A stretch of 64,000 nt of DNA from Thermosipho affectus (GCF_001990485.1 NZ_LBFC01000007.1:1-64000); one strand, 5' to 3'. Positions 1 through 64,000 are shown, counted from the stretch's first letter. Numbers and translations are program-made. Notes: a model not told the origin generated them from the sequence alone.

Positions 1-52
1 ACCTCCTCAACCTCGCGTCTTCTAATTTACCATACTTATCTTTTTCTGTCAA
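1..52 (-). promoter_or_regulatory. Promoter and ribosome binding site of a gene just left of the window
   Basis: On the minus strand there is a perfect -35 TTGACA (47-52), a 17-base spacer ending in TGG, and a -10 TAAATT (24-29), followed by a strong Shine-Dalgarno GAGGAGGT at 1-8. The start codon must lie a few bases beyond the left edge. Only the control region of that gene is visible, so its product is unknown. The predicted transcript starts near base 17, giving a very short leader. Confidence 0.75.
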
Positions 53-81
53 CCCTTGCCTTTTGTTAAATTTTATTTAAG

Positions 82-115
82 AAAAAAACAATGGCTTCGG
101 AAACCCGAAGCCATT
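82..115 (-). terminator. Intrinsic terminator after the solute-binding protein gene
   Basis: A 10-base-pair stem (91-100 with 105-114) and a 4-base loop are followed on the minus strand by a run of seven T (opposite 82-88). It lies just downstream of the stop codon of the gene at 122-1381. Confidence 0.85.
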
Positions 116-121
116 AGATTT

Positions 122-1381
122 TTATTCTCCGTATTCTTCGGCTAAATACTTATTAATTTGATCATCTGCCGTTTTTATTGCCGTTTCCATATCAACTTTT
201 CCATTTACAAAATCAGAAAACATGTTTCCAACTACACTCCTTATTTCATACCATACACCTATTTGTGGATCAAATACTGCATTATCAATTTGAGTTAAAG
301 GAATTTCAGCAAGTGGATCAGATTTTACATTTTCTTTCCATATATTTGTTTCAAGTGCACTCTTTCTTACTGGGATATACCCCGTATTTACTGACCAGAA
401 TGCTGTAACATCTGGAGATATAAGATATTTCATAAATTCCCATGCAGCTTTCTTTTGCTCTTCGGTTGCATTTGAAAACATAATAACATCGGTTCCCGCA
501 AATGGTACATTTCTCGTTTTCCAAACAGGAACTGGTGCCCAACTCCAATTAAATTTTCCTTTAACCGAACTTTCAACATATTTTCTACCTGCAATTGTTC
601 CAATATACATAACAACTTTTTGTTGACCAAATGGATCATTCATATACCCACCTTGATAATATGCAATTCCTTCATCAATTAATTTTTTTACAAATTTCAA
701 AACATCCCTTGTTTCTGGACTATCAATATTTGAAACCCATTTTCCATCAACAAACTTCAAGATTGATCCGCCTCTCAAAGACAAAAGAATTTGGAACAAA
801 TCGGCAGTAGTTCTAAATCCAAAACCGTATTGATCAGGTTTCCCATCACCATCTACATCTTCTGTTAAAACCTTAGCTGCATAATATAATTCGTTGATAG
901 ACTTTGGAATATCTACACCATAAAGGGTTAAAAGATCAGCATTGTAATACAACATATACAAACTCTTGTTAAATGGAATTGCATAAACATCATTACCCCA
1001 CATACAATTCTTTCTCAAAGGTTCATAAATATCTTCCCATTCCTCTTTAGTTAAACCTATTTCTGTATCCGAAAGAAAACCATTTAATTTTTGGACAACA
1101 CCACTTTGAATAAGCTTTGCAGTCCAGTTGGAATACGCTTGTGAAATCGTAGGAAGTTCTCCTGCCTGAGCGCCAGCAAGCAATTTTTGGCTTAATGCAC
1201 CATAATTTCCAACATATACAGCTTCAACCTCTATATCTGTATGAGAATCATTAAAAGATTTCACAATCTGTTCCAATGTTTTTCCGTGATTTCCACCCAT
1301 AGCATGCCAGAACACAACTTTAGTTTTTGCAAATGACACCAAAACTAAAAGTGACAACAAAACTACCAAAAACTTTTTCAT
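122..1381 (-). CDS. ABC transporter extracellular solute-binding protein, family 1 (sugar type)
   Basis: Predicted substrate-binding lipoprotein-like or periplasmic receptor of a carbohydrate ABC importer. The 419-residue protein starts with a signal peptide (Lys-Lys, hydrophobic core to about residue 18). The mature part has the family-1 binding fold: an early VVFWHAMGG strand, a central YAIPFNKSLYMLYYN segment typical of UgpB/MalE-like proteins, and a C-terminal WEFMKYLISPDVTAFW segment. Length fits the family. The permease and ATPase genes are not adjacent in the window: the gene is monocistronic here, with its own extended -10 promoter and terminator. The sugar bound cannot be told from sequence; a glycerol-phosphate or oligosaccharide ligand is possible. 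Confidence 0.9.
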   Translation of the reverse strand: MKKFLVVLLSLLVLVSFAKTKVVFWHAMGGNHGKTLEQIVKSFNDSHTDIEVEAVYVGNYGALSQKLLAGAQAGELPTISQAYSNWTAKLIQSGVVQKLNGFLSDTEIGLTKEEWEDIYEPLRKNCMWGNDVYAIPFNKSLYMLYYNADLLTLYGVDIPKSINELYYAAKVLTEDVDGDGKPDQYGFGFRTTADLFQILLSLRGGSILKFVDGKWVSNIDSPETRDVLKFVKKLIDEGIAYYQGGYMNDPFGQQKVVMYIGTIAGRKYVESSVKGKFNWSWAPVPVWKTRNVPFAGTDVIMFSNATEEQKKAAWEFMKYLISPDVTAFWSVNTGYIPVRKSALETNIWKENVKSDPLAEIPLTQIDNAVFDPQIGVWYEIRSVVGNMFSDFVNGKVDMETAIKTADDQINKYLAEEYGE

Positions 1382-1418
1382 GTTACCCCTCCTTCTTATA
1401 CGTTATTTGGCTTTATAT

Positions 1419-1427
1419 ATTATACCA
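1419..1427 (-). promoter_or_regulatory. Extended -10 promoter of the solute-binding protein gene
   Basis: The minus strand reads TGG then TATAAT (1419-1424), 38 bases upstream of the ATG. No good -35 is visible at the expected distance, which suits an extended -10 promoter. A GGAGGGG Shine-Dalgarno lies close to the start. Confidence 0.55.
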
Positions 1428-1545
1428 CATTGCGTACTATTTTTATATTAAAATAAAATTTACAAAACTTTATGTAAAAACATTAAAATCATATAAAGAT
1501 ATTAAAATCCATTTATCTTATTTTATCTTAGACAACACCATATTC

Positions 1546-1554
1546 TGGTATAAT
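1546..1554 (+). promoter_or_regulatory. Extended -10 promoter of tex
   Basis: TGG then TATAAT (1549-1554) is followed within about 7 bases by the Shine-Dalgarno AAGGAGG and the ATG at 1574. The predicted leader is only about 13 bases. It stands back to back with the promoter of the solute-binding protein gene in a 192-base intergenic region that holds nothing else I can recognise. Confidence 0.55.
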
Positions 1555-1573
1555 TAATAAAAGGAGGAATTTT

Positions 1574-3577
1574 ATGGAAAAAATAATAGCCAGAGGATTA
1601 AATTTAGAAGAATGGAAAGTAAAAAATGCAATAAGTCTTCTAAAAGAAAACACAATACACTTTGTAGCTAGATATAGGAAAGATCAAACAGGTGGTTTGA
1701 ACGAAATAACATTAAGAGAAATTGAAAAGAAGTACAAATATCTTGAAAAGGTAGAAAAACTAAAGAAAAAAATACTCAAAACTTTGGAAAAAGAAAGAAA
1801 ACTTACAACTTCGTTAAGAAAAAAAATACAAAATTCATACAATTTAACAGAGCTTGAGGATATCTACCTTCCATACAAAAAAAGAAAAAAAACTAAGGCA
1901 GATATTGCAATAGAGAACGGTCTACTCCCACTTGCAGAAAAAGCATGTAAAAACCAAAAAATAGATATAAAAACACACTATACATCTCTTTTTAATACGA
2001 AAGAAAAAATAATAGATGGAATAACGGACATATTGGCCCAAAAATTTGCACATAACGATATAATAAGAAAAAAGTTAGAGTTAATTTTACTTGAACATGG
2101 ACACATAAAATGCCAAAAAAAGATAAAAGAAAAAACAAAATACGATACATACGACAAATTTGAAAGGAAAATCAAACATCTCAAAGAACATAATATACTA
2201 TCTATTAATCGAGGGGAAAAAGAAGGTGTTTTACAGGTAAAACTGTATATTAACAAAAAACACCAAGAATACTTATACAGTCTAACCAAATGGGAGCAAA
2301 ATAAAATAATACGAAAGGGTCTTGAAAAGGGATGGAAATTGTTATTTCCTTCAATTGAAAAAAGGGTAAGAAACACATTAACAAAAAAAGCAGAAGACAG
2401 GGCTATAAAGGTATTCGCAGAGAATCTAAAACAACTATTACTAACAAAACCACTAAGAAACAAAAGGCTCATTGCGATTGATCCAGGTAATAAAACAGGA
2501 TGTAAAATTGCAATTCTCGACGAATTTGGTAACCTATTAGACTATGCTATTATATTTCCCACATCTCCTCACCTTGATTTTGAAAATTCAGAAAAGAAGG
2601 TTTTAGAATTTATAGAAAAATATCACCTTGATTTAGTAGTTATAGGAAATGGAACTGCCTCAAGAGAAGTCCAAAAATTCATAGTATCTCTTATAAAAAA
2701 ACATAAATTAGATATTAAATACACTTTTTCAAATGAAGCAGGTGCATCGGTATATTCCACTTCAGATATAGCAATTGAAGAATTTCCAGACTTAGATCCA
2801 ACCATAAGAAGTGCAGTTAGTATTGGAAGAAGAATCCAAGATCCTATGGCAGAACTCGTAAAAATAAATCCAAAGTCACTAGGTATAGGACAATATCAAC
2901 ACGATGTTAATCAAAAAAAACTAGATGAAGAACTCAAAAATGTAGTTAGTGATGTGGTAAATTTAGTTGGAGTAGATTTAAACAGTGCTTCTTCAAAACT
3001 TTTAGAATATGTCTCTGGAATAACCCCTTCTATTGCAAAAAAAATAATAAAATACAGAGAAAAGATCGGAAAATTCACCGAAAGAAAACAACTACTTGAA
3101 ATAGACGGACTTGGAAAAAAAACATACACACAATGTGCTGGATTTCTTAGAATAAAAGATGGAAAAAATCCTTTAGAGGCAACCGGCATTCACCCTGAAC
3201 ATTACAATATAGCCGAAGAAATATTAAAAAATCAAAACATTAAAGAAATTTCTGAAAAATACAACATTGGAAATCTAACTTTAGATTACATATTAAATGA
3301 GCTTAAAAATATGGGAAAAGATTTAAGAAATAGCTCACATGAAGCTATATTCTACGATAATATAATAACATTTGAAATGCTAAAAGTTGGAACAATTCTA
3401 AAGGGAAAAGTAACAAATATAACAGACTTTGGTGTTTTTTTAGATATTGGATTAAAAGAAAGTGGCTTTATCTATAAAAAACTTCTCAATAGAGAAATGA
3501 AAATAAATGATATAATAAAAGTAGAAGTAATTGAACTCGACAAAGAACTAAGACACATAAAGCTAAAACCTGTATGA
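1574..3577 (+). CDS. tex: Tex-like transcription accessory / RNA-binding protein
   Basis: Cytoplasmic nucleic-acid-binding protein of the Tex family, implicated in transcription and RNA quality control. Domains in order: a helical Lys-rich N-terminal region (about 1-290), a YqgF/RNase H-like domain starting at LIAIDPGNKTG (about 298-430), helix-hairpin-helix motifs (about 460-530, ending in the GIHPEHY segment), and a C-terminal S1 domain (GTILKGKVTNITDFGVFLDIG, about 602-667). Signature blocks NEAGASVYSTSDIA and SIGRRIQDPMAELVKI are intact. At 667 residues it is shorter than the roughly 720-780 of most Tex proteins, mainly because it stops right after S1. ATG with AAGGAGG Shine-Dalgarno. Confidence 0.93.
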   Translation: MEKIIARGLNLEEWKVKNAISLLKENTIHFVARYRKDQTGGLNEITLREIEKKYKYLEKVEKLKKKILKTLEKERKLTTSLRKKIQNSYNLTELEDIYLPYKKRKKTKADIAIENGLLPLAEKACKNQKIDIKTHYTSLFNTKEKIIDGITDILAQKFAHNDIIRKKLELILLEHGHIKCQKKIKEKTKYDTYDKFERKIKHLKEHNILSINRGEKEGVLQVKLYINKKHQEYLYSLTKWEQNKIIRKGLEKGWKLLFPSIEKRVRNTLTKKAEDRAIKVFAENLKQLLLTKPLRNKRLIAIDPGNKTGCKIAILDEFGNLLDYAIIFPTSPHLDFENSEKKVLEFIEKYHLDLVVIGNGTASREVQKFIVSLIKKHKLDIKYTFSNEAGASVYSTSDIAIEEFPDLDPTIRSAVSIGRRIQDPMAELVKINPKSLGIGQYQHDVNQKKLDEELKNVVSDVVNLVGVDLNSASSKLLEYVSGITPSIAKKIIKYREKIGKFTERKQLLEIDGLGKKTYTQCAGFLRIKDGKNPLEATGIHPEHYNIAEEILKNQNIKEISEKYNIGNLTLDYILNELKNMGKDLRNSSHEAIFYDNIITFEMLKVGTILKGKVTNITDFGVFLDIGLKESGFIYKKLLNREMKINDIIKVEVIELDKELRHIKLKPV

Positions 3578-3583
3578 TATAAT
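3575..3583 (+). promoter_or_regulatory. Extended -10 promoter of cheW overlapping the tex stop codon
   Basis: TGA (3575-3577) is both the stop codon of tex and the TGN element of an extended -10, followed directly by a perfect TATAAT (3578-3583). The cheW Shine-Dalgarno GGAGGTG begins about 9 bases later, so the leader would be very short. Confidence 0.5.
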
Positions 3584-3603
3584 TTTTCTATGGAGGTGAA
3601 AGA

Positions 3604-4056
3604 ATGGAACTTAAAGTTTTGACTTTTATCCTTGGTGATGAAGAATTTGCAATTGATATCATGAAAGTCGACAGAGTAAAAGAATACGAAAAAACAACTA
3701 AACTTCCAAATTCATTAGACTTTGTTGAAGGTATAATAAACCTCATGGGAGAAGTAATACCGATAATAAACCTCAGAAAAAAGTTTATGTTACCGGACTT
3801 TCAAGACAAAGAAAAATCAAAGATCATAGTAATTAGATTTGAAAATGAAAAGAAAATGGGCTTCTTAGTCGATGATGTTAAAGAAGTAATAACTTTAACA
3901 GGCGAACAAATTGATCAAACTCCAGAATATAGTGGTCAATCATCAGAATTTCTATTGGGTGTAGCAAAACTCGAAAACAGGATGATACTAATACTAGATG
4001 TAGAAAAGGTATTAAAAAAAGAGGAAAAATTAGAAATTTCCTCCATGGTTAAGTAA
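3604..4056 (+). CDS. cheW: Chemotaxis coupling protein CheW
   Basis: Scaffold protein joining chemoreceptors to the kinase CheA at the cytoplasmic face of receptor arrays. The 150-residue protein is a single CheW domain: FILGDEEFAIDIMKVDRV at the N-terminus, the conserved block VEGIINLMGEVIPIINLRKKF in the middle (about 42-62), and LLGVAKLENRMILILDVEKVL near the end. Length is normal. It overlaps the 3' end of convergent priA by 8 bases. A chemoreceptor gene lies at 44.7 kb, but cheA is not in the window. ATG follows GGAGGTGAAAGA. Confidence 0.95.
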   Translation: MELKVLTFILGDEEFAIDIMKVDRVKEYEKTTKLPNSLDFVEGIINLMGEVIPIINLRKKFMLPDFQDKEKSKIIVIRFENEKKMGFLVDDVKEVITLTGEQIDQTPEYSGQSSEFLLGVAKLENRMILILDVEKVLKKEEKLEISSMVK

Positions 4057-6277
4057 CGTATAAAGACGGGGGATTAACCCTTATCTTTACCTTTGTGGGA
4101 TATTTTGAAATTACTTCGTTTAAAATACGATTTGTTTTACCTACATCATGCGTTTTTACTATAAAATGATACAAAAAGTTATTTCTTATTTTTGGAATAA
4201 AAAATTCGGTAGGTCCAAGTATTTTCAGATTAAAATTTTCAAGTTCAAGTACAAGTTTTTTTGCACTTTTTAGACCAAGCTCCTTATTATTAGAATAAAT
4301 AATAACCTGAATAATATTTACAAAGGGGGGATATTCTAGATCCTTCCTTTGTTTTAATTCGTATTCATAATAACCTTCCACATCTTGTCTTAATGCATAT
4401 TCTATGGCAAAACTATCTCTTTCATAAGTTTGTATCAAAGCTTTCCCTTTTTCCTTTCTTCCAGCTCTTCCTATTACTTGAACTAATAATCTAAAAAGAT
4501 TTAAAGAAGAATTGTAATCTGGGATATTCCTCATTGCATCTACATCAATAACACCAATTAAGCTCACGGTGGGCACATCTAATCCCTTTGTAATCATCTT
4601 TGTTCCAATTAAAATATCAATTTCTCCTTCGTATAATTTTTTCAACACCTTTTGAAATTTTTGGTAATTTTTTACCACTTCCGTATCAACTCTTACTATA
4701 TTTCTGCCTGGAAAAACTTTTTGCAATTCTCCTTCCAATCTTTCAGTTCCCATTCCTTTTTCGTAAAAAAGAGCAGAACCACAAATTGGGCAAGAAATTT
4801 CAGGAACACTTTCAAATCCACATATATGACACTTCAATTTTTTTTCAGATTTATGGTAAGTTAATGCCACATCACAATTTGGACACTTTAATACATTTCC
4901 ACAATTTTGACACATAATTAAAGAATATCCCTTTCTTCTAACAAAAAACATAACACTTTTTCCATTTTCCAGTTCTCTCTTAACATTTTTCAAAATACTC
5001 TTTGAAACATATGGTATAACTTTTTCTTCTTCTTTCATATCAACAACTTCAACCTTCGGAAGTACCGTCCCGTACCTCTCCTTTAACGTACAAAGTTTCA
5101 TATCATTCCTTGTAGCCTTCATGTAGTGTTCCAATCTAGGGGTAGCAGAACCAAAGATTACAAGTCCTGGAAATTTTTCTACAAGGTAAATCAAGTCATA
5201 AACAACTTCTCCGTCTTGATAATAGCTATCATCGTGCTCTTCGTCAACAATTATCAAATCTTTATCAAATGGTATAAAGAACGCACTCCTTGTTCCTACA
5301 AGTATATCGATCTTCCCCGTTACTGCTCTCATCCATAACTCTATCTTTTGACTCTTTGTAAGATAACTATGAAATATCCCTACCTTTTTCCCAGAAAGTC
5401 TTGATTTTATCCTATTTACCGTCTGTTCTATCAATGAAACTTCTGGAACAAGATATAACGTCTTTAAATTGCTTTTTTTAATTACAGAAAGATAAACTTC
5501 TGTTTTCCCACTACCTGTTACACCATATAACAATACCTTTAATTTATTTTTCTTTAATATATCTTCAACAATTTTTTTTTGACTTTCGCTTAAATCTATA
5601 TCTTCAAAATCCTTTGGAAATTCCTCACTTAATCTCAACAATCCCTTTCTTTCAAGCTGTAATAAGACATCCTTATTTATATCCAAAAACTCCCTAAGTT
5701 CTGAATAAGTGGTGTAATTGTTCACAAGAAGATAATCTATAACTTTTTTTTGCTTTTTGGTAAGTTTCTTTTCAAAAATTTCAGAAGGTGAAGCATTTAA
5801 GAAGACATATAACTCTTTTCTTGGCCTTGGAAACTTATACTGAAAATCCTTTTCTATGTAAATTACTCCATTCATTAAAAATTCCTTTAATTTTTTTTCT
5901 CCAAACCTTTCAATAAATTCTCTAACTGCCATTCCATTAAAGTCATAAAGTGGGTTATTAGAAAACACTTTTTCAACAAAATAATTTTCTATCCCCTTTG
6001 GAAAGGAAAGATCAAACAATCTACCAATTGGTGTATTAAAAAAATTAGAAGCCTCATTCAAAGCTTCAACAAACCACCCTTCTAAAAAACTCCTACCATC
6101 TACCTTTCCTATTACTTCACCTTCAACCTTTCCAGGATTTTCTTTTAAAACATAACCTATCTCTTTTTTTCCCCTAAACTTTAAGAAAATCCTTTCGCCA
6201 GTTTCCAATTTAAAATCAGAGTTTACAAAGAAAGTCCTTTTAAAACTTGAGTTTGAAATTGCAACTTCATATACCAT
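4049..6277 (-). CDS. priA: Primosomal protein N' (replication restart helicase PriA)
   Basis: Superfamily 2 DNA helicase that recognises stalled forks and reloads the replisome. The 742-residue protein has an N-terminal DNA-binding region (about 1-220), a Walker A GVTGSGKTE (about 256), a DEEH Walker B (VDEEHDD, about 346), a zinc-binding insert with eight cysteines as four CxxC pairs (about 454-496), a helicase C domain with IGTKMITKGLD and QVIGRAGRKEKG, and a C-terminal domain. All family landmarks are present and the length is normal. It is monocistronic, convergent with cheW, and has an extended -10 promoter close to its ATG. Confidence 0.96.
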   Translation of the reverse strand: MVYEVAISNSSFKRTFFVNSDFKLETGERIFLKFRGKKEIGYVLKENPGKVEGEVIGKVDGRSFLEGWFVEALNEASNFFNTPIGRLFDLSFPKGIENYFVEKVFSNNPLYDFNGMAVREFIERFGEKKLKEFLMNGVIYIEKDFQYKFPRPRKELYVFLNASPSEIFEKKLTKKQKKVIDYLLVNNYTTYSELREFLDINKDVLLQLERKGLLRLSEEFPKDFEDIDLSESQKKIVEDILKKNKLKVLLYGVTGSGKTEVYLSVIKKSNLKTLYLVPEVSLIEQTVNRIKSRLSGKKVGIFHSYLTKSQKIELWMRAVTGKIDILVGTRSAFFIPFDKDLIIVDEEHDDSYYQDGEVVYDLIYLVEKFPGLVIFGSATPRLEHYMKATRNDMKLCTLKERYGTVLPKVEVVDMKEEEKVIPYVSKSILKNVKRELENGKSVMFFVRRKGYSLIMCQNCGNVLKCPNCDVALTYHKSEKKLKCHICGFESVPEISCPICGSALFYEKGMGTERLEGELQKVFPGRNIVRVDTEVVKNYQKFQKVLKKLYEGEIDILIGTKMITKGLDVPTVSLIGVIDVDAMRNIPDYNSSLNLFRLLVQVIGRAGRKEKGKALIQTYERDSFAIEYALRQDVEGYYEYELKQRKDLEYPPFVNIIQVIIYSNNKELGLKSAKKLVLELENFNLKILGPTEFFIPKIRNNFLYHFIVKTHDVGKTNRILNEVISKYPTKVKIRVNPPSLYVT

Positions 6278-6294
6278 ATAATCACCTCATTAGA

Positions 6295-6303
6295 ATTGTA
6301 TCA
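6295..6303 (-). promoter_or_regulatory. Extended -10 promoter of priA
   Basis: The minus strand reads TGA then TACAAT (6295-6300), followed by the Shine-Dalgarno GAGGTGA and the ATG at 6277. The predicted transcript begins only about 10 bases before the start codon. No convincing -35. Confidence 0.45.
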
Positions 6304-6314
6304 TATTACAAAAC

Positions 6315-6343
6315 TTGACTTATAGTTAATGATATTGGATAAT
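6315..6343 (+). promoter_or_regulatory. Promoter of the FmdB-type zinc ribbon gene
   Basis: TTGACT (6315-6320), a 17-base spacer and GATAAT (6338-6343) stand upstream of the Shine-Dalgarno AGGAGGTGA and the ATG at 6379. It is divergent from the priA promoter. Confidence 0.55.
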
Positions 6344-6378
6344 ATAAAGGGTAAAAAAATAAAATAGGAGGTGATAAA

Positions 6379-6597
6379 ATGCCATTGTACAGATACGTTT
6401 GTAAAAAATGCGGAAACGAAAAAGTTGAATTGCACTCATTTAAAGAACAACTGAATCTCGAATGCGAAATATGCGGTTCACAAATGGAAAAGGCAATAGG
6501 AAGAGTTGGTATAGTCTTTAAAGGTAGTGGATTCTATATAACAGATAGCAAAAAAAGTACTTCTTCAAATAATTCTAGTTCAAATGATTCTAAATAA
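6379..6597 (+). CDS. FmdB family zinc ribbon protein
   Basis: Small (72 residues) protein of the FmdB/regulatory zinc ribbon family, whose biochemical role is not settled. It begins MPLYRYVCKKCG and has two CxxC pairs (CKKC and CEIC) that would bind one zinc, then GFYITDSK, the usual family ending of the folded domain. The tail is a Ser/Asn-rich linker. Its promoter, Shine-Dalgarno (AGGAGGTGA) and following hairpin make it a single-gene unit. Confidence 0.88.
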   Translation: MPLYRYVCKKCGNEKVELHSFKEQLNLECEICGSQMEKAIGRVGIVFKGSGFYITDSKKSTSSNNSSSNDSK

Positions 6598-6603
6598 AAT
6601 TAA

Positions 6604-6621
6604 TGCCCCCTTACGGGGGCC
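6604..6621. terminator. Hairpin terminator between convergent FmdB-type and csp genes
   Basis: GCCCCC-TTAC-GGGGGC gives a 6-base-pair GC stem lying just after the stop of the + strand gene and 27 bases after the stop of csp on the - strand. The minus-strand side is followed by an AT-rich, T-containing tract, so it serves csp best and may act in both directions. Confidence 0.65.
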
Positions 6622-6647
6622 AATTATAATCCTACTTTAATTATAAA

Positions 6648-6845
6648 TTAAAGAGGTTTAACATTTGCTGCTTGAGGACCTTTTTGACCATCTTGAACTT
6701 CAAATTCCACTTCTTGTCCTTCTTTTAATGTTTTGAATCCATCTGTTTGAATAGCACTCCAGTGAACAAAAATGTCTTCTCCGTCCTCCTTGGTAATAAA
6801 TCCATAACCTTTTTTTGCATCAAACCACTTTACTGTACCTTTCAT
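6648..6845 (-). CDS. csp: Cold-shock protein (CspA/CspB family)
   Basis: Single-stranded RNA/DNA-binding OB-fold protein and RNA chaperone. At 65 residues it is a complete cold-shock domain: [17 protein letters not shown] (RNP1 KGYGFI) and DIFVHWSAI (RNP2), with the aromatic binding residues in place. It is monocistronic, with a consensus promoter and a leader of about 50 bases that can fold into a GC hairpin, unlike the very short leaders of most genes nearby. The GAGGAGG Shine-Dalgarno is strong. Confidence 0.96.
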
Positions 6846-6878
6846 AAAAAAACGCCTCCTCGTAAATCTTTTTACAAT

Positions 6879-6930
6879 CCCCGCCTCTCGGGGTTGATTA
6901 AAGTATACACCTATAATTATTTTTTGTCAA
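6879..6930 (-). promoter_or_regulatory. Promoter and leader hairpin of csp
   Basis: On the minus strand TTGACA (6925-6930), a 17-base spacer and TATACT (6902-6907) form a near-perfect housekeeping promoter. The leader then carries CCCCG-AGAGG-CGGGG (6879-6893), a 5-base-pair GC hairpin just upstream of the Shine-Dalgarno. Such leaders in cold-shock genes often control mRNA stability or translation by temperature; that role is inferred here. Confidence 0.75.
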
Positions 6931-7236
6931 CTGTTTTTGAGCCTATTTCAAAAATAAAAAGAAAACACTCAAACTTAATCGAAAATTTCACAACTATATT
7001 CTGCCACAACTTCCTTGAAATTCTACTTTCAAGGGTAGACCTAGGTGGTTTTAAAAGAACTGTTTACTCTTTTATTTAGAGAGATATTAGAAAAACGTTA
7101 TACTTTGAGAAAATTCCATATCTTAGAGCTTTTCATCTTCAATGAACTTCAAGAAAATATATAAAATGTTATTGTAGACAGTATACGATGTTTTATCCGG
7201 AATAAAATCAATAAAAAATCCATGAAGATGTAGTTT
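6931..7236. other. Intergenic stretch without a recognised gene
   Basis: About 300 bases between the csp promoter and rsmI. The only structure I see is an inverted repeat at 7013-7034 (8-base arms CCTTGAAA and TTTCAAGG, 6-base loop) without a T run. One + strand reading frame crossing this stretch is antisense to csp, lacks a ribosome binding site and looks like chance. Confidence 0.6.
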
Positions 7237-7911
7237 TTAACCTTTTTTATGATTAACTTTTAAAACAACAGTAATTTCGCCTCTTACTCCTTCTGAGAAC
7301 CTTTCTAAAGCTCTTTTCACTGTGCCTTTAAAATATTCTTGATGAACCTTTGTAAGTTCCCTTGCCACAAAGATCTCTACATTTCCTAAAATATCATACA
7401 CATCGTTTAACGTCTTTACCAATCTTTCTGGACTTTCAAAAAAAATATATACATCTGACATATCATTTTCTTTTATTTTTCTTAAAATCCTTCTTCTTTT
7501 CTTATCTCTAGGCATAAATCCCAGAAAAACAAACCTATTCCCATAAAAACCACTTGCAGCAATAGCAGTTAGCACGGAACTTACTCCAGGTATTACATCC
7601 CATTCAATATTATTTTCCACACATAAATTAACCAGTTCAGTTCCTGGATCAGCAATTACCGGCATACCCGCATCTGAAAGATAAGCTATATTTTTCCCAT
7701 CTTTCAACATCGATAAAATTTTATCTATCTTTTTTGGTGATGAATGTTCATTGTATGAATCCACAGGTTTCTTTATTGAATAAAAATTTAAGAGCTTCAA
7801 TGCTCTTCTTGTATCTTCTGCAAAAATATAATCTACCTCTTTTAAAATTCTAAGTGCCCTTAAAGTTATATCTTCTAAATTTCCTATTGGCGTTCCAATT
7901 ATATACAACAA
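7237..7911 (-). CDS. rsmI: 16S rRNA (cytidine-1402-2'-O)-methyltransferase RsmI
   Basis: Uses S-adenosylmethionine to methylate the ribose of C1402 in 16S rRNA, near the ribosomal P site. The 224-residue protein starts MLYIIGTPIGNLEDIT, followed by FAEDTRRALKLL, the SAM-site block YLSDAGMPVIADPGTELV, and PGVSSVLTAIAASG, all diagnostic of the RsmI branch of tetrapyrrole-methylase-fold enzymes. It is somewhat shorter than the 270-290 residues of many homologues because the small C-terminal domain is missing. It overlaps lplA by 13 bases and is the last gene of the operon led by the histidine kinase at 13 kb. Confidence 0.95.
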   Translation of the reverse strand: MLYIIGTPIGNLEDITLRALRILKEVDYIFAEDTRRALKLLNFYSIKKPVDSYNEHSSPKKIDKILSMLKDGKNIAYLSDAGMPVIADPGTELVNLCVENNIEWDVIPGVSSVLTAIAASGFYGNRFVFLGFMPRDKKRRRILRKIKENDMSDVYIFFESPERLVKTLNDVYDILGNVEIFVARELTKVHQEYFKGTVKRALERFSEGVRGEITVVLKVNHKKG

Positions 7912-8612
7912 AACTTTTTTCTCTCCCTCTCTGCAGATTTCAAAATTTTATCTACATCTTGAAACTTTATCAATCCAAATTTTTCATCAAATTTTTCATA
8001 CAATAACTCTTTCAATCTGTTAATTTCAATGTTTTTAGATTGGTCAATTCCATATTGAACTATTTTTTGATTTGTATTTTTAAAACATCTATCAACGTTA
8101 TCTATAGTCTTTAAAACAATAGAACCATGCTGCAAAACAAATGATCTAGTTCTCATTTGCGCACTTCCCACTACTTTTTTGTTATCCAAAACAATTTCAT
8201 ACCAAGATGGTGCATCAAAGCACACATTGGTGTTTCCGCGAATCCCTCGAGATACTAACCTTACAGGCACATCTAATTTATTTAAAACATCTACAATTAA
8301 TTGCGAAATTGCTTTATAAAGACTTATGATGGACAATCTATACAGCTCATGTCCATTTGGAATAACAATACTATATGTCAATTCATATTTGTGCAATACC
8401 GCTCTACCACCCGTAGGTCTTCTTACACACTTTATATTATTTTCCCTCAAAAAATCAAAATCTACATCTTCAACACTTTGATTTTTACCTAATGAAAGTG
8501 TTGGTTCTTTCCAAGTATATAGTCTAAAAAATGGAGCATTGGATTTCCCCAAAACATAATCAACTGCCATATTCAAATCTCCCGAAAGCTTCCACGTTTC
8601 AATGTAATACAT
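7899..8612 (-). CDS. lplA: Lipoate-protein ligase A / octanoyltransferase family protein
   Basis: Member of the biotin/lipoate A/B protein ligase fold that attaches lipoyl or octanoyl groups to carrier lysines such as GcvH. Visible motifs are CVRRPTGGRAVLHKYELTYS (substrate loop, about residues 62-80) and VVGSAQMRTRSFVLQHGSIVL (about 145-165), which carries the family SAQ-R-HG pattern. The 237 residues cover only the catalytic domain, without the C-terminal accessory domain of E. coli LplA, so a transferase (LipM-like) role is also possible. It abuts the unknown gene at 8613 with no gap and overlaps rsmI. Confidence 0.85.
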   Translation of the reverse strand: MYYIETWKLSGDLNMAVDYVLGKSNAPFFRLYTWKEPTLSLGKNQSVEDVDFDFLRENNIKCVRRPTGGRAVLHKYELTYSIVIPNGHELYRLSIISLYKAISQLIVDVLNKLDVPVRLVSRGIRGNTNVCFDAPSWYEIVLDNKKVVGSAQMRTRSFVLQHGSIVLKTIDNVDRCFKNTNQKIVQYGIDQSKNIEINRLKELLYEKFDEKFGLIKFQDVDKILKSAERERKKFCCI

Positions 8613-9212
8613 TTATATCCTCCTAAATGCATCTAACACACTCTCAGCAATAGCTGTGTATTTATCAACTTTTAATTCTGCAGCCCCTATAATACTTTCC
8701 TCATATGAATTGTATTCTTTTGAAAGGTGCGTGATTATAAATTGTTTTCCCGCAATTGTTGCTTCAATAGAATCATCCACTGAAATTGCAAAGTTATGAA
8801 TATTTTCAAGCGCATTTAAAACGGCATTTCCAATAATTATTGGAATATTCTTGCGCGTTTTCGGGCCAGCAAATTCCCCTATAAAAACCTCCTGGCCATG
8901 TGTTATTTCTACCTTTACACTTAATGTTCGTTCTTTTTCCTGGACATTTATATCTGTCAATCTATAAGGAATGATCTTTGAGGATTCCATGCCTAAATTT
9001 AACTGAGCAATACTAACCACTTTTCTATCAATCTTCAAACCTAAACTCGCAAATAAAACGGTTTCGATATCCCTTACAAGTTGTTTGGGGCTTTTCTCAT
9101 CATCTGCGACAACATGTATCTCTACAACTTGATCATTTTCAATGACAACTTTTGCAGCCTCAACCCCAGGAATCTTTGAAAGAACATTTTCAACACTTTC
9201 AACTTTTAACAT
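8613..9212 (-). CDS. Conserved hypothetical protein (two similar-sized alpha/beta modules)
   Basis: 199 residues, no signal peptide or membrane segment. The N-terminal half (VENVLSKIPGVEAAKVV... EIHVVADDEKSPKQLVRDIETVL... KIDRKVVSIAQL) looks like a small alpha/beta fold whose PKQ-VRDIE block I associate with a conserved domain of unknown role. The C-terminal half (GQEVFIGEFAGPKTRKN... AVLNALENI... AGKQFIITHLS... GAAELKVDKYTAIAESVLDAFRRI) resembles the second conserved unit found with it. I do not know its function. It sits between the 261-residue unknown and lplA with spacings of 1 and 0 bases, so it is co-translated with them. Confidence 0.7.
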   Translation of the reverse strand: MLKVESVENVLSKIPGVEAAKVVIENDQVVEIHVVADDEKSPKQLVRDIETVLFASLGLKIDRKVVSIAQLNLGMESSKIIPYRLTDINVQEKERTLSVKVEITHGQEVFIGEFAGPKTRKNIPIIIGNAVLNALENIHNFAISVDDSIEATIAGKQFIITHLSKEYNSYEESIIGAAELKVDKYTAIAESVLDAFRRI

Positions 9213-9213
9213 A

Positions 9214-9999
9214 CTATCCCCCCAAATCCTTTACAAAACCTCTAAACTTTTCAAAATCATCCACAAAACTTTCCACATATCTCCATTTTTCTTTCAAATC
9301 TTCCAAATCTACTTTAAACATTCCAATAACTTTGTCTTTCATATCAGAAATAGGAAAATATTTACCAGGCTGAAATTTATACTTATTTCTTAAAAATGAA
9401 AAAAATTCTGCGTATAAATTTTTATGTTCTCCTTCTCCAATACCTACAAAATAAACCCCATCATCTGTTAAAAAAGTCTTTAAAAAATAGTAATTCTTCC
9501 CGTTTAAAGCTAAAAGCTCATCATATGTCTTATCATCCACCTTTTTGGAAAAATTAAGCCAACTTTTTCCAGAAACCTCTTCTGAAAACAATTCCTTTGA
9601 AATTAGAGACTTTTCACCACCAAGTGCTAAAAAATGCGTCATTATTGGGAATTTTAAAATTCCCGCAGTCATAAATGGAATTTTTCTTGTTGAAAAACTA
9701 TTTATATATAAATTTTCAAAATCTTCATTAAAATATTCCATTTTATAAAGTGATGGTGTTCTTAAAAACGGATTACTAAGTGAAACTCCAAAAAAGAACT
9801 TACCATCTGGATTATAACCAGCATTTAAAAAAAAGATACCATTAGATCCCACTGTAACAAGTATTAGATGTTTATGAAAAACATCTAGTACATCTTCAAA
9901 CTTATACAAAAAATCCATCAACACATTCTTATCTTTTTCGAGTAAACTAAATACTTCGTTCATTAAAGGTCTCAACTTTTCAGGACCAAAATATACCAT
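9214..9999 (-). CDS. Hypothetical protein in the histidine kinase-panD operon
   Basis: 261 residues, not recognised. It is soluble by eye, rich in Phe and Lys, with a beta-rich middle (LILVTVGSNGIFFLNAGYNPDGKFF) and a C-terminal acidic helical segment (VDLEDLKEKWRYVESFVDDFEKF). No catalytic motif stands out. The ATG lies 2 bases past the end of the Cys-rich gene upstream, and its stop is 1 base before the 199-residue gene downstream, so it is an internal cistron of the operon. Confidence 0.6.
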   Translation of the reverse strand: MVYFGPEKLRPLMNEVFSLLEKDKNVLMDFLYKFEDVLDVFHKHLILVTVGSNGIFFLNAGYNPDGKFFFGVSLSNPFLRTPSLYKMEYFNEDFENLYINSFSTRKIPFMTAGILKFPIMTHFLALGGEKSLISKELFSEEVSGKSWLNFSKKVDDKTYDELLALNGKNYYFLKTFLTDDGVYFVGIGEGEHKNLYAEFFSFLRNKYKFQPGKYFPISDMKDKVIGMFKVDLEDLKEKWRYVESFVDDFEKFRGFVKDLGG

Positions 10000-10001
10000 T
10001 T

Positions 10002-10199
10002 TTAGCGTCTCCTAGTCATAAAATATTCAATGCTTCTATTCCATGTTTTTTCTTCCTCATCCGTAAAATAACAAGCGGGTAACTCTCCACGTTCCCTATG
10101 ATATGCTATACACTCACAACATTTACCTTTTTTAGGACATCCAGGATAACTACAATTACACTTTTCTAAGTTTTTTTCAAAATTTCCACAGTACATCAT
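10002..10199 (-). CDS. Small cysteine-rich protein (DUF6485-like)
   Basis: 65 residues with eight cysteines: [27 protein letters not shown] in the first half and one more in ACYF. This pattern of Cx[11 protein letters not shown] and [15 protein letters not shown] matches a small conserved family (DUF6485) of anaerobes; the cysteines probably bind a metal or Fe-S cluster. The function is unknown. Its ATG overlaps the panD stop codon by 4 bases, so it is translationally coupled to panD. Confidence 0.75.
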
Positions 10200-10555
10200 A
10201 AATCCCCCTTTATTTCCACTACCTCATTGTTTTCATCCATTATTAAAACTTTTGGACCTTTATATTCTCCATCAGAATACACACCAAAAGCCATAATAAT
10301 TACCCTGTCACCTTCTTCTACTAACCTCGCAGCAGCACCGTTTATCACTATTTTTTTACTTCCTCGTTCTTCAGGGATTGTATAAGTAACAAAGCGCTGG
10401 CCGTTGTTCACATCCGCTACCAAGACCAATTCATATGGTTTAATATTGGACTTTTCCAAAAGTTCTATATCTATACCTATACTCCCCATATAATTGATAC
10501 TTTTATCCGTCACACGTGCCATATGTATCTTTGATTTTAACAAAAATTCCTGCAT
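10196..10555 (-). CDS. panD: Aspartate 1-decarboxylase PanD (pyruvoyl enzyme)
   Basis: Decarboxylates L-aspartate to beta-alanine for pantothenate and CoA synthesis. The proenzyme cleaves itself between Gly and Ser to form a pyruvoyl group; the cleavage site is visible as NYMGSIGID near residues 20-28. Other landmarks are [13 protein letters not shown] at the start, [16 protein letters not shown], and [22 protein letters not shown] chose the start at 10555 (MQEFLLKSK) because GAGGAGG lies 7 bases upstream; an in-frame ATG at 10570 has no such site and would overlap the kinase gene. Length (119 residues) is normal. The downstream small gene overlaps by 4 bases. Confidence 0.93.
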
Positions 10556-10556
10556 T

Positions 10557-13154
10557 TTACTCCTCCTCATCTTTTAAAGGTAATTCAAAAATAAATGCAT
10601 TTCCATTTTCATCAGGTTCAACCCATATTTTTCCATCATGTTCATCTTCTATAATTTTTTTACATATTGGCAAACCCAATCCCGTTCCATGTACTTTTGT
10701 TGTAAAAAATGGAATAAATAACTTTTCCAAGATATCCCTGGGAATTGGAGTACCTTGATTCCAAACCTTAATCTTTACAGTGTTTAAACATTTCTTTACT
10801 TCAATTGATATTTTACCACCATATGGTGTTTCATCAATAGCATTTTGAATTAAATTTATCAAAACTTGTTTTAATCTCTGTTTATCCGCATACACTTCAA
10901 CATTTTCATCGGCTTTGAATTCAAAAAGTATATTTTTATCTTTTATTTTATCCTCTAGTAAAATATAAACTTCGGATATTAATTCATTTAAATTAAAGAG
11001 GACAAATTCTGTTATCCTCCTATCTCTACTAAATTCCAAAATTTCACTCACAATTCCCTCTAATCTAACAATTTCATCTGATATTATTTTTATGTATTTT
11101 CTCCTTTTATTTTCATCATCTATATACTTTTCAAGTCTTTTTATAAACCCACCTAAAACAGATATGGGATTTCTAAGTTCGTGAACCACTCTCGCAGCCA
11201 TTTCACCAAGTACAGCTAATTTTTCCTGTTTTTTTCTCTCTTTTTCCAAAATTACCCTTTCTGTTACATCCTCAAAAGTAACTATTATACCCTTTATTAA
11301 AATCCTTTCTGCATCCCAAAGTGGAGAAATAGAAACATCAAAGTATTTTTCCTGTCCCATTACGGGTATTAGGTAATTTGAAAGTTTTATCTCTTCCTTC
11401 ATCTTTAAAACTTCAAAGGCCATGCTTTCTATATCCTCAAATTCAGATCCTAAATCTGCTAACCTTTTTTCTATCATCTGTTCCTTATTTCTACCAAAAT
11501 AATACTCTGCGCGCGAATTCCACTCGCTTATATTCCCATTCTTCGAGATTACAATAACTGCTGCTGATAAATTTTGTAAAATGAGCTCTGAAAACTCTTT
11601 TAAAAATTCCACTAAATTCTTTTGCTTTTCCAAATTAATAGTCTTATCCTTTAATTCTTTATAATTCAACGAATTTTCAATGGCAAGTCCTGCACTATCC
11701 GATATTAATCTTAAAATTTCCACATCTACATTCGAAATTTTATGCTTTGAATACTTATTATCCAATATTACAACACCTATTGTGTCATTCTTTCCAATCA
11801 AAGGTACTATTACAAATTCATCGGTATCCAATAAAGGAACAAGATAGTCTAGTTCTTCCACTAAAACCTTTTTATTCACATGTACTATTTTTCTCCTTAA
11901 AACAGCTCTTTCCAAAAATTTACTAGATCTATATGGAAAAATCTTATTTCTTATTTTCTGAGTTAACTCGTTGTTCAGATCAAGTCCCAACGATTCTTCT
12001 CTCAAATATTGAACAATATCTGCATACTTCATCGCTCTTTGATTTGCTTTTTTCCAAATAGTGTCAACTTCCTTTTCATTAGCAGGACCTATCCACGCCT
12101 TCCCTATCAACGCATTTTTTTCATTATCTTTTAACAAAAGAAGTGCTCTGTTAAATCCCAGTGTTCTTCCCGATGTCAATCCAATTAAGAAAATTTTTAA
12201 AACATTATTTGGGTCATTACTACTTCTCATCGCCTGGCTCAAATAATGGACTATACTCATCTTCCTTAGTTGTTCTTTCTGGCCCTCTATCAATTTTTCA
12301 TGCTCTTTTTTTAATACGTTTAATTTTTCCACTTCAGATTTTAAATTTTCATAGAATACAAGTCTGGAAATAGCCAAGTTAAACCTCTTTACAGCAGAAA
12401 TTACTAAATCCAAATCAAAATCTTCATAACTTTTATCTGGAATATAACCTTCTCCATGTCTTTTATTAATAAAAACAAGCCATTGTTTTTCATCCACTGG
12501 TACACTTATCAAAGATTTTACAACTAAATCAGAATTTATAAAATTAACACTAGGTTTTATCAAAATCTGTGGTTGTTTTTTAAAAACAAAAAAGGAAAAA
12601 TCAGAAAAACCCGGTATTATCTTCCCAACAAAGTCTTTTGGCTGAGAATATTCCACAAAAAAATCTTCCCCTTTTTTTCCAACCAATACAATAAGATCAC
12701 TCGGCAAATACTCGGAAAGTTTTTCAACAAAATTTCTCTTTAACTCAAATAAATCTTGACTCTTCTCAAAAATGTCCGTCAGTTGTAGAATATTCTCCAA
12801 TTTTTCCTTTCTCTTTTCAATCAAAAACAAATCACATACAAGCCCAAAAATATTTGAAAATTCATCAAAAAAATCATTCTTTTCAAATTTTTCATTTGAA
12901 ATTATCGCACCTATTTTCTTGTCACCAAAATACAAAGGAATAACATCTTTATCATTTGCAGGCACCTTTTTTCCAACATCTTTTCCCGCAATTATTCTAT
13001 AAATATTCTTTCTCTCTTCGTATAAAGAAAGTCCTAATTCTTTTATATTAAGTTTTTCTCTCAATAAATTAGCGAGCCTCTCTAAATTTTCATTTGGATA
13101 ACCAATTTCAAACAAATCTTTCACTGCATTATAAATTAAAGAAAATTCAATCAT
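10557..13154 (-). CDS. Soluble multidomain sensor histidine kinase (GAF-GAF-GAF-PAS-HisKA-HATPase)
   Basis: 865-residue cytoplasmic kinase with no membrane segment. Domain reading: an N-terminal GAF-like region (about 1-135), a second GAF-like region (about 140-270), a coiled coil (about 270-300), a third GAF-like region (about 310-500), a PAS domain (AAVIVISKNGNISEWNSRAE, from about 528), the HisKA box MAARVVHELRNPISVLGGFIK (phospho-His near 656), and an ATPase domain with NLIQNAIDETPYGG and TTKVHGTGLGLPICKKI. The ligand or cue is unknown. No response regulator is adjacent. It heads an operon with panD, unknown genes, lplA and rsmI, and is driven by an extended -10 promoter near 13172. Confidence 0.9.
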   Translation of the reverse strand: MIEFSLIYNAVKDLFEIGYPNENLERLANLLREKLNIKELGLSLYEERKNIYRIIAGKDVGKKVPANDKDVIPLYFGDKKIGAIISNEKFEKNDFFDEFSNIFGLVCDLFLIEKRKEKLENILQLTDIFEKSQDLFELKRNFVEKLSEYLPSDLIVLVGKKGEDFFVEYSQPKDFVGKIIPGFSDFSFFVFKKQPQILIKPSVNFINSDLVVKSLISVPVDEKQWLVFINKRHGEGYIPDKSYEDFDLDLVISAVKRFNLAISRLVFYENLKSEVEKLNVLKKEHEKLIEGQKEQLRKMSIVHYLSQAMRSSNDPNNVLKIFLIGLTSGRTLGFNRALLLLKDNEKNALIGKAWIGPANEKEVDTIWKKANQRAMKYADIVQYLREESLGLDLNNELTQKIRNKIFPYRSSKFLERAVLRRKIVHVNKKVLVEELDYLVPLLDTDEFVIVPLIGKNDTIGVVILDNKYSKHKISNVDVEILRLISDSAGLAIENSLNYKELKDKTINLEKQKNLVEFLKEFSELILQNLSAAVIVISKNGNISEWNSRAEYYFGRNKEQMIEKRLADLGSEFEDIESMAFEVLKMKEEIKLSNYLIPVMGQEKYFDVSISPLWDAERILIKGIIVTFEDVTERVILEKERKKQEKLAVLGEMAARVVHELRNPISVLGGFIKRLEKYIDDENKRRKYIKIISDEIVRLEGIVSEILEFSRDRRITEFVLFNLNELISEVYILLEDKIKDKNILFEFKADENVEVYADKQRLKQVLINLIQNAIDETPYGGKISIEVKKCLNTVKIKVWNQGTPIPRDILEKLFIPFFTTKVHGTGLGLPICKKIIEDEHDGKIWVEPDENGNAFIFELPLKDEEE
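13072..13080 (-). other. No separate signal inside the kinase N-terminus
   Basis: Checked as a possible internal start for a shorter kinase; no Shine-Dalgarno precedes any internal ATG here, so the 13154 start with GAGGTGATTTT is kept. Confidence 0.2.
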
Positions 13155-13171
13155 AAAATCACCTCAAGTAT

Positions 13172-13180
13172 ATTCTACCA
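13172..13180 (-). promoter_or_regulatory. Extended -10 promoter of the kinase-panD-rsmI operon
   Basis: The minus strand reads TGG then TAGAAT (13172-13177), about 18 bases before the ATG at 13154, with the Shine-Dalgarno GAGGTGA in between. It sits directly after the terminator of the upstream hpf operon. Confidence 0.5.
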
Positions 13181-13181
13181 C

Positions 13182-13210
13182 AAAAAAAGCACCCATATGG
13201 GTGCTTTTTT
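13182..13210. terminator. Bidirectional intrinsic terminator after hpf
   Basis: A run of seven A, GCACCC-ATAT-GGGTGC and a run of seven T form a fully symmetric terminator. On the minus strand it closes the long recJ-to-hpf gene set; the T run overlaps the hpf stop codon. Confidence 0.9.
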
Positions 13211-13740
13211 TATTCCTGAAATTCATATAAAATAAATTTTCCATTTTTCAAACGCAGTAACATATTAATTTCATTAGTTTCCATATTTCTAAAAACAAAA
13301 AATTCGTGATTCATTACTTCCATTTGTGCAATTGCTTCTTCTAAACTAGTTATCATCAAATTAACTCTCTTTACATTTGAAATCTTCTCATCCTTTTCTC
13401 CCTCTGGCATCTCATCCTTGAAAATTTCACCTAGTCCTTTATTATTTGCCTTATGCGTAGGCCTTACATAATCTTTTTCTCTTTTAATCTTCTTTTCAAA
13501 AGAATCTGTTAAAATATCAATTAAATTATAAATATCCATGGATTTTTCCGAAACAATAATGTCTTTTCCCAAATAATGCACCATTATTTTTCCTACATAC
13601 TCTGAAGAATCTTTCTCAAATTTAATATCTAGATGTACATTATCCTCAATAACCCTATCTACCTTCTCTAACCTCTTTTCTAAGTAATTTTTAATTGCAT
13701 CGGTAATTTCTACACCTTTTGTTGAAACACGAAAATCCAT
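13210..13740 (-). CDS. hpf: Ribosome hibernation promoting factor, long form
   Basis: Binds the 30S subunit and dimerises ribosomes into inactive 100S particles in poor growth. The 176-residue protein has the N-terminal HPF/YfiA domain (MDFRVSTKGVEITDAIKNYLEKRLEKVDRVI, about 1-100) and the C-terminal dimerisation domain of long HPFs (VKRVNLMITSLEEAIAQMEVMNHEFFVFRN..., about 120-176), joined by a charged linker. Length is normal for long HPF. It is the last gene of the minus-strand set that includes the ATP synthase, ending at a strong terminator. ATG follows GGAGGTGATTTT. Confidence 0.95.
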   Translation of the reverse strand: MDFRVSTKGVEITDAIKNYLEKRLEKVDRVIEDNVHLDIKFEKDSSEYVGKIMVHYLGKDIIVSEKSMDIYNLIDILTDSFEKKIKREKDYVRPTHKANNKGLGEIFKDEMPEGEKDEKISNVKRVNLMITSLEEAIAQMEVMNHEFFVFRNMETNEINMLLRLKNGKFILYEFQE

Positions 13741-13751
13741 AAAATCACCTC

Positions 13752-14222
13752 CTACTGGTTTTCCTGAATTTTTCTAAGTCTAAAGTTTACATGTGGTGCA
13801 AATTCTAAAAGATAAAAAGACAACGTTAAAATCAAAAAGAGAGTTTTCAACAAAACATTACTTTCATTTATCTTTTTATCTACTATCAATATCAATGATA
13901 CCACAAGTGATGCTGAAATAATAAACAGCAAAGGAAAAAAATATGACAAAAAACTAAACGTAATAGAAAATATTATGTAGAAATAAAAAATTATTTTATT
14001 ATTTTCGGATATATCTGGAATTTTAAGACACCATTTCCATAAAACTATGATATAACCAAGTAGTCCAATAAAAAATATGGTATTCGACACAAATATATTT
14101 TTTAGAACAAAACTAAAAAATAAATTTGATGAAAAACCTATTGAAAAAAGAATAGAAGAAAATACCACCAAATCATCGCTTGGCAACTGATTTGAAAATA
14201 ACTTTTCTAAATTTTTTTCCAT
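13752..14222 (-). CDS. Small integral membrane protein, unknown function
   Basis: 156 residues with about four or five hydrophobic segments (LVVFSSILFSIGFSSNLFFS, NTIFFIGLLGYIIVLW, IIFYFYIIFSITFSFLSYFF, LLFIISASLVVSLILIV, LLKTLFLILTLSFYLL) between short charged ends. I do not recognise the family. It lies between degV and hpf. Its ribosome binding site falls in a perfect 14-base palindrome (14228-14241), so translation may be restrained by a hairpin. Confidence 0.65.
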   Translation of the reverse strand: MEKNLEKLFSNQLPSDDLVVFSSILFSIGFSSNLFFSFVLKNIFVSNTIFFIGLLGYIIVLWKWCLKIPDISENNKIIFYFYIIFSITFSFLSYFFPLLFIISASLVVSLILIVDKKINESNVLLKTLFLILTLSFYLLEFAPHVNFRLRKIQENQ

Positions 14223-14227
14223 AAATT

Positions 14228-14241
14228 GGAGGTATACCTCC
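14228..14241 (-). promoter_or_regulatory. Palindrome containing the Shine-Dalgarno of the membrane protein gene
   Basis: GGAGGTATACCTCC is a perfect palindrome. In RNA it can form GGAGG-UAUA-CCUCC, which would hide the only Shine-Dalgarno sequence. From GGAGG to the ATG is 14 bases, longer than usual. Seen directly; the regulatory meaning is inferred. Confidence 0.5.
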
Positions 14242-14257
14242 TGTCCCCCCCTTCAAA

Positions 14258-15079
14258 TTAAAACTGACCTATAACAATCCCAAATACCTCGGGACCTGTA
14301 TGTACTCCCACTGCTGCACTAATCTGGGCAATATCCTTTATATTAAAATGCTCAATTAGTCTATCTAAATATTTTTTGTATTTTTGGCTTCCATATCCGG
14401 CTAATATATATGGTTTTTTTATCCCCTGTTTTTTTATAAAATCCTCACCAAGTTCAATTATCTTGTCAACTACACCCGAAAATTTCCTATCTTTTGCAAC
14501 CAATTCTACCGTTCCATCACTGTCCACACTCAAAATGGGTTTTATTTTTAATATTCTACCCAACAGTGCTTTTGCTTTACCTATTCTTCCTCCCTTTTCT
14601 AAGTATTTTAAAGACATTACCCCAAAAAGAAGTTTCGTATTCTTTCTTAACTCATCAACAAGCTCCTGGGTAATCTTTACCCCTTTTTCCAAATAATGAA
14701 CAATTCCTCTATATAGCACATACAATTCAACACTAGCACTTTTTAAATCCAAAACAGTTACTCTATCCTTATACGGGGCACTAATTGCTTTAAACATGTT
14801 GTATGTTCCACTTAATTTACTAGATATAGAAAGCATATATACATGTTCATAACTTTCCAATAATTTTTTTAGCAAATCTTCCGTTTCCTTGGGATTTGGC
14901 AATGAAGTAGAAAAAGTTTCTGCCTTATCTAGCATGCCGTAAAAATCATCAACGGTTAAATTTTCCTTATCAATATACTCTCTACCATCAATATACACTC
15001 TTAAAGGCGCATAAAAAATAGGATATTTCAATTCTACATCGGGTTTATCAAAAGATGAATCAACAATAAATGCAACCAT
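14258..15079 (-). CDS. degV: DegV family fatty-acid-binding protein
   Basis: DegV proteins bind fatty acids and, in Firmicutes, serve as FakB subunits presenting fatty acid to a kinase. The 273-residue protein shows the family landmarks: an early VDSSFD, FYAPLRVYIDGREYIDKENLTVDDFY, TSLPNPKETEDLL (the TSxPS/P loop), VYMLSISSKLSGTYNMFKAI, a LKYLEKGGRIGKAKALLGRILKIKPIL block, and the end HTGPEVFGIVIG. No FakA kinase gene is in the window. It lies 3 bases downstream of atpC and is probably co-transcribed with the ATP synthase. Confidence 0.92.
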   Translation of the reverse strand: MVAFIVDSSFDKPDVELKYPIFYAPLRVYIDGREYIDKENLTVDDFYGMLDKAETFSTSLPNPKETEDLLKKLLESYEHVYMLSISSKLSGTYNMFKAISAPYKDRVTVLDLKSASVELYVLYRGIVHYLEKGVKITQELVDELRKNTKLLFGVMSLKYLEKGGRIGKAKALLGRILKIKPILSVDSDGTVELVAKDRKFSGVVDKIIELGEDFIKKQGIKKPYILAGYGSQKYKKYLDRLIEHFNIKDIAQISAAVGVHTGPEVFGIVIGQF

Positions 15080-15082
15080 TTC

Positions 15083-15358
15083 CTATCCCCCCAAATACTC
15101 ATGAGGATTTATTTCATCCTTAACATCCTCTGTTATTATTATAACATTTTCACCATCACAATGTAAAAAACCATCATCAACTATATACTCAAATTTTTCA
15201 TCGTTTTTTTTTGCAATTACTTTATCTACTTTTAACTTTGCTATAATCGGAGCCCTATCCTTTAAAATTCCCATTTCTCCCACTTCTGTTCTTACGGTAA
15301 CAATATCTACTTCTTTATCAAAATACAAACCATTTGGATAATATATCTTTAGGCGCAA
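15083..15358 (-). CDS. atpC: F1Fo-ATP synthase epsilon subunit, lacking the C-terminal helical domain
   Basis: Central-stalk subunit that couples rotation between the c ring and gamma. I set the start at a TTG (15358) because GGAGGTG lies 6 bases upstream; the frame extends to an ATG at 15388 that sits inside the terminator-like hairpin after atpD and has no ribosome binding site. The result is 91 residues, only the N-terminal beta-sandwich (KIYYPNGLYFDKEVDIVTVRTEVGEMGILKDRAPIIAKL ending in VDDGFLHCDGENVIIITED). The usual 40-50 residue helical C-terminal domain that inhibits ATP hydrolysis is absent. Confidence 0.9.
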   Translation of the reverse strand: MRLKIYYPNGLYFDKEVDIVTVRTEVGEMGILKDRAPIIAKLKVDKVIAKKNDEKFEYIVDDGFLHCDGENVIIITEDVKDEINPHEYLGG

Positions 15359-15371
15359 ATTCTTCACCTCC

Positions 15372-17646
<2,275 letters not shown>

Positions 17647-17651
17647 TTAAA

Positions 17652-19175
17652 TCACTTCCCGTACACTTTCACAAATTCACCTTTGAATTCTTCTATGGCA
17701 TTTTTCAACTCTTTTTCCGTTTCTTCATTTAAATCTTTTGTTTCTTTTATTTTGTTAAGCAATTCCTTTTTATTCTCCCTTAAAAATTGTAAAAGTCTCT
17801 TTTCGAATTCTTTAACTTTTTCAACTTCCAAATCGTCTAAATATCCATTTATACCTGCGTATAACACAACAACTTGATCTTCCACCTCAAGTGGTGCGTA
17901 TTGCTCTTGCTTCATTAACTCCATTAACCTTTGACCTCTTGTAATCTGTGCCTGCGTTGCAGGATCAAGTTCCGTTGCAAATTGTGCAAATGTTTCTAAT
18001 TCTTGGTATTGTGCAAGATCAAGTTTTAGAGATCCTGCTACTTTTTTCATAGCTTTGACTTGTGCGGCTCCACCAACACGAGATACTGAAAGACCTATGT
18101 TTACCGCAGGTCTCTGTCCTGCATAAAACAGAGATGGTTCTAGATAAATTTGTCCATCGGTAATTGAAATGACATTTGTTGGAATATAAGCAGAAATATC
18201 ATTTGCTTGTGTTTCTATAATTGGAAGTGCAGTTAGTGATCCACCACCATATTTATCATCAAGCCTTGCGGCCCTTTCAAGTAATCTAGAATGCAAATAA
18301 AAAACATCACCAGGATACGCTTCACGTCCAGGTGGCCTTCTTAGCAGAAGTGAAAGCTGTCTATACGCAACTGCATGTTTTGATAAATCATCGTATATCA
18401 CAAGTGCATCTTTTCCATTGTACATGAAATATTCTCCCATTGCACATCCTGAATAAGGAGCAATATACTGCAAAGATGCATTATCAGCAGCACTTGCAAC
18501 AACTACAGTAGTATACTCCATAGCACCTTCTTCTTTTAGCTTATCTACTAAACGTGCAACCGCCGATGCTTTTTGTCCAATCGCCACGTAAATACAATAA
18601 ACACCTTTTCCCTTTTGATTGATAATTGTATCGATGGCTATAGCAGTCTTACCAGTTTGTCTGTCTCCTATTATTAATTCCCTTTGCCCCCTACCAATTG
18701 GTATAAGGGCATCAATTAATTTAATACCAGTTTGTAGAGGAGTATCAACTGGCTTTCTATATATAACACCTGGCGCTTTCACTTCAACATCTCTATATTC
18801 CGTTGTATTGATTGGGCCAAGACCGTCAACTGGCACACCCAAAGGATTTACAACTCTTCCCAACAATTCTTCACCAACTGGAACCTGCATGATCTTTTTT
18901 AATCTTTTTACCGTGTGTCCTTCCTTGATGTCTTTGTAATCACCTAATATAATTATCCCTACATTATCCTCTTCTAAATTAAAAGCAACACCAATTGTAC
19001 CCGTTTCTACAAATTCTACCATTTCATTTGCCATAACGTTATTTAATCCATATGCACGGGCAATACCGTCACCTACTTGTATAACCTTTCCAACATCATC
19101 TAAATTTATCTCCTCTTTAAAACCCTCTATCTTTGATTCCAATACTTTTACAATTTCTCCGGGATTTATTCTCAA
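17652..19175 (-). CDS. atpA: F1Fo-ATP synthase alpha subunit
   Basis: Non-catalytic nucleotide-binding subunit of F1. The 507-residue protein has the N-terminal beta barrel, Walker [14 protein letters not shown] (about 170), the block [47 protein letters not shown], and the conserved arginine in [12 protein letters not shown]. The C-terminal helical bundle ends normally. It overlaps no neighbour; atpH ends 4 bases upstream. Confidence 0.98.
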
Positions 19176-19179
19176 AATG

Positions 19180-19719
19180 TCACCCCTTTCTCAAGGAAAA
19201 AACTTCCCTTGCAATCTTATTGAGTCTTCCACTAACCGAGACATCAATCATTTTTCCCGCAAATTCAATTACCGCACCTGCTATAAGTGTTTTATCCACT
19301 TTTTCTTCAATAACTGGTGTTCTATCTACATACCTTTTAACAAACTCTTCGATAGCCTTTTTCTCCTCATCAGAAAGTTTATCAGCACTCTTTACATCCA
19401 CTAATATCTTATTTTCAATATCTACAGACGCGTACTTGTAATAAATTACCATTTGTGGAATAAATTTTTGCCTCTTATTTTCAAAAATTAGAGAAACAAA
19501 ATTTAGAAAAATATCATCACTGTATTTATTCAACGCTTCCTTAATAACACTCACTTTTTTCCAAACCTTCACCGTTGGATTATCAAAAAAACTTCTATAA
19601 TTCTCATAAACAATATCCAAAACCTTTAAAAACTGGCCATATTCTTCCAATTTATTTAATTTTTTTCCAATCTTCAACAATGCACTAACATATTTTGAAG
19701 CAATAGTAGAATACCTCAT
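19180..19719 (-). CDS. atpH: F1Fo-ATP synthase delta subunit
   Basis: Connects the peripheral stalk (b) to the top of F1. The 179-residue protein has the helical N-terminal domain ([33 protein letters not shown]) and the typical C-terminal block [31 protein letters not shown], the OSCP/delta signature. Its ATG overlaps the atpF stop by 4 bases, indicating translational coupling. Confidence 0.95.
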
Positions 19720-20201
19720 TTTTCCTTCTCCTTTAACATTTTAATAAGGTATTCTCGTTTGGCCTTCTCATCCAATGTCCCTTTTAAGATCTTCATAGCA
19801 AGAACCACTGCTATTTCACCAACTTTTTGCTCGACTTCTTTTAACATTTCTTCCTTTTCTCTTTTTATTTCTTCTCTTGCAGCAGTAATTATTTTTTCTC
19901 CTTCAATTTCTGCTTTTTTCTTTGCATCTTGTACTATTTTTTCTGCTTCTTCTTTGGCTTTGTTTATTATAGAATCTGCATTTTCTCTCAATTTTCTCAA
20001 TTCTTCTTGTGATTGTAATTTTAATTCCTCTGCTTCTTTTCTCAATTGCTCAGCTTTTTTTATTTCTCCTTCAATCTTTTCCTTTCTTTCATCCATAACT
20101 TGAAAATACTTATCGTATAAAAATACTTTTAAAACGTACAAAAGCAACAAAAAGCTCATCAGTTGAATTACTGATGTCAAATTGATTTCAAACATATCCA
20201 T
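19716..20201 (-). CDS. atpF: F1Fo-ATP synthase b subunit
   Basis: Peripheral-stalk subunit that holds F1 against rotation. The 161-residue protein has one N-terminal membrane helix (SVIQLMSFLLLLYVLKVFLYDKYF) and a long charged coiled coil (ERKEKIEGEIKKAEQLRKEAEEL and onward) with the A/E/K-rich heptads of this family, ending in a short helical tail that binds delta. Only one b-type gene is present in the operon. Confidence 0.95.
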   Translation of the reverse strand: MDMFEINLTSVIQLMSFLLLLYVLKVFLYDKYFQVMDERKEKIEGEIKKAEQLRKEAEELKLQSQEELRKLRENADSIINKAKEEAEKIVQDAKKKAEIEGEKIITAAREEIKREKEEMLKEVEQKVGEIAVVLAMKILKGTLDEKAKREYLIKMLKEKEK

Positions 20202-20216
20202 AAATATCGCCTCACA

Positions 20217-21308
<1,092 letters not shown>

Positions 21309-21325
<17 letters not shown>

Positions 21326-21680
21326 TATTTTCACCTCCAATCAGAAAACCCACTATATAAGCTCCTATTTTAACATTTATAAGTCCTAAAAAAACACCTA
21401 ACAAAGCTAATACTTTCTCTTTAAACAATACACCAACTAGTAGAAAAAGACTTGCAGAAAACAAATATCTTATGTAATAACCCTTTTTAGACCTTTTCTT
21501 TAAACCCAAGTTAATTATATCGTAATAAAGAGAAAATACGTATAAAACAGCACCAATTGTACCTAAAACGTAACTAAAAATAAAACTTCGTTCATAATTT
21601 GTCAAAATCGTTCCCAGTATCGTACCAATAATTCCCAAAATTATTATAACATTTACATAACTTTTAATCACCTTTTTCAC
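21309..21680 (-). CDS. atpI: AtpI-like membrane protein of the ATP synthase operon
   Basis: 123 residues with four hydrophobic helices (VNVIIILGIIGTILGTILTN, FIFSYVLGTIGAVLYVFSLYY, YLFSASLFLLVGVLF, VLALLGVFLGLINVKIGAYIVGFLIG). Position and size match AtpI, a helper for c-ring assembly, although sequence similarity in this family is weak so the name rests mainly on context. It starts with GTG inside the atpZ end, and overlaps the atpB start by 17 bases. Confidence 0.75.
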
Positions 21681-21909
21681 GTCTGTCTACCTTCTCAACC
21701 TCTTTTAGCATCTGCCTTATGGCATTGTACAATCCCGAAATCGCGCCAAAAAAGAGAAATACGATAGTAAATAATTTTTCCGTATTAAAAATCTTATCCA
21801 AAAAATTTCCAATAAAATATGAAATTATTACATTTCCAAGGATAGTTGCACCAAATATAGTTACCAAATTCAACTTATTTAGTTCTTTAACTATATTGTT
21901 TTTCTTCAT
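21664..21909 (-). CDS. atpZ: AtpZ/AtpI family small membrane protein
   Basis: 81 residues with two membrane helices (VTIFGATILGNVIISYFIGNFL and LFTIVFLFFGAISGLYNAIRQML), the layout of AtpZ proteins, which with AtpI assist ATP synthase assembly and possibly Mg2+/Ca2+ supply. The ATG overlaps the stop codon of the Xaa-Pro peptidase gene (ATGA), so the ATP synthase genes are translationally coupled to the peptidase gene and no separate atp promoter is obvious. Confidence 0.85.
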   Translation of the reverse strand: MKKNNIVKELNKLNLVTIFGATILGNVIISYFIGNFLDKIFNTEKLFTIVFLFFGAISGLYNAIRQMLKEVEKVDRREKGD

Positions 21910-22973
21910 ACTACAAAGATATCTCTTGGAAGACTTGACAAAACTTCACAACCATTATCTGTTAACAATATATCGTCTTCTATCCTAATTCCAAATTTTT
22001 TTGGAAGGTATATACCAGGTTCTACTGTAACAATTGAATTTTTTGGAAGAGGTTCTTTATTTGTAAAACTTAATCTAGGTTCTTCATGAACTTCCAAACC
22101 AATACCATGTCCCAAAGAATGTCCAAAGTATTCGCCATATCCTTTCTCAGTTATATAATTCCTTGCTGCTTTGTCAATTTCCGCACCAGTTAACCCTGCA
22201 CGTGCTATTTCGATGGCCTCTTGTTGTGCTTTCATAACTATGCTGTGTACATTTTTTACCTCATCACTTGGTTCTCCTATACAAAATACACGCGTTAAAT
22301 CACTTGCATACCCATTAAAATACGCTCCCCAATCCACTACCACTGGTTCTCCAATCTCAATTTCTTTATCACTTGCTATACCATGCGGGAGTGCTCCTCT
22401 CCAACCAGACGCTACTATAGTCTCAAATGAAAACTTATCTCCGCCTAATAATTTCATTTGATATTCCAAATATGCTGCAACTTCTTTTTCTGTAATCTTC
22501 GGTCTTACTATTTCTAATGTCTTTTTAAAAGCCTCTTCTGCAATATATACAGCTTTTCTAATATCTTCAATCTCACTCTCTGTTTTTACAGCCCTTAATT
22601 TTAACAACTCAATTGAAACATCTACAAATTCAACATCTAAATGTCCTGCTAAATACTCAAAATGTTTCGTCAAAGTCCTATCTTTTTCTATTCCCACCCT
22701 ATTTACATTCATCTTCTTTAAATACTCAACTATAATATCCAAAAAACGCTTATCTGCCTTGTATTTTACAAGTTCAAACTCCGATTCCATTTTTGCCTGT
22801 TCCCAATATCTAGAATCAGTAATTATTATCCTTCTATCTTTTGAATAAATTACACCAGAAAAACTTCCAGTAAAACCAGAAATAAACCTTGTAGTAGGTT
22901 TATTTGAGCCTTCAATGTTTAAAACTACAAGTACATCTAATTTCTTAGATAACAGTATATCATTTAAATCCAT
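21906..22973 (-). CDS. M24 family Xaa-Pro aminopeptidase / dipeptidase
   Basis: Metallopeptidase of the pita-bread fold that removes residues next to proline in peptide breakdown. The 355-residue protein has a creatinase-type N-terminal domain (about 1-125) and a catalytic domain with the five metal ligands visible: Asp in VVDWGAYFNGYASDLTRVF (two Asp), His in FGHSLGHGIGLEVHEEPR, Glu in VTVEPGIYLP and Glu in GIRIEDDILL. Length fits PepQ/YpdF-type enzymes. It follows tRNA-Arg by 22 bases on the same strand and is coupled to atpZ. Confidence 0.93.
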   Translation of the reverse strand: MDLNDILLSKKLDVLVVLNIEGSNKPTTRFISGFTGSFSGVIYSKDRRIIITDSRYWEQAKMESEFELVKYKADKRFLDIIVEYLKKMNVNRVGIEKDRTLTKHFEYLAGHLDVEFVDVSIELLKLRAVKTESEIEDIRKAVYIAEEAFKKTLEIVRPKITEKEVAAYLEYQMKLLGGDKFSFETIVASGWRGALPHGIASDKEIEIGEPVVVDWGAYFNGYASDLTRVFCIGEPSDEVKNVHSIVMKAQQEAIEIARAGLTGAEIDKAARNYITEKGYGEYFGHSLGHGIGLEVHEEPRLSFTNKEPLPKNSIVTVEPGIYLPKKFGIRIEDDILLTDNGCEVLSSLPRDIFVV

Positions 22974-22995
22974 AATTTACCCCCTTTCAAATTCT

Positions 22996-23072
22996 TGGCG
23001 TGCCTGGCGGGATTTGAACCCGCAACCTCTGGATCCGGAGTCCAGGGCTCTCTCCAATTGAGCTACAGGCAC
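22996..23072 (-). tRNA. tRNA-Arg (anticodon CCG)
   Basis: A full cloverleaf on the minus strand: acceptor GTGCCTG/CAGGCAC, anticodon stem CTGGA/TCCAG with loop CTCCGGA (anticodon CCG, reads CGG), T-loop TTCAAAT, discriminator G and an encoded CCA. It lies inside a set of protein genes: its first base is the last base of the ruvX stop codon and it is followed after 22 bases by the peptidase gene. No separate promoter or terminator is apparent, so it is probably cut from a longer mRNA by RNase P and 3' nucleases. Confidence 0.95.
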
Positions 23073-23689
23073 TAAACCAATATAATTTTACCACCATTTT
23101 TTAAAAATTTATCCACAACATCTTTGAATTTTTCATTTACAATAACCAAATTATACTTTTTTTCAATTGTATCTTCATTCCTGTAAACAAAATTTTTTTC
23201 TTTCATATGCAAAAACGCAATGGAAAAATTCCTAGTTAGAGCATCTCCTTTTCTACCCTTAACAGGAGTAACTTCATAGTAAAGTACATCTTCAACATCT
23301 TCACAATCAAATTCAACATCTAAAAATTTTTCAAGTACAAATTTCTGGGAAAGTATGGGGTTTTTAATATAGTCCATAAAGATCTGTCTGGCACTAAATG
23401 CATCGTCATCTTTTGCATTAAAAGATAAAGCCATCTTGGTGGTTAATCTTTCATCTATTAAAAATACATCTATGCCTTTTCTTTTTAATTTGTAAGCAAA
23501 TTTTAAAACTTTAAAACTTTGCTTAGAATAATTTCCACTCATGGAAAGCGGTATACCTAAAACTACTTTTTGAAATTTTTCCAACAACTTATTCAATTGC
23601 GTGGTATTTACTGTTCCACTTTTTGATATAAAATCACTTCCAATAGCATATCCTGTTTTTTTATCTCCATAATCTAGTGCTAAAATCAT
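23072..23689 (-). CDS. ruvX: RuvX/YqgF family RNase H-fold protein with C-terminal extension
   Basis: YqgF-type putative nuclease, implicated in 16S rRNA 5' processing. N-terminal LALDYGDKKTGYAIGS, then KVVLGIPLSMSGNYSKQS and FLIDERLTTKMAL give two of the acidic active-site residues, and the third lies in DDDAFSARQIFMDYI. The protein is 205 residues, about 60-70 longer than usual RuvX; the extra C-terminal part (from about 135, including the KKYNLVIVNEKFKDVVDKF segment) is unfamiliar. Its TAG stop shares one base with tRNA-Arg. Confidence 0.85.
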   Translation of the reverse strand: MILALDYGDKKTGYAIGSDFISKSGTVNTTQLNKLLEKFQKVVLGIPLSMSGNYSKQSFKVLKFAYKLKRKGIDVFLIDERLTTKMALSFNAKDDDAFSARQIFMDYIKNPILSQKFVLEKFLDVEFDCEDVEDVLYYEVTPVKGRKGDALTRNFSIAFLHMKEKNFVYRNEDTIEKKYNLVIVNEKFKDVVDKFLKNGGKIILV

Positions 23690-23697
23690 ATTTCCCC

Positions 23698-26631
23698 CTA
23701 AATATTAAGATAAACATCGTACATCTCTCTTTCCTCGATCATCTTGTAAATATCTTTAATAGATGCATTTAAAAGTGTCATAGTGTATTTTTCAAAATAA
23801 GAAAGTTCCAACTCCCTTTCAAGAATTCTAAGTATTTTTTTGTCGTTCTTGTAATCAAGAATTGCATGTTTTAACACCTTTGGAGAAATATTTACATCTT
23901 TTGAAAAATCTATAAATTTATTTTTATTATCTATCTTTAAATCGTAAAATCTTAAAACTGCTTCTTCTAATCTCTTCTTATCTGGAAAAATTTTCAAAAG
24001 ATGATTTTTTCTCTTTAAAGCATCTTCACTGTTATAATAAAGTTGCAAGATTACATAAGAATCACCAGATACTGCATCTATTAACTCTTTTATGCTTAAC
24101 GGAAAATCAAATATTCTAACTTCTGCACCATTTTCTAACATTGAGGGTAATCCATCAGAATTAGTTGAAGAAACCAATTTTTTTATCCTTCCTTTTTTTA
24201 TTAAACTACTAATCACACACTTTTGAAACGGTTTTAATATAGGACTGTAAAACACCAAATCTTTAAATTCATACCTTCTAGAAATTAGTTTTTCATAAAA
24301 CTTTGTCACATATGAATAGTTTGAAAACAAAAATGCAATTGAATTAATTTCGTGTTCAATCGTTTTTTTGGAATTCCGCTTATCTTCCAGTCCAAAATTT
24401 ATCTTCTTTTCTTCGTAAAAAATTGGAATGTTACTTTCAAACTTATACAAACTCGTAACAACAAAATCTTTTTCCTCTAATTTTTTTAATAATTTTTCAT
24501 ATAATTCATACGACAGTGAAGACAAAATCTGTATTTCATTCAAAATTATGAAGTCAAAATCATCTAAAGGAATTTTACCTTCAGTAATCATTATAGGGTT
24601 TGTAATAACATGTTTTGAATAATTTCTATTTAATGAGTTAACAAAAGTTATTCCATCAGGTGAATGCCTGGACAAGCTTTCATAAACATGCAAAGCCTCG
24701 ATATTTGTTGGATTTATCACTAGCGTTCTACCTTTATTCATTAAATAAAGCAAAAAAGCGTTCCTAGTCAACAAATCTGATTGCAAAACAAATGGTTTTT
24801 CTTTAAAAAGGTACTTTTCAATTCTTTCATACCTTTGGGAAAGTTCACTACTATCCCAAAAATCCCTAAATTCGTCTCCTTTTTGGCTTTTCCAATCGTT
24901 TGTAAAGGAATATATAAAGTATTTATCTTTATAATCTTCCTCATACTCAGAAGAAATTTTAAAATCCAAGATATTCAAAAATGGACCAACACCATTTTGT
25001 CTTATGTTAGCCACAATATCCAATGAAGTTAAAACCGCGTGAATTGCTGGAATATCATAATAGTTCTTTTTTAAACCAAATCCTATTCCTTCAACGGTAT
25101 TTTTATTTTTACTCTTTAACACCATTCTTACATTTGCTCCAAAATTTCCAAAGAACCTTATTCTTTCAACCAAATTATTTTTTATCAAAAAAACAGGTTC
25201 AGGATTCCCATGTCCAAACGGCTCCAAATAACTTAAAGCCTTTATTACATTATCTCCAACATCATCTAAATCCAAAACAGCGTCTACTTCCAATTTAGAA
25301 TCCACTTCAAAATGACTGTCACCAAATTTTTTTGAAATCACATCGATAAGCTCGTTAATTTTTTCTTGTCTTATACTAAATCCAACTGCCATAGGGTGTC
25401 CACCAATTTCTTCAAAATACTCGGAAAACTTGGAAAGTACTTCCAAAATATCAACACCATCTACACTTCTACCAGAACCCCTGCCAATTCCCTCTTCAAG
25501 TGATACAACAAGAGAAGGTTTATTGTACCTTTGTACAAGCTTTGTAGCAACAATTCCTAAAACACCCGCATGCCATTTTTCGCCAGCGACTATCAAAATA
25601 GGTAAATCTTTTATCTTTGAACTTTCTATTTTGTTAACAGCCTCTTTAAATATCTTATTTTCTATCTCTTGTCTTGTAAAGTTATATCCCATTAAAATCT
25701 CTGCAAGTTGTTCAGCAGACGAAAGATTATTAGTTGTAATCAGTTTATAAGCATCCTCTGCGGAATACAATCTACCTGCTGCATTGAGCTTGGGAGCTAA
25801 CCTATAACCAATATCTTGACTGGTAATATTTGTAATATTAAGTTTTTTCATCAGTTGCACAAGACCAATCCTATCTGTTTCATTGAGTTTTTTCAATCCT
25901 TCTTTTACAATATACCTATTTTCATCTACCAGATCCACCATATCCGCTATTGTTCCAAGTGCAACTATATCCAAGACTTCATTGATTTCTTCATCTTTAA
26001 GGTTTAACTTTTGTCCCAATGCAGAAATTAGCTTATACGCCACGCCAACACCCGCAAAGTCCCTAAAAGGATACATTTCATCTTCCCTTTTTGGATCAAC
26101 AACCGCATGAGCTTTCGGAATTTCATCCTTGATAGTATGGTGATCAGTTATTATTACATACATTCCCAACTCTTTTGCCCGTTCTACAGCTTCAAAACTT
26201 GTTATACCACAATCTACACTTAACAACACCTTAAACCCGTTCTTATAGAATCTTTCCACAATTTCAGGTTGTATACCATATCCTTCATCAAGACGATTAG
26301 GTATATAGTAATCCACCTTCCAACCATACTTAGAAAGGAAAGACACTAAGGTTGCAGTACCCGTTATACCGTCTACATCATAATCTCCATACACAAAAAC
26401 AGGGTACCCTTTTTCACGGGCAAGTAAGAGATATTTAACAGCTTTATCCATATCTTTCAATAAAAATGGAGAGCGCAAATCGTCTTTTGATGGATTGATA
26501 AACTTATACGCATCTTTAGGTGTAAGATAACCTCTGGAAACTAGTAATTGCGCCGTAAGTAGAGGAATATCCAATTCCTCAGCCAACTTTTCTGAAAGTT
26601 CGGTATTAATTTTTTTCAATTCCCATTTCAC
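23698..26631 (-). CDS. recJ: Single-stranded-DNA exonuclease RecJ with degenerate helicase-like extension
   Basis: 5'-3' exonuclease of recombination and mismatch repair. The DHH phosphoesterase core is complete: YGDYDVDGITGTATL (about 80), SVDCGIT, ITDHH (about 160) and the DHHA1 block GRGSGRSVDGVDIL with GGHPMAVGF (about 384-420), then the OB-like domain to about 560. The protein is 977 residues; the remaining ~400 residues look like a worn SF2 helicase: a DEXH-like DFIILNEIQ (about 690) and a motif V/VI-like LVSSTNSDGL followed by FDFPLSIKELI, without a Walker A. GTG start with GGAAGGAG; extended -10 promoter just upstream. Confidence 0.92.
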   Translation of the reverse strand: MKWELKKINTELSEKLAEELDIPLLTAQLLVSRGYLTPKDAYKFINPSKDDLRSPFLLKDMDKAVKYLLLAREKGYPVFVYGDYDVDGITGTATLVSFLSKYGWKVDYYIPNRLDEGYGIQPEIVERFYKNGFKVLLSVDCGITSFEAVERAKELGMYVIITDHHTIKDEIPKAHAVVDPKREDEMYPFRDFAGVGVAYKLISALGQKLNLKDEEINEVLDIVALGTIADMVDLVDENRYIVKEGLKKLNETDRIGLVQLMKKLNITNITSQDIGYRLAPKLNAAGRLYSAEDAYKLITTNNLSSAEQLAEILMGYNFTRQEIENKIFKEAVNKIESSKIKDLPILIVAGEKWHAGVLGIVATKLVQRYNKPSLVVSLEEGIGRGSGRSVDGVDILEVLSKFSEYFEEIGGHPMAVGFSIRQEKINELIDVISKKFGDSHFEVDSKLEVDAVLDLDDVGDNVIKALSYLEPFGHGNPEPVFLIKNNLVERIRFFGNFGANVRMVLKSKNKNTVEGIGFGLKKNYYDIPAIHAVLTSLDIVANIRQNGVGPFLNILDFKISSEYEEDYKDKYFIYSFTNDWKSQKGDEFRDFWDSSELSQRYERIEKYLFKEKPFVLQSDLLTRNAFLLYLMNKGRTLVINPTNIEALHVYESLSRHSPDGITFVNSLNRNYSKHVITNPIMITEGKIPLDDFDFIILNEIQILSSLSYELYEKLLKKLEEKDFVVTSLYKFESNIPIFYEEKKINFGLEDKRNSKKTIEHEINSIAFLFSNYSYVTKFYEKLISRRYEFKDLVFYSPILKPFQKCVISSLIKKGRIKKLVSSTNSDGLPSMLENGAEVRIFDFPLSIKELIDAVSGDSYVILQLYYNSEDALKRKNHLLKIFPDKKRLEEAVLRFYDLKIDNKNKFIDFSKDVNISPKVLKHAILDYKNDKKILRILERELELSYFEKYTMTLLNASIKDIYKMIEEREMYDVYLNI

Positions 26632-26673
26632 TATTCTACTCCTTCCTTTTTTTATTTTTTTACTTTTGTACTT

Positions 26674-26682
26674 ATTTTACCA
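26674..26682 (-). promoter_or_regulatory. Extended -10 promoter of recJ
   Basis: The minus strand reads TGG then TAAAAT (26674-26679), about 43 bases before the GTG start. It is the only promoter I see upstream of the recJ-to-hpf gene set, although internal promoters cannot be excluded. Confidence 0.45.
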
Positions 26683-26684
26683 TA

Positions 26685-26713
26685 TTAAAAATATTTTTAG
26701 AATAGTGTATAAT
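26685..26713 (+). promoter_or_regulatory. Promoter upstream of the 68-residue gene and hslO
   Basis: TTAAAA (26685-26690), a 17-base spacer and a perfect TATAAT (26708-26713). The leader of about 85 bases is long for this window and contains a tandem GTTCCA/AGTTCCA repeat and a weak GTTCT/AGAAC stem. Confidence 0.5.
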
Positions 26714-26803
26714 ATAACTATAGTAATATAGTAAGTGTTCCAAGTTCCACCAGCACTAAAGTTCTAATCTAAAAGAACCGCAAAAAAACGAGGAGGTGGA
26801 ATT

Positions 26804-27010
26804 ATGGGGAACACGTATTATTGGCTTGTACTTCTTGGAGACTCGGAATACCATATTTTACCTATCCTTTTTGTTCCCTCTCAATCACATGTAGATGCGC
26901 TCTTGGAAACCATATACAAAAACAAACTAATCAATTTTCAAGTAAAAAAAGTAATGTTTTCGGATAATTTTGAATCTGTTAAAGAGGTTACCATGAAATA
27001 TGCAAATTAA
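26804..27010 (+). CDS. Small hypothetical protein upstream of hslO
   Basis: 68 residues, starting MGNTYYWLVLLGDSEYHILPIL. A strong GAGGAGGTGGA Shine-Dalgarno at the right distance and tight spacing (13 bases) to hslO support it as a real gene. There is no recognisable motif, no signal peptide and no cysteine. Being next to the redox chaperone gene, it may be co-expressed with it; the role is unknown. Confidence 0.6.
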   Translation: MGNTYYWLVLLGDSEYHILPILFVPSQSHVDALLETIYKNKLINFQVKKVMFSDNFESVKEVTMKYAN

Positions 27011-27023
27011 GGAGTGATTAAAT

Positions 27024-27896
27024 TTGGTTACAAACGGTATTGCATACAACGCTAGGGTAAGGTTTTCGGTTATTGATAGTACAAATATTATCCAAGAGGT
27101 AACAAATAAACATTCCCTATCTCCTATCACAGCCGTTGCACTTGGAAGATTGTTAACCGGCGTTTCACTTATGATTCCATGGCTTTCGCAAAACGAAACA
27201 CTTACTTACATAGTTGAAGGGAGTAACAAGATAAAATATATTGCTGCCCAAGCAAAAAACAACGGAGATGTAAGGGGATATGTTACACCCAAAGTGGTAG
27301 AAACTTTTTTAAACAAAGACGATAAATTTGATATCAAAAAAGCAATAGGTAATGGAACTTTAAAAGTTGTAAAGGACTTAGGTTTAAAAACCCCTTATGT
27401 TACACCATCCAAATTAGTTAGTGGTGAAATAGCAGAAGATTTAGCTCATTACTTTGCCACTTCTGAACAGATTCCAAGTGCTATAGCTTTAGGAGTCTTA
27501 GTGGACAAAAATGGGATTAAACGTGCTGGTGGAATTATTATTCAAATATTGGATAAATCCCTTTCCCAAAAAAGCATTATAGAAATTGAAACAAAATTCA
27601 AAGAGATCACTCCAATAACTAACTTTTTGGAAAACCATTCTGCAATAGATGCATTAGAGTATGTCTTTGGTGATAAAATTGAAAAAATAGAAAAACACAA
27701 CGTCCAATTTAAATGTAGTTGTTCACATGAAAAAGCCATAGATTCAATAAGATTATTAAAAATTGAAGAATTAAAAGAAATTTTAGAAAAAAATGAAGAC
27801 GTGGAAGTTGAATGTAAATGGTGTAGTACAAAATACATTGTTAAAATTCCAGAGATTAAAAAAATCTTGGAGGAAAAAAATGAGCATCTCAACTAA
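27024..27896 (+). CDS. hslO: Redox-regulated chaperone Hsp33
   Basis: Holdase chaperone activated when its zinc centre is oxidised. The 290-residue protein starts at TTG with AAGGAGTGATT upstream, and has the Hsp33 core (VTNKHSLSPITAVALGRLLTGVSLM, GNGTLKVVKDLGLKTPYVTPSKLVSGEIAEDLAHYFATSEQIPSAIALGVLVD). The C-terminal zinc site is complete: CSC near 232 and CKWC near 263, four cysteines in the CxC...CxxC pattern. The 3' end overlaps the histidine kinase start by 17 bases. Confidence 0.96.
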   Translation: MVTNGIAYNARVRFSVIDSTNIIQEVTNKHSLSPITAVALGRLLTGVSLMIPWLSQNETLTYIVEGSNKIKYIAAQAKNNGDVRGYVTPKVVETFLNKDDKFDIKKAIGNGTLKVVKDLGLKTPYVTPSKLVSGEIAEDLAHYFATSEQIPSAIALGVLVDKNGIKRAGGIIIQILDKSLSQKSIIEIETKFKEITPITNFLENHSAIDALEYVFGDKIEKIEKHNVQFKCSCSHEKAIDSIRLLKIEELKEILEKNEDVEVECKWCSTKYIVKIPEIKKILEEKNEHLN

Positions 27897-29055
27897 AGTT
27901 ACGTACATTGTCACTTTAATTTCAACTACAATTTTAGCTTTGGTATTAATATTTTTGTACTCTACTATAGATTCACTAATGATAAAATCCACGAAAGAAG
28001 ATTTGCTAAGAACGAATCCAAAGGGACATATGATGCAACCTTTTATGAGAAAAGATATATACATATTAAGGAATGGTATTTTAATTTTGGATCCATATAA
28101 CATAGGGATTGTTAAAAAAGAAGGAAAAGTAAAAATAAGCGATAGAACTTATTTATTTGTAAAAAAGCAAAACACTATTTTTGGAAAAGATATTACCCCC
28201 ATTGAAGAATCCATATTAAACATTAAAAAAAAGATCATCATTTTATTTTTAATTTCTATTACATTGATAAGTACACTCACCTATTTTATAACTAAAAAAT
28301 CGTTAAAACACTTACATGACTTTGTAAATAAGATTTCAAAACTAACAGGAAACGATCTCAACTATAGGTTTATAAATCCACACACCAACGACGAAGTTGA
28401 AGAACTCGTTGAAAAATTCAACGAGTTAATGGATAAAGTTGAAAAAAATTACAAATTACAAGAGGAATTTGTTTCAAATGTTTCTCACGAATTAAAAACC
28501 CCTATAGCAAATCTAATTGGTTATTCAAAAATGCTACAAAGATGGGGCATGAAAAACAAAGAGATTTTAAAAGAAGGTATTGAAAACATTGTACAATCTG
28601 CAAACAAAATGAGAGAATTAGTTGAAAATATGATAATGATTTCAAAAAATTATGAACTTGAAAAAGAACAAATACATCTAAGACCTTTTATTGAAGGTAT
28701 TATAACAGACAACAATGTGGTAATATCCGGAGATGGTACTATAGAAGCAAACAAAGAAGCCCTGGAAATTGTCATTAAAAATTTGATCAAAAATGCATTA
28801 ATACACGGAAAACCTCCTGTTGAAATCTTACTTCAAAAAGACAAAATAGAAATTAAAGATCATGGGCAAGGCATACCAAAAGAGCTTAAAGAAAAAATTT
28901 TTGAGAAATTTTCAAAATCTAGAACTTCAAAAGGTCATGGATTGGGATTGTATATAGTTAAAAAGTTATGCAATCAAATGGGATTAAATATGTATTTAAA
29001 AAACTCAACTCATACTACATTCGTTATTGAAAGGGGTGAAAGATATGAAATCTGA
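27880..29055 (+). CDS. Membrane sensor histidine kinase with HAMP domain
   Basis: The start is taken at the ATG 27880 (MSISTKVTY) with TTGGAGGAAA upstream, inside the hslO end; the frame is open further upstream but that part is shadow. The 391-residue protein has two membrane helices (about 6-28 and 108-130), an extracytoplasmic sensor loop of about 80 residues, a HAMP domain, a HisKA box ([24 protein letters not shown], His near 206) and an ATPase domain ([34 protein letters not shown]). No response regulator is adjacent. It overlaps fhs by 11 bases. Confidence 0.93.
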
Positions 29056-30700
29056 TATCGAAATCGCAAGGGAGGCAAAGTTAAAAAAAATATCGGAAAT
29101 AGCAAAGGAAATAGGTATCGATGAAGAATACATTGAACCATACGGAAAATTCATTGCAAAAGTAAATCTAAACTTTTTAAAAAAAATAAGCGAAAGAAAA
29201 GATGGAAAACTCATATTAGTAACTGCTATAACCCCAACTCCCGCAGGTGAGGGGAAAACTACAACGAGTATTGGTCTTTCAATGGCATTAAACAAATTGG
29301 GAAAAAAATCCATAGTAACGTTAAGAGAACCCTCGCTTGGACCTGTTTTTGGTATTAAAGGTGGTGCAGCAGGTGGTGGATATTCTCAAGTGCTTCCCAT
29401 GGAAAATATAAACTTACACTTTACAGGAGATATTCATGCTATTTCATCTGCACACAACCTAATATCCGCTGTAATAGATTCACACATTAAATTTGGAAAT
29501 GAATTAAAAATAAATCCCGCGAAAGTATTCTGGAAGAGAACAATGGATATGAATGATCGTGCACTAAGACAAATCGTTGTAGGACTTGGCGGAAATACAA
29601 ATGGTCTTCCAAGGGAAGATGGATTTATAATAACCGCTGCATCGGAAATAATGGCGATACTCTGTCTTGCAAAAGACTTAAAAGATTTAAAAGAAAGACT
29701 TGGAAATATAGTACTTGCAGAAAGCTTTGATAAAAAACTAATAAAAGTCAGAGATTTAAAAATAGAAGGCGCTCTTACAGTACTTTTAAAAGATGCGATT
29801 AAACCAAATCTTGTACAAACAATAGAAAACACACCGGCGTTTATTCATGGTGGACCTTTTGCAAATATTGCTCATGGTACAAATAGCATAATATCTACAA
29901 AAATGGCACTAAAATTAGCAGATTACGTCGTTACTGAGGCGGGATTTGCCGCAGATTTAGGTGCAGAAAAATACTTAGATTTTGTCACACAAGTTGCCAA
30001 TTTCAATGTAAATGCTGTTGTATTGGTAGCAACAATAAAAGCATTAAAATACCATGGTGGGGTAAATAAAAATGATTTGTCCAAAGAAAATGTAGACGCA
30101 ATGCTAAAAGGTATGGATAATCTAAAAACACACATTGAAAATTTAAAACTCTATAACGTACCAGTAGTAGTAGCATTAAATGTATTTCCAACAGATACCG
30201 AAAATGAATTAAAAGCATTTTCAAATAACTGTAACGCTCCACATGCATTTTTAAGGGCATTTCAAATGGGAAGTGAAGGCGCAATAGATCTTGCAAAGCT
30301 TGTAACTGAAAACATCTCAGAAACCCCACATACACCAATTGTAAATTTCAATATGTCCATAGAGGAGAAACTTGAAACACTTGCAACAAAAATCTATAGG
30401 GCAAAAAAAGTTATATACACAGATAAAGCAAAGAGTAAATTAAAATTCCTAAAACGCCATGGATTTGAAAACTTACCAGTAATTGTTGCAAAAACTCAAT
30501 CAAGTATATCTGATGACCCCAAGAAAATAAACGCACCAAAAAATTATGATTTTACAATAAGGGATTTTGAGTTATCCGCTGGCGCTGGATTTGTAGTAGC
30601 TCTAGCTGGTGAAATAATGAGAATGCCAGGACTTTCGAAAATTCCAAACGCAACTAACATAGATATAGACGAAGATGGAAATATAATAGGATTATCCTAA
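29045..30700 (+). CDS. fhs: Formate-tetrahydrofolate ligase
   Basis: Joins formate to tetrahydrofolate using ATP, feeding one-carbon metabolism. The start is at 29045 (MKSDIEIA) after GGGGTGAAAG. The 551-residue protein has [15 protein letters not shown] (P-loop, about 65), [47 protein letters not shown], and [34 protein letters not shown]. Complete and of normal length. It ends with a strong terminator. C1 units for purine synthesis (purA is nearby) or glycine/serine exchange are likely uses. Confidence 0.97.
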
Positions 30701-30730
30701 GCTGGTCATACGACCAGCTTTTTTATTTTT
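30699..30730 (+). terminator. Intrinsic terminator after fhs
   Basis: AAGCTGGTC-ATAC-GACCAGCTT, a 9-base-pair stem starting at the fhs stop codon, is followed by TTTTATTTTT. Confidence 0.9.
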
Positions 30731-30814
30731 AAAGCATAATTTAGTAAAAAAAAGAAAATACAAATATTTTGCCTGGAAAATGATTTATGTTAGGATTTTC
30801 ACAAAATATCGGCA

Positions 30815-30843
30815 TTGAAAAATCAAGTATTTTAAGTAATAAT
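30815..30843 (+). promoter_or_regulatory. Probable promoter of gdhA
   Basis: TTGAAA (30815-30820) and, after a 17-base spacer, AATAAT (30838-30843; TAATAA with a 16-base spacer). The rest of the 179-base gap between fhs and gdhA shows no riboswitch or gene. Confidence 0.4.
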
Positions 30844-30879
30844 TTAGGTGTACTACAACACAATAGGGAGGTTTAAAAA

Positions 30880-32163
30880 ATGAAATTAAGTGAATTAGGC
30901 AGATTAGAAGCACCAGGTCCACTCTATAAAATGGCACAACATCAATTCTTAAAAGCAGCAAAACTCATGGATTTAGATCCAAACATTGGAAACTTTTTGC
31001 TTTGGCCACAAAGATCGTTGGTAGTACATTTTCCAGTAGTAATGGATGATGGTAGAGTAGAAATATTTGAAGGATATAGAGTTCAACACAATACGGCAAG
31101 AGGTCCTGCAAAAGGCGGTATAAGATATCACCCTGAAACAAATTTAGACGAAGTTTCCTCACTTGCATTCTGGATGACGTGGAAATGTGCTGTTGTTAAC
31201 CTTCCATACGGTGGAGGAAAAGGTGGAGTTAGAGTTGATCCCAAAAAGCTCTCCGAAAAGGAACTTGAGAAATTAAGTAGAAGATTCTTCTCTGAAATTC
31301 AAATGATGGTAGGTCCAACAAAGGACATCCCAGCACCTGATGTAAACACCAATGCAAAGATAATGGCTTGGTATATGGACACCTACAGCATGAACTCAGG
31401 TAATACAACACTTGGAGTCGTAACGGGTAAACCTCTTGATCTTGGTGGTTCAGAAGGAAGGCCAGAAGCAACAGGGCGTGGTGTTTCAATCAGTGCAGCA
31501 GAAGCATGTAAAGCACGTGGTATAGACATTTCCAAAGCCAAAGTAGCAATTCAAGGTTTTGGTAACGTAGGTTCGTTCTCTGCAAAGATACTTTCAGAAG
31601 AATACGGTGCAAAAATAGTAGCAGTAAGCGATGTGAGTGGTGGACTTTACAATGAAGAGGGCTTTGATGTTGACGATTTAATCAAATATAGAGATGAAAA
31701 CGGTGGATTAATCAAGGGATATCCAAAAGGAAAACCAATCTCAAACGAGGAATTACTCACATTGGATGTTGATATCTTAGTCCCAGCAGCACTTGAAAAT
31801 GCAATCACTGGAAAAATTGCAAAAGACGTCAAAGCAAAGATAATAGTCGAGGGTGCAAATGGTCCTACAACAGAAGAAGCAGAAGAAATCTTAATTGAAA
31901 AAGATGTACTTGTAGTTCCAGACATTCTAGCAAACGCTGGTGGTGTTACAGTATCTTACTTTGAATGGGTACAAGACCTTCAAAGCTTCTTCTGGGATGT
32001 AGATGATATAAGAAAGAAATTGCATAAGATTATGACTAAATCCTTCGGCGAAGTATACGCAACAAAACAAAAATACAACACAGACATGAGAACAGCTGCT
32101 TACATTGTGGCAATTGGAAGAGTTGCAGAAGCAGTCAAAAAAAGAGGATATTTCCCAATGTAA
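30880..32163 (+). CDS. gdhA: Glutamate dehydrogenase
   Basis: Interconverts glutamate and 2-oxoglutarate with ammonia and NAD(P). The 427-residue protein has RVQHNTARGPAKGGIRYHP with the glutamate-site lysines, NLPYGGGKGGVR (catalytic Lys), PAPDVNTN, and the Rossmann motif AIQGFGNVGSFSA (about 225). Length and motifs fit the hexameric bacterial/archaeal enzyme; leucine or phenylalanine dehydrogenases are shorter and differ at the glutamate-binding lysine. Monocistronic, with strong AGGGAGG Shine-Dalgarno and its own terminator. Confidence 0.95.
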   Translation: MKLSELGRLEAPGPLYKMAQHQFLKAAKLMDLDPNIGNFLLWPQRSLVVHFPVVMDDGRVEIFEGYRVQHNTARGPAKGGIRYHPETNLDEVSSLAFWMTWKCAVVNLPYGGGKGGVRVDPKKLSEKELEKLSRRFFSEIQMMVGPTKDIPAPDVNTNAKIMAWYMDTYSMNSGNTTLGVVTGKPLDLGGSEGRPEATGRGVSISAAEACKARGIDISKAKVAIQGFGNVGSFSAKILSEEYGAKIVAVSDVSGGLYNEEGFDVDDLIKYRDENGGLIKGYPKGKPISNEELLTLDVDILVPAALENAITGKIAKDVKAKIIVEGANGPTTEEAEEILIEKDVLVVPDILANAGGVTVSYFEWVQDLQSFFWDVDDIRKKLHKIMTKSFGEVYATKQKYNTDMRTAAYIVAIGRVAEAVKKRGYFPM

Positions 32164-32169
32164 AAAATA

Positions 32170-32197
32170 CCCGGGGTTATTCCCCGGGCTTGTTTTT
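32170..32197 (+). terminator. Intrinsic terminator after gdhA
   Basis: CCCGGGG-TTATT-CCCCGGG (32170-32188), a 7-base-pair GC stem, is followed by CTTGTTTTT, directly after the gdhA stop codon. Confidence 0.9.
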
Positions 32198-32225
32198 AAA
32201 AAGAAGGAAGGCTCACGCCTTCCTT
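32195..32225 (-). terminator. Intrinsic terminator after acpP
   Basis: A 9-base-pair stem AAGGAAGGC/GCCTTCCTT (32204-32225) with a 4-base loop is followed on the minus strand by CTTTTTAAAAA. It stands back to back with the gdhA terminator, so the convergent pair is well insulated. Confidence 0.88.
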
Positions 32226-32465
32226 TTATACTCTTTGACTGATTAAATCAACAATATCTTTAACCGTATTGATTTTAGAAAGATCCGAATCTTCTACTTT
32301 AATTCCAAACTCATCTTCAAATGCCATAACTAAATCTACCATATCTAAAGAATCTGCCCCTAAATCATCTGTTAAACTTTTTTCTTCCGTAACCTCATTA
32401 ACATCTACTCCAAGTTGCTCGGCTATAATTTCTTTGATTTTTTGCACTTTTTCCATAATACTCAC
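32226..32465 (-). CDS. acpP: Acyl carrier protein
   Basis: Carries growing acyl chains in fatty acid synthesis. The 79-residue protein has [28 protein letters not shown], with the phosphopantetheine serine in the DSLDMV motif (Ser38) and the typical acidic helix 2. Length is normal. It is monocistronic with a near-consensus promoter and a following hairpin; the other fab genes are not in the window. Confidence 0.97.
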
Positions 32466-32480
32466 CTCCCACTATGCAAA

Positions 32481-32509
32481 ATATTACCACATTTAAAAGT
32501 TAGTGTCAA
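32481..32509 (-). promoter_or_regulatory. Strong promoter of acpP
   Basis: The minus strand reads TTGACA (32504-32509), a 17-base spacer ending TGTGG, and TAATAT (32481-32486). It combines a consensus -35 with an extended -10, as expected for a highly expressed gene. Confidence 0.8.
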
Positions 32510-32544
32510 GTAAAAATGTTAAACTTGTTTAATTGTAACAATAA

Positions 32545-32572
32545 AATGAAAGCCAGCGTGTTTGCTAGCTTT
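32545..32572 (-). terminator. Probable terminator after the TPR protein gene
   Basis: On the minus strand AAAGCTAGC-AAACAC-GCTGGCTTT pairs over 9 positions with one G-U wobble, followed by CATTTTATTG, a few bases beyond the stop codon. Confidence 0.65.
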
Positions 32573-32578
32573 CTTTAA

Positions 32579-34126
32579 TCATAATTCGATAAATAATTTT
32601 GCCAGTTTACCAATAAATGTCTCTTCTTTTATATCGTTAATTTCCGGTTCATAGCTTAAAAGCTCCATTAGTTGTAAAATGAAATTAGGTAGATTCTCTG
32701 TTTTTTCAAAATTTTCCCAAAAATCATCCAAAGAGGTCTTTGTGTACTCAAGCATATTAATCATTTTTTTAAAAAGTGGAATATTTATATTCGAAAGCTG
32801 TTCTAGTACTTTTTCAATTATCTCAGAAAAAGGCATGCCACCAAATACTCTACCAAAATAAATGATTTGAATTACTTTGTAAAACACCACTGCTTCGTCT
32901 ATATCAAAGAGTAAAAATGAAGATTTGGCTAGATTCTTCTCTATTAAAATTGGATCGGCACCGGCAATATATCCACTTGAAATAACAAGTGCTATCCTTT
33001 GGTTAAAAGGAAAATTCCTATACCTTTCAAGTTCTCCTAAAATAACCTCTCCCTCATCGTTGGTAAAATCAAATGCATACTCAAGTTCTTTAAAAGGAAA
33101 GTGAATTTTTTCTAACTTACTCTCTATCAAATCTTTCTCTTGCCTAGCCTTTCTTAAAAAAGCAACATATTCTGGATCAAATTTTTCTAATTCGTTTAAA
33201 ATAAAGTCTTTATATCCATCAATAAATAACAAAGATTTTAAATAATTTTCCCTGTACTCTTCACCTGCAAGCTTTAAACTCTCACTTGCTTCTTCATATA
33301 ACCCCAATAATTTTTGCTGCAATCCCAACTCGTTGTAAACCTCAAAAGACGGGAAGTTTTTAGATAACTCTTTTAACACCTGCAACGCTTGAAGATGTTT
33401 TCCAAGTTTTGATAACGTATATGCCAGATTATACGCAATCTCCGGTTTATACTCAATTGACAAACCATCTTTAAAAACTTTCTCTGCTTTTTCAAATCTT
33501 TGTGTGGTATTGTACAAAACACCTAATCTAAGAAAAATTTGAGATAATTTTTCCACCTTCAAAGCTGCTTGGTATGCAATTTCCGCATCTTTATACTGAC
33601 CATTTTCAAAATACGCATCACCTACTTTTAACAAGGGAAGTGCAAAGTCCTTGTTAATCTCAAAGGCTTTCATATACATTTCAACGGATTCATCGTATTC
33701 TTTCTTTAAATACAAAACATTTCCAAGTTCGTAATATCCCAAATAAAAAGTGGGGTTAAGCGAAATAGAACGTTTTAATTCAACTTCTGCATTATCGTAA
33801 TCTCCAACTTTTGAAAATAATAATCCATAATAAAAATGGTACCTGTAATCATACATTACATTTTTTGCTTTTTCCAAAAAATTTCTTGCTTTCTCATAAT
33901 TTTCATCGTTTAAGAGTTCTTTAAACTTTTCATAATAGAAATAGGTAAGATAAGATGCCCAATATTCATTTTTCTCCACAGAATATTGAGCCTCTAATCC
34001 CCTTAGTATTACATCTAGTGGAATCTTGTTAATCTCGCTAATTAAAGGCATATCCTCAGCTAAAATGGGCAATTTAACGGGTAAATTCTGTTCTTTTGCA
34101 ATTTCTGGCTTTACAGGTAAATACAC
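32579..34126 (-). CDS. Tetratricopeptide repeat protein
   Basis: 515-residue cytoplasmic protein without signal peptide or membrane segment. Residues about 60-320 hold a series of TPR units, clearest at YHFYYGLLFSKVGDYDNAEVELKRSI, YYELGNVLYLKKEYDESVEMYMKAFEIN, LKVGDAYFENGQYKDAEIAYQAAL and LRLGVLYNTTQRFEKAEKVFKDGL. The C-terminal ~170 residues are helical and not repeat-like. Such proteins are adaptors; the partner is unknown. A GTG start is used, and a TGATAAAAT element just upstream could be an internal promoter, otherwise it is co-transcribed with the HIT gene 24 bases upstream. Confidence 0.85.
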   Translation of the reverse strand: MYLPVKPEIAKEQNLPVKLPILAEDMPLISEINKIPLDVILRGLEAQYSVEKNEYWASYLTYFYYEKFKELLNDENYEKARNFLEKAKNVMYDYRYHFYYGLLFSKVGDYDNAEVELKRSISLNPTFYLGYYELGNVLYLKKEYDESVEMYMKAFEINKDFALPLLKVGDAYFENGQYKDAEIAYQAALKVEKLSQIFLRLGVLYNTTQRFEKAEKVFKDGLSIEYKPEIAYNLAYTLSKLGKHLQALQVLKELSKNFPSFEVYNELGLQQKLLGLYEEASESLKLAGEEYRENYLKSLLFIDGYKDFILNELEKFDPEYVAFLRKARQEKDLIESKLEKIHFPFKELEYAFDFTNDEGEVILGELERYRNFPFNQRIALVISSGYIAGADPILIEKNLAKSSFLLFDIDEAVVFYKVIQIIYFGRVFGGMPFSEIIEKVLEQLSNINIPLFKKMINMLEYTKTSLDDFWENFEKTENLPNFILQLMELLSYEPEINDIKEETFIGKLAKLFIEL

Positions 34127-34150
34127 AATTGCCTTGATTTTATCATCTCC

Positions 34151-34483
34151 TTATCCTATACCTCCAAATTTTCTACCTGAAATTACGTGAAAGTGTATAT
34201 GTGGTACTTCTTGCCCCGCGTTCTTTCCATTGTTCTGCACTATTCTATATTCTTTAAACCCCAATTTATCGCTTAACTCTTTTATTATGTAAAATATCTT
34301 CCAAAAACGTCTTTGATCATCTTCGGATAATTCATGTATTTTTTCCACATGTTTTTTATAAATAATTAGAAGATGAATTGGTGCAACGGGTTTTATATCT
34401 TTTATGACTATAAAATCTTCATCTTCGTACACCTTTTCAGAAGGTATCTCATTTCTTATTATTTTACAAAAAACACAATCCAT
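34151..34483 (-). CDS. HIT family nucleotide-binding hydrolase (HinT-like)
   Basis: 110-residue histidine triad protein that hydrolyses nucleoside phosphoramidates or dinucleotides. It begins CVFCKIIRNEIPSEKVYEDEDFIVIKDIKPVAPIHLL and ends with the triad HIHFHVISG. CxxC near the N-terminus may bind zinc. Length is typical of HinT. It is 12 bases after purA and 24 before the TPR gene on the same strand, so one operon is likely. Confidence 0.94.
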   Translation of the reverse strand: MDCVFCKIIRNEIPSEKVYEDEDFIVIKDIKPVAPIHLLIIYKKHVEKIHELSEDDQRRFWKIFYIIKELSDKLGFKEYRIVQNNGKNAGQEVPHIHFHVISGRKFGGIG

Positions 34484-34495
34484 ATTTATCCCTCC

Positions 34496-35695
34496 TTATA
34501 ATTCCACTATTTGCTCAACTTTTGGACCTACTGAAATATAACTAATCTTTCTTTCCAATTCCTTTTCCAAGAAATTTACAAAATCCAAAAATTCTTGTGA
34601 ATCATGGGTTTTCCATCCCTTAAAATATTCATATATAGGTCTTGCCCTATCAAGAAGTGACATACTTTCTACTTTTGTTATTTTTTCTCCATCTACGTCG
34701 TATCCTACACAAACTGGTATTTTTTCAAAACCATTTAAGATATCACTCTTTGTCATAACTAATTCAGTAGCACCAGAAACCTTAATCGCGTATTTCATTA
34801 AAGGAATATCCAACCATCCACATCTTCTAGGTCTCCCCGTTGTCGCACCAAACTCATGTCCCATTCTTCTAAGATGTTCTCCTTCTTCACCAAGTGCTTC
34901 ACTTGGAAATGGTCCATTCCCTACCCTAGTAAGGTATGCCTTGAAAACACCTAGAAATTTGTTCACTTTGACGGGATATCCAACTCCACTTTGAATACCT
35001 GTTGTGTTACAATTTGTTCCTGTAGCAAATGGATAAGTTCCAACATCCACATCTAATAAAACCCCTTGTGTACTTTCAAATAAAATCTTATTGTTTTCAA
35101 TTAAGTCTATTATTTTTCCATGTGGAACAACAAACTTTTTAATACTTTCATAAGCCTTTAAAATACCATCATACCTATCTATTTCTATTCCATACATTTC
35201 TTTGTAAAAGTTTGACAAAAAATCCCACTTATCTACAAAGTTGTATTCAAAATCTGCAATTCTCAAACCTATTCTGTGCACTTTATCCGCATATGCAGGT
35301 CCTATACCTTTTTTCGTTGTCCCAACTGCACTTTTTCCTTTTATCTCTTCTATTTTTTTATCCAATAACTTGTGATGTGGTAAGACTACATGTGTCAAAT
35401 CAGAAATATACAATTTTGGTTCTTTTCCATTTTTCTCTTTATATTCTTCAATTTCTTTCACAAGTTGTTCAATATCAAGTACCACACCATTTGAAATAAT
35501 TGCACCAACATCGTATTTTAAGTGTATTGATGGAAGTAAATGATGTATCATTTTAAAATTTTCATATTCCACAGTATGTCCCGCGTTACTTCCTCCACTA
35601 TACCTTACAACAAAATCATAACCTTTTGAAAAAAAAGTCGTCACCTTTCCCTTTCCTTCATCCCCCCACTGCAAACCAAAAAGCACACTTTTCAA
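34496..35695 (-). CDS. purA: Adenylosuccinate synthetase
   Basis: Makes adenylosuccinate from IMP, aspartate and GTP, the first committed step to AMP. The 399-residue protein has the start block [68 protein letters not shown], and [15 protein letters not shown]. All catalytic blocks are present although it is about 30 residues shorter than the E. coli enzyme. TTG start after GAGGTGAATT. It lies 15 bases after the exported protein gene on the same strand. Confidence 0.97.
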
Positions 35696-35710
35696 ATTAA
35701 TTCACCTCAC

Positions 35711-36970
35711 TTAAAAGTTTTCTATGCTCGAAAATTTATCACTCTTTGTGTTTTCTATATTTGACAGTCTTTTAAATACCTTTGATCTTATAAGCTCAAG
35801 TTTTTTTATACTAGTATTAAAAATCTTAGCGATTGAATACATTTCCATATTTAAATTAACCACGATATTTTCCTTACCATGAAAATACATCCCCCTTTTC
35901 AAAGAAAGCATTTCTATATTTGAATGAGTCACTACAACTCTTGAAAAATCACTTGCATTAAAACTTTGAGATGAGAGAGAAAAAATATCCATATTAGTTA
36001 ATCCTTCCGCCATAAAAGTGTTGTTGTTTAACTTGTTAATAATTACCTTTCTTGTGTTTGCAATATTTAAATTAGTAATCGTAGAATTTTCCAATACCAA
36101 CAATCCTACATGTTCTACATTTAACCTGTCTACTGTTGAATCCTTAATAACCACTAAATTTGTTTTGCTTAAATTTAATATTGGTAAATTTATGTCTTTT
36201 AGAAAAACCAATTTTCCACCATTTGATGAAACTTCACCTTTATACTCCCTTCCTTCAAGATAAAATGTTCCATTTTCTTCAACTTCAAATTTCAAGTTTC
36301 CCGTAAACTTAACATTCTTTGGAACATACACTGTACCCTTTACAACTATATTTCCAACACCTATAGTTTTTAATTCAACGTTCTTCTCAAGAAGCAAAAC
36401 AGATTTTTCCGGAACAAGAATTTTTCCCACAATCTTGTAAGGAGATTTTGAACTCAAAAGTATATTCTTATCAAATATTCCAGATATAGGAGTTTTTGAA
36501 TCAAGCGGTGTAATATTTTCTACACTGGGAGGAATGTAGATAAAATTTCCTACATTTCCCGCATCATCCATACCACAGACAACCATGGGATTAACATCAT
36601 ACCTCTTAACCGTTTTTTCAAGTTTTCTTTCAAAAAAATTCAATCTACTATTATAATCTACTTCATATACCGGAGTTTTAAATATTACAAGGTTTGGATC
36701 TCTTATTGAAAAATTCACTAAAGTAGGAGGAACCGTATCAACTATGATCTTAAACAAGAATTCTTGATAACTTCCCACCAATCTCAACGAGTGTGCCCCA
36801 TCCTCAAAATCAAGCCCACTAATCCTATTTTCGGTTATTGGAATTCCATCAAAAAAACCTAGTAGTCCCTCAAATTCAATATAAACATCTTCTTTTCCTA
36901 TATACCGAGGGATGCTTAACGAAAACATACTCAAAGATATAAATAAAATGACTAGTATCGTTTTTTTCAC
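35711..36970 (-). CDS. Exported protein with beta-helix-like C-terminal repeats
   Basis: 419 residues with a clear signal peptide (MKKTILVILFISLSMFSLS). The N-terminal part (about 20-150) is beta-rich and Ig-like in look. From about 165 the sequence becomes a run of short strands rich in Asn, Ile, Val and Leu (NLVVIKDSTVDRLNVEHVG, VLENSTITNLNIANTRKVI, MDIFSLSSQSFNASDFSRVV), which suggests a right-handed beta helix. I do not recognise the family. It may be an outer-envelope (toga) or periplasmic protein. It is 1 base downstream of the metallo-hydrolase gene and upstream of purA. Confidence 0.65.
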   Translation of the reverse strand: MKKTILVILFISLSMFSLSIPRYIGKEDVYIEFEGLLGFFDGIPITENRISGLDFEDGAHSLRLVGSYQEFLFKIIVDTVPPTLVNFSIRDPNLVIFKTPVYEVDYNSRLNFFERKLEKTVKRYDVNPMVVCGMDDAGNVGNFIYIPPSVENITPLDSKTPISGIFDKNILLSSKSPYKIVGKILVPEKSVLLLEKNVELKTIGVGNIVVKGTVYVPKNVKFTGNLKFEVEENGTFYLEGREYKGEVSSNGGKLVFLKDINLPILNLSKTNLVVIKDSTVDRLNVEHVGLLVLENSTITNLNIANTRKVIINKLNNNTFMAEGLTNMDIFSLSSQSFNASDFSRVVVTHSNIEMLSLKRGMYFHGKENIVVNLNMEMYSIAKIFNTSIKKLELIRSKVFKRLSNIENTKSDKFSSIENF

Positions 36971-36971
36971 A

Positions 36972-37646
36972 TTATACCTCCAAACTTTCCCCTGGTCTTA
37001 ATACTACACAATTTACATTTAATTTCTCAACTTCCAATTTAAATCTATCCACATCAGCTTTTATCACATCCCAGGTGTTATAATGCATAGGTATTACCAT
37101 CTTTGGTTGTATAAACTCTACAGCTTTTACGGCATCATCTACATCCATAACAAAATTTCCACCAATTGGCAAAAGTGCAATATCCACACCCTTTAAAAGT
37201 TCCATATCCTTAGTAAGCCCTGTATCTCCCGCATGGTATATAGATTTCTCACCATATATTACAAATCCACCCGGATTACCCCCATATATGATGTCATGCC
37301 CTTCTATTATTCCAGAACCGTGAAGTGCAGGAGTCATCTTTAACTTTCCAAATTCAAAATTTGTTGCCCCTCCAATATGCATTGGATGTACTTTTTTCAC
37401 ACCTTTTGATTGTAGATAACTACATATTTCAAAATTTGAAATAACTGTGGCATTGAATTCTTCGGAAAGCTCTACAGTATCACCTATATGATCCCCATGT
37501 CCGTGAGTTACTAATATATAATCAATCTTTGGTAACGAAAAATTTTTTGGAAAAGATGGATTCCCTGTAATAAATGGATCAATTAAAATATTCTTCTTAT
37601 TAGTTTCCAACAAAAAAACCGCATGACCCAAAAAGGTGACTCTCAT
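36972..37646 (-). CDS. UPF0173-type metal-dependent hydrolase (metallo-beta-lactamase fold)
   Basis: 224 residues from the ATG at 37646 ([14 protein letters not shown]), chosen because AGGAGGGCG precedes it; an upstream in-frame start lacks one. Metal-binding motifs are [11 protein letters not shown] (HxHxDH), a His in ALHGSG, the Asp in HAGDTGL and the His of PMHYNTW. This is the UPF0173 group of cytosolic hydrolases with no settled substrate. It heads the minus-strand set that runs to the TPR gene, with a TTGCAA/TATAAT promoter. Confidence 0.92.
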
Positions 37647-37681
37647 ATTTTCGCCCTCCTTTTTACTCTTCAACATTTAAA

Positions 37682-37711
37682 ATTATACTCTAAAATAACT
37701 TTAAGTTGCAA
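37682..37711 (-). promoter_or_regulatory. Promoter of the metallo-hydrolase operon
   Basis: The minus strand reads TTGCAA (37706-37711), an 18-base spacer and TATAAT (37682-37687). It is divergent from the promoter of the GlmL-like gene, only about 20 bases away. Confidence 0.6.
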
Positions 37712-37731
37712 GAGATTTTTTATTAATTTCG

Positions 37732-37740
37732 TGATAAAAT
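37732..37740 (+). promoter_or_regulatory. Extended -10 promoter of the GlmL-like gene
   Basis: TGA then TAAAAT (37735-37740), followed by the Shine-Dalgarno GGGGGTGA and the GTG start at 37759. The 12-base string TGATAAAATCAA is shared exactly with the sdaAB promoter at 58332 and with a minus-strand site at 34134-34145. Confidence 0.55.
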
Positions 37741-37758
37741 CAATTAGGGGGTGAAAAA

Positions 37759-39126
37759 GTGAAGTTAGATCTACTTTTTGCCGAAATAGGATCAACAACA
37801 ACAGTGGTTACGGCATTTCACAATTTAGACGGTAATGTAAAAATTGTAGGACAAGGTGAACACTGGACAACTGTCAATGAAGGTGATGTAACAATAGGTA
37901 TTGAAAGGGCAATTGGAAAATTAAAAGAAAAAATCGGTGAAAAAAAACTAACTTGGGATAAATTTGCAGCATCTAGCAGTGCTGCAGGGGGATTGAAAAT
38001 GACTGTACACGGTCTTGTGTATGACATGACCGTGCGTGCCGCACGAGAAGCTGCATTAGGTGCAGGCGCAGTTATTAAATACATTACGGCGGGAAAAATG
38101 GATGACTTTCACATACAAAAAATTAAAGAAATCCAACCAAAACTCATACTTCTTGCAGGTGGTGTAGATTACGGTGAAAAGGAAACGGTGATCCACAATG
38201 CAAAAGTTCTATCAAAATTGGATTTAGATATCCCAATAATTTACGCGGGGAATGTTGCAGTTGCAGAACAGGTGGAATATATACTTAAGAATTCTGGAAA
38301 AACTGTTTTTATTACGGAAAATGTATATCCAAAAATTGACCAACTCAATGTAGAACCTACAAGGAATATAATAAAGGAAATATTCGCCCAACACATCACC
38401 AAAGCCCCGGGAATGGAAAAAATATATGAAATTGTAGATTACAATATCCACACAACACCTGGTGCTGTTATGAGAACTACCCAACTTCTTTCTGAAATTT
38501 ACGAAGATGTCCTTACCATAGATATTGGTGGCGCAACAACCGATGTAGATTCAGTAACAGAGGGAAGTAACGAAATACAGGAATTAATGATAGCACCAGA
38601 ACCAAAGGCAAAACGCACTGTAGAAGGTGATTTAGGCTTATTCGTAAACGCGCACAATGTAATCAACCTTATAGGCGAAGAAAATTTAAGACTTGAATTT
38701 CCAAATTTGTCCGAATTAAAAACAAGAATATCTCCATATCCAAAAACAGATGAAGATGAAAAATTTATCGCAAAACTTGCACTGTATTGTTTTCAACAAG
38801 GCATCAGAAGACACGTGGGAATTAAAAAACATATATACACACCACTTGGAAGAAAAGTCATAGCCGAAGGAAAAGATTTAACAGCTATTAAGTATTTATT
38901 TGGTACAGGTGGATTTTTAAGCCGCTCAAAATATGCACCACAAGTTTTAAAGTCTATAAATAATCTCTCTAAGTTACATCCGATGGATCTTTTACCACAA
39001 AATAAAGTAAAGATATTTAGGGATAAATATTATATATTTGCAGCTATCGGTGTAATATCTACGGAAATAGATAAAGACTTTGGAAAGAAGATCCTAGAAA
39101 AAGATATAGAAGAGATTGGAGGTTAA
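37759..39126 (+). CDS. glmL: GlmL/MutL family protein (mutase-associated ASKHA ATPase)
   Basis: 455-residue protein of the sugar kinase/Hsp70/actin ATPase fold found with adenosylcobalamin glutamate or ornithine mutases, where it is thought to protect or reactivate the enzyme. Motifs are LFAEIGSTTTVVTAF (phosphate 1), AASSSAAGGLKMTVHGLVYDMTVRAAREAALGAGA, LLAGGVDYG, and DVLTIDIGGATTDVDSV (phosphate 2). The mutase genes themselves are not nearby: the neighbours are a Nudix gene and ispE. Substrate class is therefore open. GTG start after GGGGGTGA. Confidence 0.85.
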   Translation: MKLDLLFAEIGSTTTVVTAFHNLDGNVKIVGQGEHWTTVNEGDVTIGIERAIGKLKEKIGEKKLTWDKFAASSSAAGGLKMTVHGLVYDMTVRAAREAALGAGAVIKYITAGKMDDFHIQKIKEIQPKLILLAGGVDYGEKETVIHNAKVLSKLDLDIPIIYAGNVAVAEQVEYILKNSGKTVFITENVYPKIDQLNVEPTRNIIKEIFAQHITKAPGMEKIYEIVDYNIHTTPGAVMRTTQLLSEIYEDVLTIDIGGATTDVDSVTEGSNEIQELMIAPEPKAKRTVEGDLGLFVNAHNVINLIGEENLRLEFPNLSELKTRISPYPKTDEDEKFIAKLALYCFQQGIRRHVGIKKHIYTPLGRKVIAEGKDLTAIKYLFGTGGFLSRSKYAPQVLKSINNLSKLHPMDLLPQNKVKIFRDKYYIFAAIGVISTEIDKDFGKKILEKDIEEIGG

Positions 39127-39129
39127 ACA

Positions 39130-39717
39130 ATGTATGAAAATGAAAAAGTATTAGTTATCCCAACCAAAGAAGTAGAGAAATTATGTAACAAAAAAACAGG
39201 TCTAATTAAAGTCCCAGAATATGATATAATTTCAATAATAAAAGAATATGGTAAATTCGTAGATAGAAATACTGCAGAAAACGATGAAACAATTAGACAA
39301 GTAATTCCATATATAATTTTAATGGAAAACAACAAATTTCTCCTCTTTAAAAGAACTACTGCCCAAGGGGAAAAAAGATTACACAATAAAGTTACAATAG
39401 GTGTTGGAGGACATATAAATACAGAAGACTCTGTAGAACCTATTGAGGCATTAAAAAAAGGAATGATAAGGGAAATAAACGAAGAAGTTGATGTTGAAAT
39501 CAAAAATATAGAGTATCTAGGATTAATCAATGTAACTGACAATCCGGTAAGCAGAGTACACGTAGGACTTTGCTATATTGCAAATGTTAAGTATTTTGGT
39601 TTAAAGGAAAAGGAAAAATTCATTGAAATATTTTCAGATAATCCAGGCAGATATTTTGAGGAGATGGAAGGATGGAGCAAAGTAGTGGTGCAATCGTTAG
39701 ATCATATGCAAAAATAA
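39130..39717 (+). CDS. Nudix family hydrolase
   Basis: 195 residues; cleaves a nucleoside diphosphate linked to some group X, the substrate not being predictable. The Nudix helix is seen as KKGMIREINEEVDVEI (REINEEVDV for the REUxEExGU core, with Asp for Gly) after GVGGHINTED; an insertion separates the first Gly block from the helix, as in the predicted phosphoesterase branch. It begins 3 bases after the GlmL-like gene and overlaps ispE by 46 bases. Confidence 0.8.
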   Translation: MYENEKVLVIPTKEVEKLCNKKTGLIKVPEYDIISIIKEYGKFVDRNTAENDETIRQVIPYIILMENNKFLLFKRTTAQGEKRLHNKVTIGVGGHINTEDSVEPIEALKKGMIREINEEVDVEIKNIEYLGLINVTDNPVSRVHVGLCYIANVKYFGLKEKEKFIEIFSDNPGRYFEEMEGWSKVVVQSLDHMQK

Positions 39718-40496
39718 ATCTCTTCCTTGATGTCATAAAAAAACGCAGTGATGGATACCATGAGATTTTATCTCTATTTCAAAATATATCCCTTTATGAT
39801 CGCTTAATAATAACAAAAATCGATAGAGGACTTGAAATAAAATCAAATGTTGATATAGAAAACAATATATTGTACAAAACTTGGGATATTTTTTGCTCAA
39901 AATTTAAAGAACCAGAATTTGGCCTTAGAATAACTCTCGAAAAAAATATCCCCATGCAAGCAGGATTAGGTGGTGGAAGCTCAAACGCAGCGGCTTTGTT
40001 GTTTTATTTATCTGATCAAATGGGAATTCACAAAAAACAGATATTAAACATAGCCTCAGAAATAGGAAGTGATGTTCCATTTTTTCTTTTTGGCGGAACG
40101 GCTATAGTAAAAGGGAAAGGCGAAATAATTGAACCTTTAGATCCATTAACTGGTTATAAAGTGAATATAATTACATCCAACGGTATTTCCACAAAAAAAG
40201 CATATCAAAGCTTAAATCCCACTTTATTTGGTAAGGCGCCATGTTCACCATACATACTTTATGAAGCGTATAAAAATAGAAATATAACCGAAATAAAAAG
40301 ATGTACATACAATATATTCGAAAAAATAGTGACGAAAGCCAATAAAGAAATTTCACAAAATCTAAAAAAACTAAAAAAAACTTCTTTAATATCTGCACTA
40401 ACAGGTAGTGGTAGTGCAGTATACGGTATCTCATTTAAAGAAGGTGAATTTAAATTTATTCCAAGGGGGATTGAATATGAAAAAGTTAAGCTATAA
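39672..40496 (+). CDS. ispE: 4-diphosphocytidyl-2-C-methyl-D-erythritol kinase
   Basis: GHMP kinase of the MEP isoprenoid pathway. The 274-residue protein starts [32 protein letters not shown], and has the GHMP ATP loop [16 protein letters not shown] (about 93) and the C-terminal [12 protein letters not shown] motif. Length is near normal. The first 15 codons overlap the end of the Nudix gene; its last bases overlap the protease start by 20 bases. GAGGAGATGGAAGG precedes the ATG. Confidence 0.96.
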   Translation: [274 protein letters not shown]

Positions 40497-42828
40497 AGAT
40501 TTAACTTTAAAAAATTCTGTATTCCCAAGAGTAAATTCTTCGAAAAATATAAGCCCATGCGAAACATTTATTGGACGAGAAGATGCATTTAAAGCTATGC
40601 AATTTGGTCTTTCTATGAAACAAAAGGGATATAATATATTCATAGTAGGTCCAAGTGGCACTGGAAGGAAATCTTTTGCCATTTCATTTGCAAAAAAATT
40701 TTCCAAGAAAAAGAAAAATTACCACGATTTGGTCTATACCATTGATTTAGATGAAGCGTACGCTGCAAAAGCCATAATACTTCCACCAGGTGAAGGAAAG
40801 AAACTAAAGGAAAAGTTAGAAAACATCTCGGAAGACATATTCAAAAACATCCAAAAAACATTTGAAAGTGAAGAATACGAAGAAAAAAAGAAAGAGTTAG
40901 AAATGGAATATGAAGAAAAAAAAGAGCAAATTTTAAGTGAACTCTCCAAAAAAGCAGTAAGATTGGGATTTGTAGTAAAACTTACTCCCACGGGCATCGT
41001 TTATGCTCCCCAAATGGATGGAAAACCATTATCCCCAGAACAATTTGAACAACTACCTGAAGATATAAAAAGAAATTACGAAGAAAACGCAAAAAAACTG
41101 GACCACTTAATCTCAGGAGTGATATATCAATTAAGAAAAATCGACACTGAGTATAGAGAAAAATTCAACGATTTGGACAAATATGCAACTTTATTCTCCA
41201 TTGATTCACTCTTTGAAGAACTTAAAGAAGAATTCAAATACTCTGAAAAACTTTTAAATCACTTTGAAAAATTGAAAAATCATATAGTGAAACAAAGCGT
41301 TAAAATCAAAAACTTTGAAGAATGGAAGGGATATATAAAACACATCCTAACCGTAAACTTAATTGTGGACAACTCAAATTTAAGCAGTGCTCCTGTTGTT
41401 TTCGAAAATAATCCCACTTATCCAAACTTATTTGGTAAAGTAGAATACATATCAAAATCCGGAGTGTTATACACAGATTTTTCAATGATTAGGAGTGGTG
41501 CTATTCACAGGGCAAATGGTGGGTATTTAATTCTAAATGCCGAAGATATACTTAAATTTCCATACGTTTGGGATAAGTTGAAAAAAACACTAATTTCCCA
41601 AAAAATTACCATTGAAAATATAGATAGTGCGTATGGAATAAACCCTACAATAACATTAAAACCTGAACCAATTAATTTAGACTTAAAGGTAATAATAATT
41701 GGAACACCAGAGTTATATTACATACTCTACGAATATGATGAGGATTTTAAAAAATTATTTAAGGTTAAAGTTGAGTTTGATTGGGAAATGAACGCAACAA
41801 AAGAAAATATAAAACAATATTATTCTTTCATATCAAGCGTAGTTGAAAATAACGAACTTAACCCTTTAAATTCAAAAGCTTTAAAAAGGGTAATATGGTA
41901 TTCAATGAGACTTTCGGAAAACAAAGATAAACTTTCCATGAAAATGGGAGAAATATCAAGCCTCATAATAGAATCGGATTACTATTCAAAACTACGGAAT
42001 GCAGATACAATAACAGAAGAAGATATCCTCAATGCAATAAAAAATAGGGAAAATAGAGTTCGATTGATCATGGATAAATATGATGAAGCACTCAAAAAAT
42101 ACGAAATAATGATAGAAACCCAAGGAAAAGTTGTGGGGCAAATAAACGGACTTACAGTAAGTCACTTTGGAGATTTTTCATTTGGTATGCCTGTAAAAAT
42201 AACCGCCAAAGCATATGTGGGAAATACCGGAATAATCGATATTCAAAGGGAATCAGATTTAAGTGGTAATATACACAGCAAAGCGGTATTAACTCTAATG
42301 GGGTACTTAGGTAGTAAATATGCAACTGAATTTTCATTATCACTTGGAATATCTATAAGTTTTGAACAAGTATACGGTGTAGTTGAAGGAGATAGCGCCT
42401 CTCTTGCGGAAACTATAGCCATAATATCTGCAATATCTAATATTCCAATTAAACAATCTATAGCAGTAACCGGATCAATTAACCAACACGGTGTAGTCCA
42501 ACCTATAGGTGGTGCTATAGAAAAAATCGAAGGATTTTATAGATTATGTAAACATAGGGGACTTGATGGTACCCATGGGGTAATAATTCCAATGGCAAAT
42601 GTAAGAAATCTAATATTAAAAGATGAAATATTGGAAGACGTAAAAAATGGACTTTTCAACATTTGGGCTGTATCTAATGTTGATGAAGCAATTAAAATTT
42701 TAATGGATAAACCTGCCGGAAAACTAAACGAAAAAGGTAGATATCCAAAAGGTTCCGTTAATTACTATGTTAGCGAAAAATTAAGAAAAATCCATGAACA
42801 TCTAGAAGGAAAAAAGAGCAGGAGGTAA
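40477..42828 (+). CDS. Lon-family ATP-dependent protease (LonC/COG1067 type)
   Basis: The real start is the ATG 40477 (MKKLSYKDL) with GGGGGATTG upstream, giving 783 residues. It has an AAA+ module with Walker A VGPSGTGRKSF (about 55), a long coiled insert (about 100-280), Walker B region GGYLILNAEDIL, an AAA sensor region, and a C-terminal Lon protease domain with the serine in GDSASLAE (about 645) and the lysine in GGAIEKIEGFY (about 685), the Ser-Lys dyad. The N-terminal substrate domain of classical Lon is missing, as in the LonB/LonC group. Confidence 0.92.
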   Translation: MKKLSYKDLTLKNSVFPRVNSSKNISPCETFIGREDAFKAMQFGLSMKQKGYNIFIVGPSGTGRKSFAISFAKKFSKKKKNYHDLVYTIDLDEAYAAKAIILPPGEGKKLKEKLENISEDIFKNIQKTFESEEYEEKKKELEMEYEEKKEQILSELSKKAVRLGFVVKLTPTGIVYAPQMDGKPLSPEQFEQLPEDIKRNYEENAKKLDHLISGVIYQLRKIDTEYREKFNDLDKYATLFSIDSLFEELKEEFKYSEKLLNHFEKLKNHIVKQSVKIKNFEEWKGYIKHILTVNLIVDNSNLSSAPVVFENNPTYPNLFGKVEYISKSGVLYTDFSMIRSGAIHRANGGYLILNAEDILKFPYVWDKLKKTLISQKITIENIDSAYGINPTITLKPEPINLDLKVIIIGTPELYYILYEYDEDFKKLFKVKVEFDWEMNATKENIKQYYSFISSVVENNELNPLNSKALKRVIWYSMRLSENKDKLSMKMGEISSLIIESDYYSKLRNADTITEEDILNAIKNRENRVRLIMDKYDEALKKYEIMIETQGKVVGQINGLTVSHFGDFSFGMPVKITAKAYVGNTGIIDIQRESDLSGNIHSKAVLTLMGYLGSKYATEFSLSLGISISFEQVYGVVEGDSASLAETIAIISAISNIPIKQSIAVTGSINQHGVVQPIGGAIEKIEGFYRLCKHRGLDGTHGVIIPMANVRNLILKDEILEDVKNGLFNIWAVSNVDEAIKILMDKPAGKLNEKGRYPKGSVNYYVSEKLRKIHEHLEGKKSRR

Positions 42829-42832
42829 TACA

Positions 42833-43831
42833 ATGAGAATACTAAGTGGTATGAGACCAACTGGAAAATTACACATTGGCCATCTTTTTGGTGCACTCCA
42901 ATCATGGGTTAACCTTCAAAAAGAACATGAATCCTTTTATTTTGTAGCAGATTGGCATGCATTAACTACCCATTACAACGATACTGATGAAATAATTAAA
43001 AATTCCATTGAACTTGTCAAATCCTACCTTGCAGTGGGAATTGATCCAAACAAATCCACAATATTTATACAATCGGAAATAAAAGAACACGCAGAATTGA
43101 CACTATTATTTTCGATGTTTGTTCCCGTTTCACGACTTGAAAGGGTTCCAACTTACAAAGAAATCAAGCAACAACTAAAAGATAGAGATTTATCAAATGC
43201 AGGATTTTTAATCTATCCAGTTTTGCAGGCTTCAGATATACTCATTTACATGGCAGAAGGTGTACCTGTTGGTGAAGATCAAGTCTATCACATAGAACTT
43301 ACAAGAGAAATTGCAAGAAAATTTAATTACCTTTATAAAGAAGTCTTTCCAGAACCAAAACCAATACTTTCAAAGGTCCCAAAACTACTTGGCACAGATG
43401 GCAGGAAGATGAGTAAAAGCTATGGAAATACCATACCTCTAATTACAAATGAAAATACACTCAAAAAGATGGTAATGCCCATGATCACAGATCCCGCAAG
43501 AAAAAGAAGAACAGATCCGGGAAATCCAGAAAAATGTCCCGTATGGGATTATCACAAAGCCTTTGGAATTAACAGTGAAGATGAAGCTTGGGTAAAAGAC
43601 GGTTGTACAAATGCAAAAATTGGATGTGTAGATTGTAAAAAATTGCTACTAAAAAATATGAAAGAAAAATTGGAACCCATCTGGGAAAAATACAACTTGC
43701 TAACAGATAATTATGTTAAAGATGTCATCGTAGATGGAAATAAAAAAGCAAAAAAGATCGCACAAGAAACCATGGAAAAAGTAAGAAGTGCTATGAACCT
43801 TGATTATTCTTTTTTGAAAGGCACAAGGTGA
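42833..43831 (+). CDS. trpS: Tryptophanyl-tRNA synthetase
   Basis: Charges tRNA-Trp. The 332-residue protein has class I signatures: PTGKLHIGHLFGAL (HIGH) near residue 10 and GRKMSKSYGN (KMSKS) near 192, plus GEDQVYHIELTREIARKFN. A cysteine-rich part (NPEKCPVWDYHKAF ... DGCTNAKIGCVDCKKLL, four cysteines) suggests a bound Fe-S cluster or zinc, as reported for the T. maritima enzyme. It starts 4 bases after the Lon-type gene. Confidence 0.97.
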   Translation: MRILSGMRPTGKLHIGHLFGALQSWVNLQKEHESFYFVADWHALTTHYNDTDEIIKNSIELVKSYLAVGIDPNKSTIFIQSEIKEHAELTLLFSMFVPVSRLERVPTYKEIKQQLKDRDLSNAGFLIYPVLQASDILIYMAEGVPVGEDQVYHIELTREIARKFNYLYKEVFPEPKPILSKVPKLLGTDGRKMSKSYGNTIPLITNENTLKKMVMPMITDPARKRRTDPGNPEKCPVWDYHKAFGINSEDEAWVKDGCTNAKIGCVDCKKLLLKNMKEKLEPIWEKYNLLTDNYVKDVIVDGNKKAKKIAQETMEKVRSAMNLDYSFLKGTR

Positions 43832-43835
43832 TTCT

Positions 43836-44618
43836 ATGAATACTTGGCTTCAAAATTATTGGGATAAAAGTTTGCTTTCAATTATTACAATTATAATATC
43901 GTATATTTTGTATAAATATCTGATAAAATTAATATACAAATCAATAAAAGCGTTTGGTAAGGAAATCAAAGCCCCAAAAACTGTTCAATTTTTTATCGGA
44001 ATAATCATCGCAGTTTTTGCAATTTTGATAATTCTAAGCATTTTTGATATTGATCTATTACCATACATTACAGGACTTGGAATCTCAGGAATAATTGTAG
44101 GTCTTGCACTTCAAGAACCACTCACAAATTTTATCTCTGGAATACTTGTTATGACCACTCGAAAATTATTCGAAGGTGAAGTAGTAGACATAAATGGAAT
44201 AACTGGAATAGTTGACGAGATAAAAATAAACCACAGTTATTTAAAAACCTTTGATGGAAAATTGGTGTTACTTCCAAATAAAAGCGTTTGGAGTGGAACT
44301 GTAACTAAATACTGGCCCTCTACGGTAAGACGTGTAAATATGGATGTTGGAGTATCATACGGTAGTAACCTCGAAGTAGCGCTTAAACTGATTAAAAAAG
44401 CAATAGATGAAGAACCACTCGTTGTAAAGGAAAATGTAAATAACTTTATAGCCTTCAAACAATTTGGAACAAGTTCCATAGATTTTACAGTATACTTTTG
44501 GGTTGAAAGAAATTCCTACTTTGAAGCAATAAATGCCCTTGCAATAAGAATAAAGCAAATATTCGATGAAAATAAAATAGAAATTCCATTTACACAGATA
44601 GACGTTCATATGAAATAA
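43836..44618 (+). CDS. MscS family mechanosensitive channel
   Basis: 260 residues. Three membrane helices (about 12-30, 46-68 and the pore helix near 75-110) lead to the conserved ITGLGISGIIVGLALQEPLTNFISGILVM pore sequence and the beta domain FEGEVVDINGITGIVDEIKINHSYLKTFDGKLVLLPNKSVWSG. It releases solutes on osmotic downshock. The small size is typical of simple MscS homologues. It begins 4 bases after trpS. Confidence 0.93.
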   Translation: MNTWLQNYWDKSLLSIITIIISYILYKYLIKLIYKSIKAFGKEIKAPKTVQFFIGIIIAVFAILIILSIFDIDLLPYITGLGISGIIVGLALQEPLTNFISGILVMTTRKLFEGEVVDINGITGIVDEIKINHSYLKTFDGKLVLLPNKSVWSGTVTKYWPSTVRRVNMDVGVSYGSNLEVALKLIKKAIDEEPLVVKENVNNFIAFKQFGTSSIDFTVYFWVERNSYFEAINALAIRIKQIFDENKIEIPFTQIDVHMK

Positions 44619-44644
44619 CTTTTTTAAATTCACAAACTTTATGG

Positions 44645-44671
44645 TAAAATTATTATGTTAATCAAAGATAA
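44645..44671 (+). promoter_or_regulatory. Candidate promoter of the chemoreceptor gene (sigma-28-like or extended -10)
   Basis: TAAAATTA (44645-44652), an 11-base spacer and AAAGATAA (44664-44671) resemble the sigma-28 flagellar consensus TAAAGTTT-N11-GCCGATAA (6/8 and 5/8 matches). The same bases TGG-TAAAAT at 44642-44650 also make an extended -10 for the housekeeping sigma factor. Confidence 0.35.
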
Positions 44672-44692
44672 CAATTGCAGGAGGTGGGCTTT

Positions 44693-46678
44693 ATGTTTAA
44701 AAATCTTTCAATTAAATCAAAGTTGTGGTTGCTTATTATTCTTTCTTCTGTGATACCTTTAGTCGTTGTTTCAACTTTTGCAATCTTTCATGCTTTTCAA
44801 TTGGGAAAGGATATGGGAAACAATGCACTACTAGCCATTGCCCGAAATGGTTCAAGTAATTTAGACAATTTTCTAAGTGGTTATATAAATCTCATTGATT
44901 TTCTCTCAACAGATGCAAATGTAGTAGGCGCATATGAAAACAAGCATGATGAAAGAACATGGATGCTTAAAACATTTGAAAATATAAAAAACAAATACAA
45001 AGACATAATCTTTGTTTATCTTGGGCTTTCAAATAAAAAATTCCTTATTATCCCCGAAAGTGATCTGCCACCTGACTATGATCCAACTGCAAGACCATGG
45101 TACAAAGATGCTGTAAAAAACAAAGGTAAAGTAATAATAACAGAACCATATAACGACGCTTCAACAGGAGACATAGTTATCACAGTTGCAAAGACAGTGG
45201 AATTAAATGGGAAAATAACAGGTGTTGTTGCTTTAGATTTTAAAGCATCAGAACTTACAAAAAAATTACTGTCTGCTAAACTTGGAAAAGGTGGTTATTC
45301 ATATCTACTTTCCCCAACGGGAAAAACACTTTTACACTCCGATGAAAGTAAAATTGGCGAGGATGTATCAAACTTTGATTGGTTTAAAAAGATGAAAGAC
45401 AAAAAGGAAGGAATAATTGAATACGAATATAAAGGTGTTAAAAGGGTAGTTGCATTTTCCAAAACAAACAATGGCTGGATTTTTGCATCTGCAGCACTAA
45501 AAAGTGAAGTAAATGACCATGCAACAAAAACTATGATATCTCTTTTTACCATTTCTTTAATTGCAATCGTATTTGCATTCTTATTTGGTACATTTACGGG
45601 AAATTCCATTGTTAAACCCCTTAGAAGCCTTGTAACAATCATAGAAAAAATCGGTCAAGGTGATTTAACTATGCGTTCCAATATCAAGTCTAATGATGAA
45701 ATCGGACGTATTGCAACTGAACTAAACGAAACTCTAGATAATCTTTCTAGCTTAATCTCTCAAGTCGACCAAAATGCCATAAAATTAAATGAAACTTCTG
45801 AAAAACTTTCAAGACTTTCAGAAGAACAAGAAGCAGAAGTACAATCCTTTACTCAAAACATCGAAGAAATCAATTATGAAATTCAAAATGCTTCTTCTGC
45901 TATCGAAGAAACAACAAGTGGTGTTGAAGAGGTTGCAGCAAGTGCTCAAAACGTCTCCAAAACTTCTCAAGACCTTACCGAAAAGGCAAATGAGGTATCC
46001 AACGCAGCAAAGATTAGTGAAAAAGCATTGGATACAATAAACCAAATAATAAACAATATAAAGGAAAAATCATTATCTATGTCTGAAAAAGTAGATGACC
46101 TTGCAAATAATGCTACAAATATTGGTGAAATTGTTGAAACTATCTCAAGTATAGCAGAACAAACAAACTTACTTGCACTTAACGCTGCAATTGAAGCTGC
46201 AAGGGCTGGTGAAGCAGGTAAAGGGTTTGCCGTGGTTGCAGATGAAATAAGAAAACTTGCAGAAGAAAGTAAAATGGCAACTGATAAAATAACTTCCATA
46301 TTGAAAAACATTCAAACAGGTTCTGAAAACGTAAGAAATGAAACAAATGATATGGTGGAAATTGTAACAAACGCAAGTAAAGAAAGTGAAAGCGCAACAC
46401 TAAATCTTAGAGGAATATTAGGTCAAATTTCCGATATTTCCGGTATGATAGAAAATCTTGCCGCAATAGCCCAAGAGCAAAGTGCTGCAGCTGAAGAAAT
46501 GGCAAGCGCAATGGATGTTGCAAGTAGAAATGTAACAAGTGTTGCAGAAAAAATGGATATGGTTGTTAACAGTGCAAAAATGCAACTTGAAAAAACCACT
46601 GAAGTCAAACTTGAAGGTGATAAACTTTCTGAAATTTCTCAACAACTCTACAATGAAGTACAAAAGTTTAAATTATAA
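44693..46678 (+). CDS. Methyl-accepting chemotaxis protein with dCache sensor
   Basis: Receptor that passes ligand signals to CheA via CheW. The start is the ATG 44693 ([11 protein letters not shown]) after GGAGGTGGG. The 661-residue protein has a membrane helix (about 10-32), a periplasmic dual-Cache region (about 35-280, with [24 protein letters not shown]), a second membrane helix (about 283-305), a HAMP domain, and the coiled signalling domain whose tip reads [21 protein letters not shown] and [18 protein letters not shown] (about 489-526). The Cache fold and its amino-acid-like pocket pattern suggest a small organic ligand. Ends at a terminator. Confidence 0.95.
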
Positions 46679-46694
46679 AATAAATTCAAAATTC

Positions 46695-46725
46695 AAATCC
46701 TCCGCACAATGCGGAGGATTTTTAA
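46695..46725 (+). terminator. Intrinsic terminator after the chemoreceptor gene
   Basis: A 12-base-pair stem (46695-46706 with 46710-46721, core ATCCTCCGCA/TGCGGAGGAT) and a CAA loop are followed by a T-rich tract, 17 bases past the stop codon. Confidence 0.9.
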
Positions 46726-46747
46726 TTTTCCCCATTTTTTCCGATAA
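46721..46747 (+). promoter_or_regulatory. Candidate sigma-28 promoter of the flgM operon
   Basis: TCCGATAA (46740-46747) matches the sigma-28 -10 GCCGATAA at 7 of 8 positions. TTTAATTT (46721-46728) is 11 bases upstream and matches the -35 TAAAGTTT at 5 of 8. The flgM Shine-Dalgarno AAGGAGG follows, so the leader is short. Confidence 0.5.
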
Positions 46748-46767
46748 TTATTAAGGAGGTGTTTAAA

Positions 46768-47019
46768 ATGGATATCAAAAAAATAGGAGGATATGGATAT
46801 ATTCAAGGAATTAAAAGGGAACATATAGAAAAAATAAATAGAGAGAAGTTTAAACAATCAGATTTTTCCTCAGCACTTGAGATAAAAAAACTGTTAGAAG
46901 ATTCAAAAAAATTACCAGAAGTAAGAGAAAAATTGGTTTTAGAATTAAAAGAAGCTATTAAAAACGGGACTTTTAAAATTGATGCCGAGAAAATTGCAAA
47001 ATCTATTTTGGGAGGATAA
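46768..47019 (+). CDS. flgM: Anti-sigma-28 factor FlgM
   Basis: Holds the flagellar sigma factor FliA (sigma-28) inactive until the hook is finished. The ATG at 46768 follows AAGGAGGTG. The 83-residue protein starts MDIKKIGGYGY and has the typical C-terminal helices with SSALEIKKLLEDSKKLPEVREKLVLELKEAIKNGTFKIDAEKIAKSIL, the FlgM family pattern. It heads flgN-flgK-flgL, the usual order in Thermotogales and Firmicutes. Confidence 0.92.
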   Translation: MDIKKIGGYGYIQGIKREHIEKINREKFKQSDFSSALEIKKLLEDSKKLPEVREKLVLELKEAIKNGTFKIDAEKIAKSILGG

Positions 47020-47021
47020 AA

Positions 47022-47456
47022 ATGAAAGAAACAATAAAAAAACAAACAGAATTAATTGAAAAAATTACCTCTTCATTTAAAAGCGCACAAACTGCGCTTA
47101 TAAAAAAAGAAATACAAGATTTATCCAAGAACATAGCAATGGTTGAAGAATATTCCCTAGAATTTGAAAAATTAGAAGAATTATTATTAAAAGAACTCAA
47201 TAATCTAGGATACTCTTCTATAACAAATTATATTAATTCAACAAATGATAAAGAGATGTCCATTTTACTTGCCACATTTATGGAAAAACTAAATGAACTT
47301 TCCATAGTTATGTCAAACTTTAAAGAAATGCTGGATTTTGAAAATAATTACTTTGATTTTGTCAAATCGTTATTTTCAAATACATCTCAAACATCTACGT
47401 ATTCGAAGACTGGATACGAAAAAGTAAACTCTAGTTTTTTTAACAAATCATACTAG
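47022..47456 (+). CDS. flgN: FlgN family flagellar export chaperone
   Basis: Chaperone for the hook-filament junction proteins FlgK and FlgL. The 144-residue protein is almost entirely helical (KQTELIEKITSSFKSAQTALIKKEIQDLSKNIAMVEEYSLEFEKLEELLLKEL), with a Ser/Thr-rich tail, as in FlgN. Sequence signals in this family are weak, so position between flgM and flgK carries much of the evidence. The start lies 2 bases after flgM. Confidence 0.85.
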   Translation: MKETIKKQTELIEKITSSFKSAQTALIKKEIQDLSKNIAMVEEYSLEFEKLEELLLKELNNLGYSSITNYINSTNDKEMSILLATFMEKLNELSIVMSNFKEMLDFENNYFDFVKSLFSNTSQTSTYSKTGYEKVNSSFFNKSY

Positions 47457-47467
47457 GGAGTGATTGA

Positions 47468-50008
47468 ATGCCAGATATTAGCCTTTTCGGTGCTTTAAAT
47501 ACAGGACTTTTGGGTATTTATACAAGCAAACTTGCAATGAATGTTGTATCACATAATATAGCAAATGCAAATACACCTGGATTTTCAAGACAGGTACCTA
47601 TTATTCGTACAATGCCACCCATTCCCGCAACTACTTTAACACAACCGTCTATACCATTACAGATCGGAACAGGCTCAAAAGTAAAAGACATCCAAAGGAT
47701 TAGGGATAAATTTTTGGATATTCAATATAGACAGGTAAATAACAAATACAACTATTGGGACTCGATAACTTCAAATTTACATTTTGTCGAACAACTCTTT
47801 GCAGAACCAGGTGATTCTGGAATAAGATATTTATTTGATTCAATGTGGTCAGGTATGGAGGAAATAATAACTGATCCAACTAATAGTGCTGCGAAACGGG
47901 AACTTGTAAGTAGAGCTGAAGAATTTGTCAAAAACATAAAAGATTTATACTTACGATTAGAACAACTCAGAGAAGACTTAGACTTTGAAATTACCCAAAG
48001 AGTTGATCAAATAAATTCTATGGTAGAAAGACTTGCCGATATAAATTCAAAAGTACGTCTATCAATGGCACTAAAATCCACTCCCAATGACCTGTTGGAC
48101 GAAAGAGATAGGATATTAGATGACCTTTCAAAGCTTGCAGATATTTACTACACAGAAGATGCCTCAGGACAAATCACGTTGAGGATAGGAGATCAAATAG
48201 TCCTTACGGGAAGTGATATCAATAAATTAAGAGCACTTGAAAGGCCATATGGAAAGGGTTTTAAAGAAATATTTGTAAGAAATTCAAAAGTTGATATACA
48301 CGATGGAAGTCTAAAAGCAGCTATAGATTTGAGGGATAAAACGATAGTAAAGTACATGAACAGATTAGATGAATTTGTACTATATCTAACCGACAAATTC
48401 AATCTAATCCATAGAGATGGGTTCAACAAAGACGGTAGTGTAACTGGTCTAGACTTTTTCTCACAAATAGAAACAGATAACATTGAAAATTCCGTTTTAT
48501 TTAGATTAGCTGGTACCAAGAGAGTTGAAGGTGGACCAATAAAATATATTTCAGGTATGTCAAATAGAAATAATGTAAGTGATATAACCACAAAACAATT
48601 CATTGATCAAGGTTCCATAGTATTTTTTGACGGTTTTACAAATGTTAGTGCTATATCTGTAAATGCCGGAGACACAATCCAAGACTTTATAAATTCCGTT
48701 TCTGCTTCTGGACTTTGGTTTTCATTTGAAACTGCAATGCACAACAGTGCAACATATTTACTCAGAATGGTTGGAAGCACAAATCTAAAAGATACTTTGG
48801 CACTAGATTTTAACGGAAATATGTTCAATACAATGGGATTTGACACAAAAGATGTCAATATATTCGTAATAAATCAATCTGATTTTAACGTTGAAAATGG
48901 TAATTACAAAATAAATATCAACGGTATCGAAGCCAACTTAAACATTACTTCAGGTTACACATTAAATGACCTTGCAAATGATTTAAACACAAACTTTTCC
49001 ACCGAAATAAAGGCCTTTGTACACAACAATAAACTTTTAATACTTCCAACTAAAAACAATGAATTTAACCTAAATAGAATAGATTTGCAAGACCCCGATG
49101 GACTGTTCACACAGGCAAATATTCACATTGAAACGTACAAGGCATTGGACACAAGTAAAGAAACACTTGATAACATATTAGACAGAACAGATCCATTTAA
49201 AATAACTATAGGAGCAACTGAAATAGAAATTGATCCAACACAACTAACTCTAAAAGACTTTGTGAAAAAACTAAATGAATCGGGAACAGGAATTCTCTTT
49301 GATATAACACCACACAACAAGGTAGTAATTAGGGGTACAAGATCAATGAACTTTAAAATAGACAAAACTATTAAAGGACCAGAAGAATTATTTGTAAAAT
49401 TGGGATTTATAGATCCAGATAGCGATCCTACAAATGATTGGAACGAAAAATATATATTTCTAAATCCTTTCGATGCTCCAAAAACACTTAGAGAGAAGTT
49501 TTCAAAGGCAGACACACTCTTTGTGGACAAAATAATAACAAATGAACCTTTTAGATTTGTGGAAAAACTAAAAGTGAATACAACTGTTTCTTCCAACCCT
49601 GAAACTATAGCCGTTGACTTTGGAATCATAGAAGATAATACAAATTGGGACGCAAAAGTATTCAATCCAACAGGTCAGGCAAATACCAAAATAATGGAAA
49701 TGCTTTCTTCAATGAGATTTGAAAAAATACTAAACGATGGTCGAGAGAGTTTTGCAGAATATCTTGGGGGTATAGTTGCCGAAATGGGTGTGGAAGGTGA
49801 GACTGCAATGAAAATGAAAAACAATACAGATATAGTAATGAAAGACATAAGCAATGAACGTGAAAGGGTAAAAGGTGTCTCATTAGATGAAGAAATGGCA
49901 AATATGATTAAGTTTCAACATGCTTTTAACGCATCTGCTCGTGTTATGACAGCAGTAGATGAAATGATAGGTAGAGTGATTGACAGACTCGGTGTTGTAG
50001 GAAGATAG
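47468..50008 (+). CDS. flgK: Flagellar hook-associated protein FlgK
   Basis: Junction protein HAP1 between hook and filament. The N-terminus LFGALNTGLLGIYTSKLAMNVVSHNIANANTPGFSRQ is diagnostic, and the C-terminal helix (NERERVKGVSLDEEMANMIKFQHAFNASARVMTAVDEMIGRVIDRLG) completes the D0 coiled coil. At 846 residues it is longer than FlgK of enteric bacteria (about 550); the extra length is in the middle domain (roughly 330-680), which would face outward. It follows flgN by 11 bases. Confidence 0.96.
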   Translation: MPDISLFGALNTGLLGIYTSKLAMNVVSHNIANANTPGFSRQVPIIRTMPPIPATTLTQPSIPLQIGTGSKVKDIQRIRDKFLDIQYRQVNNKYNYWDSITSNLHFVEQLFAEPGDSGIRYLFDSMWSGMEEIITDPTNSAAKRELVSRAEEFVKNIKDLYLRLEQLREDLDFEITQRVDQINSMVERLADINSKVRLSMALKSTPNDLLDERDRILDDLSKLADIYYTEDASGQITLRIGDQIVLTGSDINKLRALERPYGKGFKEIFVRNSKVDIHDGSLKAAIDLRDKTIVKYMNRLDEFVLYLTDKFNLIHRDGFNKDGSVTGLDFFSQIETDNIENSVLFRLAGTKRVEGGPIKYISGMSNRNNVSDITTKQFIDQGSIVFFDGFTNVSAISVNAGDTIQDFINSVSASGLWFSFETAMHNSATYLLRMVGSTNLKDTLALDFNGNMFNTMGFDTKDVNIFVINQSDFNVENGNYKININGIEANLNITSGYTLNDLANDLNTNFSTEIKAFVHNNKLLILPTKNNEFNLNRIDLQDPDGLFTQANIHIETYKALDTSKETLDNILDRTDPFKITIGATEIEIDPTQLTLKDFVKKLNESGTGILFDITPHNKVVIRGTRSMNFKIDKTIKGPEELFVKLGFIDPDSDPTNDWNEKYIFLNPFDAPKTLREKFSKADTLFVDKIITNEPFRFVEKLKVNTTVSSNPETIAVDFGIIEDNTNWDAKVFNPTGQANTKIMEMLSSMRFEKILNDGRESFAEYLGGIVAEMGVEGETAMKMKNNTDIVMKDISNERERVKGVSLDEEMANMIKFQHAFNASARVMTAVDEMIGRVIDRLGVVGR

Positions 50009-50020
50009 GAGGGGATTTAG

Positions 50021-50905
50021 ATGAGAATAACAAATGGAATGATAAACGAAAGAACATTGTTTAATATACAAAAGAGTTTGTATAGAATTAGCAAATTACA
50101 CGATAAATTATCATCTGGTAAAGAGGTATCATATCCAAGTGACGATGCAGTAGTTGCTACACGCTCTTCAAACATATCAAGTAGATTAAGAGAATTAAAG
50201 CAATTCAAAAGAAACGTTGAACACACTCAAAATTTTGTCAATATATATGATTCCACCATCCAAGAATTGACAAATGTCTACCATAGAATAAAAGAATTAA
50301 TTGTAAGGGGTGCAAATGGAGTTAACGATGTAGCCGAAAGAGAGTCAATAGCAGAAGAATTAAAAGAGCTAAAAAACCATTTAGAAGATATAGCAAATAC
50401 TCAATTGGGAGGAGAATACATATTTGGTGGTGCAAGATCAGATTTAAAACCCGTGGAAAATGGAAAGATCCAAACACCACCAGAGGCAAATGTTAAAAGA
50501 AAAGTAAACGCACTTGGATTTACCATTGAATACGGTATCACAGTATACGATGTTTTTAAGCTTGATACGGGAAAAGATGCATTTACCGTAATCGATGACG
50601 CAATAAATGCTTTAAAAGAGGGAAATTCAAAAAAACTTTCAAATATAACACTCAAAGAAGTAAATAAACTGGAAACATCAACAATGGATGTATTTGCACA
50701 GATAGGTGCAAACACAAGAACATTAGAATTAATAAGTACAAGGATAACGGATATCGATACATTCATGACAGAGTATCTCTCAAAAGAACAAGATGCAGAT
50801 TTAACAAAGGTACTAACTGATCTTTCTATGCAACAATCTGTGCTGCAAGCCGCCTTAAAATCTGCAGCACAAGTATTACAAAAAACTTTGGTTGATTTTG
50901 TATGA
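50021..50905 (+). CDS. flgL: Flagellar hook-associated protein FlgL
   Basis: Junction protein HAP3 that starts the filament. The 294-residue protein has the flagellin-like N-terminal coiled coil (MRITNGMINERTLFNIQKSLYRISKLHDKLSSGKEVSYPSDDAV) and the C-terminal helix with LTKVLTDLSMQQSVLQAALKSAAQVLQKTLVDFV. A middle NTQLGGEYIFGGARSDLKPV is typical. It overlaps the downstream methyltransferase by 4 bases. Confidence 0.95.
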   Translation: MRITNGMINERTLFNIQKSLYRISKLHDKLSSGKEVSYPSDDAVVATRSSNISSRLRELKQFKRNVEHTQNFVNIYDSTIQELTNVYHRIKELIVRGANGVNDVAERESIAEELKELKNHLEDIANTQLGGEYIFGGARSDLKPVENGKIQTPPEANVKRKVNALGFTIEYGITVYDVFKLDTGKDAFTVIDDAINALKEGNSKKLSNITLKEVNKLETSTMDVFAQIGANTRTLELISTRITDIDTFMTEYLSKEQDADLTKVLTDLSMQQSVLQAALKSAAQVLQKTLVDFV

Positions 50906-51555
50906 TAAAATTGCCACCATTTGACAAAAATTTTGGGAAAGAAATAAAAACAATAGATATAGAAGGTCATAAACCGACGCACGCGTCGGTTTTGTTGCTT
51001 TGGTATTCAAAACCTACAAAAAATGTTAAAAAAGTATGTGAACTTGGCTCTGGAACGGGTTTTGTCTCATTTGGATTAGAAAAATACTACAAATTAGAGG
51101 TATTGGGGCTAGAAATATTAAAAGAACTCTACGATAATGCATTAAAGGCTATTTACATAAACAAAGCGAAAAAAGTAAATTTTATGCATATTGATGTAAA
51201 AGATGTAAAAAAACACCTAAAAGCGGAATCATTCGACATGGTGGTGTTTAATCCCCCATTTCACTTTTCCTCCACATCAAATAAAATTATCAGGGAAAAA
51301 TCCAGAAAAGGATCCCTAAGTATCCTTCAAGACTTTGTTGTTTCTGCTTCCTTTTTGTTAAAAAACAAAGGGCTATTTGTAACAGTTATTTCTCCATATG
51401 TTCTCCCTGTATTTATGAATCTCCTCACATCAAATAAATTAACACCTCAGCAAATGTGCATCGCATATGGGAAAAAAGCAGAATTAGTTTTAATACGTGG
51501 AAGAAAAAACGGTGGCAATCATCTTGAAATCGATCCACCTGTATTTTTGTATTAA
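50902..51555 (+). CDS. TrmN6-like N6-adenine methyltransferase
   Basis: 217 residues, SAM-dependent, related to the family that modifies A37 of tRNA-Val. SAM-binding VCELGSGTGFVSFGLEKYY (about 46) and the catalytic NPPF in MVVFNPPFHFSS (about 115) are clear. Length is a little shorter than E. coli TrmN6. The start ATGA overlaps flgL, and codons 23-30 (KPTHASVLL) are written over a stable hairpin followed by T-rich bases, a likely terminator for the flagellar operon. Confidence 0.85.
   Translation: MIKLPPFDKNFGKEIKTIDIEGHKPTHASVLLLWYSKPTKNVKKVCELGSGTGFVSFGLEKYYKLEVLGLEILKELYDNALKAIYINKAKKVNFMHIDVKDVKKHLKAESFDMVVFNPPFHFSSTSNKIIREKSRKGSLSILQDFVVSASFLLKNKGLFVTVISPYVLPVFMNLLTSNKLTPQQMCIAYGKKAELVLIRGRKNGGNHLEIDPPVFLY
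50971..51000 (+). terminator. Terminator-like hairpin inside the methyltransferase gene
   Basis: AAACCGACG-CACG-CGTCGGTTT (50971-50992) is a 9-base-pair stem with a 4-base loop, GC-rich for this genome, followed by TGTTGCTTTGG. It starts about 65 bases after the end of flgL, inside codons 24-31 of the next gene. It is a good terminator candidate even though it is in coding sequence. Confidence 0.55.
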
Positions 51556-51560
51556 TTTTG

Positions 51561-51569
51561 TGATAAAAT
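51561..51569 (+). promoter_or_regulatory. Extended -10 promoter of the cyclase cluster
   Basis: TGA then TAAAAT (51564-51569), followed by a Shine-Dalgarno-like TTGAGGTTGAG and the ATG at 51588. The TTTTGTGATAAAAT context resembles the promoter at 37732. Confidence 0.5.
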
Positions 51570-51587
51570 ATATTTGAGGTTGAGACT

Positions 51588-53516
51588 ATGAAAATCCTTA
51601 CAATTTTATCGATTTTTTTGATTGTTTTTTACATATTTACGGTTATATTTTTCCCATTTATAGAATTTTTTGAATTAAAAATAATGGATTTATTTTATAG
51701 AACACGGGGTACAATAAAGATAAATCCAGATATCGTTATTGTAGGTATTGATGAATATTCCCTTACATCTCTTGAAGCGCAAAATGATGTATGGCCATGG
51801 TCTCGTTATCACTACGGCAAAGTAATTAAAAACATATTTAAAGCAGGTGCCAAGGTGGTTCTTTTTGATATATCCTTTACAGAAGAAGACGAAGTAAACC
51901 CAAAATATGACAACTATCTTGCAAGTATACTTTCGGTATATAGGAATGTAGTCCTGGGGAGTTACTTAATTAATGAAAAAGACACCTATAAAAAATACAA
52001 CGAAGAAATCAAAAAAAAGCTTGAAAAAAATATAACTTACCTTAACTATACTTACAAAATGAAAAATTTCAAAAACCTTGACTACTTAACTCCCATTCAA
52101 ATATATAAAGTAAGACCACCTATATTAAAATTCTCATCTCTTGTTCCATCCGCTACCTATGAGATAGGAGAAATAGATATAGACGGTGTTGTACGTAGTA
52201 TTCCTTTATTTTTCAAAGAAAATTGGTCAATGGAAAGAGGACTATCCTCCGGGTTTCTTCCACATATGGATGTTCTAGCAGTTGGTCTTTACAAAAACTC
52301 AAATCTGAAAAACTTGATAGTTGACTTTAAAGAAAGAAAGGTAGAATTAAATAACCTAACCATTCCATTTGACTCAAATGGACTTTTTAGATTATTCTAC
52401 TATGGTGATAAAATATTCCCTGAAATACCGTTTTACGATGTAGAAACGGGAAAGTTTGATCCAAAACTTTTTAAAGATAAGATAGTTATAATTGGTTATA
52501 CCGCAACGGCTAAAGGTCTATACGATCTTAGAATAACACCTTTTTCAAACAACACACCTGGAGTATTCATTCATGCAACTGCAATACAAAATATGATTAA
52601 TAAAGATACTTTAAATAGAATACCTATTTGGGGAAAGTTAGTTATTCTTATTTTTACACTAATATTTGTCTTATTATTCTCAAGATCTAAAAATATAAAG
52701 ATAAATTTAATTTCATTCCTTTCAATCCCATTAATATTAATAATTTCCTACGTCTTTTTTCTCAACAAAATATACATAGATTGTTTTTATCCCATTGTTT
52801 CAAGCTTAATAATTTCAACCACAAGCATATCCAAAAACCTTATAAAGGAAAACAGGGAAAAGAAAAAAATGAAGGAGTATCTATACAGATATGTTCCAGA
52901 CAGTGTTGCAGATTTTTTGGTAAAAAAAGGTAAAATAGAATTAGGAGGAGAAGAAAAAAATATAGTCGTACTTTTCTCAGATATAAAGGGATTCACTGCT
53001 TTATCAGAGAAATTGGAAGCATCAAAACTTGTCGAAATATTAAATAATTATCTTACCAAAATGAGTAATATAATTAGAAATAAATACCAAGGTACTATAG
53101 ATAAATTTGTTGGTGATGCAATAATGGCTATATTTGGAGCACCTGTAGAATACGGGAATGAAGTAGAACGTGCTTTAAAATGCGCCCTTGACATGAGAAA
53201 AGAACTTGAAGCGTTTAACAAAGAATACAACCTTAATCTTGATAGTGGTATAGGTATCCATATAGGTCCTGCAATCGTGGGAAATATTGGTGCACCATTT
53301 AGAATGGATTACACTTCAATTGGAGATACGGTAAACACTTGTTCAAGGATAGAACACCTTACACGCGATGTCCCCGCTGGTATAATTGTTTCTGAAGATA
53401 TATACAACCTTTCAAAAGAAAAGTTTGAATTTAAATATATAGGCCAATTTAAAGTAAAGGGAAAAAGTCTTCTGTTAAAAATATATGAGTTAAAGGGTGA
53501 AAAACATGAAACTTAA
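51588..53516 (+). CDS. CHASE2-domain class III adenylate cyclase
   Basis: Membrane protein predicted to make cAMP in response to an outside signal. The 642-residue protein has a membrane helix (about 4-28), a CHASE2 sensor region (about 30-335: IVGIDEYSLTSLEAQNDVWPWSRYHYGKVI is typical), three membrane helices (about 345-420) and a class III cyclase domain (about 450-635). Metal-binding Asp residues are in FSDIKGF (about 462) and FVGDAIMAIFGAP (about 508); the purine-site Lys lies in TIDKFVGD and the matching Thr in DYTSIGDTVN, pointing to ATP rather than GTP. It overlaps the next gene by 11 bases. Confidence 0.93.
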   Translation: MKILTILSIFLIVFYIFTVIFFPFIEFFELKIMDLFYRTRGTIKINPDIVIVGIDEYSLTSLEAQNDVWPWSRYHYGKVIKNIFKAGAKVVLFDISFTEEDEVNPKYDNYLASILSVYRNVVLGSYLINEKDTYKKYNEEIKKKLEKNITYLNYTYKMKNFKNLDYLTPIQIYKVRPPILKFSSLVPSATYEIGEIDIDGVVRSIPLFFKENWSMERGLSSGFLPHMDVLAVGLYKNSNLKNLIVDFKERKVELNNLTIPFDSNGLFRLFYYGDKIFPEIPFYDVETGKFDPKLFKDKIVIIGYTATAKGLYDLRITPFSNNTPGVFIHATAIQNMINKDTLNRIPIWGKLVILIFTLIFVLLFSRSKNIKINLISFLSIPLILIISYVFFLNKIYIDCFYPIVSSLIISTTSISKNLIKENREKKKMKEYLYRYVPDSVADFLVKKGKIELGGEEKNIVVLFSDIKGFTALSEKLEASKLVEILNNYLTKMSNIIRNKYQGTIDKFVGDAIMAIFGAPVEYGNEVERALKCALDMRKELEAFNKEYNLNLDSGIGIHIGPAIVGNIGAPFRMDYTSIGDTVNTCSRIEHLTRDVPAGIIVSEDIYNLSKEKFEFKYIGQFKVKGKSLLLKIYELKGEKHET

Positions 53517-54402
53517 AAACATTTCTATAGATAACAAAGGTGAAAAAGGAAAAAAATTGCTTTTAAGGTTAAATATAAAAAAACATACAGTGGAATTTTA
53601 CGAATCCATAGATATTGATGCTATTTACTTACTTTCAAATTATTTTGAAATTTTTGATCCAGAATTTATAACTCCAGTACTTCCAAAATTGCTAAATTCC
53701 AATAACTTAGATGAATCTTTAAAAATTCTTAAAGATTTTTGGCATCTTAAAGAATTAAAATTAACAGACAAGGTAAAGGAAATAAAGTTTGAAAACAACA
53801 TATTTGAATATCCGCTTAAAAGTAAGGCCTCAGGGGAACTTGGTACATTGATATTTTATAGTGTAACTCCAGAATTTGTACTCAACTTCCTTTCAATATC
53901 AGATTCTATTACTTCAATACTCGAAGGATTAATAATCCAAAAAAGAATGTCCATTATTCTATCAGACACCATAGATGCTTTATCGGAAGCCCTAGCCAAA
54001 AGAAGAAACAAAAATCAAGAAAAAAATAAAAAAATAGAAAAAAATATAATCTCACTAGGAAAAAAATTTGGATTCAATATGGATTTGTTAAAACTTTGTG
54101 CAAAAATATACGACATAGGTATGATTGGCATACCGGATCAACAAGAAGATAGTGGAGAAAAACACGTAAAATACGGTTATGAAATATTAAGCAAAATAGA
54201 AGATATTCCAAAAGAATTGCTAGATGCAGTACTATTTCATCACGAAAAACTTGACGGAAGTGGTCCTTTAAAGGTGAAAGATGTACCGTTAATAGCACAG
54301 ATTATCGGGATTGTAATTGAAGTCTTTGAAAATAATGTGCCAATTGAAAGTTTATCTGGAAAATATGATCCACGACTTTTAAAGGAGCTAAAACATGGAT
54401 AA
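53506..54402 (+). CDS. Degenerate HD-GYP-like domain protein
   Basis: 298 residues from the ATG 53506, which has AAAGGGTGA upstream. The C-terminal half (about 150-298) aligns by eye with HD-GYP phosphodiesterases: CAKIYDIGMIGIPD at about 200 takes the place of HDIGKIGIPD, with Tyr for the first His and Met for the Lys, while FHHEKLDGSGP at about 243 keeps HHE-DGSG but lacks the GYP proline-tyrosine. Loss of metal-binding residues suggests a non-catalytic sensor or partner. The N-terminal half is unfamiliar. It overlaps the cyclase and DUF3307 genes. Confidence 0.75.
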   Translation: MKLKNISIDNKGEKGKKLLLRLNIKKHTVEFYESIDIDAIYLLSNYFEIFDPEFITPVLPKLLNSNNLDESLKILKDFWHLKELKLTDKVKEIKFENNIFEYPLKSKASGELGTLIFYSVTPEFVLNFLSISDSITSILEGLIIQKRMSIILSDTIDALSEALAKRRNKNQEKNKKIEKNIISLGKKFGFNMDLLKLCAKIYDIGMIGIPDQQEDSGEKHVKYGYEILSKIEDIPKELLDAVLFHHEKLDGSGPLKVKDVPLIAQIIGIVIEVFENNVPIESLSGKYDPRLLKELKHG

Positions 54403-55024
54403 ATTTATTCATTTGTTCCTTGGGCACTTATTTGGAGATTACGTTTTTCAAAACAAATGGATTGCAACTAAAAAGCCTAGAGAATTTAAAGTATTACTCA
54501 TCCATATTTTAATCATCTTTTTAAGCCAAACATTTTTCTATCTTGGAAAAAATTTCAATTTAAAATCACTTTACTTGATAGGTATTCTATCTGTTATACA
54601 TTTTTTTATAGACTTTATAAAATTTGTAAATAACAAAAAAAAGTTTTTCAGCTCACACAAATATTATTTGATAGATCAAATGATGCACATTCTATCGATT
54701 ATAACAATCGCATTTTTTATACCATCCACTAGCTTTTTTATTCCAAAAAACATATCGGTAATCTTAAGTTCTTCTGTATTTAATGCCTATCTTCTAGGAA
54801 TCTATTCTTTCTTCCTCAAAAATGATACCGCATACAAAAGAGATATTGAAGGTTATATAGTTAGAGGATTTTGTCCTGTAGTATATCTTTTTGGGCCTGT
54901 TTATTATTCTATATACACTCTAATTACAGGAGTGTATTCAATATACTTTCTAAAAAAACATCAAGTAATTTCATGGGCATTGTCAATAACCCTGACAATA
55001 GTATTTATGGAGGTGATGTTATGA
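54395..55024 (+). CDS. DUF3307 family membrane protein
   Basis: 209 residues with about six hydrophobic segments. The N-terminal HLFLGHLFGDYVFQNKWIATKKP matches the DUF3307 pattern (H-x-GD-x-Q-x-W-x-K), a family with no firm function. A second polar motif, DFIKFVNNKKKFFSSHKYYLIDQMMHI, is in the middle and carries the conserved His/Asp residues. It overlaps the gene before by 8 bases and the FecR gene after by 4 bases, so all are co-translated. Confidence 0.8.
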   Translation: MDKFIHLFLGHLFGDYVFQNKWIATKKPREFKVLLIHILIIFLSQTFFYLGKNFNLKSLYLIGILSVIHFFIDFIKFVNNKKKFFSSHKYYLIDQMMHILSIITIAFFIPSTSFFIPKNISVILSSSVFNAYLLGIYSFFLKNDTAYKRDIEGYIVRGFCPVVYLFGPVYYSIYTLITGVYSIYFLKKHQVISWALSITLTIVFMEVML

Positions 55025-57003
55025 AAAAAATAATTTTTCTATTACTATTTTTTTCCTCTCTTATGTTCTCAAAGCTAATCGTAATCCCAGATGCAACCCA
55101 AGTTTATACAGGTGGAGAAGTTGGGATAAAGATTTCTTCAGATGAAAAGGTATTTGTCGATTTTAATCTAGGAGGTTTTGACGATCCTGATATTATCTTC
55201 GATGGTACAGATAAAGATTACGTAAAATACATTGCTCCATTAGTTGAAGGAAGCGACACAATAATTTTTAAAACTTCAAAGGAAACTGCAACTCTAACAA
55301 TATATTTTGTAGAAAAAAGAGAAGATTTAAAAACGGCTGTAGCAAAAGTCAGTAATTTTTCGGGAAATGTTGCAATAAAAAAGAAAGATATATGGGAAGC
55401 TATCACAAACAACACAATTATTGAAGAAGGCGATGAAATACTTACAATGGAAAATTCTTTTGTTGAAATATCTTTCCCAGACGGAAGCATTTCAAGAATA
55501 CTTGAAAATTCTCAAGTTTTAGTGGAAAAACTACGATATGATGGTAAAGTAGATATTGTCCTAAACCTAAAAAAAGGAGAAAATTACAACATAATCCAAA
55601 AGTTTCTAACTTCTGGCTCAAACTTTAAGGTTAAAACATCCAGCGTTACAGCAGGTGTAAGAGGTACAAAATTTGCAGTAATTAATAAAGATGGAAAGAT
55701 TAATATTACTACATTTGAAGGGACTGTGTTTGCATATTTTAAAAACGGAAAAATACTCCCCGTAAAAAGTGGATTCTCTGTTTCTTCATTCGCAAAACCT
55801 ACAAAAAATACCATACCTGAAAGTGAATTTGAACCAAAAAAAGAAACTATTGAAAAACCAAAAGGTAAAGCAGAAAGCATCACCGAAAATGCGGAAATAC
55901 CACCAATCTCAATTGAACCTGTGAATAAGAATAAAACAAATTATATGGTTTATTCTATTGCACCAGAATTTAACATTGGTTCTGTAACCCTTGGAATAGG
56001 TTTTACCGCATATTCCACAGAAGTAGGGGGAAATCTATATTATGGACTCCCATCTTCAAACCCAAGTACCAATATAATAAACGCATTTACATTGAATTCC
56101 GTTGCTTTTTCTTTGTTTGGAGCAAAATTTAGATATGGAAACATGATCCCAATTTCACTTGCAATGGGATTTACCACAAGAGATTTCTACAACTTCAGCG
56201 CAAAAACTTTTGATTTTGCGTACGAAAATGAAACAATGTATTTATTTATACACCTTCCATATGAACTTTCAAAGATTTATCCCATTGAATTTACAAATTC
56301 TGATTCAATCTTTATGGGAGAATTTGCCATAAAATTTGATCTTCCATTTATCGGCAAATCAAAACTAGGTATATCCACCGTATACGATAAAGATGCAAGT
56401 CCCATGTATGTTGAAAACAATTCCACTCCTATAACCTTGGCATACTCTTTCTTTGCCAAAAAAACACTAATCGATAACATAGACTTAGGTGTTGAACTTT
56501 CAATGGAAAAAGGAGAAAAAAGTACATATGGTGCGTTTGCGGGAATATACGGAAAACTAAGTTTGTTAAATATTACAGGAGGTTTCTATTATCATTTTAA
56601 AGACTTTATCCCGTACTACTTTAACCGAAATTATGCAAAATTAAAGTATAATAATAAACTTCCCGCTATGAATTCAAATGCGGCCTTTGGATATCTTTTT
56701 GGATTTGATTTCGATTCAAATTACGCTACAGGAAGATTCTATCTATACGGATTTGATCCAAAACTTGAGGGCGAGGGAAGGATAATAGTTCCTGCAATAG
56801 GTAAATTCAGTGGTCTATTTATATCAGCTTACTACTATGATCCCACACCATTTATCGATGGATTGTTAAGTAATGACACAAATTCATATATAAAAATAAC
56901 ATATCCATTAATTGGAGAGTCTTTTACCGGTGGAATACTATTTGAATGGAATGGCACCGAATGGGTTGAAAATGTAATCTTTGGAACTGAAATTGGGAGG
57001 TGA
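55021..57003 (+). CDS. Exported FecR-domain protein with beta-barrel-like C-terminus
   Basis: The ATG 55021 (MKKIIFLLLFFSSLMFS, signal peptide) follows GGAGGTGATG; the longer frame upstream is shadow. The 660-residue protein has a beta-rich N-terminal domain, a FecR domain at about 110-260 (SFVEISFPDGSISRILENSQVLVEKL, KTSSVTAGVRGTKFAV), a Pro/Glu/Lys linker (about 265-305) and a ~350-residue C-terminus of alternating strands (YGNMIPISLAMGFTTRDFYNFS and similar), which looks like an outer membrane beta barrel. It does not end in a canonical final aromatic residue. It overlaps the HD-GYP gene by start context. Confidence 0.85.
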   Translation: MKKIIFLLLFFSSLMFSKLIVIPDATQVYTGGEVGIKISSDEKVFVDFNLGGFDDPDIIFDGTDKDYVKYIAPLVEGSDTIIFKTSKETATLTIYFVEKREDLKTAVAKVSNFSGNVAIKKKDIWEAITNNTIIEEGDEILTMENSFVEISFPDGSISRILENSQVLVEKLRYDGKVDIVLNLKKGENYNIIQKFLTSGSNFKVKTSSVTAGVRGTKFAVINKDGKINITTFEGTVFAYFKNGKILPVKSGFSVSSFAKPTKNTIPESEFEPKKETIEKPKGKAESITENAEIPPISIEPVNKNKTNYMVYSIAPEFNIGSVTLGIGFTAYSTEVGGNLYYGLPSSNPSTNIINAFTLNSVAFSLFGAKFRYGNMIPISLAMGFTTRDFYNFSAKTFDFAYENETMYLFIHLPYELSKIYPIEFTNSDSIFMGEFAIKFDLPFIGKSKLGISTVYDKDASPMYVENNSTPITLAYSFFAKKTLIDNIDLGVELSMEKGEKSTYGAFAGIYGKLSLLNITGGFYYHFKDFIPYYFNRNYAKLKYNNKLPAMNSNAAFGYLFGFDFDSNYATGRFYLYGFDPKLEGEGRIIVPAIGKFSGLFISAYYYDPTPFIDGLLSNDTNSYIKITYPLIGESFTGGILFEWNGTEWVENVIFGTEIGR

Positions 57004-57007
57004 TTAC

Positions 57008-58216
57008 TTGTATGCACCATATTGGATAATAGGAATTGAATATAAAGATAGGTTTGTTGGTAAAAAAAGTAGATATACATATAAAATAAACAATATAGTA
57101 TTCCATCTTTTGGGAAAAGATTTTAACGCAAGCGTTTTAAAGATATTATCTAACGAAGAAATAGAAAATATCAAAGTTTTAGACGATTTTGATAGAATAC
57201 CATACATTGCTGCTAATTTAAATAGCAGTATAAGACTTTCTACGTTACTTAGAAATATCCAAGAAAAAATCTGCAATCTAATAGATGCAGAAGCAGCATC
57301 TGTATTACTTTACAAAGAAGATCACCTTGAATTTCTTTCCACTGTAGGAAAAGCAAGTGGAAAAATAGAAAGTATCCCCGTACCTATGGAATCAATAGCA
57401 GGTACTATATTTTTAAAAGAAAAAACGTTAGTATTTAACGATATTACTAAAGCTCCACACTTTAAAGGGGTAGATAAAGCGTCAAAATTCAAAACAGAGA
57501 ATATAGTAGGAGCCCCCATATATTCTGGGGATAAAAAGGTCGGAGTGCTTGAGATATTAAATAAAAAAGATGGATTCTCGCAAAAAGACGCGGAAATCAT
57601 AGAAAAATTTGCAAAGTTAATAGGAAAAAAACTGCTCAGTACATGGGAACTTGAAAAAATGAGTAATCTATTTAAAAGTATCATTCTATCATTTGTGACA
57701 ATGATAGATAAAAGAGATAAATATACTCACACACATTCAAATAACGTTGCAAAAATTTCAAGATTAATAGGAGAAAAAATGGGGTTATCAGAAAACATCC
57801 TTGAACAACTCGAATATTCAGCAATTCTTCATGATGTTGGGAAAATAGGAATCCCCGATTCTATATTATTAAAGCAAGGAAATCTAACAGATGAAGAATA
57901 TAAAATAATACAATCCCATACAATTATTGGAGCAGAAATTTTATCTAAAATCAGGTACACAAATAAAGATATAATTTCTGGTGCCCTTGAACATCACGAA
58001 AGATTGGATGGTTCAGGTTATCCTTGTGGAAAAAAAGATATAAGCTTATTTGGAAGAATTATAGCAATTGTAGATGTATACGATGCACTCACTGCCAAAA
58101 GACCGTATAAGGAGCCGTGGCCCAAAGAAAAAGTTATATCCATATTAAAAAAAGACAGTGAAAAAGGGAAATTTGACAAAAAAATTGTTAAAATACTAGA
58201 AGAAATAGCCCCTTAA
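57008..58216 (+). CDS. GAF-HD-GYP phosphodiesterase (c-di-GMP specific family)
   Basis: Soluble protein of 402 residues from the TTG 57008 (MYAPYWIIGIEY), chosen because GGGAGGTGATTAC precedes it. A short N-terminal region (1-70) leads to a GAF domain (about 75-215, with VGAPIYSGDKKVGVLEILNKKDGFS) and an HD-GYP domain: HTHSNNVAKISRL, ILHDVGKIGIPDSIL (about 273) and EHHERLDGSGYPCGK (about 328), all metal-binding residues intact. Family members break down c-di-GMP. There is no GGDEF protein in the window. Ends at a terminator overlapping its stop. Confidence 0.95.
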   Translation: MYAPYWIIGIEYKDRFVGKKSRYTYKINNIVFHLLGKDFNASVLKILSNEEIENIKVLDDFDRIPYIAANLNSSIRLSTLLRNIQEKICNLIDAEAASVLLYKEDHLEFLSTVGKASGKIESIPVPMESIAGTIFLKEKTLVFNDITKAPHFKGVDKASKFKTENIVGAPIYSGDKKVGVLEILNKKDGFSQKDAEIIEKFAKLIGKKLLSTWELEKMSNLFKSIILSFVTMIDKRDKYTHTHSNNVAKISRLIGEKMGLSENILEQLEYSAILHDVGKIGIPDSILLKQGNLTDEEYKIIQSHTIIGAEILSKIRYTNKDIISGALEHHERLDGSGYPCGKKDISLFGRIIAIVDVYDALTAKRPYKEPWPKEKVISILKKDSEKGKFDKKIVKILEEIAP

Positions 58217-58231
58217 TAGGGGCTATTTTTT
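58204..58231. terminator. Terminator shared by the HD-GYP gene and tRNA-Gln
   Basis: AATAGCCCC-TTAATA-GGGGCTATT, a 9-base-pair stem that includes the HD-GYP stop codon, is followed on the + strand by TTTT and on the - strand by TTTCTTC. The + strand T run abuts the CCA end of the convergent tRNA. Confidence 0.8.
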
Positions 58232-58304
58232 GGCTGGGAGGGGTGGATTCGAACCACCATTGGCGGATCCAGAGTCCGCAGTCCTGCCGTTAGACGACCT
58301 CCCA
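58231..58304 (-). tRNA. tRNA-Gln (anticodon CUG)
   Basis: A complete cloverleaf on the minus strand: acceptor TGGGAGG/CCTCCCA, anticodon stem GCGGA/TCCGC with loop CTCTGGA (anticodon CUG, reads CAG), T-loop TTCGAAT, discriminator G, encoded CCA. The U1-A72 pair is typical of tRNA-Gln. It has its own divergent extended -10 promoter (TGATAAAAT at 58316-58324 region). Confidence 0.95.
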
Positions 58305-58316
58305 AAACCTATTTTA

Positions 58317-58339
58317 TTTTATCATATTTAATGATAAAA
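58317..58339. promoter_or_regulatory. Inverted-repeat divergent promoter for tRNA-Gln and sdaAB
   Basis: TTTTATCAT-ATTTA-ATGATAAAA is a perfect 9-base inverted repeat. Each arm reads TGATAAAA outward, an extended -10. The right arm continues to TGATAAAATCAA for sdaAB; the left arm reads TGATAAAATAAAA toward the tRNA gene, with TTGATT a plausible -35 for it. Confidence 0.55.
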
Positions 58340-58362
58340 TCAAGATAAAAGGAGGGGAAATA

Positions 58363-59010
58363 ATGAGCATTCTAAAAGTTCTAGGCCCCGTTATGGTTGG
58401 CCCATCAAGTTCCCATACATTAGGAGCACTAAAAATTGCAAGATTTACTTACAAATTGTTAAACGGAATCCCAGAAGAAGTCACATTTATACTACACGGT
58501 TCATTTTCAAAAACTCACAAAGGCCATGGCACCGACAGAGCTTTACTTGCTGGTATTATGGGATTTAAACAAGATGATCCACGAATAAAACATGCATTTG
58601 AAATTGCAAATGAAAAAAAATTAAAATATTCTTTTGCAATCGAAGACCTTGGAGATGTCCATCCAAATACCGTTAAAATAAAATGTCTAAAAGACAATAT
58701 ATTACATGAAATTGAAGGTTCTTCAATAGGTGGTGGAGACATAAAAATTACAAGTATAGATTCTGTTCCATGTAACCTTTCTTGGGATTTTGATACATTA
58801 ATTATTGTAAATAAAGATGTGCCTAAAGCTCTGGAAAAAATTTTGGATACGATTAAAGTTAATGTCGCAAATCTTTATCTTAGAAGAATCAACGCACTCC
58901 TTGAAAGGGCATTGACAATTATTGAGTTAGATGAACCTATTAACAATATAAACGAAATAAAAGCACTTTCTTGGGTATACGAATGCTACTTTGTTAGGAG
59001 GGACGATTAA
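58363..59010 (+). CDS. sdaAB: L-serine dehydratase, beta subunit (Fe-S type)
   Basis: Part of the oxygen-sensitive enzyme that converts L-serine to pyruvate and ammonia. The 215-residue protein has the family start LKVLGPVMVGPSSSHTLGALKIA and the middle FKTHKGHGTDRALLAGIMGF-type region (SKTHKGHGTDRALL). The C-terminal part is the ACT-like segment of the beta subunit. It ends with TAA that shares one A with the ATG of sdaAA (TAATG), so both are coupled. Confidence 0.95.
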   Translation: MSILKVLGPVMVGPSSSHTLGALKIARFTYKLLNGIPEEVTFILHGSFSKTHKGHGTDRALLAGIMGFKQDDPRIKHAFEIANEKKLKYSFAIEDLGDVHPNTVKIKCLKDNILHEIEGSSIGGGDIKITSIDSVPCNLSWDFDTLIIVNKDVPKALEKILDTIKVNVANLYLRRINALLERALTIIELDEPINNINEIKALSWVYECYFVRRDD

Positions 59011-59870
59011 TGAATACTTGGAATGAAATACTTGAAATGTCAAAAACTATGCCACTTCCAGACGTAATTTTAACTATCGAGATGCTAGAATATGGTACTG
59101 ATCCACAAGAAACAAAAGAAAAAATAGGAAAAATTTTAAATGTAATTTTAGAGGAATCAAAGGAACAATTTGGGAAAAAACAAAAAACTTTAACGGGATT
59201 AACAGGAGACAATGCATATAAATTCAAAAATTACTCACCAAAGTTAATGGGAAAATTTAACTATATTGCCACAATAACAGCACTTTCTATATCTGAGAGT
59301 AATGCCTCTATGGGAAGAATCGCAGCATGCCCCACTGCTGGGGCTTCTGGAATTATCCCAGGAGTATTCTATGCTCTACACTTAACTTTTAAACCAGATT
59401 TTGAAAAATTACTTAACGCATTTATTGTAGCGGGCGGAATAGGAAACGTAATAGCTAGAAAAGCTACACTTTCTGGAGCGGCAGGCGGTTGCCAAGCGGA
59501 AATTGGAAGTGCAGCCGCAATGGCAGCAGGCGGTCTTTCCTATTTTTTCTCCGAAGATGAAAAAATAACCGGTAACGCAGCTGCATTAGCACTTAAATCA
59601 TTAATGGGATTAGTCTGCGATCCAGTAGGAGGTTTCGTTGAAGTCCCTTGCGTAAAAAGAAATGGAAATATAGTAAACCTTGCAATTTCAAGCGCAGAAT
59701 TAGCACTAAGCGGTATCAAAAGCGTTATACCTCTTGATGAAGTCGTCGAAGCAATGTACAAAGTTGGAAAAAGCCTTCCAGAAACACTCCGTGAAACAGG
59801 CGAAGGGGGAATCGCTGCAACAAAAACAGCAGCCACTTTATTGGAAAATATCTTCAAAAAATTTCATTAA
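59010..59870 (+). CDS. sdaAA: L-serine dehydratase, alpha subunit (Fe-S type)
   Basis: Catalytic subunit carrying the [4Fe-4S] cluster. The 286-residue protein has the three cluster cysteines in AACPTAGASGIIPG, GLVCDPVGGFVE and VPCVKRNGN. SLPETLRETGEGGIAATKTA is the typical C-terminal block. Length is normal. With sdaAB and the adjacent por genes, it supports use of serine as a source of pyruvate in fermentation. Confidence 0.96.
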   Translation: MNTWNEILEMSKTMPLPDVILTIEMLEYGTDPQETKEKIGKILNVILEESKEQFGKKQKTLTGLTGDNAYKFKNYSPKLMGKFNYIATITALSISESNASMGRIAACPTAGASGIIPGVFYALHLTFKPDFEKLLNAFIVAGGIGNVIARKATLSGAAGGCQAEIGSAAAMAAGGLSYFFSEDEKITGNAAALALKSLMGLVCDPVGGFVEVPCVKRNGNIVNLAISSAELALSGIKSVIPLDEVVEAMYKVGKSLPETLRETGEGGIAATKTAATLLENIFKKFH

Positions 59871-59994
59871 CAGTATTTATTTATAAATATTATATTTTTC
59901 CACAATCTTACAACAATTTACAACATATATTTTATATGTTAAAATTTTATATGATAAAAATTCAACAAATATTAAGAAAAAAAGGGGGGGTAGT
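59871..59994. other. Promoter-bearing gap before the DUF4912 gene
   Basis: 124 bases, very AT-rich. It holds a TGATAAAAA element near 59951 that resembles the local -10 pattern, and a very strong Shine-Dalgarno AAGGGGGGG before the ATG at 59995. No terminator is evident after sdaAA. Confidence 0.4.
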
Positions 59995-60765
59995 ATGAAT
60001 GATACTAATTTAGAAAAATTAAAAAATTGGTTAAGAGAAGAAAGAACTATTCAAGAATTAAAAGCAACAGCTAAAAAATTGGGGTTAAAGGTAAAAAGAA
60101 TGATGAAAAAAAAGGAAGTTACAAAACTTATTGAAAACTATATAATCCAAAATGAAAAGATTAAAACATTTGAAAGACCTTCCTCAGCAACCTCTGCAAC
60201 ACTCCAAGAAAAAAAAGAAACACAAGAACCAGAAATAGACCTTCCAAAGTCATACAATAAAAACAGACTTGTGTTAATGCCTGTAAACCCAAACTGGATC
60301 CATGCATATTGGGATTTTAACTACGAAACACTTGAAAATATTAAGAAACTTCCTAAAGAATACAAATTAGTTCTCAGAGTATACGATGTGACATTTATAG
60401 AATTTAACGGAAAAAATGCACACAGAACCTTTGAAATTAGACTTAATATAGATATGAGAAATTACTATATAAACGTTCCCATGCCTAATGCAGATTATCT
60501 TTCAGAGATAGGTTATATTACACCAGATGGTAGTTTTTACCCATTAATACGTTCCAACGTTTGTAAAACTCCACCAAATTCACCAAGTAATAGTACAAGA
60601 GAAAGGTGGCTAGACATAAGAAAGAAAAGAAAAATTGTTACTCCTTCCGAAGGTATATTGGTAAAAGAAGTGGAAACAATCCCTGGTTCTCTTTTTAAAA
60701 GTGAAAGTAAAAATGAATTGGTTTGGGAATTATTTAGTAGATTAAGAAGCGGAAGGGGGATGTAA
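59995..60765 (+). CDS. DUF4912 domain protein with Rho-N-like N-terminus
   Basis: 256 residues. The N-terminal 45 residues (LKNWLREERTIQELKATAKKLGLKVKRMMKKKEVTKLIENY) look like a Rho N-terminal/SAP-like helical nucleic-acid-binding motif. After a linker, about 80-200 is a DUF4912 domain (NRLVLMPVNPNWIHAYWDFN, YKLVLRVYDV, ADYLSEIGYITPDGSFYPLIRSN). DUF4912 proteins are usually found next to glycan-branching enzymes, and here the GH57 gene begins 2 bases later. A carbohydrate-binding or glycogen-linked role is inferred. Confidence 0.82.
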   Translation: MNDTNLEKLKNWLREERTIQELKATAKKLGLKVKRMMKKKEVTKLIENYIIQNEKIKTFERPSSATSATLQEKKETQEPEIDLPKSYNKNRLVLMPVNPNWIHAYWDFNYETLENIKKLPKEYKLVLRVYDVTFIEFNGKNAHRTFEIRLNIDMRNYYINVPMPNADYLSEIGYITPDGSFYPLIRSNVCKTPPNSPSNSTRERWLDIRKKRKIVTPSEGILVKEVETIPGSLFKSESKNELVWELFSRLRSGRGM

Positions 60766-60767
60766 TT

Positions 60768-62375
60768 ATGCCTAAAGGAAATATTGTATTAGTATTACAC
60801 GCACACCTTCCATTTATTCATCACCCAGATCATGATTTTTTTCTTGAAGAAAATTGGCTCTTTGAAGCAATAACCGAAACATATATTCCGCTTTTAAGAA
60901 TGTTTAGAAGGTTAGAAAAGGATAATATAAAATTTAATATTACAATGTCCATAACCCCACCTTTAATGGAAATGCTTGCCAATAAAGATTTACAAGAAAA
61001 GTACATAAAGAGAATGAACAAATTAATAGAACTTGCAGAAAAAGAAGTGGAAAGAACAAAAGACGAACACCCAAAAAAACACAAGATGGCAAAATTTTAC
61101 TTAAATGATTTTAAGGAAATTCTTTACATATTTAAAGACGTATATAATGGTAACATTTTAAACGGTTTTAAAGAATTTTTAGAAAAAGATAGATTAGATA
61201 TTATTACCTGTAATGCTACCCATGGTTTTTTACCATTTATGGAACAATATCCACAAGCTATAAGGGCCCAATTGGAACAATCTATAAAAACATATGAGAG
61301 ACATCTTGGAAAACGTCCCAGGGGAATTTGGCTTGCCGAATCTGCGTACTTTTCAGGACTTGATAAATACCTTGCAGAATACGGCATAGAATATTTCTTT
61401 GTAGATTCTCATGGTTTTTGGTATGCCGATGAAAGACCAAAATATGGAGTGTATAGACCAGTAATTACTCCAAATAACGTATTTGTATTTGCAAGAGATC
61501 CAGAAAGCAGTGAACAAGTTTGGAGTGCAGAAATAGGTTATCCAGGAGATGGAAGATATAGGGAATTTTACAGAGATATAGGTTTTGATAGAGAGTTTGA
61601 ATATATAAAATCATACATTGATCCAAGTGGTGTAAGAACAAATACTGGAATCAAATATCACAAAATAACAAGCAAAGATATTCAATTAAACCAAAAAGAC
61701 TTTTACGATATTGATGAAGCAAAAGATGCGGCAAAAGGACACGCACTTGATTTTCTAAGAAAAAAAGAGTATCAATCTTCCAAACTTTTAAATTTGTTTA
61801 ATGGTTTAGAACCTATAATAGTCGCACCATTTGATGCGGAACTATTTGGGCACTGGTGGTTTGAGGGTCCCATCTTTCTTGAAGAATTTATGAGATACTC
61901 ATCTAAAAGTAAAACCATTAGGACACTAAAAGCAAAAGATGTTGTAGATATGATAGAAAAGATACAGATTGTTACACCAGCTACATCAACTTGGGGTGCT
62001 AATGGATATAACGAAGTATGGTTAAATGGAACAAATGATTGGATTTATCCCCATTTACACGAAGCAATTGAAAAAATGACAGAAGCCGCAAATCTTTATC
62101 CAAACCCGGAAAAAAATTCAAGAAAGATAAACCTAGCTTTAAATCAAATGGCAAGAGAATTAATGCTTGCACAATCAAGTGATTGGGCCTTTATTATGAC
62201 TACACGAACAAGTGTAGAATACGCTGTTAACAGAACAAAAACACATTTGAAACGTTTTCTAGATTTGTATAACATGGTTATTAGTGGTAAAATAGATATG
62301 AGAAGACTTTCACATTACAGTTGGCTTGATGATATTTTTCCGGACATTGATTACACTATGTATTTAAAGGTTTAA
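60768..62375 (+). CDS. GH57 1,4-alpha-glucan branching enzyme
   Basis: Makes alpha-1,6 branches in glycogen-like polymers. The 535-residue protein has the GH57 start LVLHAHLPFIHHPDH, the nucleophile glutamate in GIWLAESAYFSG (about 190) and the acid/base aspartate in PFDAELFGHWWFEGP (about 355). The C-terminal domain with WGANGYNEVWLNGTNDWIYPHLH and the helical bundle LNQMARELMLAQSSDWAFIMTT identifies the DUF1957 branching-enzyme branch, like T. maritima AmyC (TM1438 type). Length is normal; an amylase activity is the alternative reading. Confidence 0.92.
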   Translation: MPKGNIVLVLHAHLPFIHHPDHDFFLEENWLFEAITETYIPLLRMFRRLEKDNIKFNITMSITPPLMEMLANKDLQEKYIKRMNKLIELAEKEVERTKDEHPKKHKMAKFYLNDFKEILYIFKDVYNGNILNGFKEFLEKDRLDIITCNATHGFLPFMEQYPQAIRAQLEQSIKTYERHLGKRPRGIWLAESAYFSGLDKYLAEYGIEYFFVDSHGFWYADERPKYGVYRPVITPNNVFVFARDPESSEQVWSAEIGYPGDGRYREFYRDIGFDREFEYIKSYIDPSGVRTNTGIKYHKITSKDIQLNQKDFYDIDEAKDAAKGHALDFLRKKEYQSSKLLNLFNGLEPIIVAPFDAELFGHWWFEGPIFLEEFMRYSSKSKTIRTLKAKDVVDMIEKIQIVTPATSTWGANGYNEVWLNGTNDWIYPHLHEAIEKMTEAANLYPNPEKNSRKINLALNQMARELMLAQSSDWAFIMTTRTSVEYAVNRTKTHLKRFLDLYNMVISGKIDMRRLSHYSWLDDIFPDIDYTMYLKV

Positions 62376-62401
62376 AAATCTTTTTGTGAGGAGGGATAAA
62401 A

Positions 62402-62977
62402 GTGCCCGCAAAGTATTTTGAAATAAGATGGCACGCAAGAGCCGGTCAAGGTGCAAAGAGTGCTTCGCAAATGCTTGCTGAAGCTGCTCTTGAAATGGGA
62501 AAATACGTTCAGTCATTCCCAGAATACGGTGCTGAAAGAACTGGTGCGCCAATGAAAGCTTTCAATCGTGTTTCAGATGATCCTATCACGGTCCACAGCT
62601 CAGTTGACAACCCAGATGTTGTTATAATCATTGACGATACTATGCTTGGACAACCTATGCTAGTAGATGGGACGGATGAAAACACGGTCTTTATTGTAAA
62701 TACAGTAAAGGACATAGAATACGTAAAAGAAAAATTAGACACAAAAGGAAAAGTATGCACAATTGCCGCAACAGATATAGCACTTGAAGAATTGAAAAGA
62801 GGTATACCAAATACTGTTATGCTCGGTGCAATCGCAAAAGTTACCGGGGTTATAACTATTGAAAGTGCGGAAAAAAGAATTAGAAAAACCTTCTCCAAAA
62901 AATTCTCAGAAGAATTGGTTGAAGCAAACGTTAGGGCATTACGCCGTGGATTTGAGGAGGTGAAATGCAATGGCTGA
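62402..62977 (+). CDS. porG: Pyruvate:ferredoxin oxidoreductase gamma subunit
   Basis: Gamma subunit of the four-subunit enzyme that oxidises pyruvate to acetyl-CoA and reduces ferredoxin. The 191-residue protein starts GTG with GAGGAGGG and has WHARAGQGAKSASQMLAEAALEMGKYVQSFPEYGAERTGAPMKAFNR, the gamma signature, followed by a DNPDVVIIIDDTML segment. It overlaps porD by 8 bases. Order gamma-delta-alpha matches Thermotogales. Confidence 0.96.
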   Translation: MPAKYFEIRWHARAGQGAKSASQMLAEAALEMGKYVQSFPEYGAERTGAPMKAFNRVSDDPITVHSSVDNPDVVIIIDDTMLGQPMLVDGTDENTVFIVNTVKDIEYVKEKLDTKGKVCTIAATDIALEELKRGIPNTVMLGAIAKVTGVITIESAEKRIRKTFSKKFSEELVEANVRALRRGFEEVKCNG

Positions 62978-63302
62978 ACTCAAAGGTTGGAAAGAAATAC
63001 CAATTGGTGGTGTAATAGATAAACCGGCAACAGCTAAAGAATATCAAACAGGTACCTGGAGAGTTATTAGACCTGTCCATCAACCCGAAAATTGTATACA
63101 CTGTATGATGTGTTGGCTTTATTGTCCTGATCAAGCAATAGTAATTGAGGTTGTTGACGGAAAGCCAAAAATGAAAGGTTACAATTATTACTACTGTAAA
63201 GGGTGCGGTCTTTGCGCCAATGTTTGTCCAAAGACAAATGATAAATTACCCGAAGAAAAAAGAGCTATTGTCATGAAACCTGAAACGGAATTTCAAGATT
63301 GA
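62970..63302 (+). CDS. porD: Pyruvate:ferredoxin oxidoreductase delta (ferredoxin) subunit
   Basis: Electron-carrying delta subunit. The 110-residue protein has two [4Fe-4S] motifs: CIHCMMCWLYCPDQAI and CKGCGLCANVCPK, eight cysteines in the normal bacterial ferredoxin spacing. The N-terminal 35 residues (GWKEIPIGGVIDKPATAKEYQTGTWRVIRPVH) are typical of PorD. Overlaps porG; ends at TGA directly before the porA Shine-Dalgarno. Confidence 0.97.
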   Translation: MAELKGWKEIPIGGVIDKPATAKEYQTGTWRVIRPVHQPENCIHCMMCWLYCPDQAIVIEVVDGKPKMKGYNYYYCKGCGLCANVCPKTNDKLPEEKRAIVMKPETEFQD

Positions 63303-63315
63303 GGAGGTGTTTGAT

Positions 63316-64000
63316 GTGCCAGAAGTAAAAAATAGACAAGCTGTGACTGGAGCACAAGCAGTTGCAAATGCAATGCGTCAAATAAATCCAGATGTGGTTG
63401 CAGCGTATCCTATTACTCCACAAACTCCAGTAGTTGAATATTTTGCACAATACGTAGCCGATGGGCTTGCAGATACCGAAATGATCCCCGTTGAAAGTGA
63501 ACACAGTGCAATGAGTGCTGTTGTAGGTGCAGCTGCAGCAGGTGCAAGGGCTATGACAGCAACAGCAGCAAACGGTCTTGCACTAATGCACGAAATTGTA
63601 TATATAGCTGCTTCATCTAGATTACCAATAGTAATGCCAGTTGCAAATAGGGCACTTTCTGGACCAATTAATATCCACTGTGATCACAGTGATGCTATGG
63701 CAGAAAGAGATTCTGGTTGGATTCAACTTTGGGCAGAAAATGCTCAAGAAGCATATGATTTTACAATAATGGCAATAAGACTTGCAGAACATGAAGATAT
63801 AAGATTACCGGTAATGGTCAATTTCGATGGTTTTATTATTTCTCACGGCGTTGAAGTTGTTGATTTTCTAGATGACGAAGTAGTTAAAAAATTTGTTGGA
63901 GAACCAAAAGTAAAATATCCATTGCTTGATGTAGATAATCCTGTAACACATGGTCCATTAGATTTGTACGACTACTACTTTGAACACAAAAGACAACAAA
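63316..64000 (+). CDS. porA: Pyruvate:ferredoxin oxidoreductase alpha subunit (partial, cut by right edge)
   Basis: Only the first 228 codons are in the window. The start is the GTG 63316 (PEVKNRQAVTGAQAVANAMRQ), with GAGGAGGTG upstream; the ATG two bases earlier runs into a stop after four codons. The visible part has AAYPITPQTPVVEYFAQY, the VESEHSAMSAVVGAAAAGARAMTATAANGLALM block, GPINIHCDHSDAM and NFDGFIISHGVE, all conserved in alpha subunits. It follows porD by 13 bases; porB is expected beyond the edge. Confidence 0.95.
   Translation, partial: MPEVKNRQAVTGAQAVANAMRQINPDVVAAYPITPQTPVVEYFAQYVADGLADTEMIPVESEHSAMSAVVGAAAAGARAMTATAANGLALMHEIVYIAASSRLPIVMPVANRALSGPINIHCDHSDAMAERDSGWIQLWAENAQEAYDFTIMAIRLAEHEDIRLPVMVNFDGFIISHGVEVVDFLDDEVVKKFVGEPKVKYPLLDVDNPVTHGPLDLYDYYFEHKRQQ

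Follow-up and report, generated by a model that had tools for sequence, protein, structure and literature searches.

Five adjacent genes of Thermosipho affectus, encoding a CHASE2 adenylate cyclase, a degenerate HD protein (HD1), a DUF3307 membrane protein, a FecR protein and a GAF-HD-GYP protein (HD2), make up a real and conserved operon, judging by gene order, motifs and co-occurrence. That the five genes belong together is strongly supported, because their order is conserved, they are present or absent jointly, and the set recurs in other phyla. We consider it fairly probable that they form one envelope-signalling operon, in which an outer-membrane FecR protein would act through the CHASE2 cyclase on cAMP, with the HD proteins and DUF3307 as further components. 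The operon links cAMP with HD-GYP proteins, and its products are likely to be heat-stable and suited to structural work.

The window, i.e. the whole stretch of DNA that was analysed, comprises 64,000 nucleotides (NZ_LBFC01000007.1:1-64000). All five open reading frames were confirmed on the + strand at 51588-58216, and each could be named by Pfam, in agreement with a preliminary description of the sequence as five tightly packed genes. That description had the first four genes overlapping and the fifth starting 4 bases further on, and the junctions read from the DNA are indeed of this kind. The CHASE2 gene and HD1 overlap by 11 nt (HD1 starts with ATG, an alternative start being GTG at 53497), HD1 and DUF3307 by 8 nt, and DUF3307 and FecR by 4 nt (ATGA), followed by a gap of 4 nt before the TTG start of HD2, which is preceded by GGGAGGTGA. 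A hairpin with a T-run lies at the 3' end of the HD2 gene, and a tRNA-Gln gene follows on the opposite strand. Rfam detected nothing beyond this tRNA, NCBIfam returned no informative name, and promoter-like sites were at chance level (47 found, 45 expected).

Table 1. Features of the five-gene cluster and its borders in the window.
Feature	Position	Strand	Basis
CHASE2 adenylate cyclase, 642 aa	51588..53516	+	Pfam, TM segments, catalytic residues
HD1, 298 aa, degenerate HD-GYP relative, cytoplasmic, probable pseudo-phosphodiesterase	53506..54402	+	Pfam HD, motif counts, tree
DUF3307 (PF11750) integral membrane protein, 209 aa	54395..55024	+	Pfam, AF2, invariant residues
FecR protein, exported, 660 aa	55021..57003	+	Pfam, AF2 model, structural matches
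HD2, GAF + HD-GYP, 402 aa, cytoplasmic, motifs intact	57008..58216	+	Pfam, motif counts, 4mcw
Terminator-like hairpin and T-run closing the cluster	58210..58222	+	consensus scan only
flgM-flgN-flgK-flgL-methyltransferase, upstream, outside the module	46759..51555	+	names by similarity

A gene-neighbourhood search had been proposed as a check on the preliminary description, and the five genes do co-occur. Of 103 Thermotogota genomes, 37 have a DUF3307 match, and among the neighbourhoods read the order CHASE2-HD1-DUF3307-FecR-HD2 is complete in 27, namely T. affectus and 26 relatives, two of which have one gene split. Protein identity over these 27 genomes spans about 27-80%, and the flanks are unrelated and vary by family. 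Four further loci are interrupted by contig ends, CHASE2 is inverted in G071, and the module is broken by frameshifts in G041. Two genomes of family f6 have CHASE2-HD-DUF3307 only, with FecR not adjacent, and in one of them the contig ends soon after. Searched independently, CHASE2 was found in the same genomes as DUF3307 with two exceptions: G098, where the module is cut by contig ends, and G077, which retains no more than remnants of it. The DUF3307 matches without CHASE2 (G009 and G027) are weak. The joint presence and absence of CHASE2 and DUF3307 gives a Fisher p of ~1e-26 over the 103 genomes with kinship ignored. In 25 genomes the pairwise distances of the five proteins are correlated (0.84-0.95), and rows of the CHASE2 tree fall together by family; both are compatible with inheritance as a unit, for which shared species history alone may suffice.

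The cyclase matches Pfam CHASE2 (1.6e-50) and Guanylate_cyc (8.8e-29). It consists of an N-terminal TM segment, a periplasmic CHASE2 domain, TM segments at ~342-400 by hydropathy, and a class III cyclase domain at 457-627. The hallmarks of class III are all present: the two metal-binding Asp residues (D465 and D510), the base-selecting Lys (K506), and the transition-state Asn and Arg (N583 and R587). These residues, together with T576, are retained in the aligned cyclase copies, and we take the Lys-Thr pair K506/T576 to point to class IIIb. The profile PF00211 matched exactly once in each of 35 Thermotogota genomes, always the CHASE2 cyclase, and had 0 matches in the other 68 (n=103), making it the sole class III cyclase found across these genomes. 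The module ties this cyclase to a probable outer-membrane receptor. The distribution of cNMP-binding domains (PF00027) runs in parallel, with a median of 5 in Thermotogota genomes with the module and 1 in those without it, kinship ignored. The excess also holds within families f1, f3 and f10 (p 2.5e-4, 3.7e-4 and 4.9e-5, kinship again ignored); family f9 has several cNMP domains although the module is absent. Candidate readers of cAMP are a ~410-aa protein with two cNMP domains, found in relatives, and two proteins, of 238 and 105 aa, whose genes overlap in the T. affectus genome. Provisionally, frames of ~403-436 aa and of 105-113 aa with a cNMP domain were seen in module genomes only, among the matches listed. 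The module predicts which Thermotogota genomes make use of cAMP, and which cNMP-binding proteins may be its readers.

The preliminary description had called the fourth product an exported FecR/beta-barrel-like protein, and structural modelling adds a PupR-like domain and an outer-membrane-type barrel of its own. The protein matches Pfam FecR (6.7e-16) and consists of an N-terminal hydrophobic segment (2-25), a FecR/PupR-like domain (~135-275), a linker and a C-terminal barrel (~286-656); no PDB relative was found by sequence. In the AF2 model (pLDDT 78, pTM 0.48, nine sequences) the signalling domain superimposes on PupR (6ovk; Z 16.6, 2.5 A, 134 residues). The barrel resembles those of the outer membrane, AlgE and OprD-type porins among them, at Z 12-14 and an rmsd of ~7 A, which indicates the fold class only and does not fix the barrel type. 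On this model, the FecR protein combines a PupR-like signalling domain with a predicted outer-membrane barrel. The barrel also has standalone paralogues, which are present even in genomes that lack the module.

FecR proteins and CHASE2 cyclases had been described beforehand as frequent neighbours, and published clusters agree. In Campylobacterota, a CHASE2 adenylate cyclase is clustered with a FecR-domain outer-membrane protein, a cAMP phosphodiesterase and a TPR protein, and the cyclases of this phylum all carry CHASE2 (PMC9239204). The T. affectus cluster shares the cyclase, the adjoining FecR-domain protein and a putative phosphodiesterase, and is set apart by description in that two HD-GYP-type proteins, one of them apparently dead, replace the stated cAMP phosphodiesterase, and DUF3307 is extra. 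By Pfam, none of its five products is a TPR protein, and by Pfam and motifs its phosphodiesterase candidates are of the HD-GYP type only. Plasmids of Sinorhizobium, Ruegeria and Methylocystis also carry FecR genes next to CHASE2 cyclases. In Sinorhizobium meliloti, the outer-membrane barrel NsrA acts upstream of the CHASE2 cyclases CyaD1/CyaD2/CyaK and cAMP rises (PMC13001267); the pairing of barrel and CHASE2 cyclases is similar, whereas that source reports no HD-GYP or DUF3307 for the NsrA system. Cell-surface signalling of the FecR/PupR type (PMC7186176) shares the periplasmic signalling fold, but there FecR is an inner-membrane anti-sigma protein, while here it is exported and joined to a barrel. 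Only the hydrophobic segment precedes its exported part, with no cytoplasmic anti-sigma part, and Pfam found no ECF sigma factor or TonB-dependent receptor among the five genes. The Burkholderia BiofilmReg operon likewise has a FecR-domain protein next to a CHASE2 sensor, but its FecR protein is of the LysM-FecR type, its CHASE2 belongs to a histidine kinase accompanied by a response regulator, and it is without cyclase, HD-GYP or DUF3307 (PMC5192318).

As to how the operon might work, what we infer for its molecular contacts, activities, signal and output is as follows. The C-terminal barrel of FecR would reside in the outer membrane and display the PupR/FecR-type domain to the periplasm. A signal from the outer membrane would lead this domain to act on the CHASE2 domain that the inner-membrane cyclase exposes in the periplasm, a contact proposed by analogy, and so set the rate of cAMP synthesis. 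The cAMP would be read by cNMP-binding proteins encoded elsewhere in the genome. HD2, as a GAF-HD-GYP phosphodiesterase, would lower c-di-GMP, while the presumably dead HD1, which probably binds c-di-GMP or HD2, would tune HD2 or the cyclase. DUF3307 would be an inner-membrane partner of the cyclase. The preliminary description had the signal flow from FecR through CHASE2 and cAMP to HD proteins adjusting c-di-GMP; this flow appears to fit the anatomy and the precedents, except that only one of the two HD proteins is likely to be an enzyme.

HD1 matches Pfam HD in degenerate form (5.4e-08), as had been noted from the sequence. Its dyad His is replaced by Y/F/A/I in 31/31 copies, so that the set of dyad and other metal ligands of an HD-GYP phosphodiesterase is incomplete. 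Three other His residues are retained in all 31 of these copies, which points to a retained binding site rather than decay. HD1 is therefore probably a conserved pseudo-phosphodiesterase, acting as a sensor or regulator. HD2, with its GAF (2.5e-13) and HD_5 (1.9e-35) domains, had been described as active-looking, and its motifs bear this out: every scored position of the dyad, the further His/Asp ligands and the GYP motif is kept in 28/28 copies. By motifs it is an intact HD-GYP protein with a predicted role as c-di-GMP phosphodiesterase. The two proteins form separate clades (100/99 and 96/94), an intact HD-GYP occupies the HD1 position in f6 genomes, and hydropathy indicates no TM segments in either. 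The HD superfamily includes cAMP phosphodiesterases, and HD2 or the HD pair could hydrolyse cAMP instead of c-di-GMP, with synthesis and breakdown encoded in one operon. The CHASE2-FecR clusters of Campylobacterota, whose phosphodiesterase is described as hydrolysing cAMP (PMC9239204), offer a parallel. Such a closed loop nevertheless seems unlikely, given the full HD-GYP motif set of HD2 and its nearest solved relatives, which are c-di-GMP or cGAMP phosphodiesterases (PDB 4mcw, E 2e-48). Binding of cAMP by the GAF domain of HD2 was also considered: the N, K, F and D of an NKFDE-type motif are mostly there, but the last Glu is missing and such patterns are frequent among GAF domains, and cAMP binding by HD2 is therefore not claimed.

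The preliminary description had not recognised the combination with DUF3307 and two HD proteins as a known one, and had proposed a search across Thermotogales. A profile search taking in 287 genomes outside Thermotogota shows that it extends beyond that order, since a four-gene form in the order FecR-CHASE2-HD-GYP-DUF3307 occurs in G179, G321 and more genomes of the same phylum, presumably Dictyoglomota. The FecR-CHASE2 core is already known elsewhere, and the unreported part is the DUF3307/HD-GYP set, of which no description was found in the partial library of literature searched. Elsewhere the arrangement is looser: CHASE2, a membrane protein, DUF3307 and HD-GYP in G285 and G140 (the membrane protein of G285 matching DUF2254), a CHASE2 cyclase followed by DUF3307 in G222, DUF3307 flanked by a cNMP-binding PAS kinase on one side and by a frame of 1444 aa containing a cyclase domain on the other in G259, and a cNMP-binding gene followed by DUF3307 in G173 and G314. 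The module HD-GYPs of the non-Thermotogota phyla cluster together (97/96). A contig scan with a single narrow pattern returned Thermotogota loci only, the pattern being too narrow to speak on spread. By raw count, a cyclase or cNMP-binding gene adjoins DUF3307 in at least 5 of the 16 non-Thermotogota families with neighbourhoods read. DUF3307, to which the preliminary description gave no role, repeatedly occurs as a partner of cyclase and cNMP-binding genes, which gives it a testable context in cAMP signalling.

DUF3307 itself matches its Pfam family at 2.2e-20 (73.4 bits, curated cut-off 23), has several TM segments by hydropathy, and is modelled by AF2 as helical throughout (pLDDT 90). Ten polar residues, with His/Asp/Gln/Lys in the set, are invariant among the phyla aligned. 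Foldseek found no match to this fold under E 4 in the PDB, and VIA-align gave only Z <6, to helices of TRPV, Kv and AcrB (PgpB, 4.1), and was not used. In the same partial library, DUF3307 is mentioned only in a phage genome description. Tentatively, gene linkage suggests that DUF3307 may be a membrane component of cAMP signalling in bacteria that has gone unrecognised, such as an enzyme acting on cAMP or a regulator dedicated to the cyclase. A stricter proposal makes DUF3307, in place of the HD proteins, the enzyme that completes a cAMP loop by degrading or otherwise handling cAMP in the membrane. In its favour are the invariant residues and the cyclase or cNMP-binding genes that adjoin DUF3307 in five further lineages as well as in Thermotogota, but we regard it as improbable, as the fold matches suggest no chemistry and DUF3307 also has other settings, including contexts without cyclase. 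Two genomes pair it with SatD; the same family PF11750 is involved, but in neither locus do the module profiles detect a neighbouring cyclase, FecR or HD protein.

The surroundings of the locus bear on the envelope-signalling reading as well. The upstream flagellar genes point in the same direction as the cluster and extend, via the methyltransferase gene, to within 32 nt of the CHASE2 start, which could mean that the set, in this genus, chiefly regulates motility and is co-transcribed with the flgM-flgL genes. The flagellar link is retained across the genus and in G085. Among the neighbourhoods compared, flagellar genes lie upstream only in Thermosipho and a single sister genus, other families have different flanks, and a strong hairpin within the methyltransferase gene separates the two sets, so that a primary role in motility is quite doubtful. 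Packing without common function, common as gene packing by itself is in small genomes, is very improbable, since the order is retained across families despite changed flanks, the set is lost as a unit (with a remnant of CHASE2 left in a sister genus), and it recurs, with its order rearranged, in other phyla.

Two overlapping genes in the Thermosipho affectus genome encode proteins of 105 and 238 amino acids that are candidate cAMP receptors. Both contain a cNMP-binding domain, the match in the longer protein falling below Pfam's cut-off, and no further Pfam domain was found in either. In each of two genomes from family f82, DUF3307 adjoins a 296-aa cNMP-binding protein, whose gene follows that of a T2SSE (PilT-type) ATPase. 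At another locus, DUF3307 has a cNMP-binding PAS kinase on one side and, on the other, a 1444-aa frame that contains a cyclase domain as well as TPRs.

The stretch separating the module from the flagellar genes holds, within the start of the methyltransferase ORF, a strong hairpin (9 pairs, including 5 G-C) followed by TGTTGCTTTG, which could possibly act as an attenuator.

In G077, from a sister genus without the module, CHASE2 remnants are split over two frames, which looks like recent loss. The CHASE2 gene of one genome from genus g2 (G071, locus L036) is oriented opposite to the remaining four module genes. Several frameshifts disrupt the Marinitoga lauensis LG1 module, reflecting either decay or sequencing error.

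The barrel of the module FecR protein has a standalone 392-aa paralogue, which matched no Pfam family and whose relatives also occur in module-less genomes. A 298-aa paralogue with a FecR domain likewise stands alone.

Coordinates of the features (locus coordinates except for the hairpin)
Feature	Genome	Position
Hairpin	Thermosipho affectus	window 50971-50992
cNMP-binding gene pair	Thermosipho affectus	L172:1429-2449
cNMP-binding protein, DUF3307	f82	L102:2780-4374
cNMP-binding protein, DUF3307	f82	L110:5076-6670
PAS kinase, DUF3307, 1444-aa frame		L104:7399-13447
CHASE2 remnants	G077	L131:7452-8169
Frameshifted module	Marinitoga lauensis LG1	L077:6820-14007
Barrel paralogue		L128:6953-8131
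FecR-domain paralogue	Thermosipho affectus	L129:5973-6869
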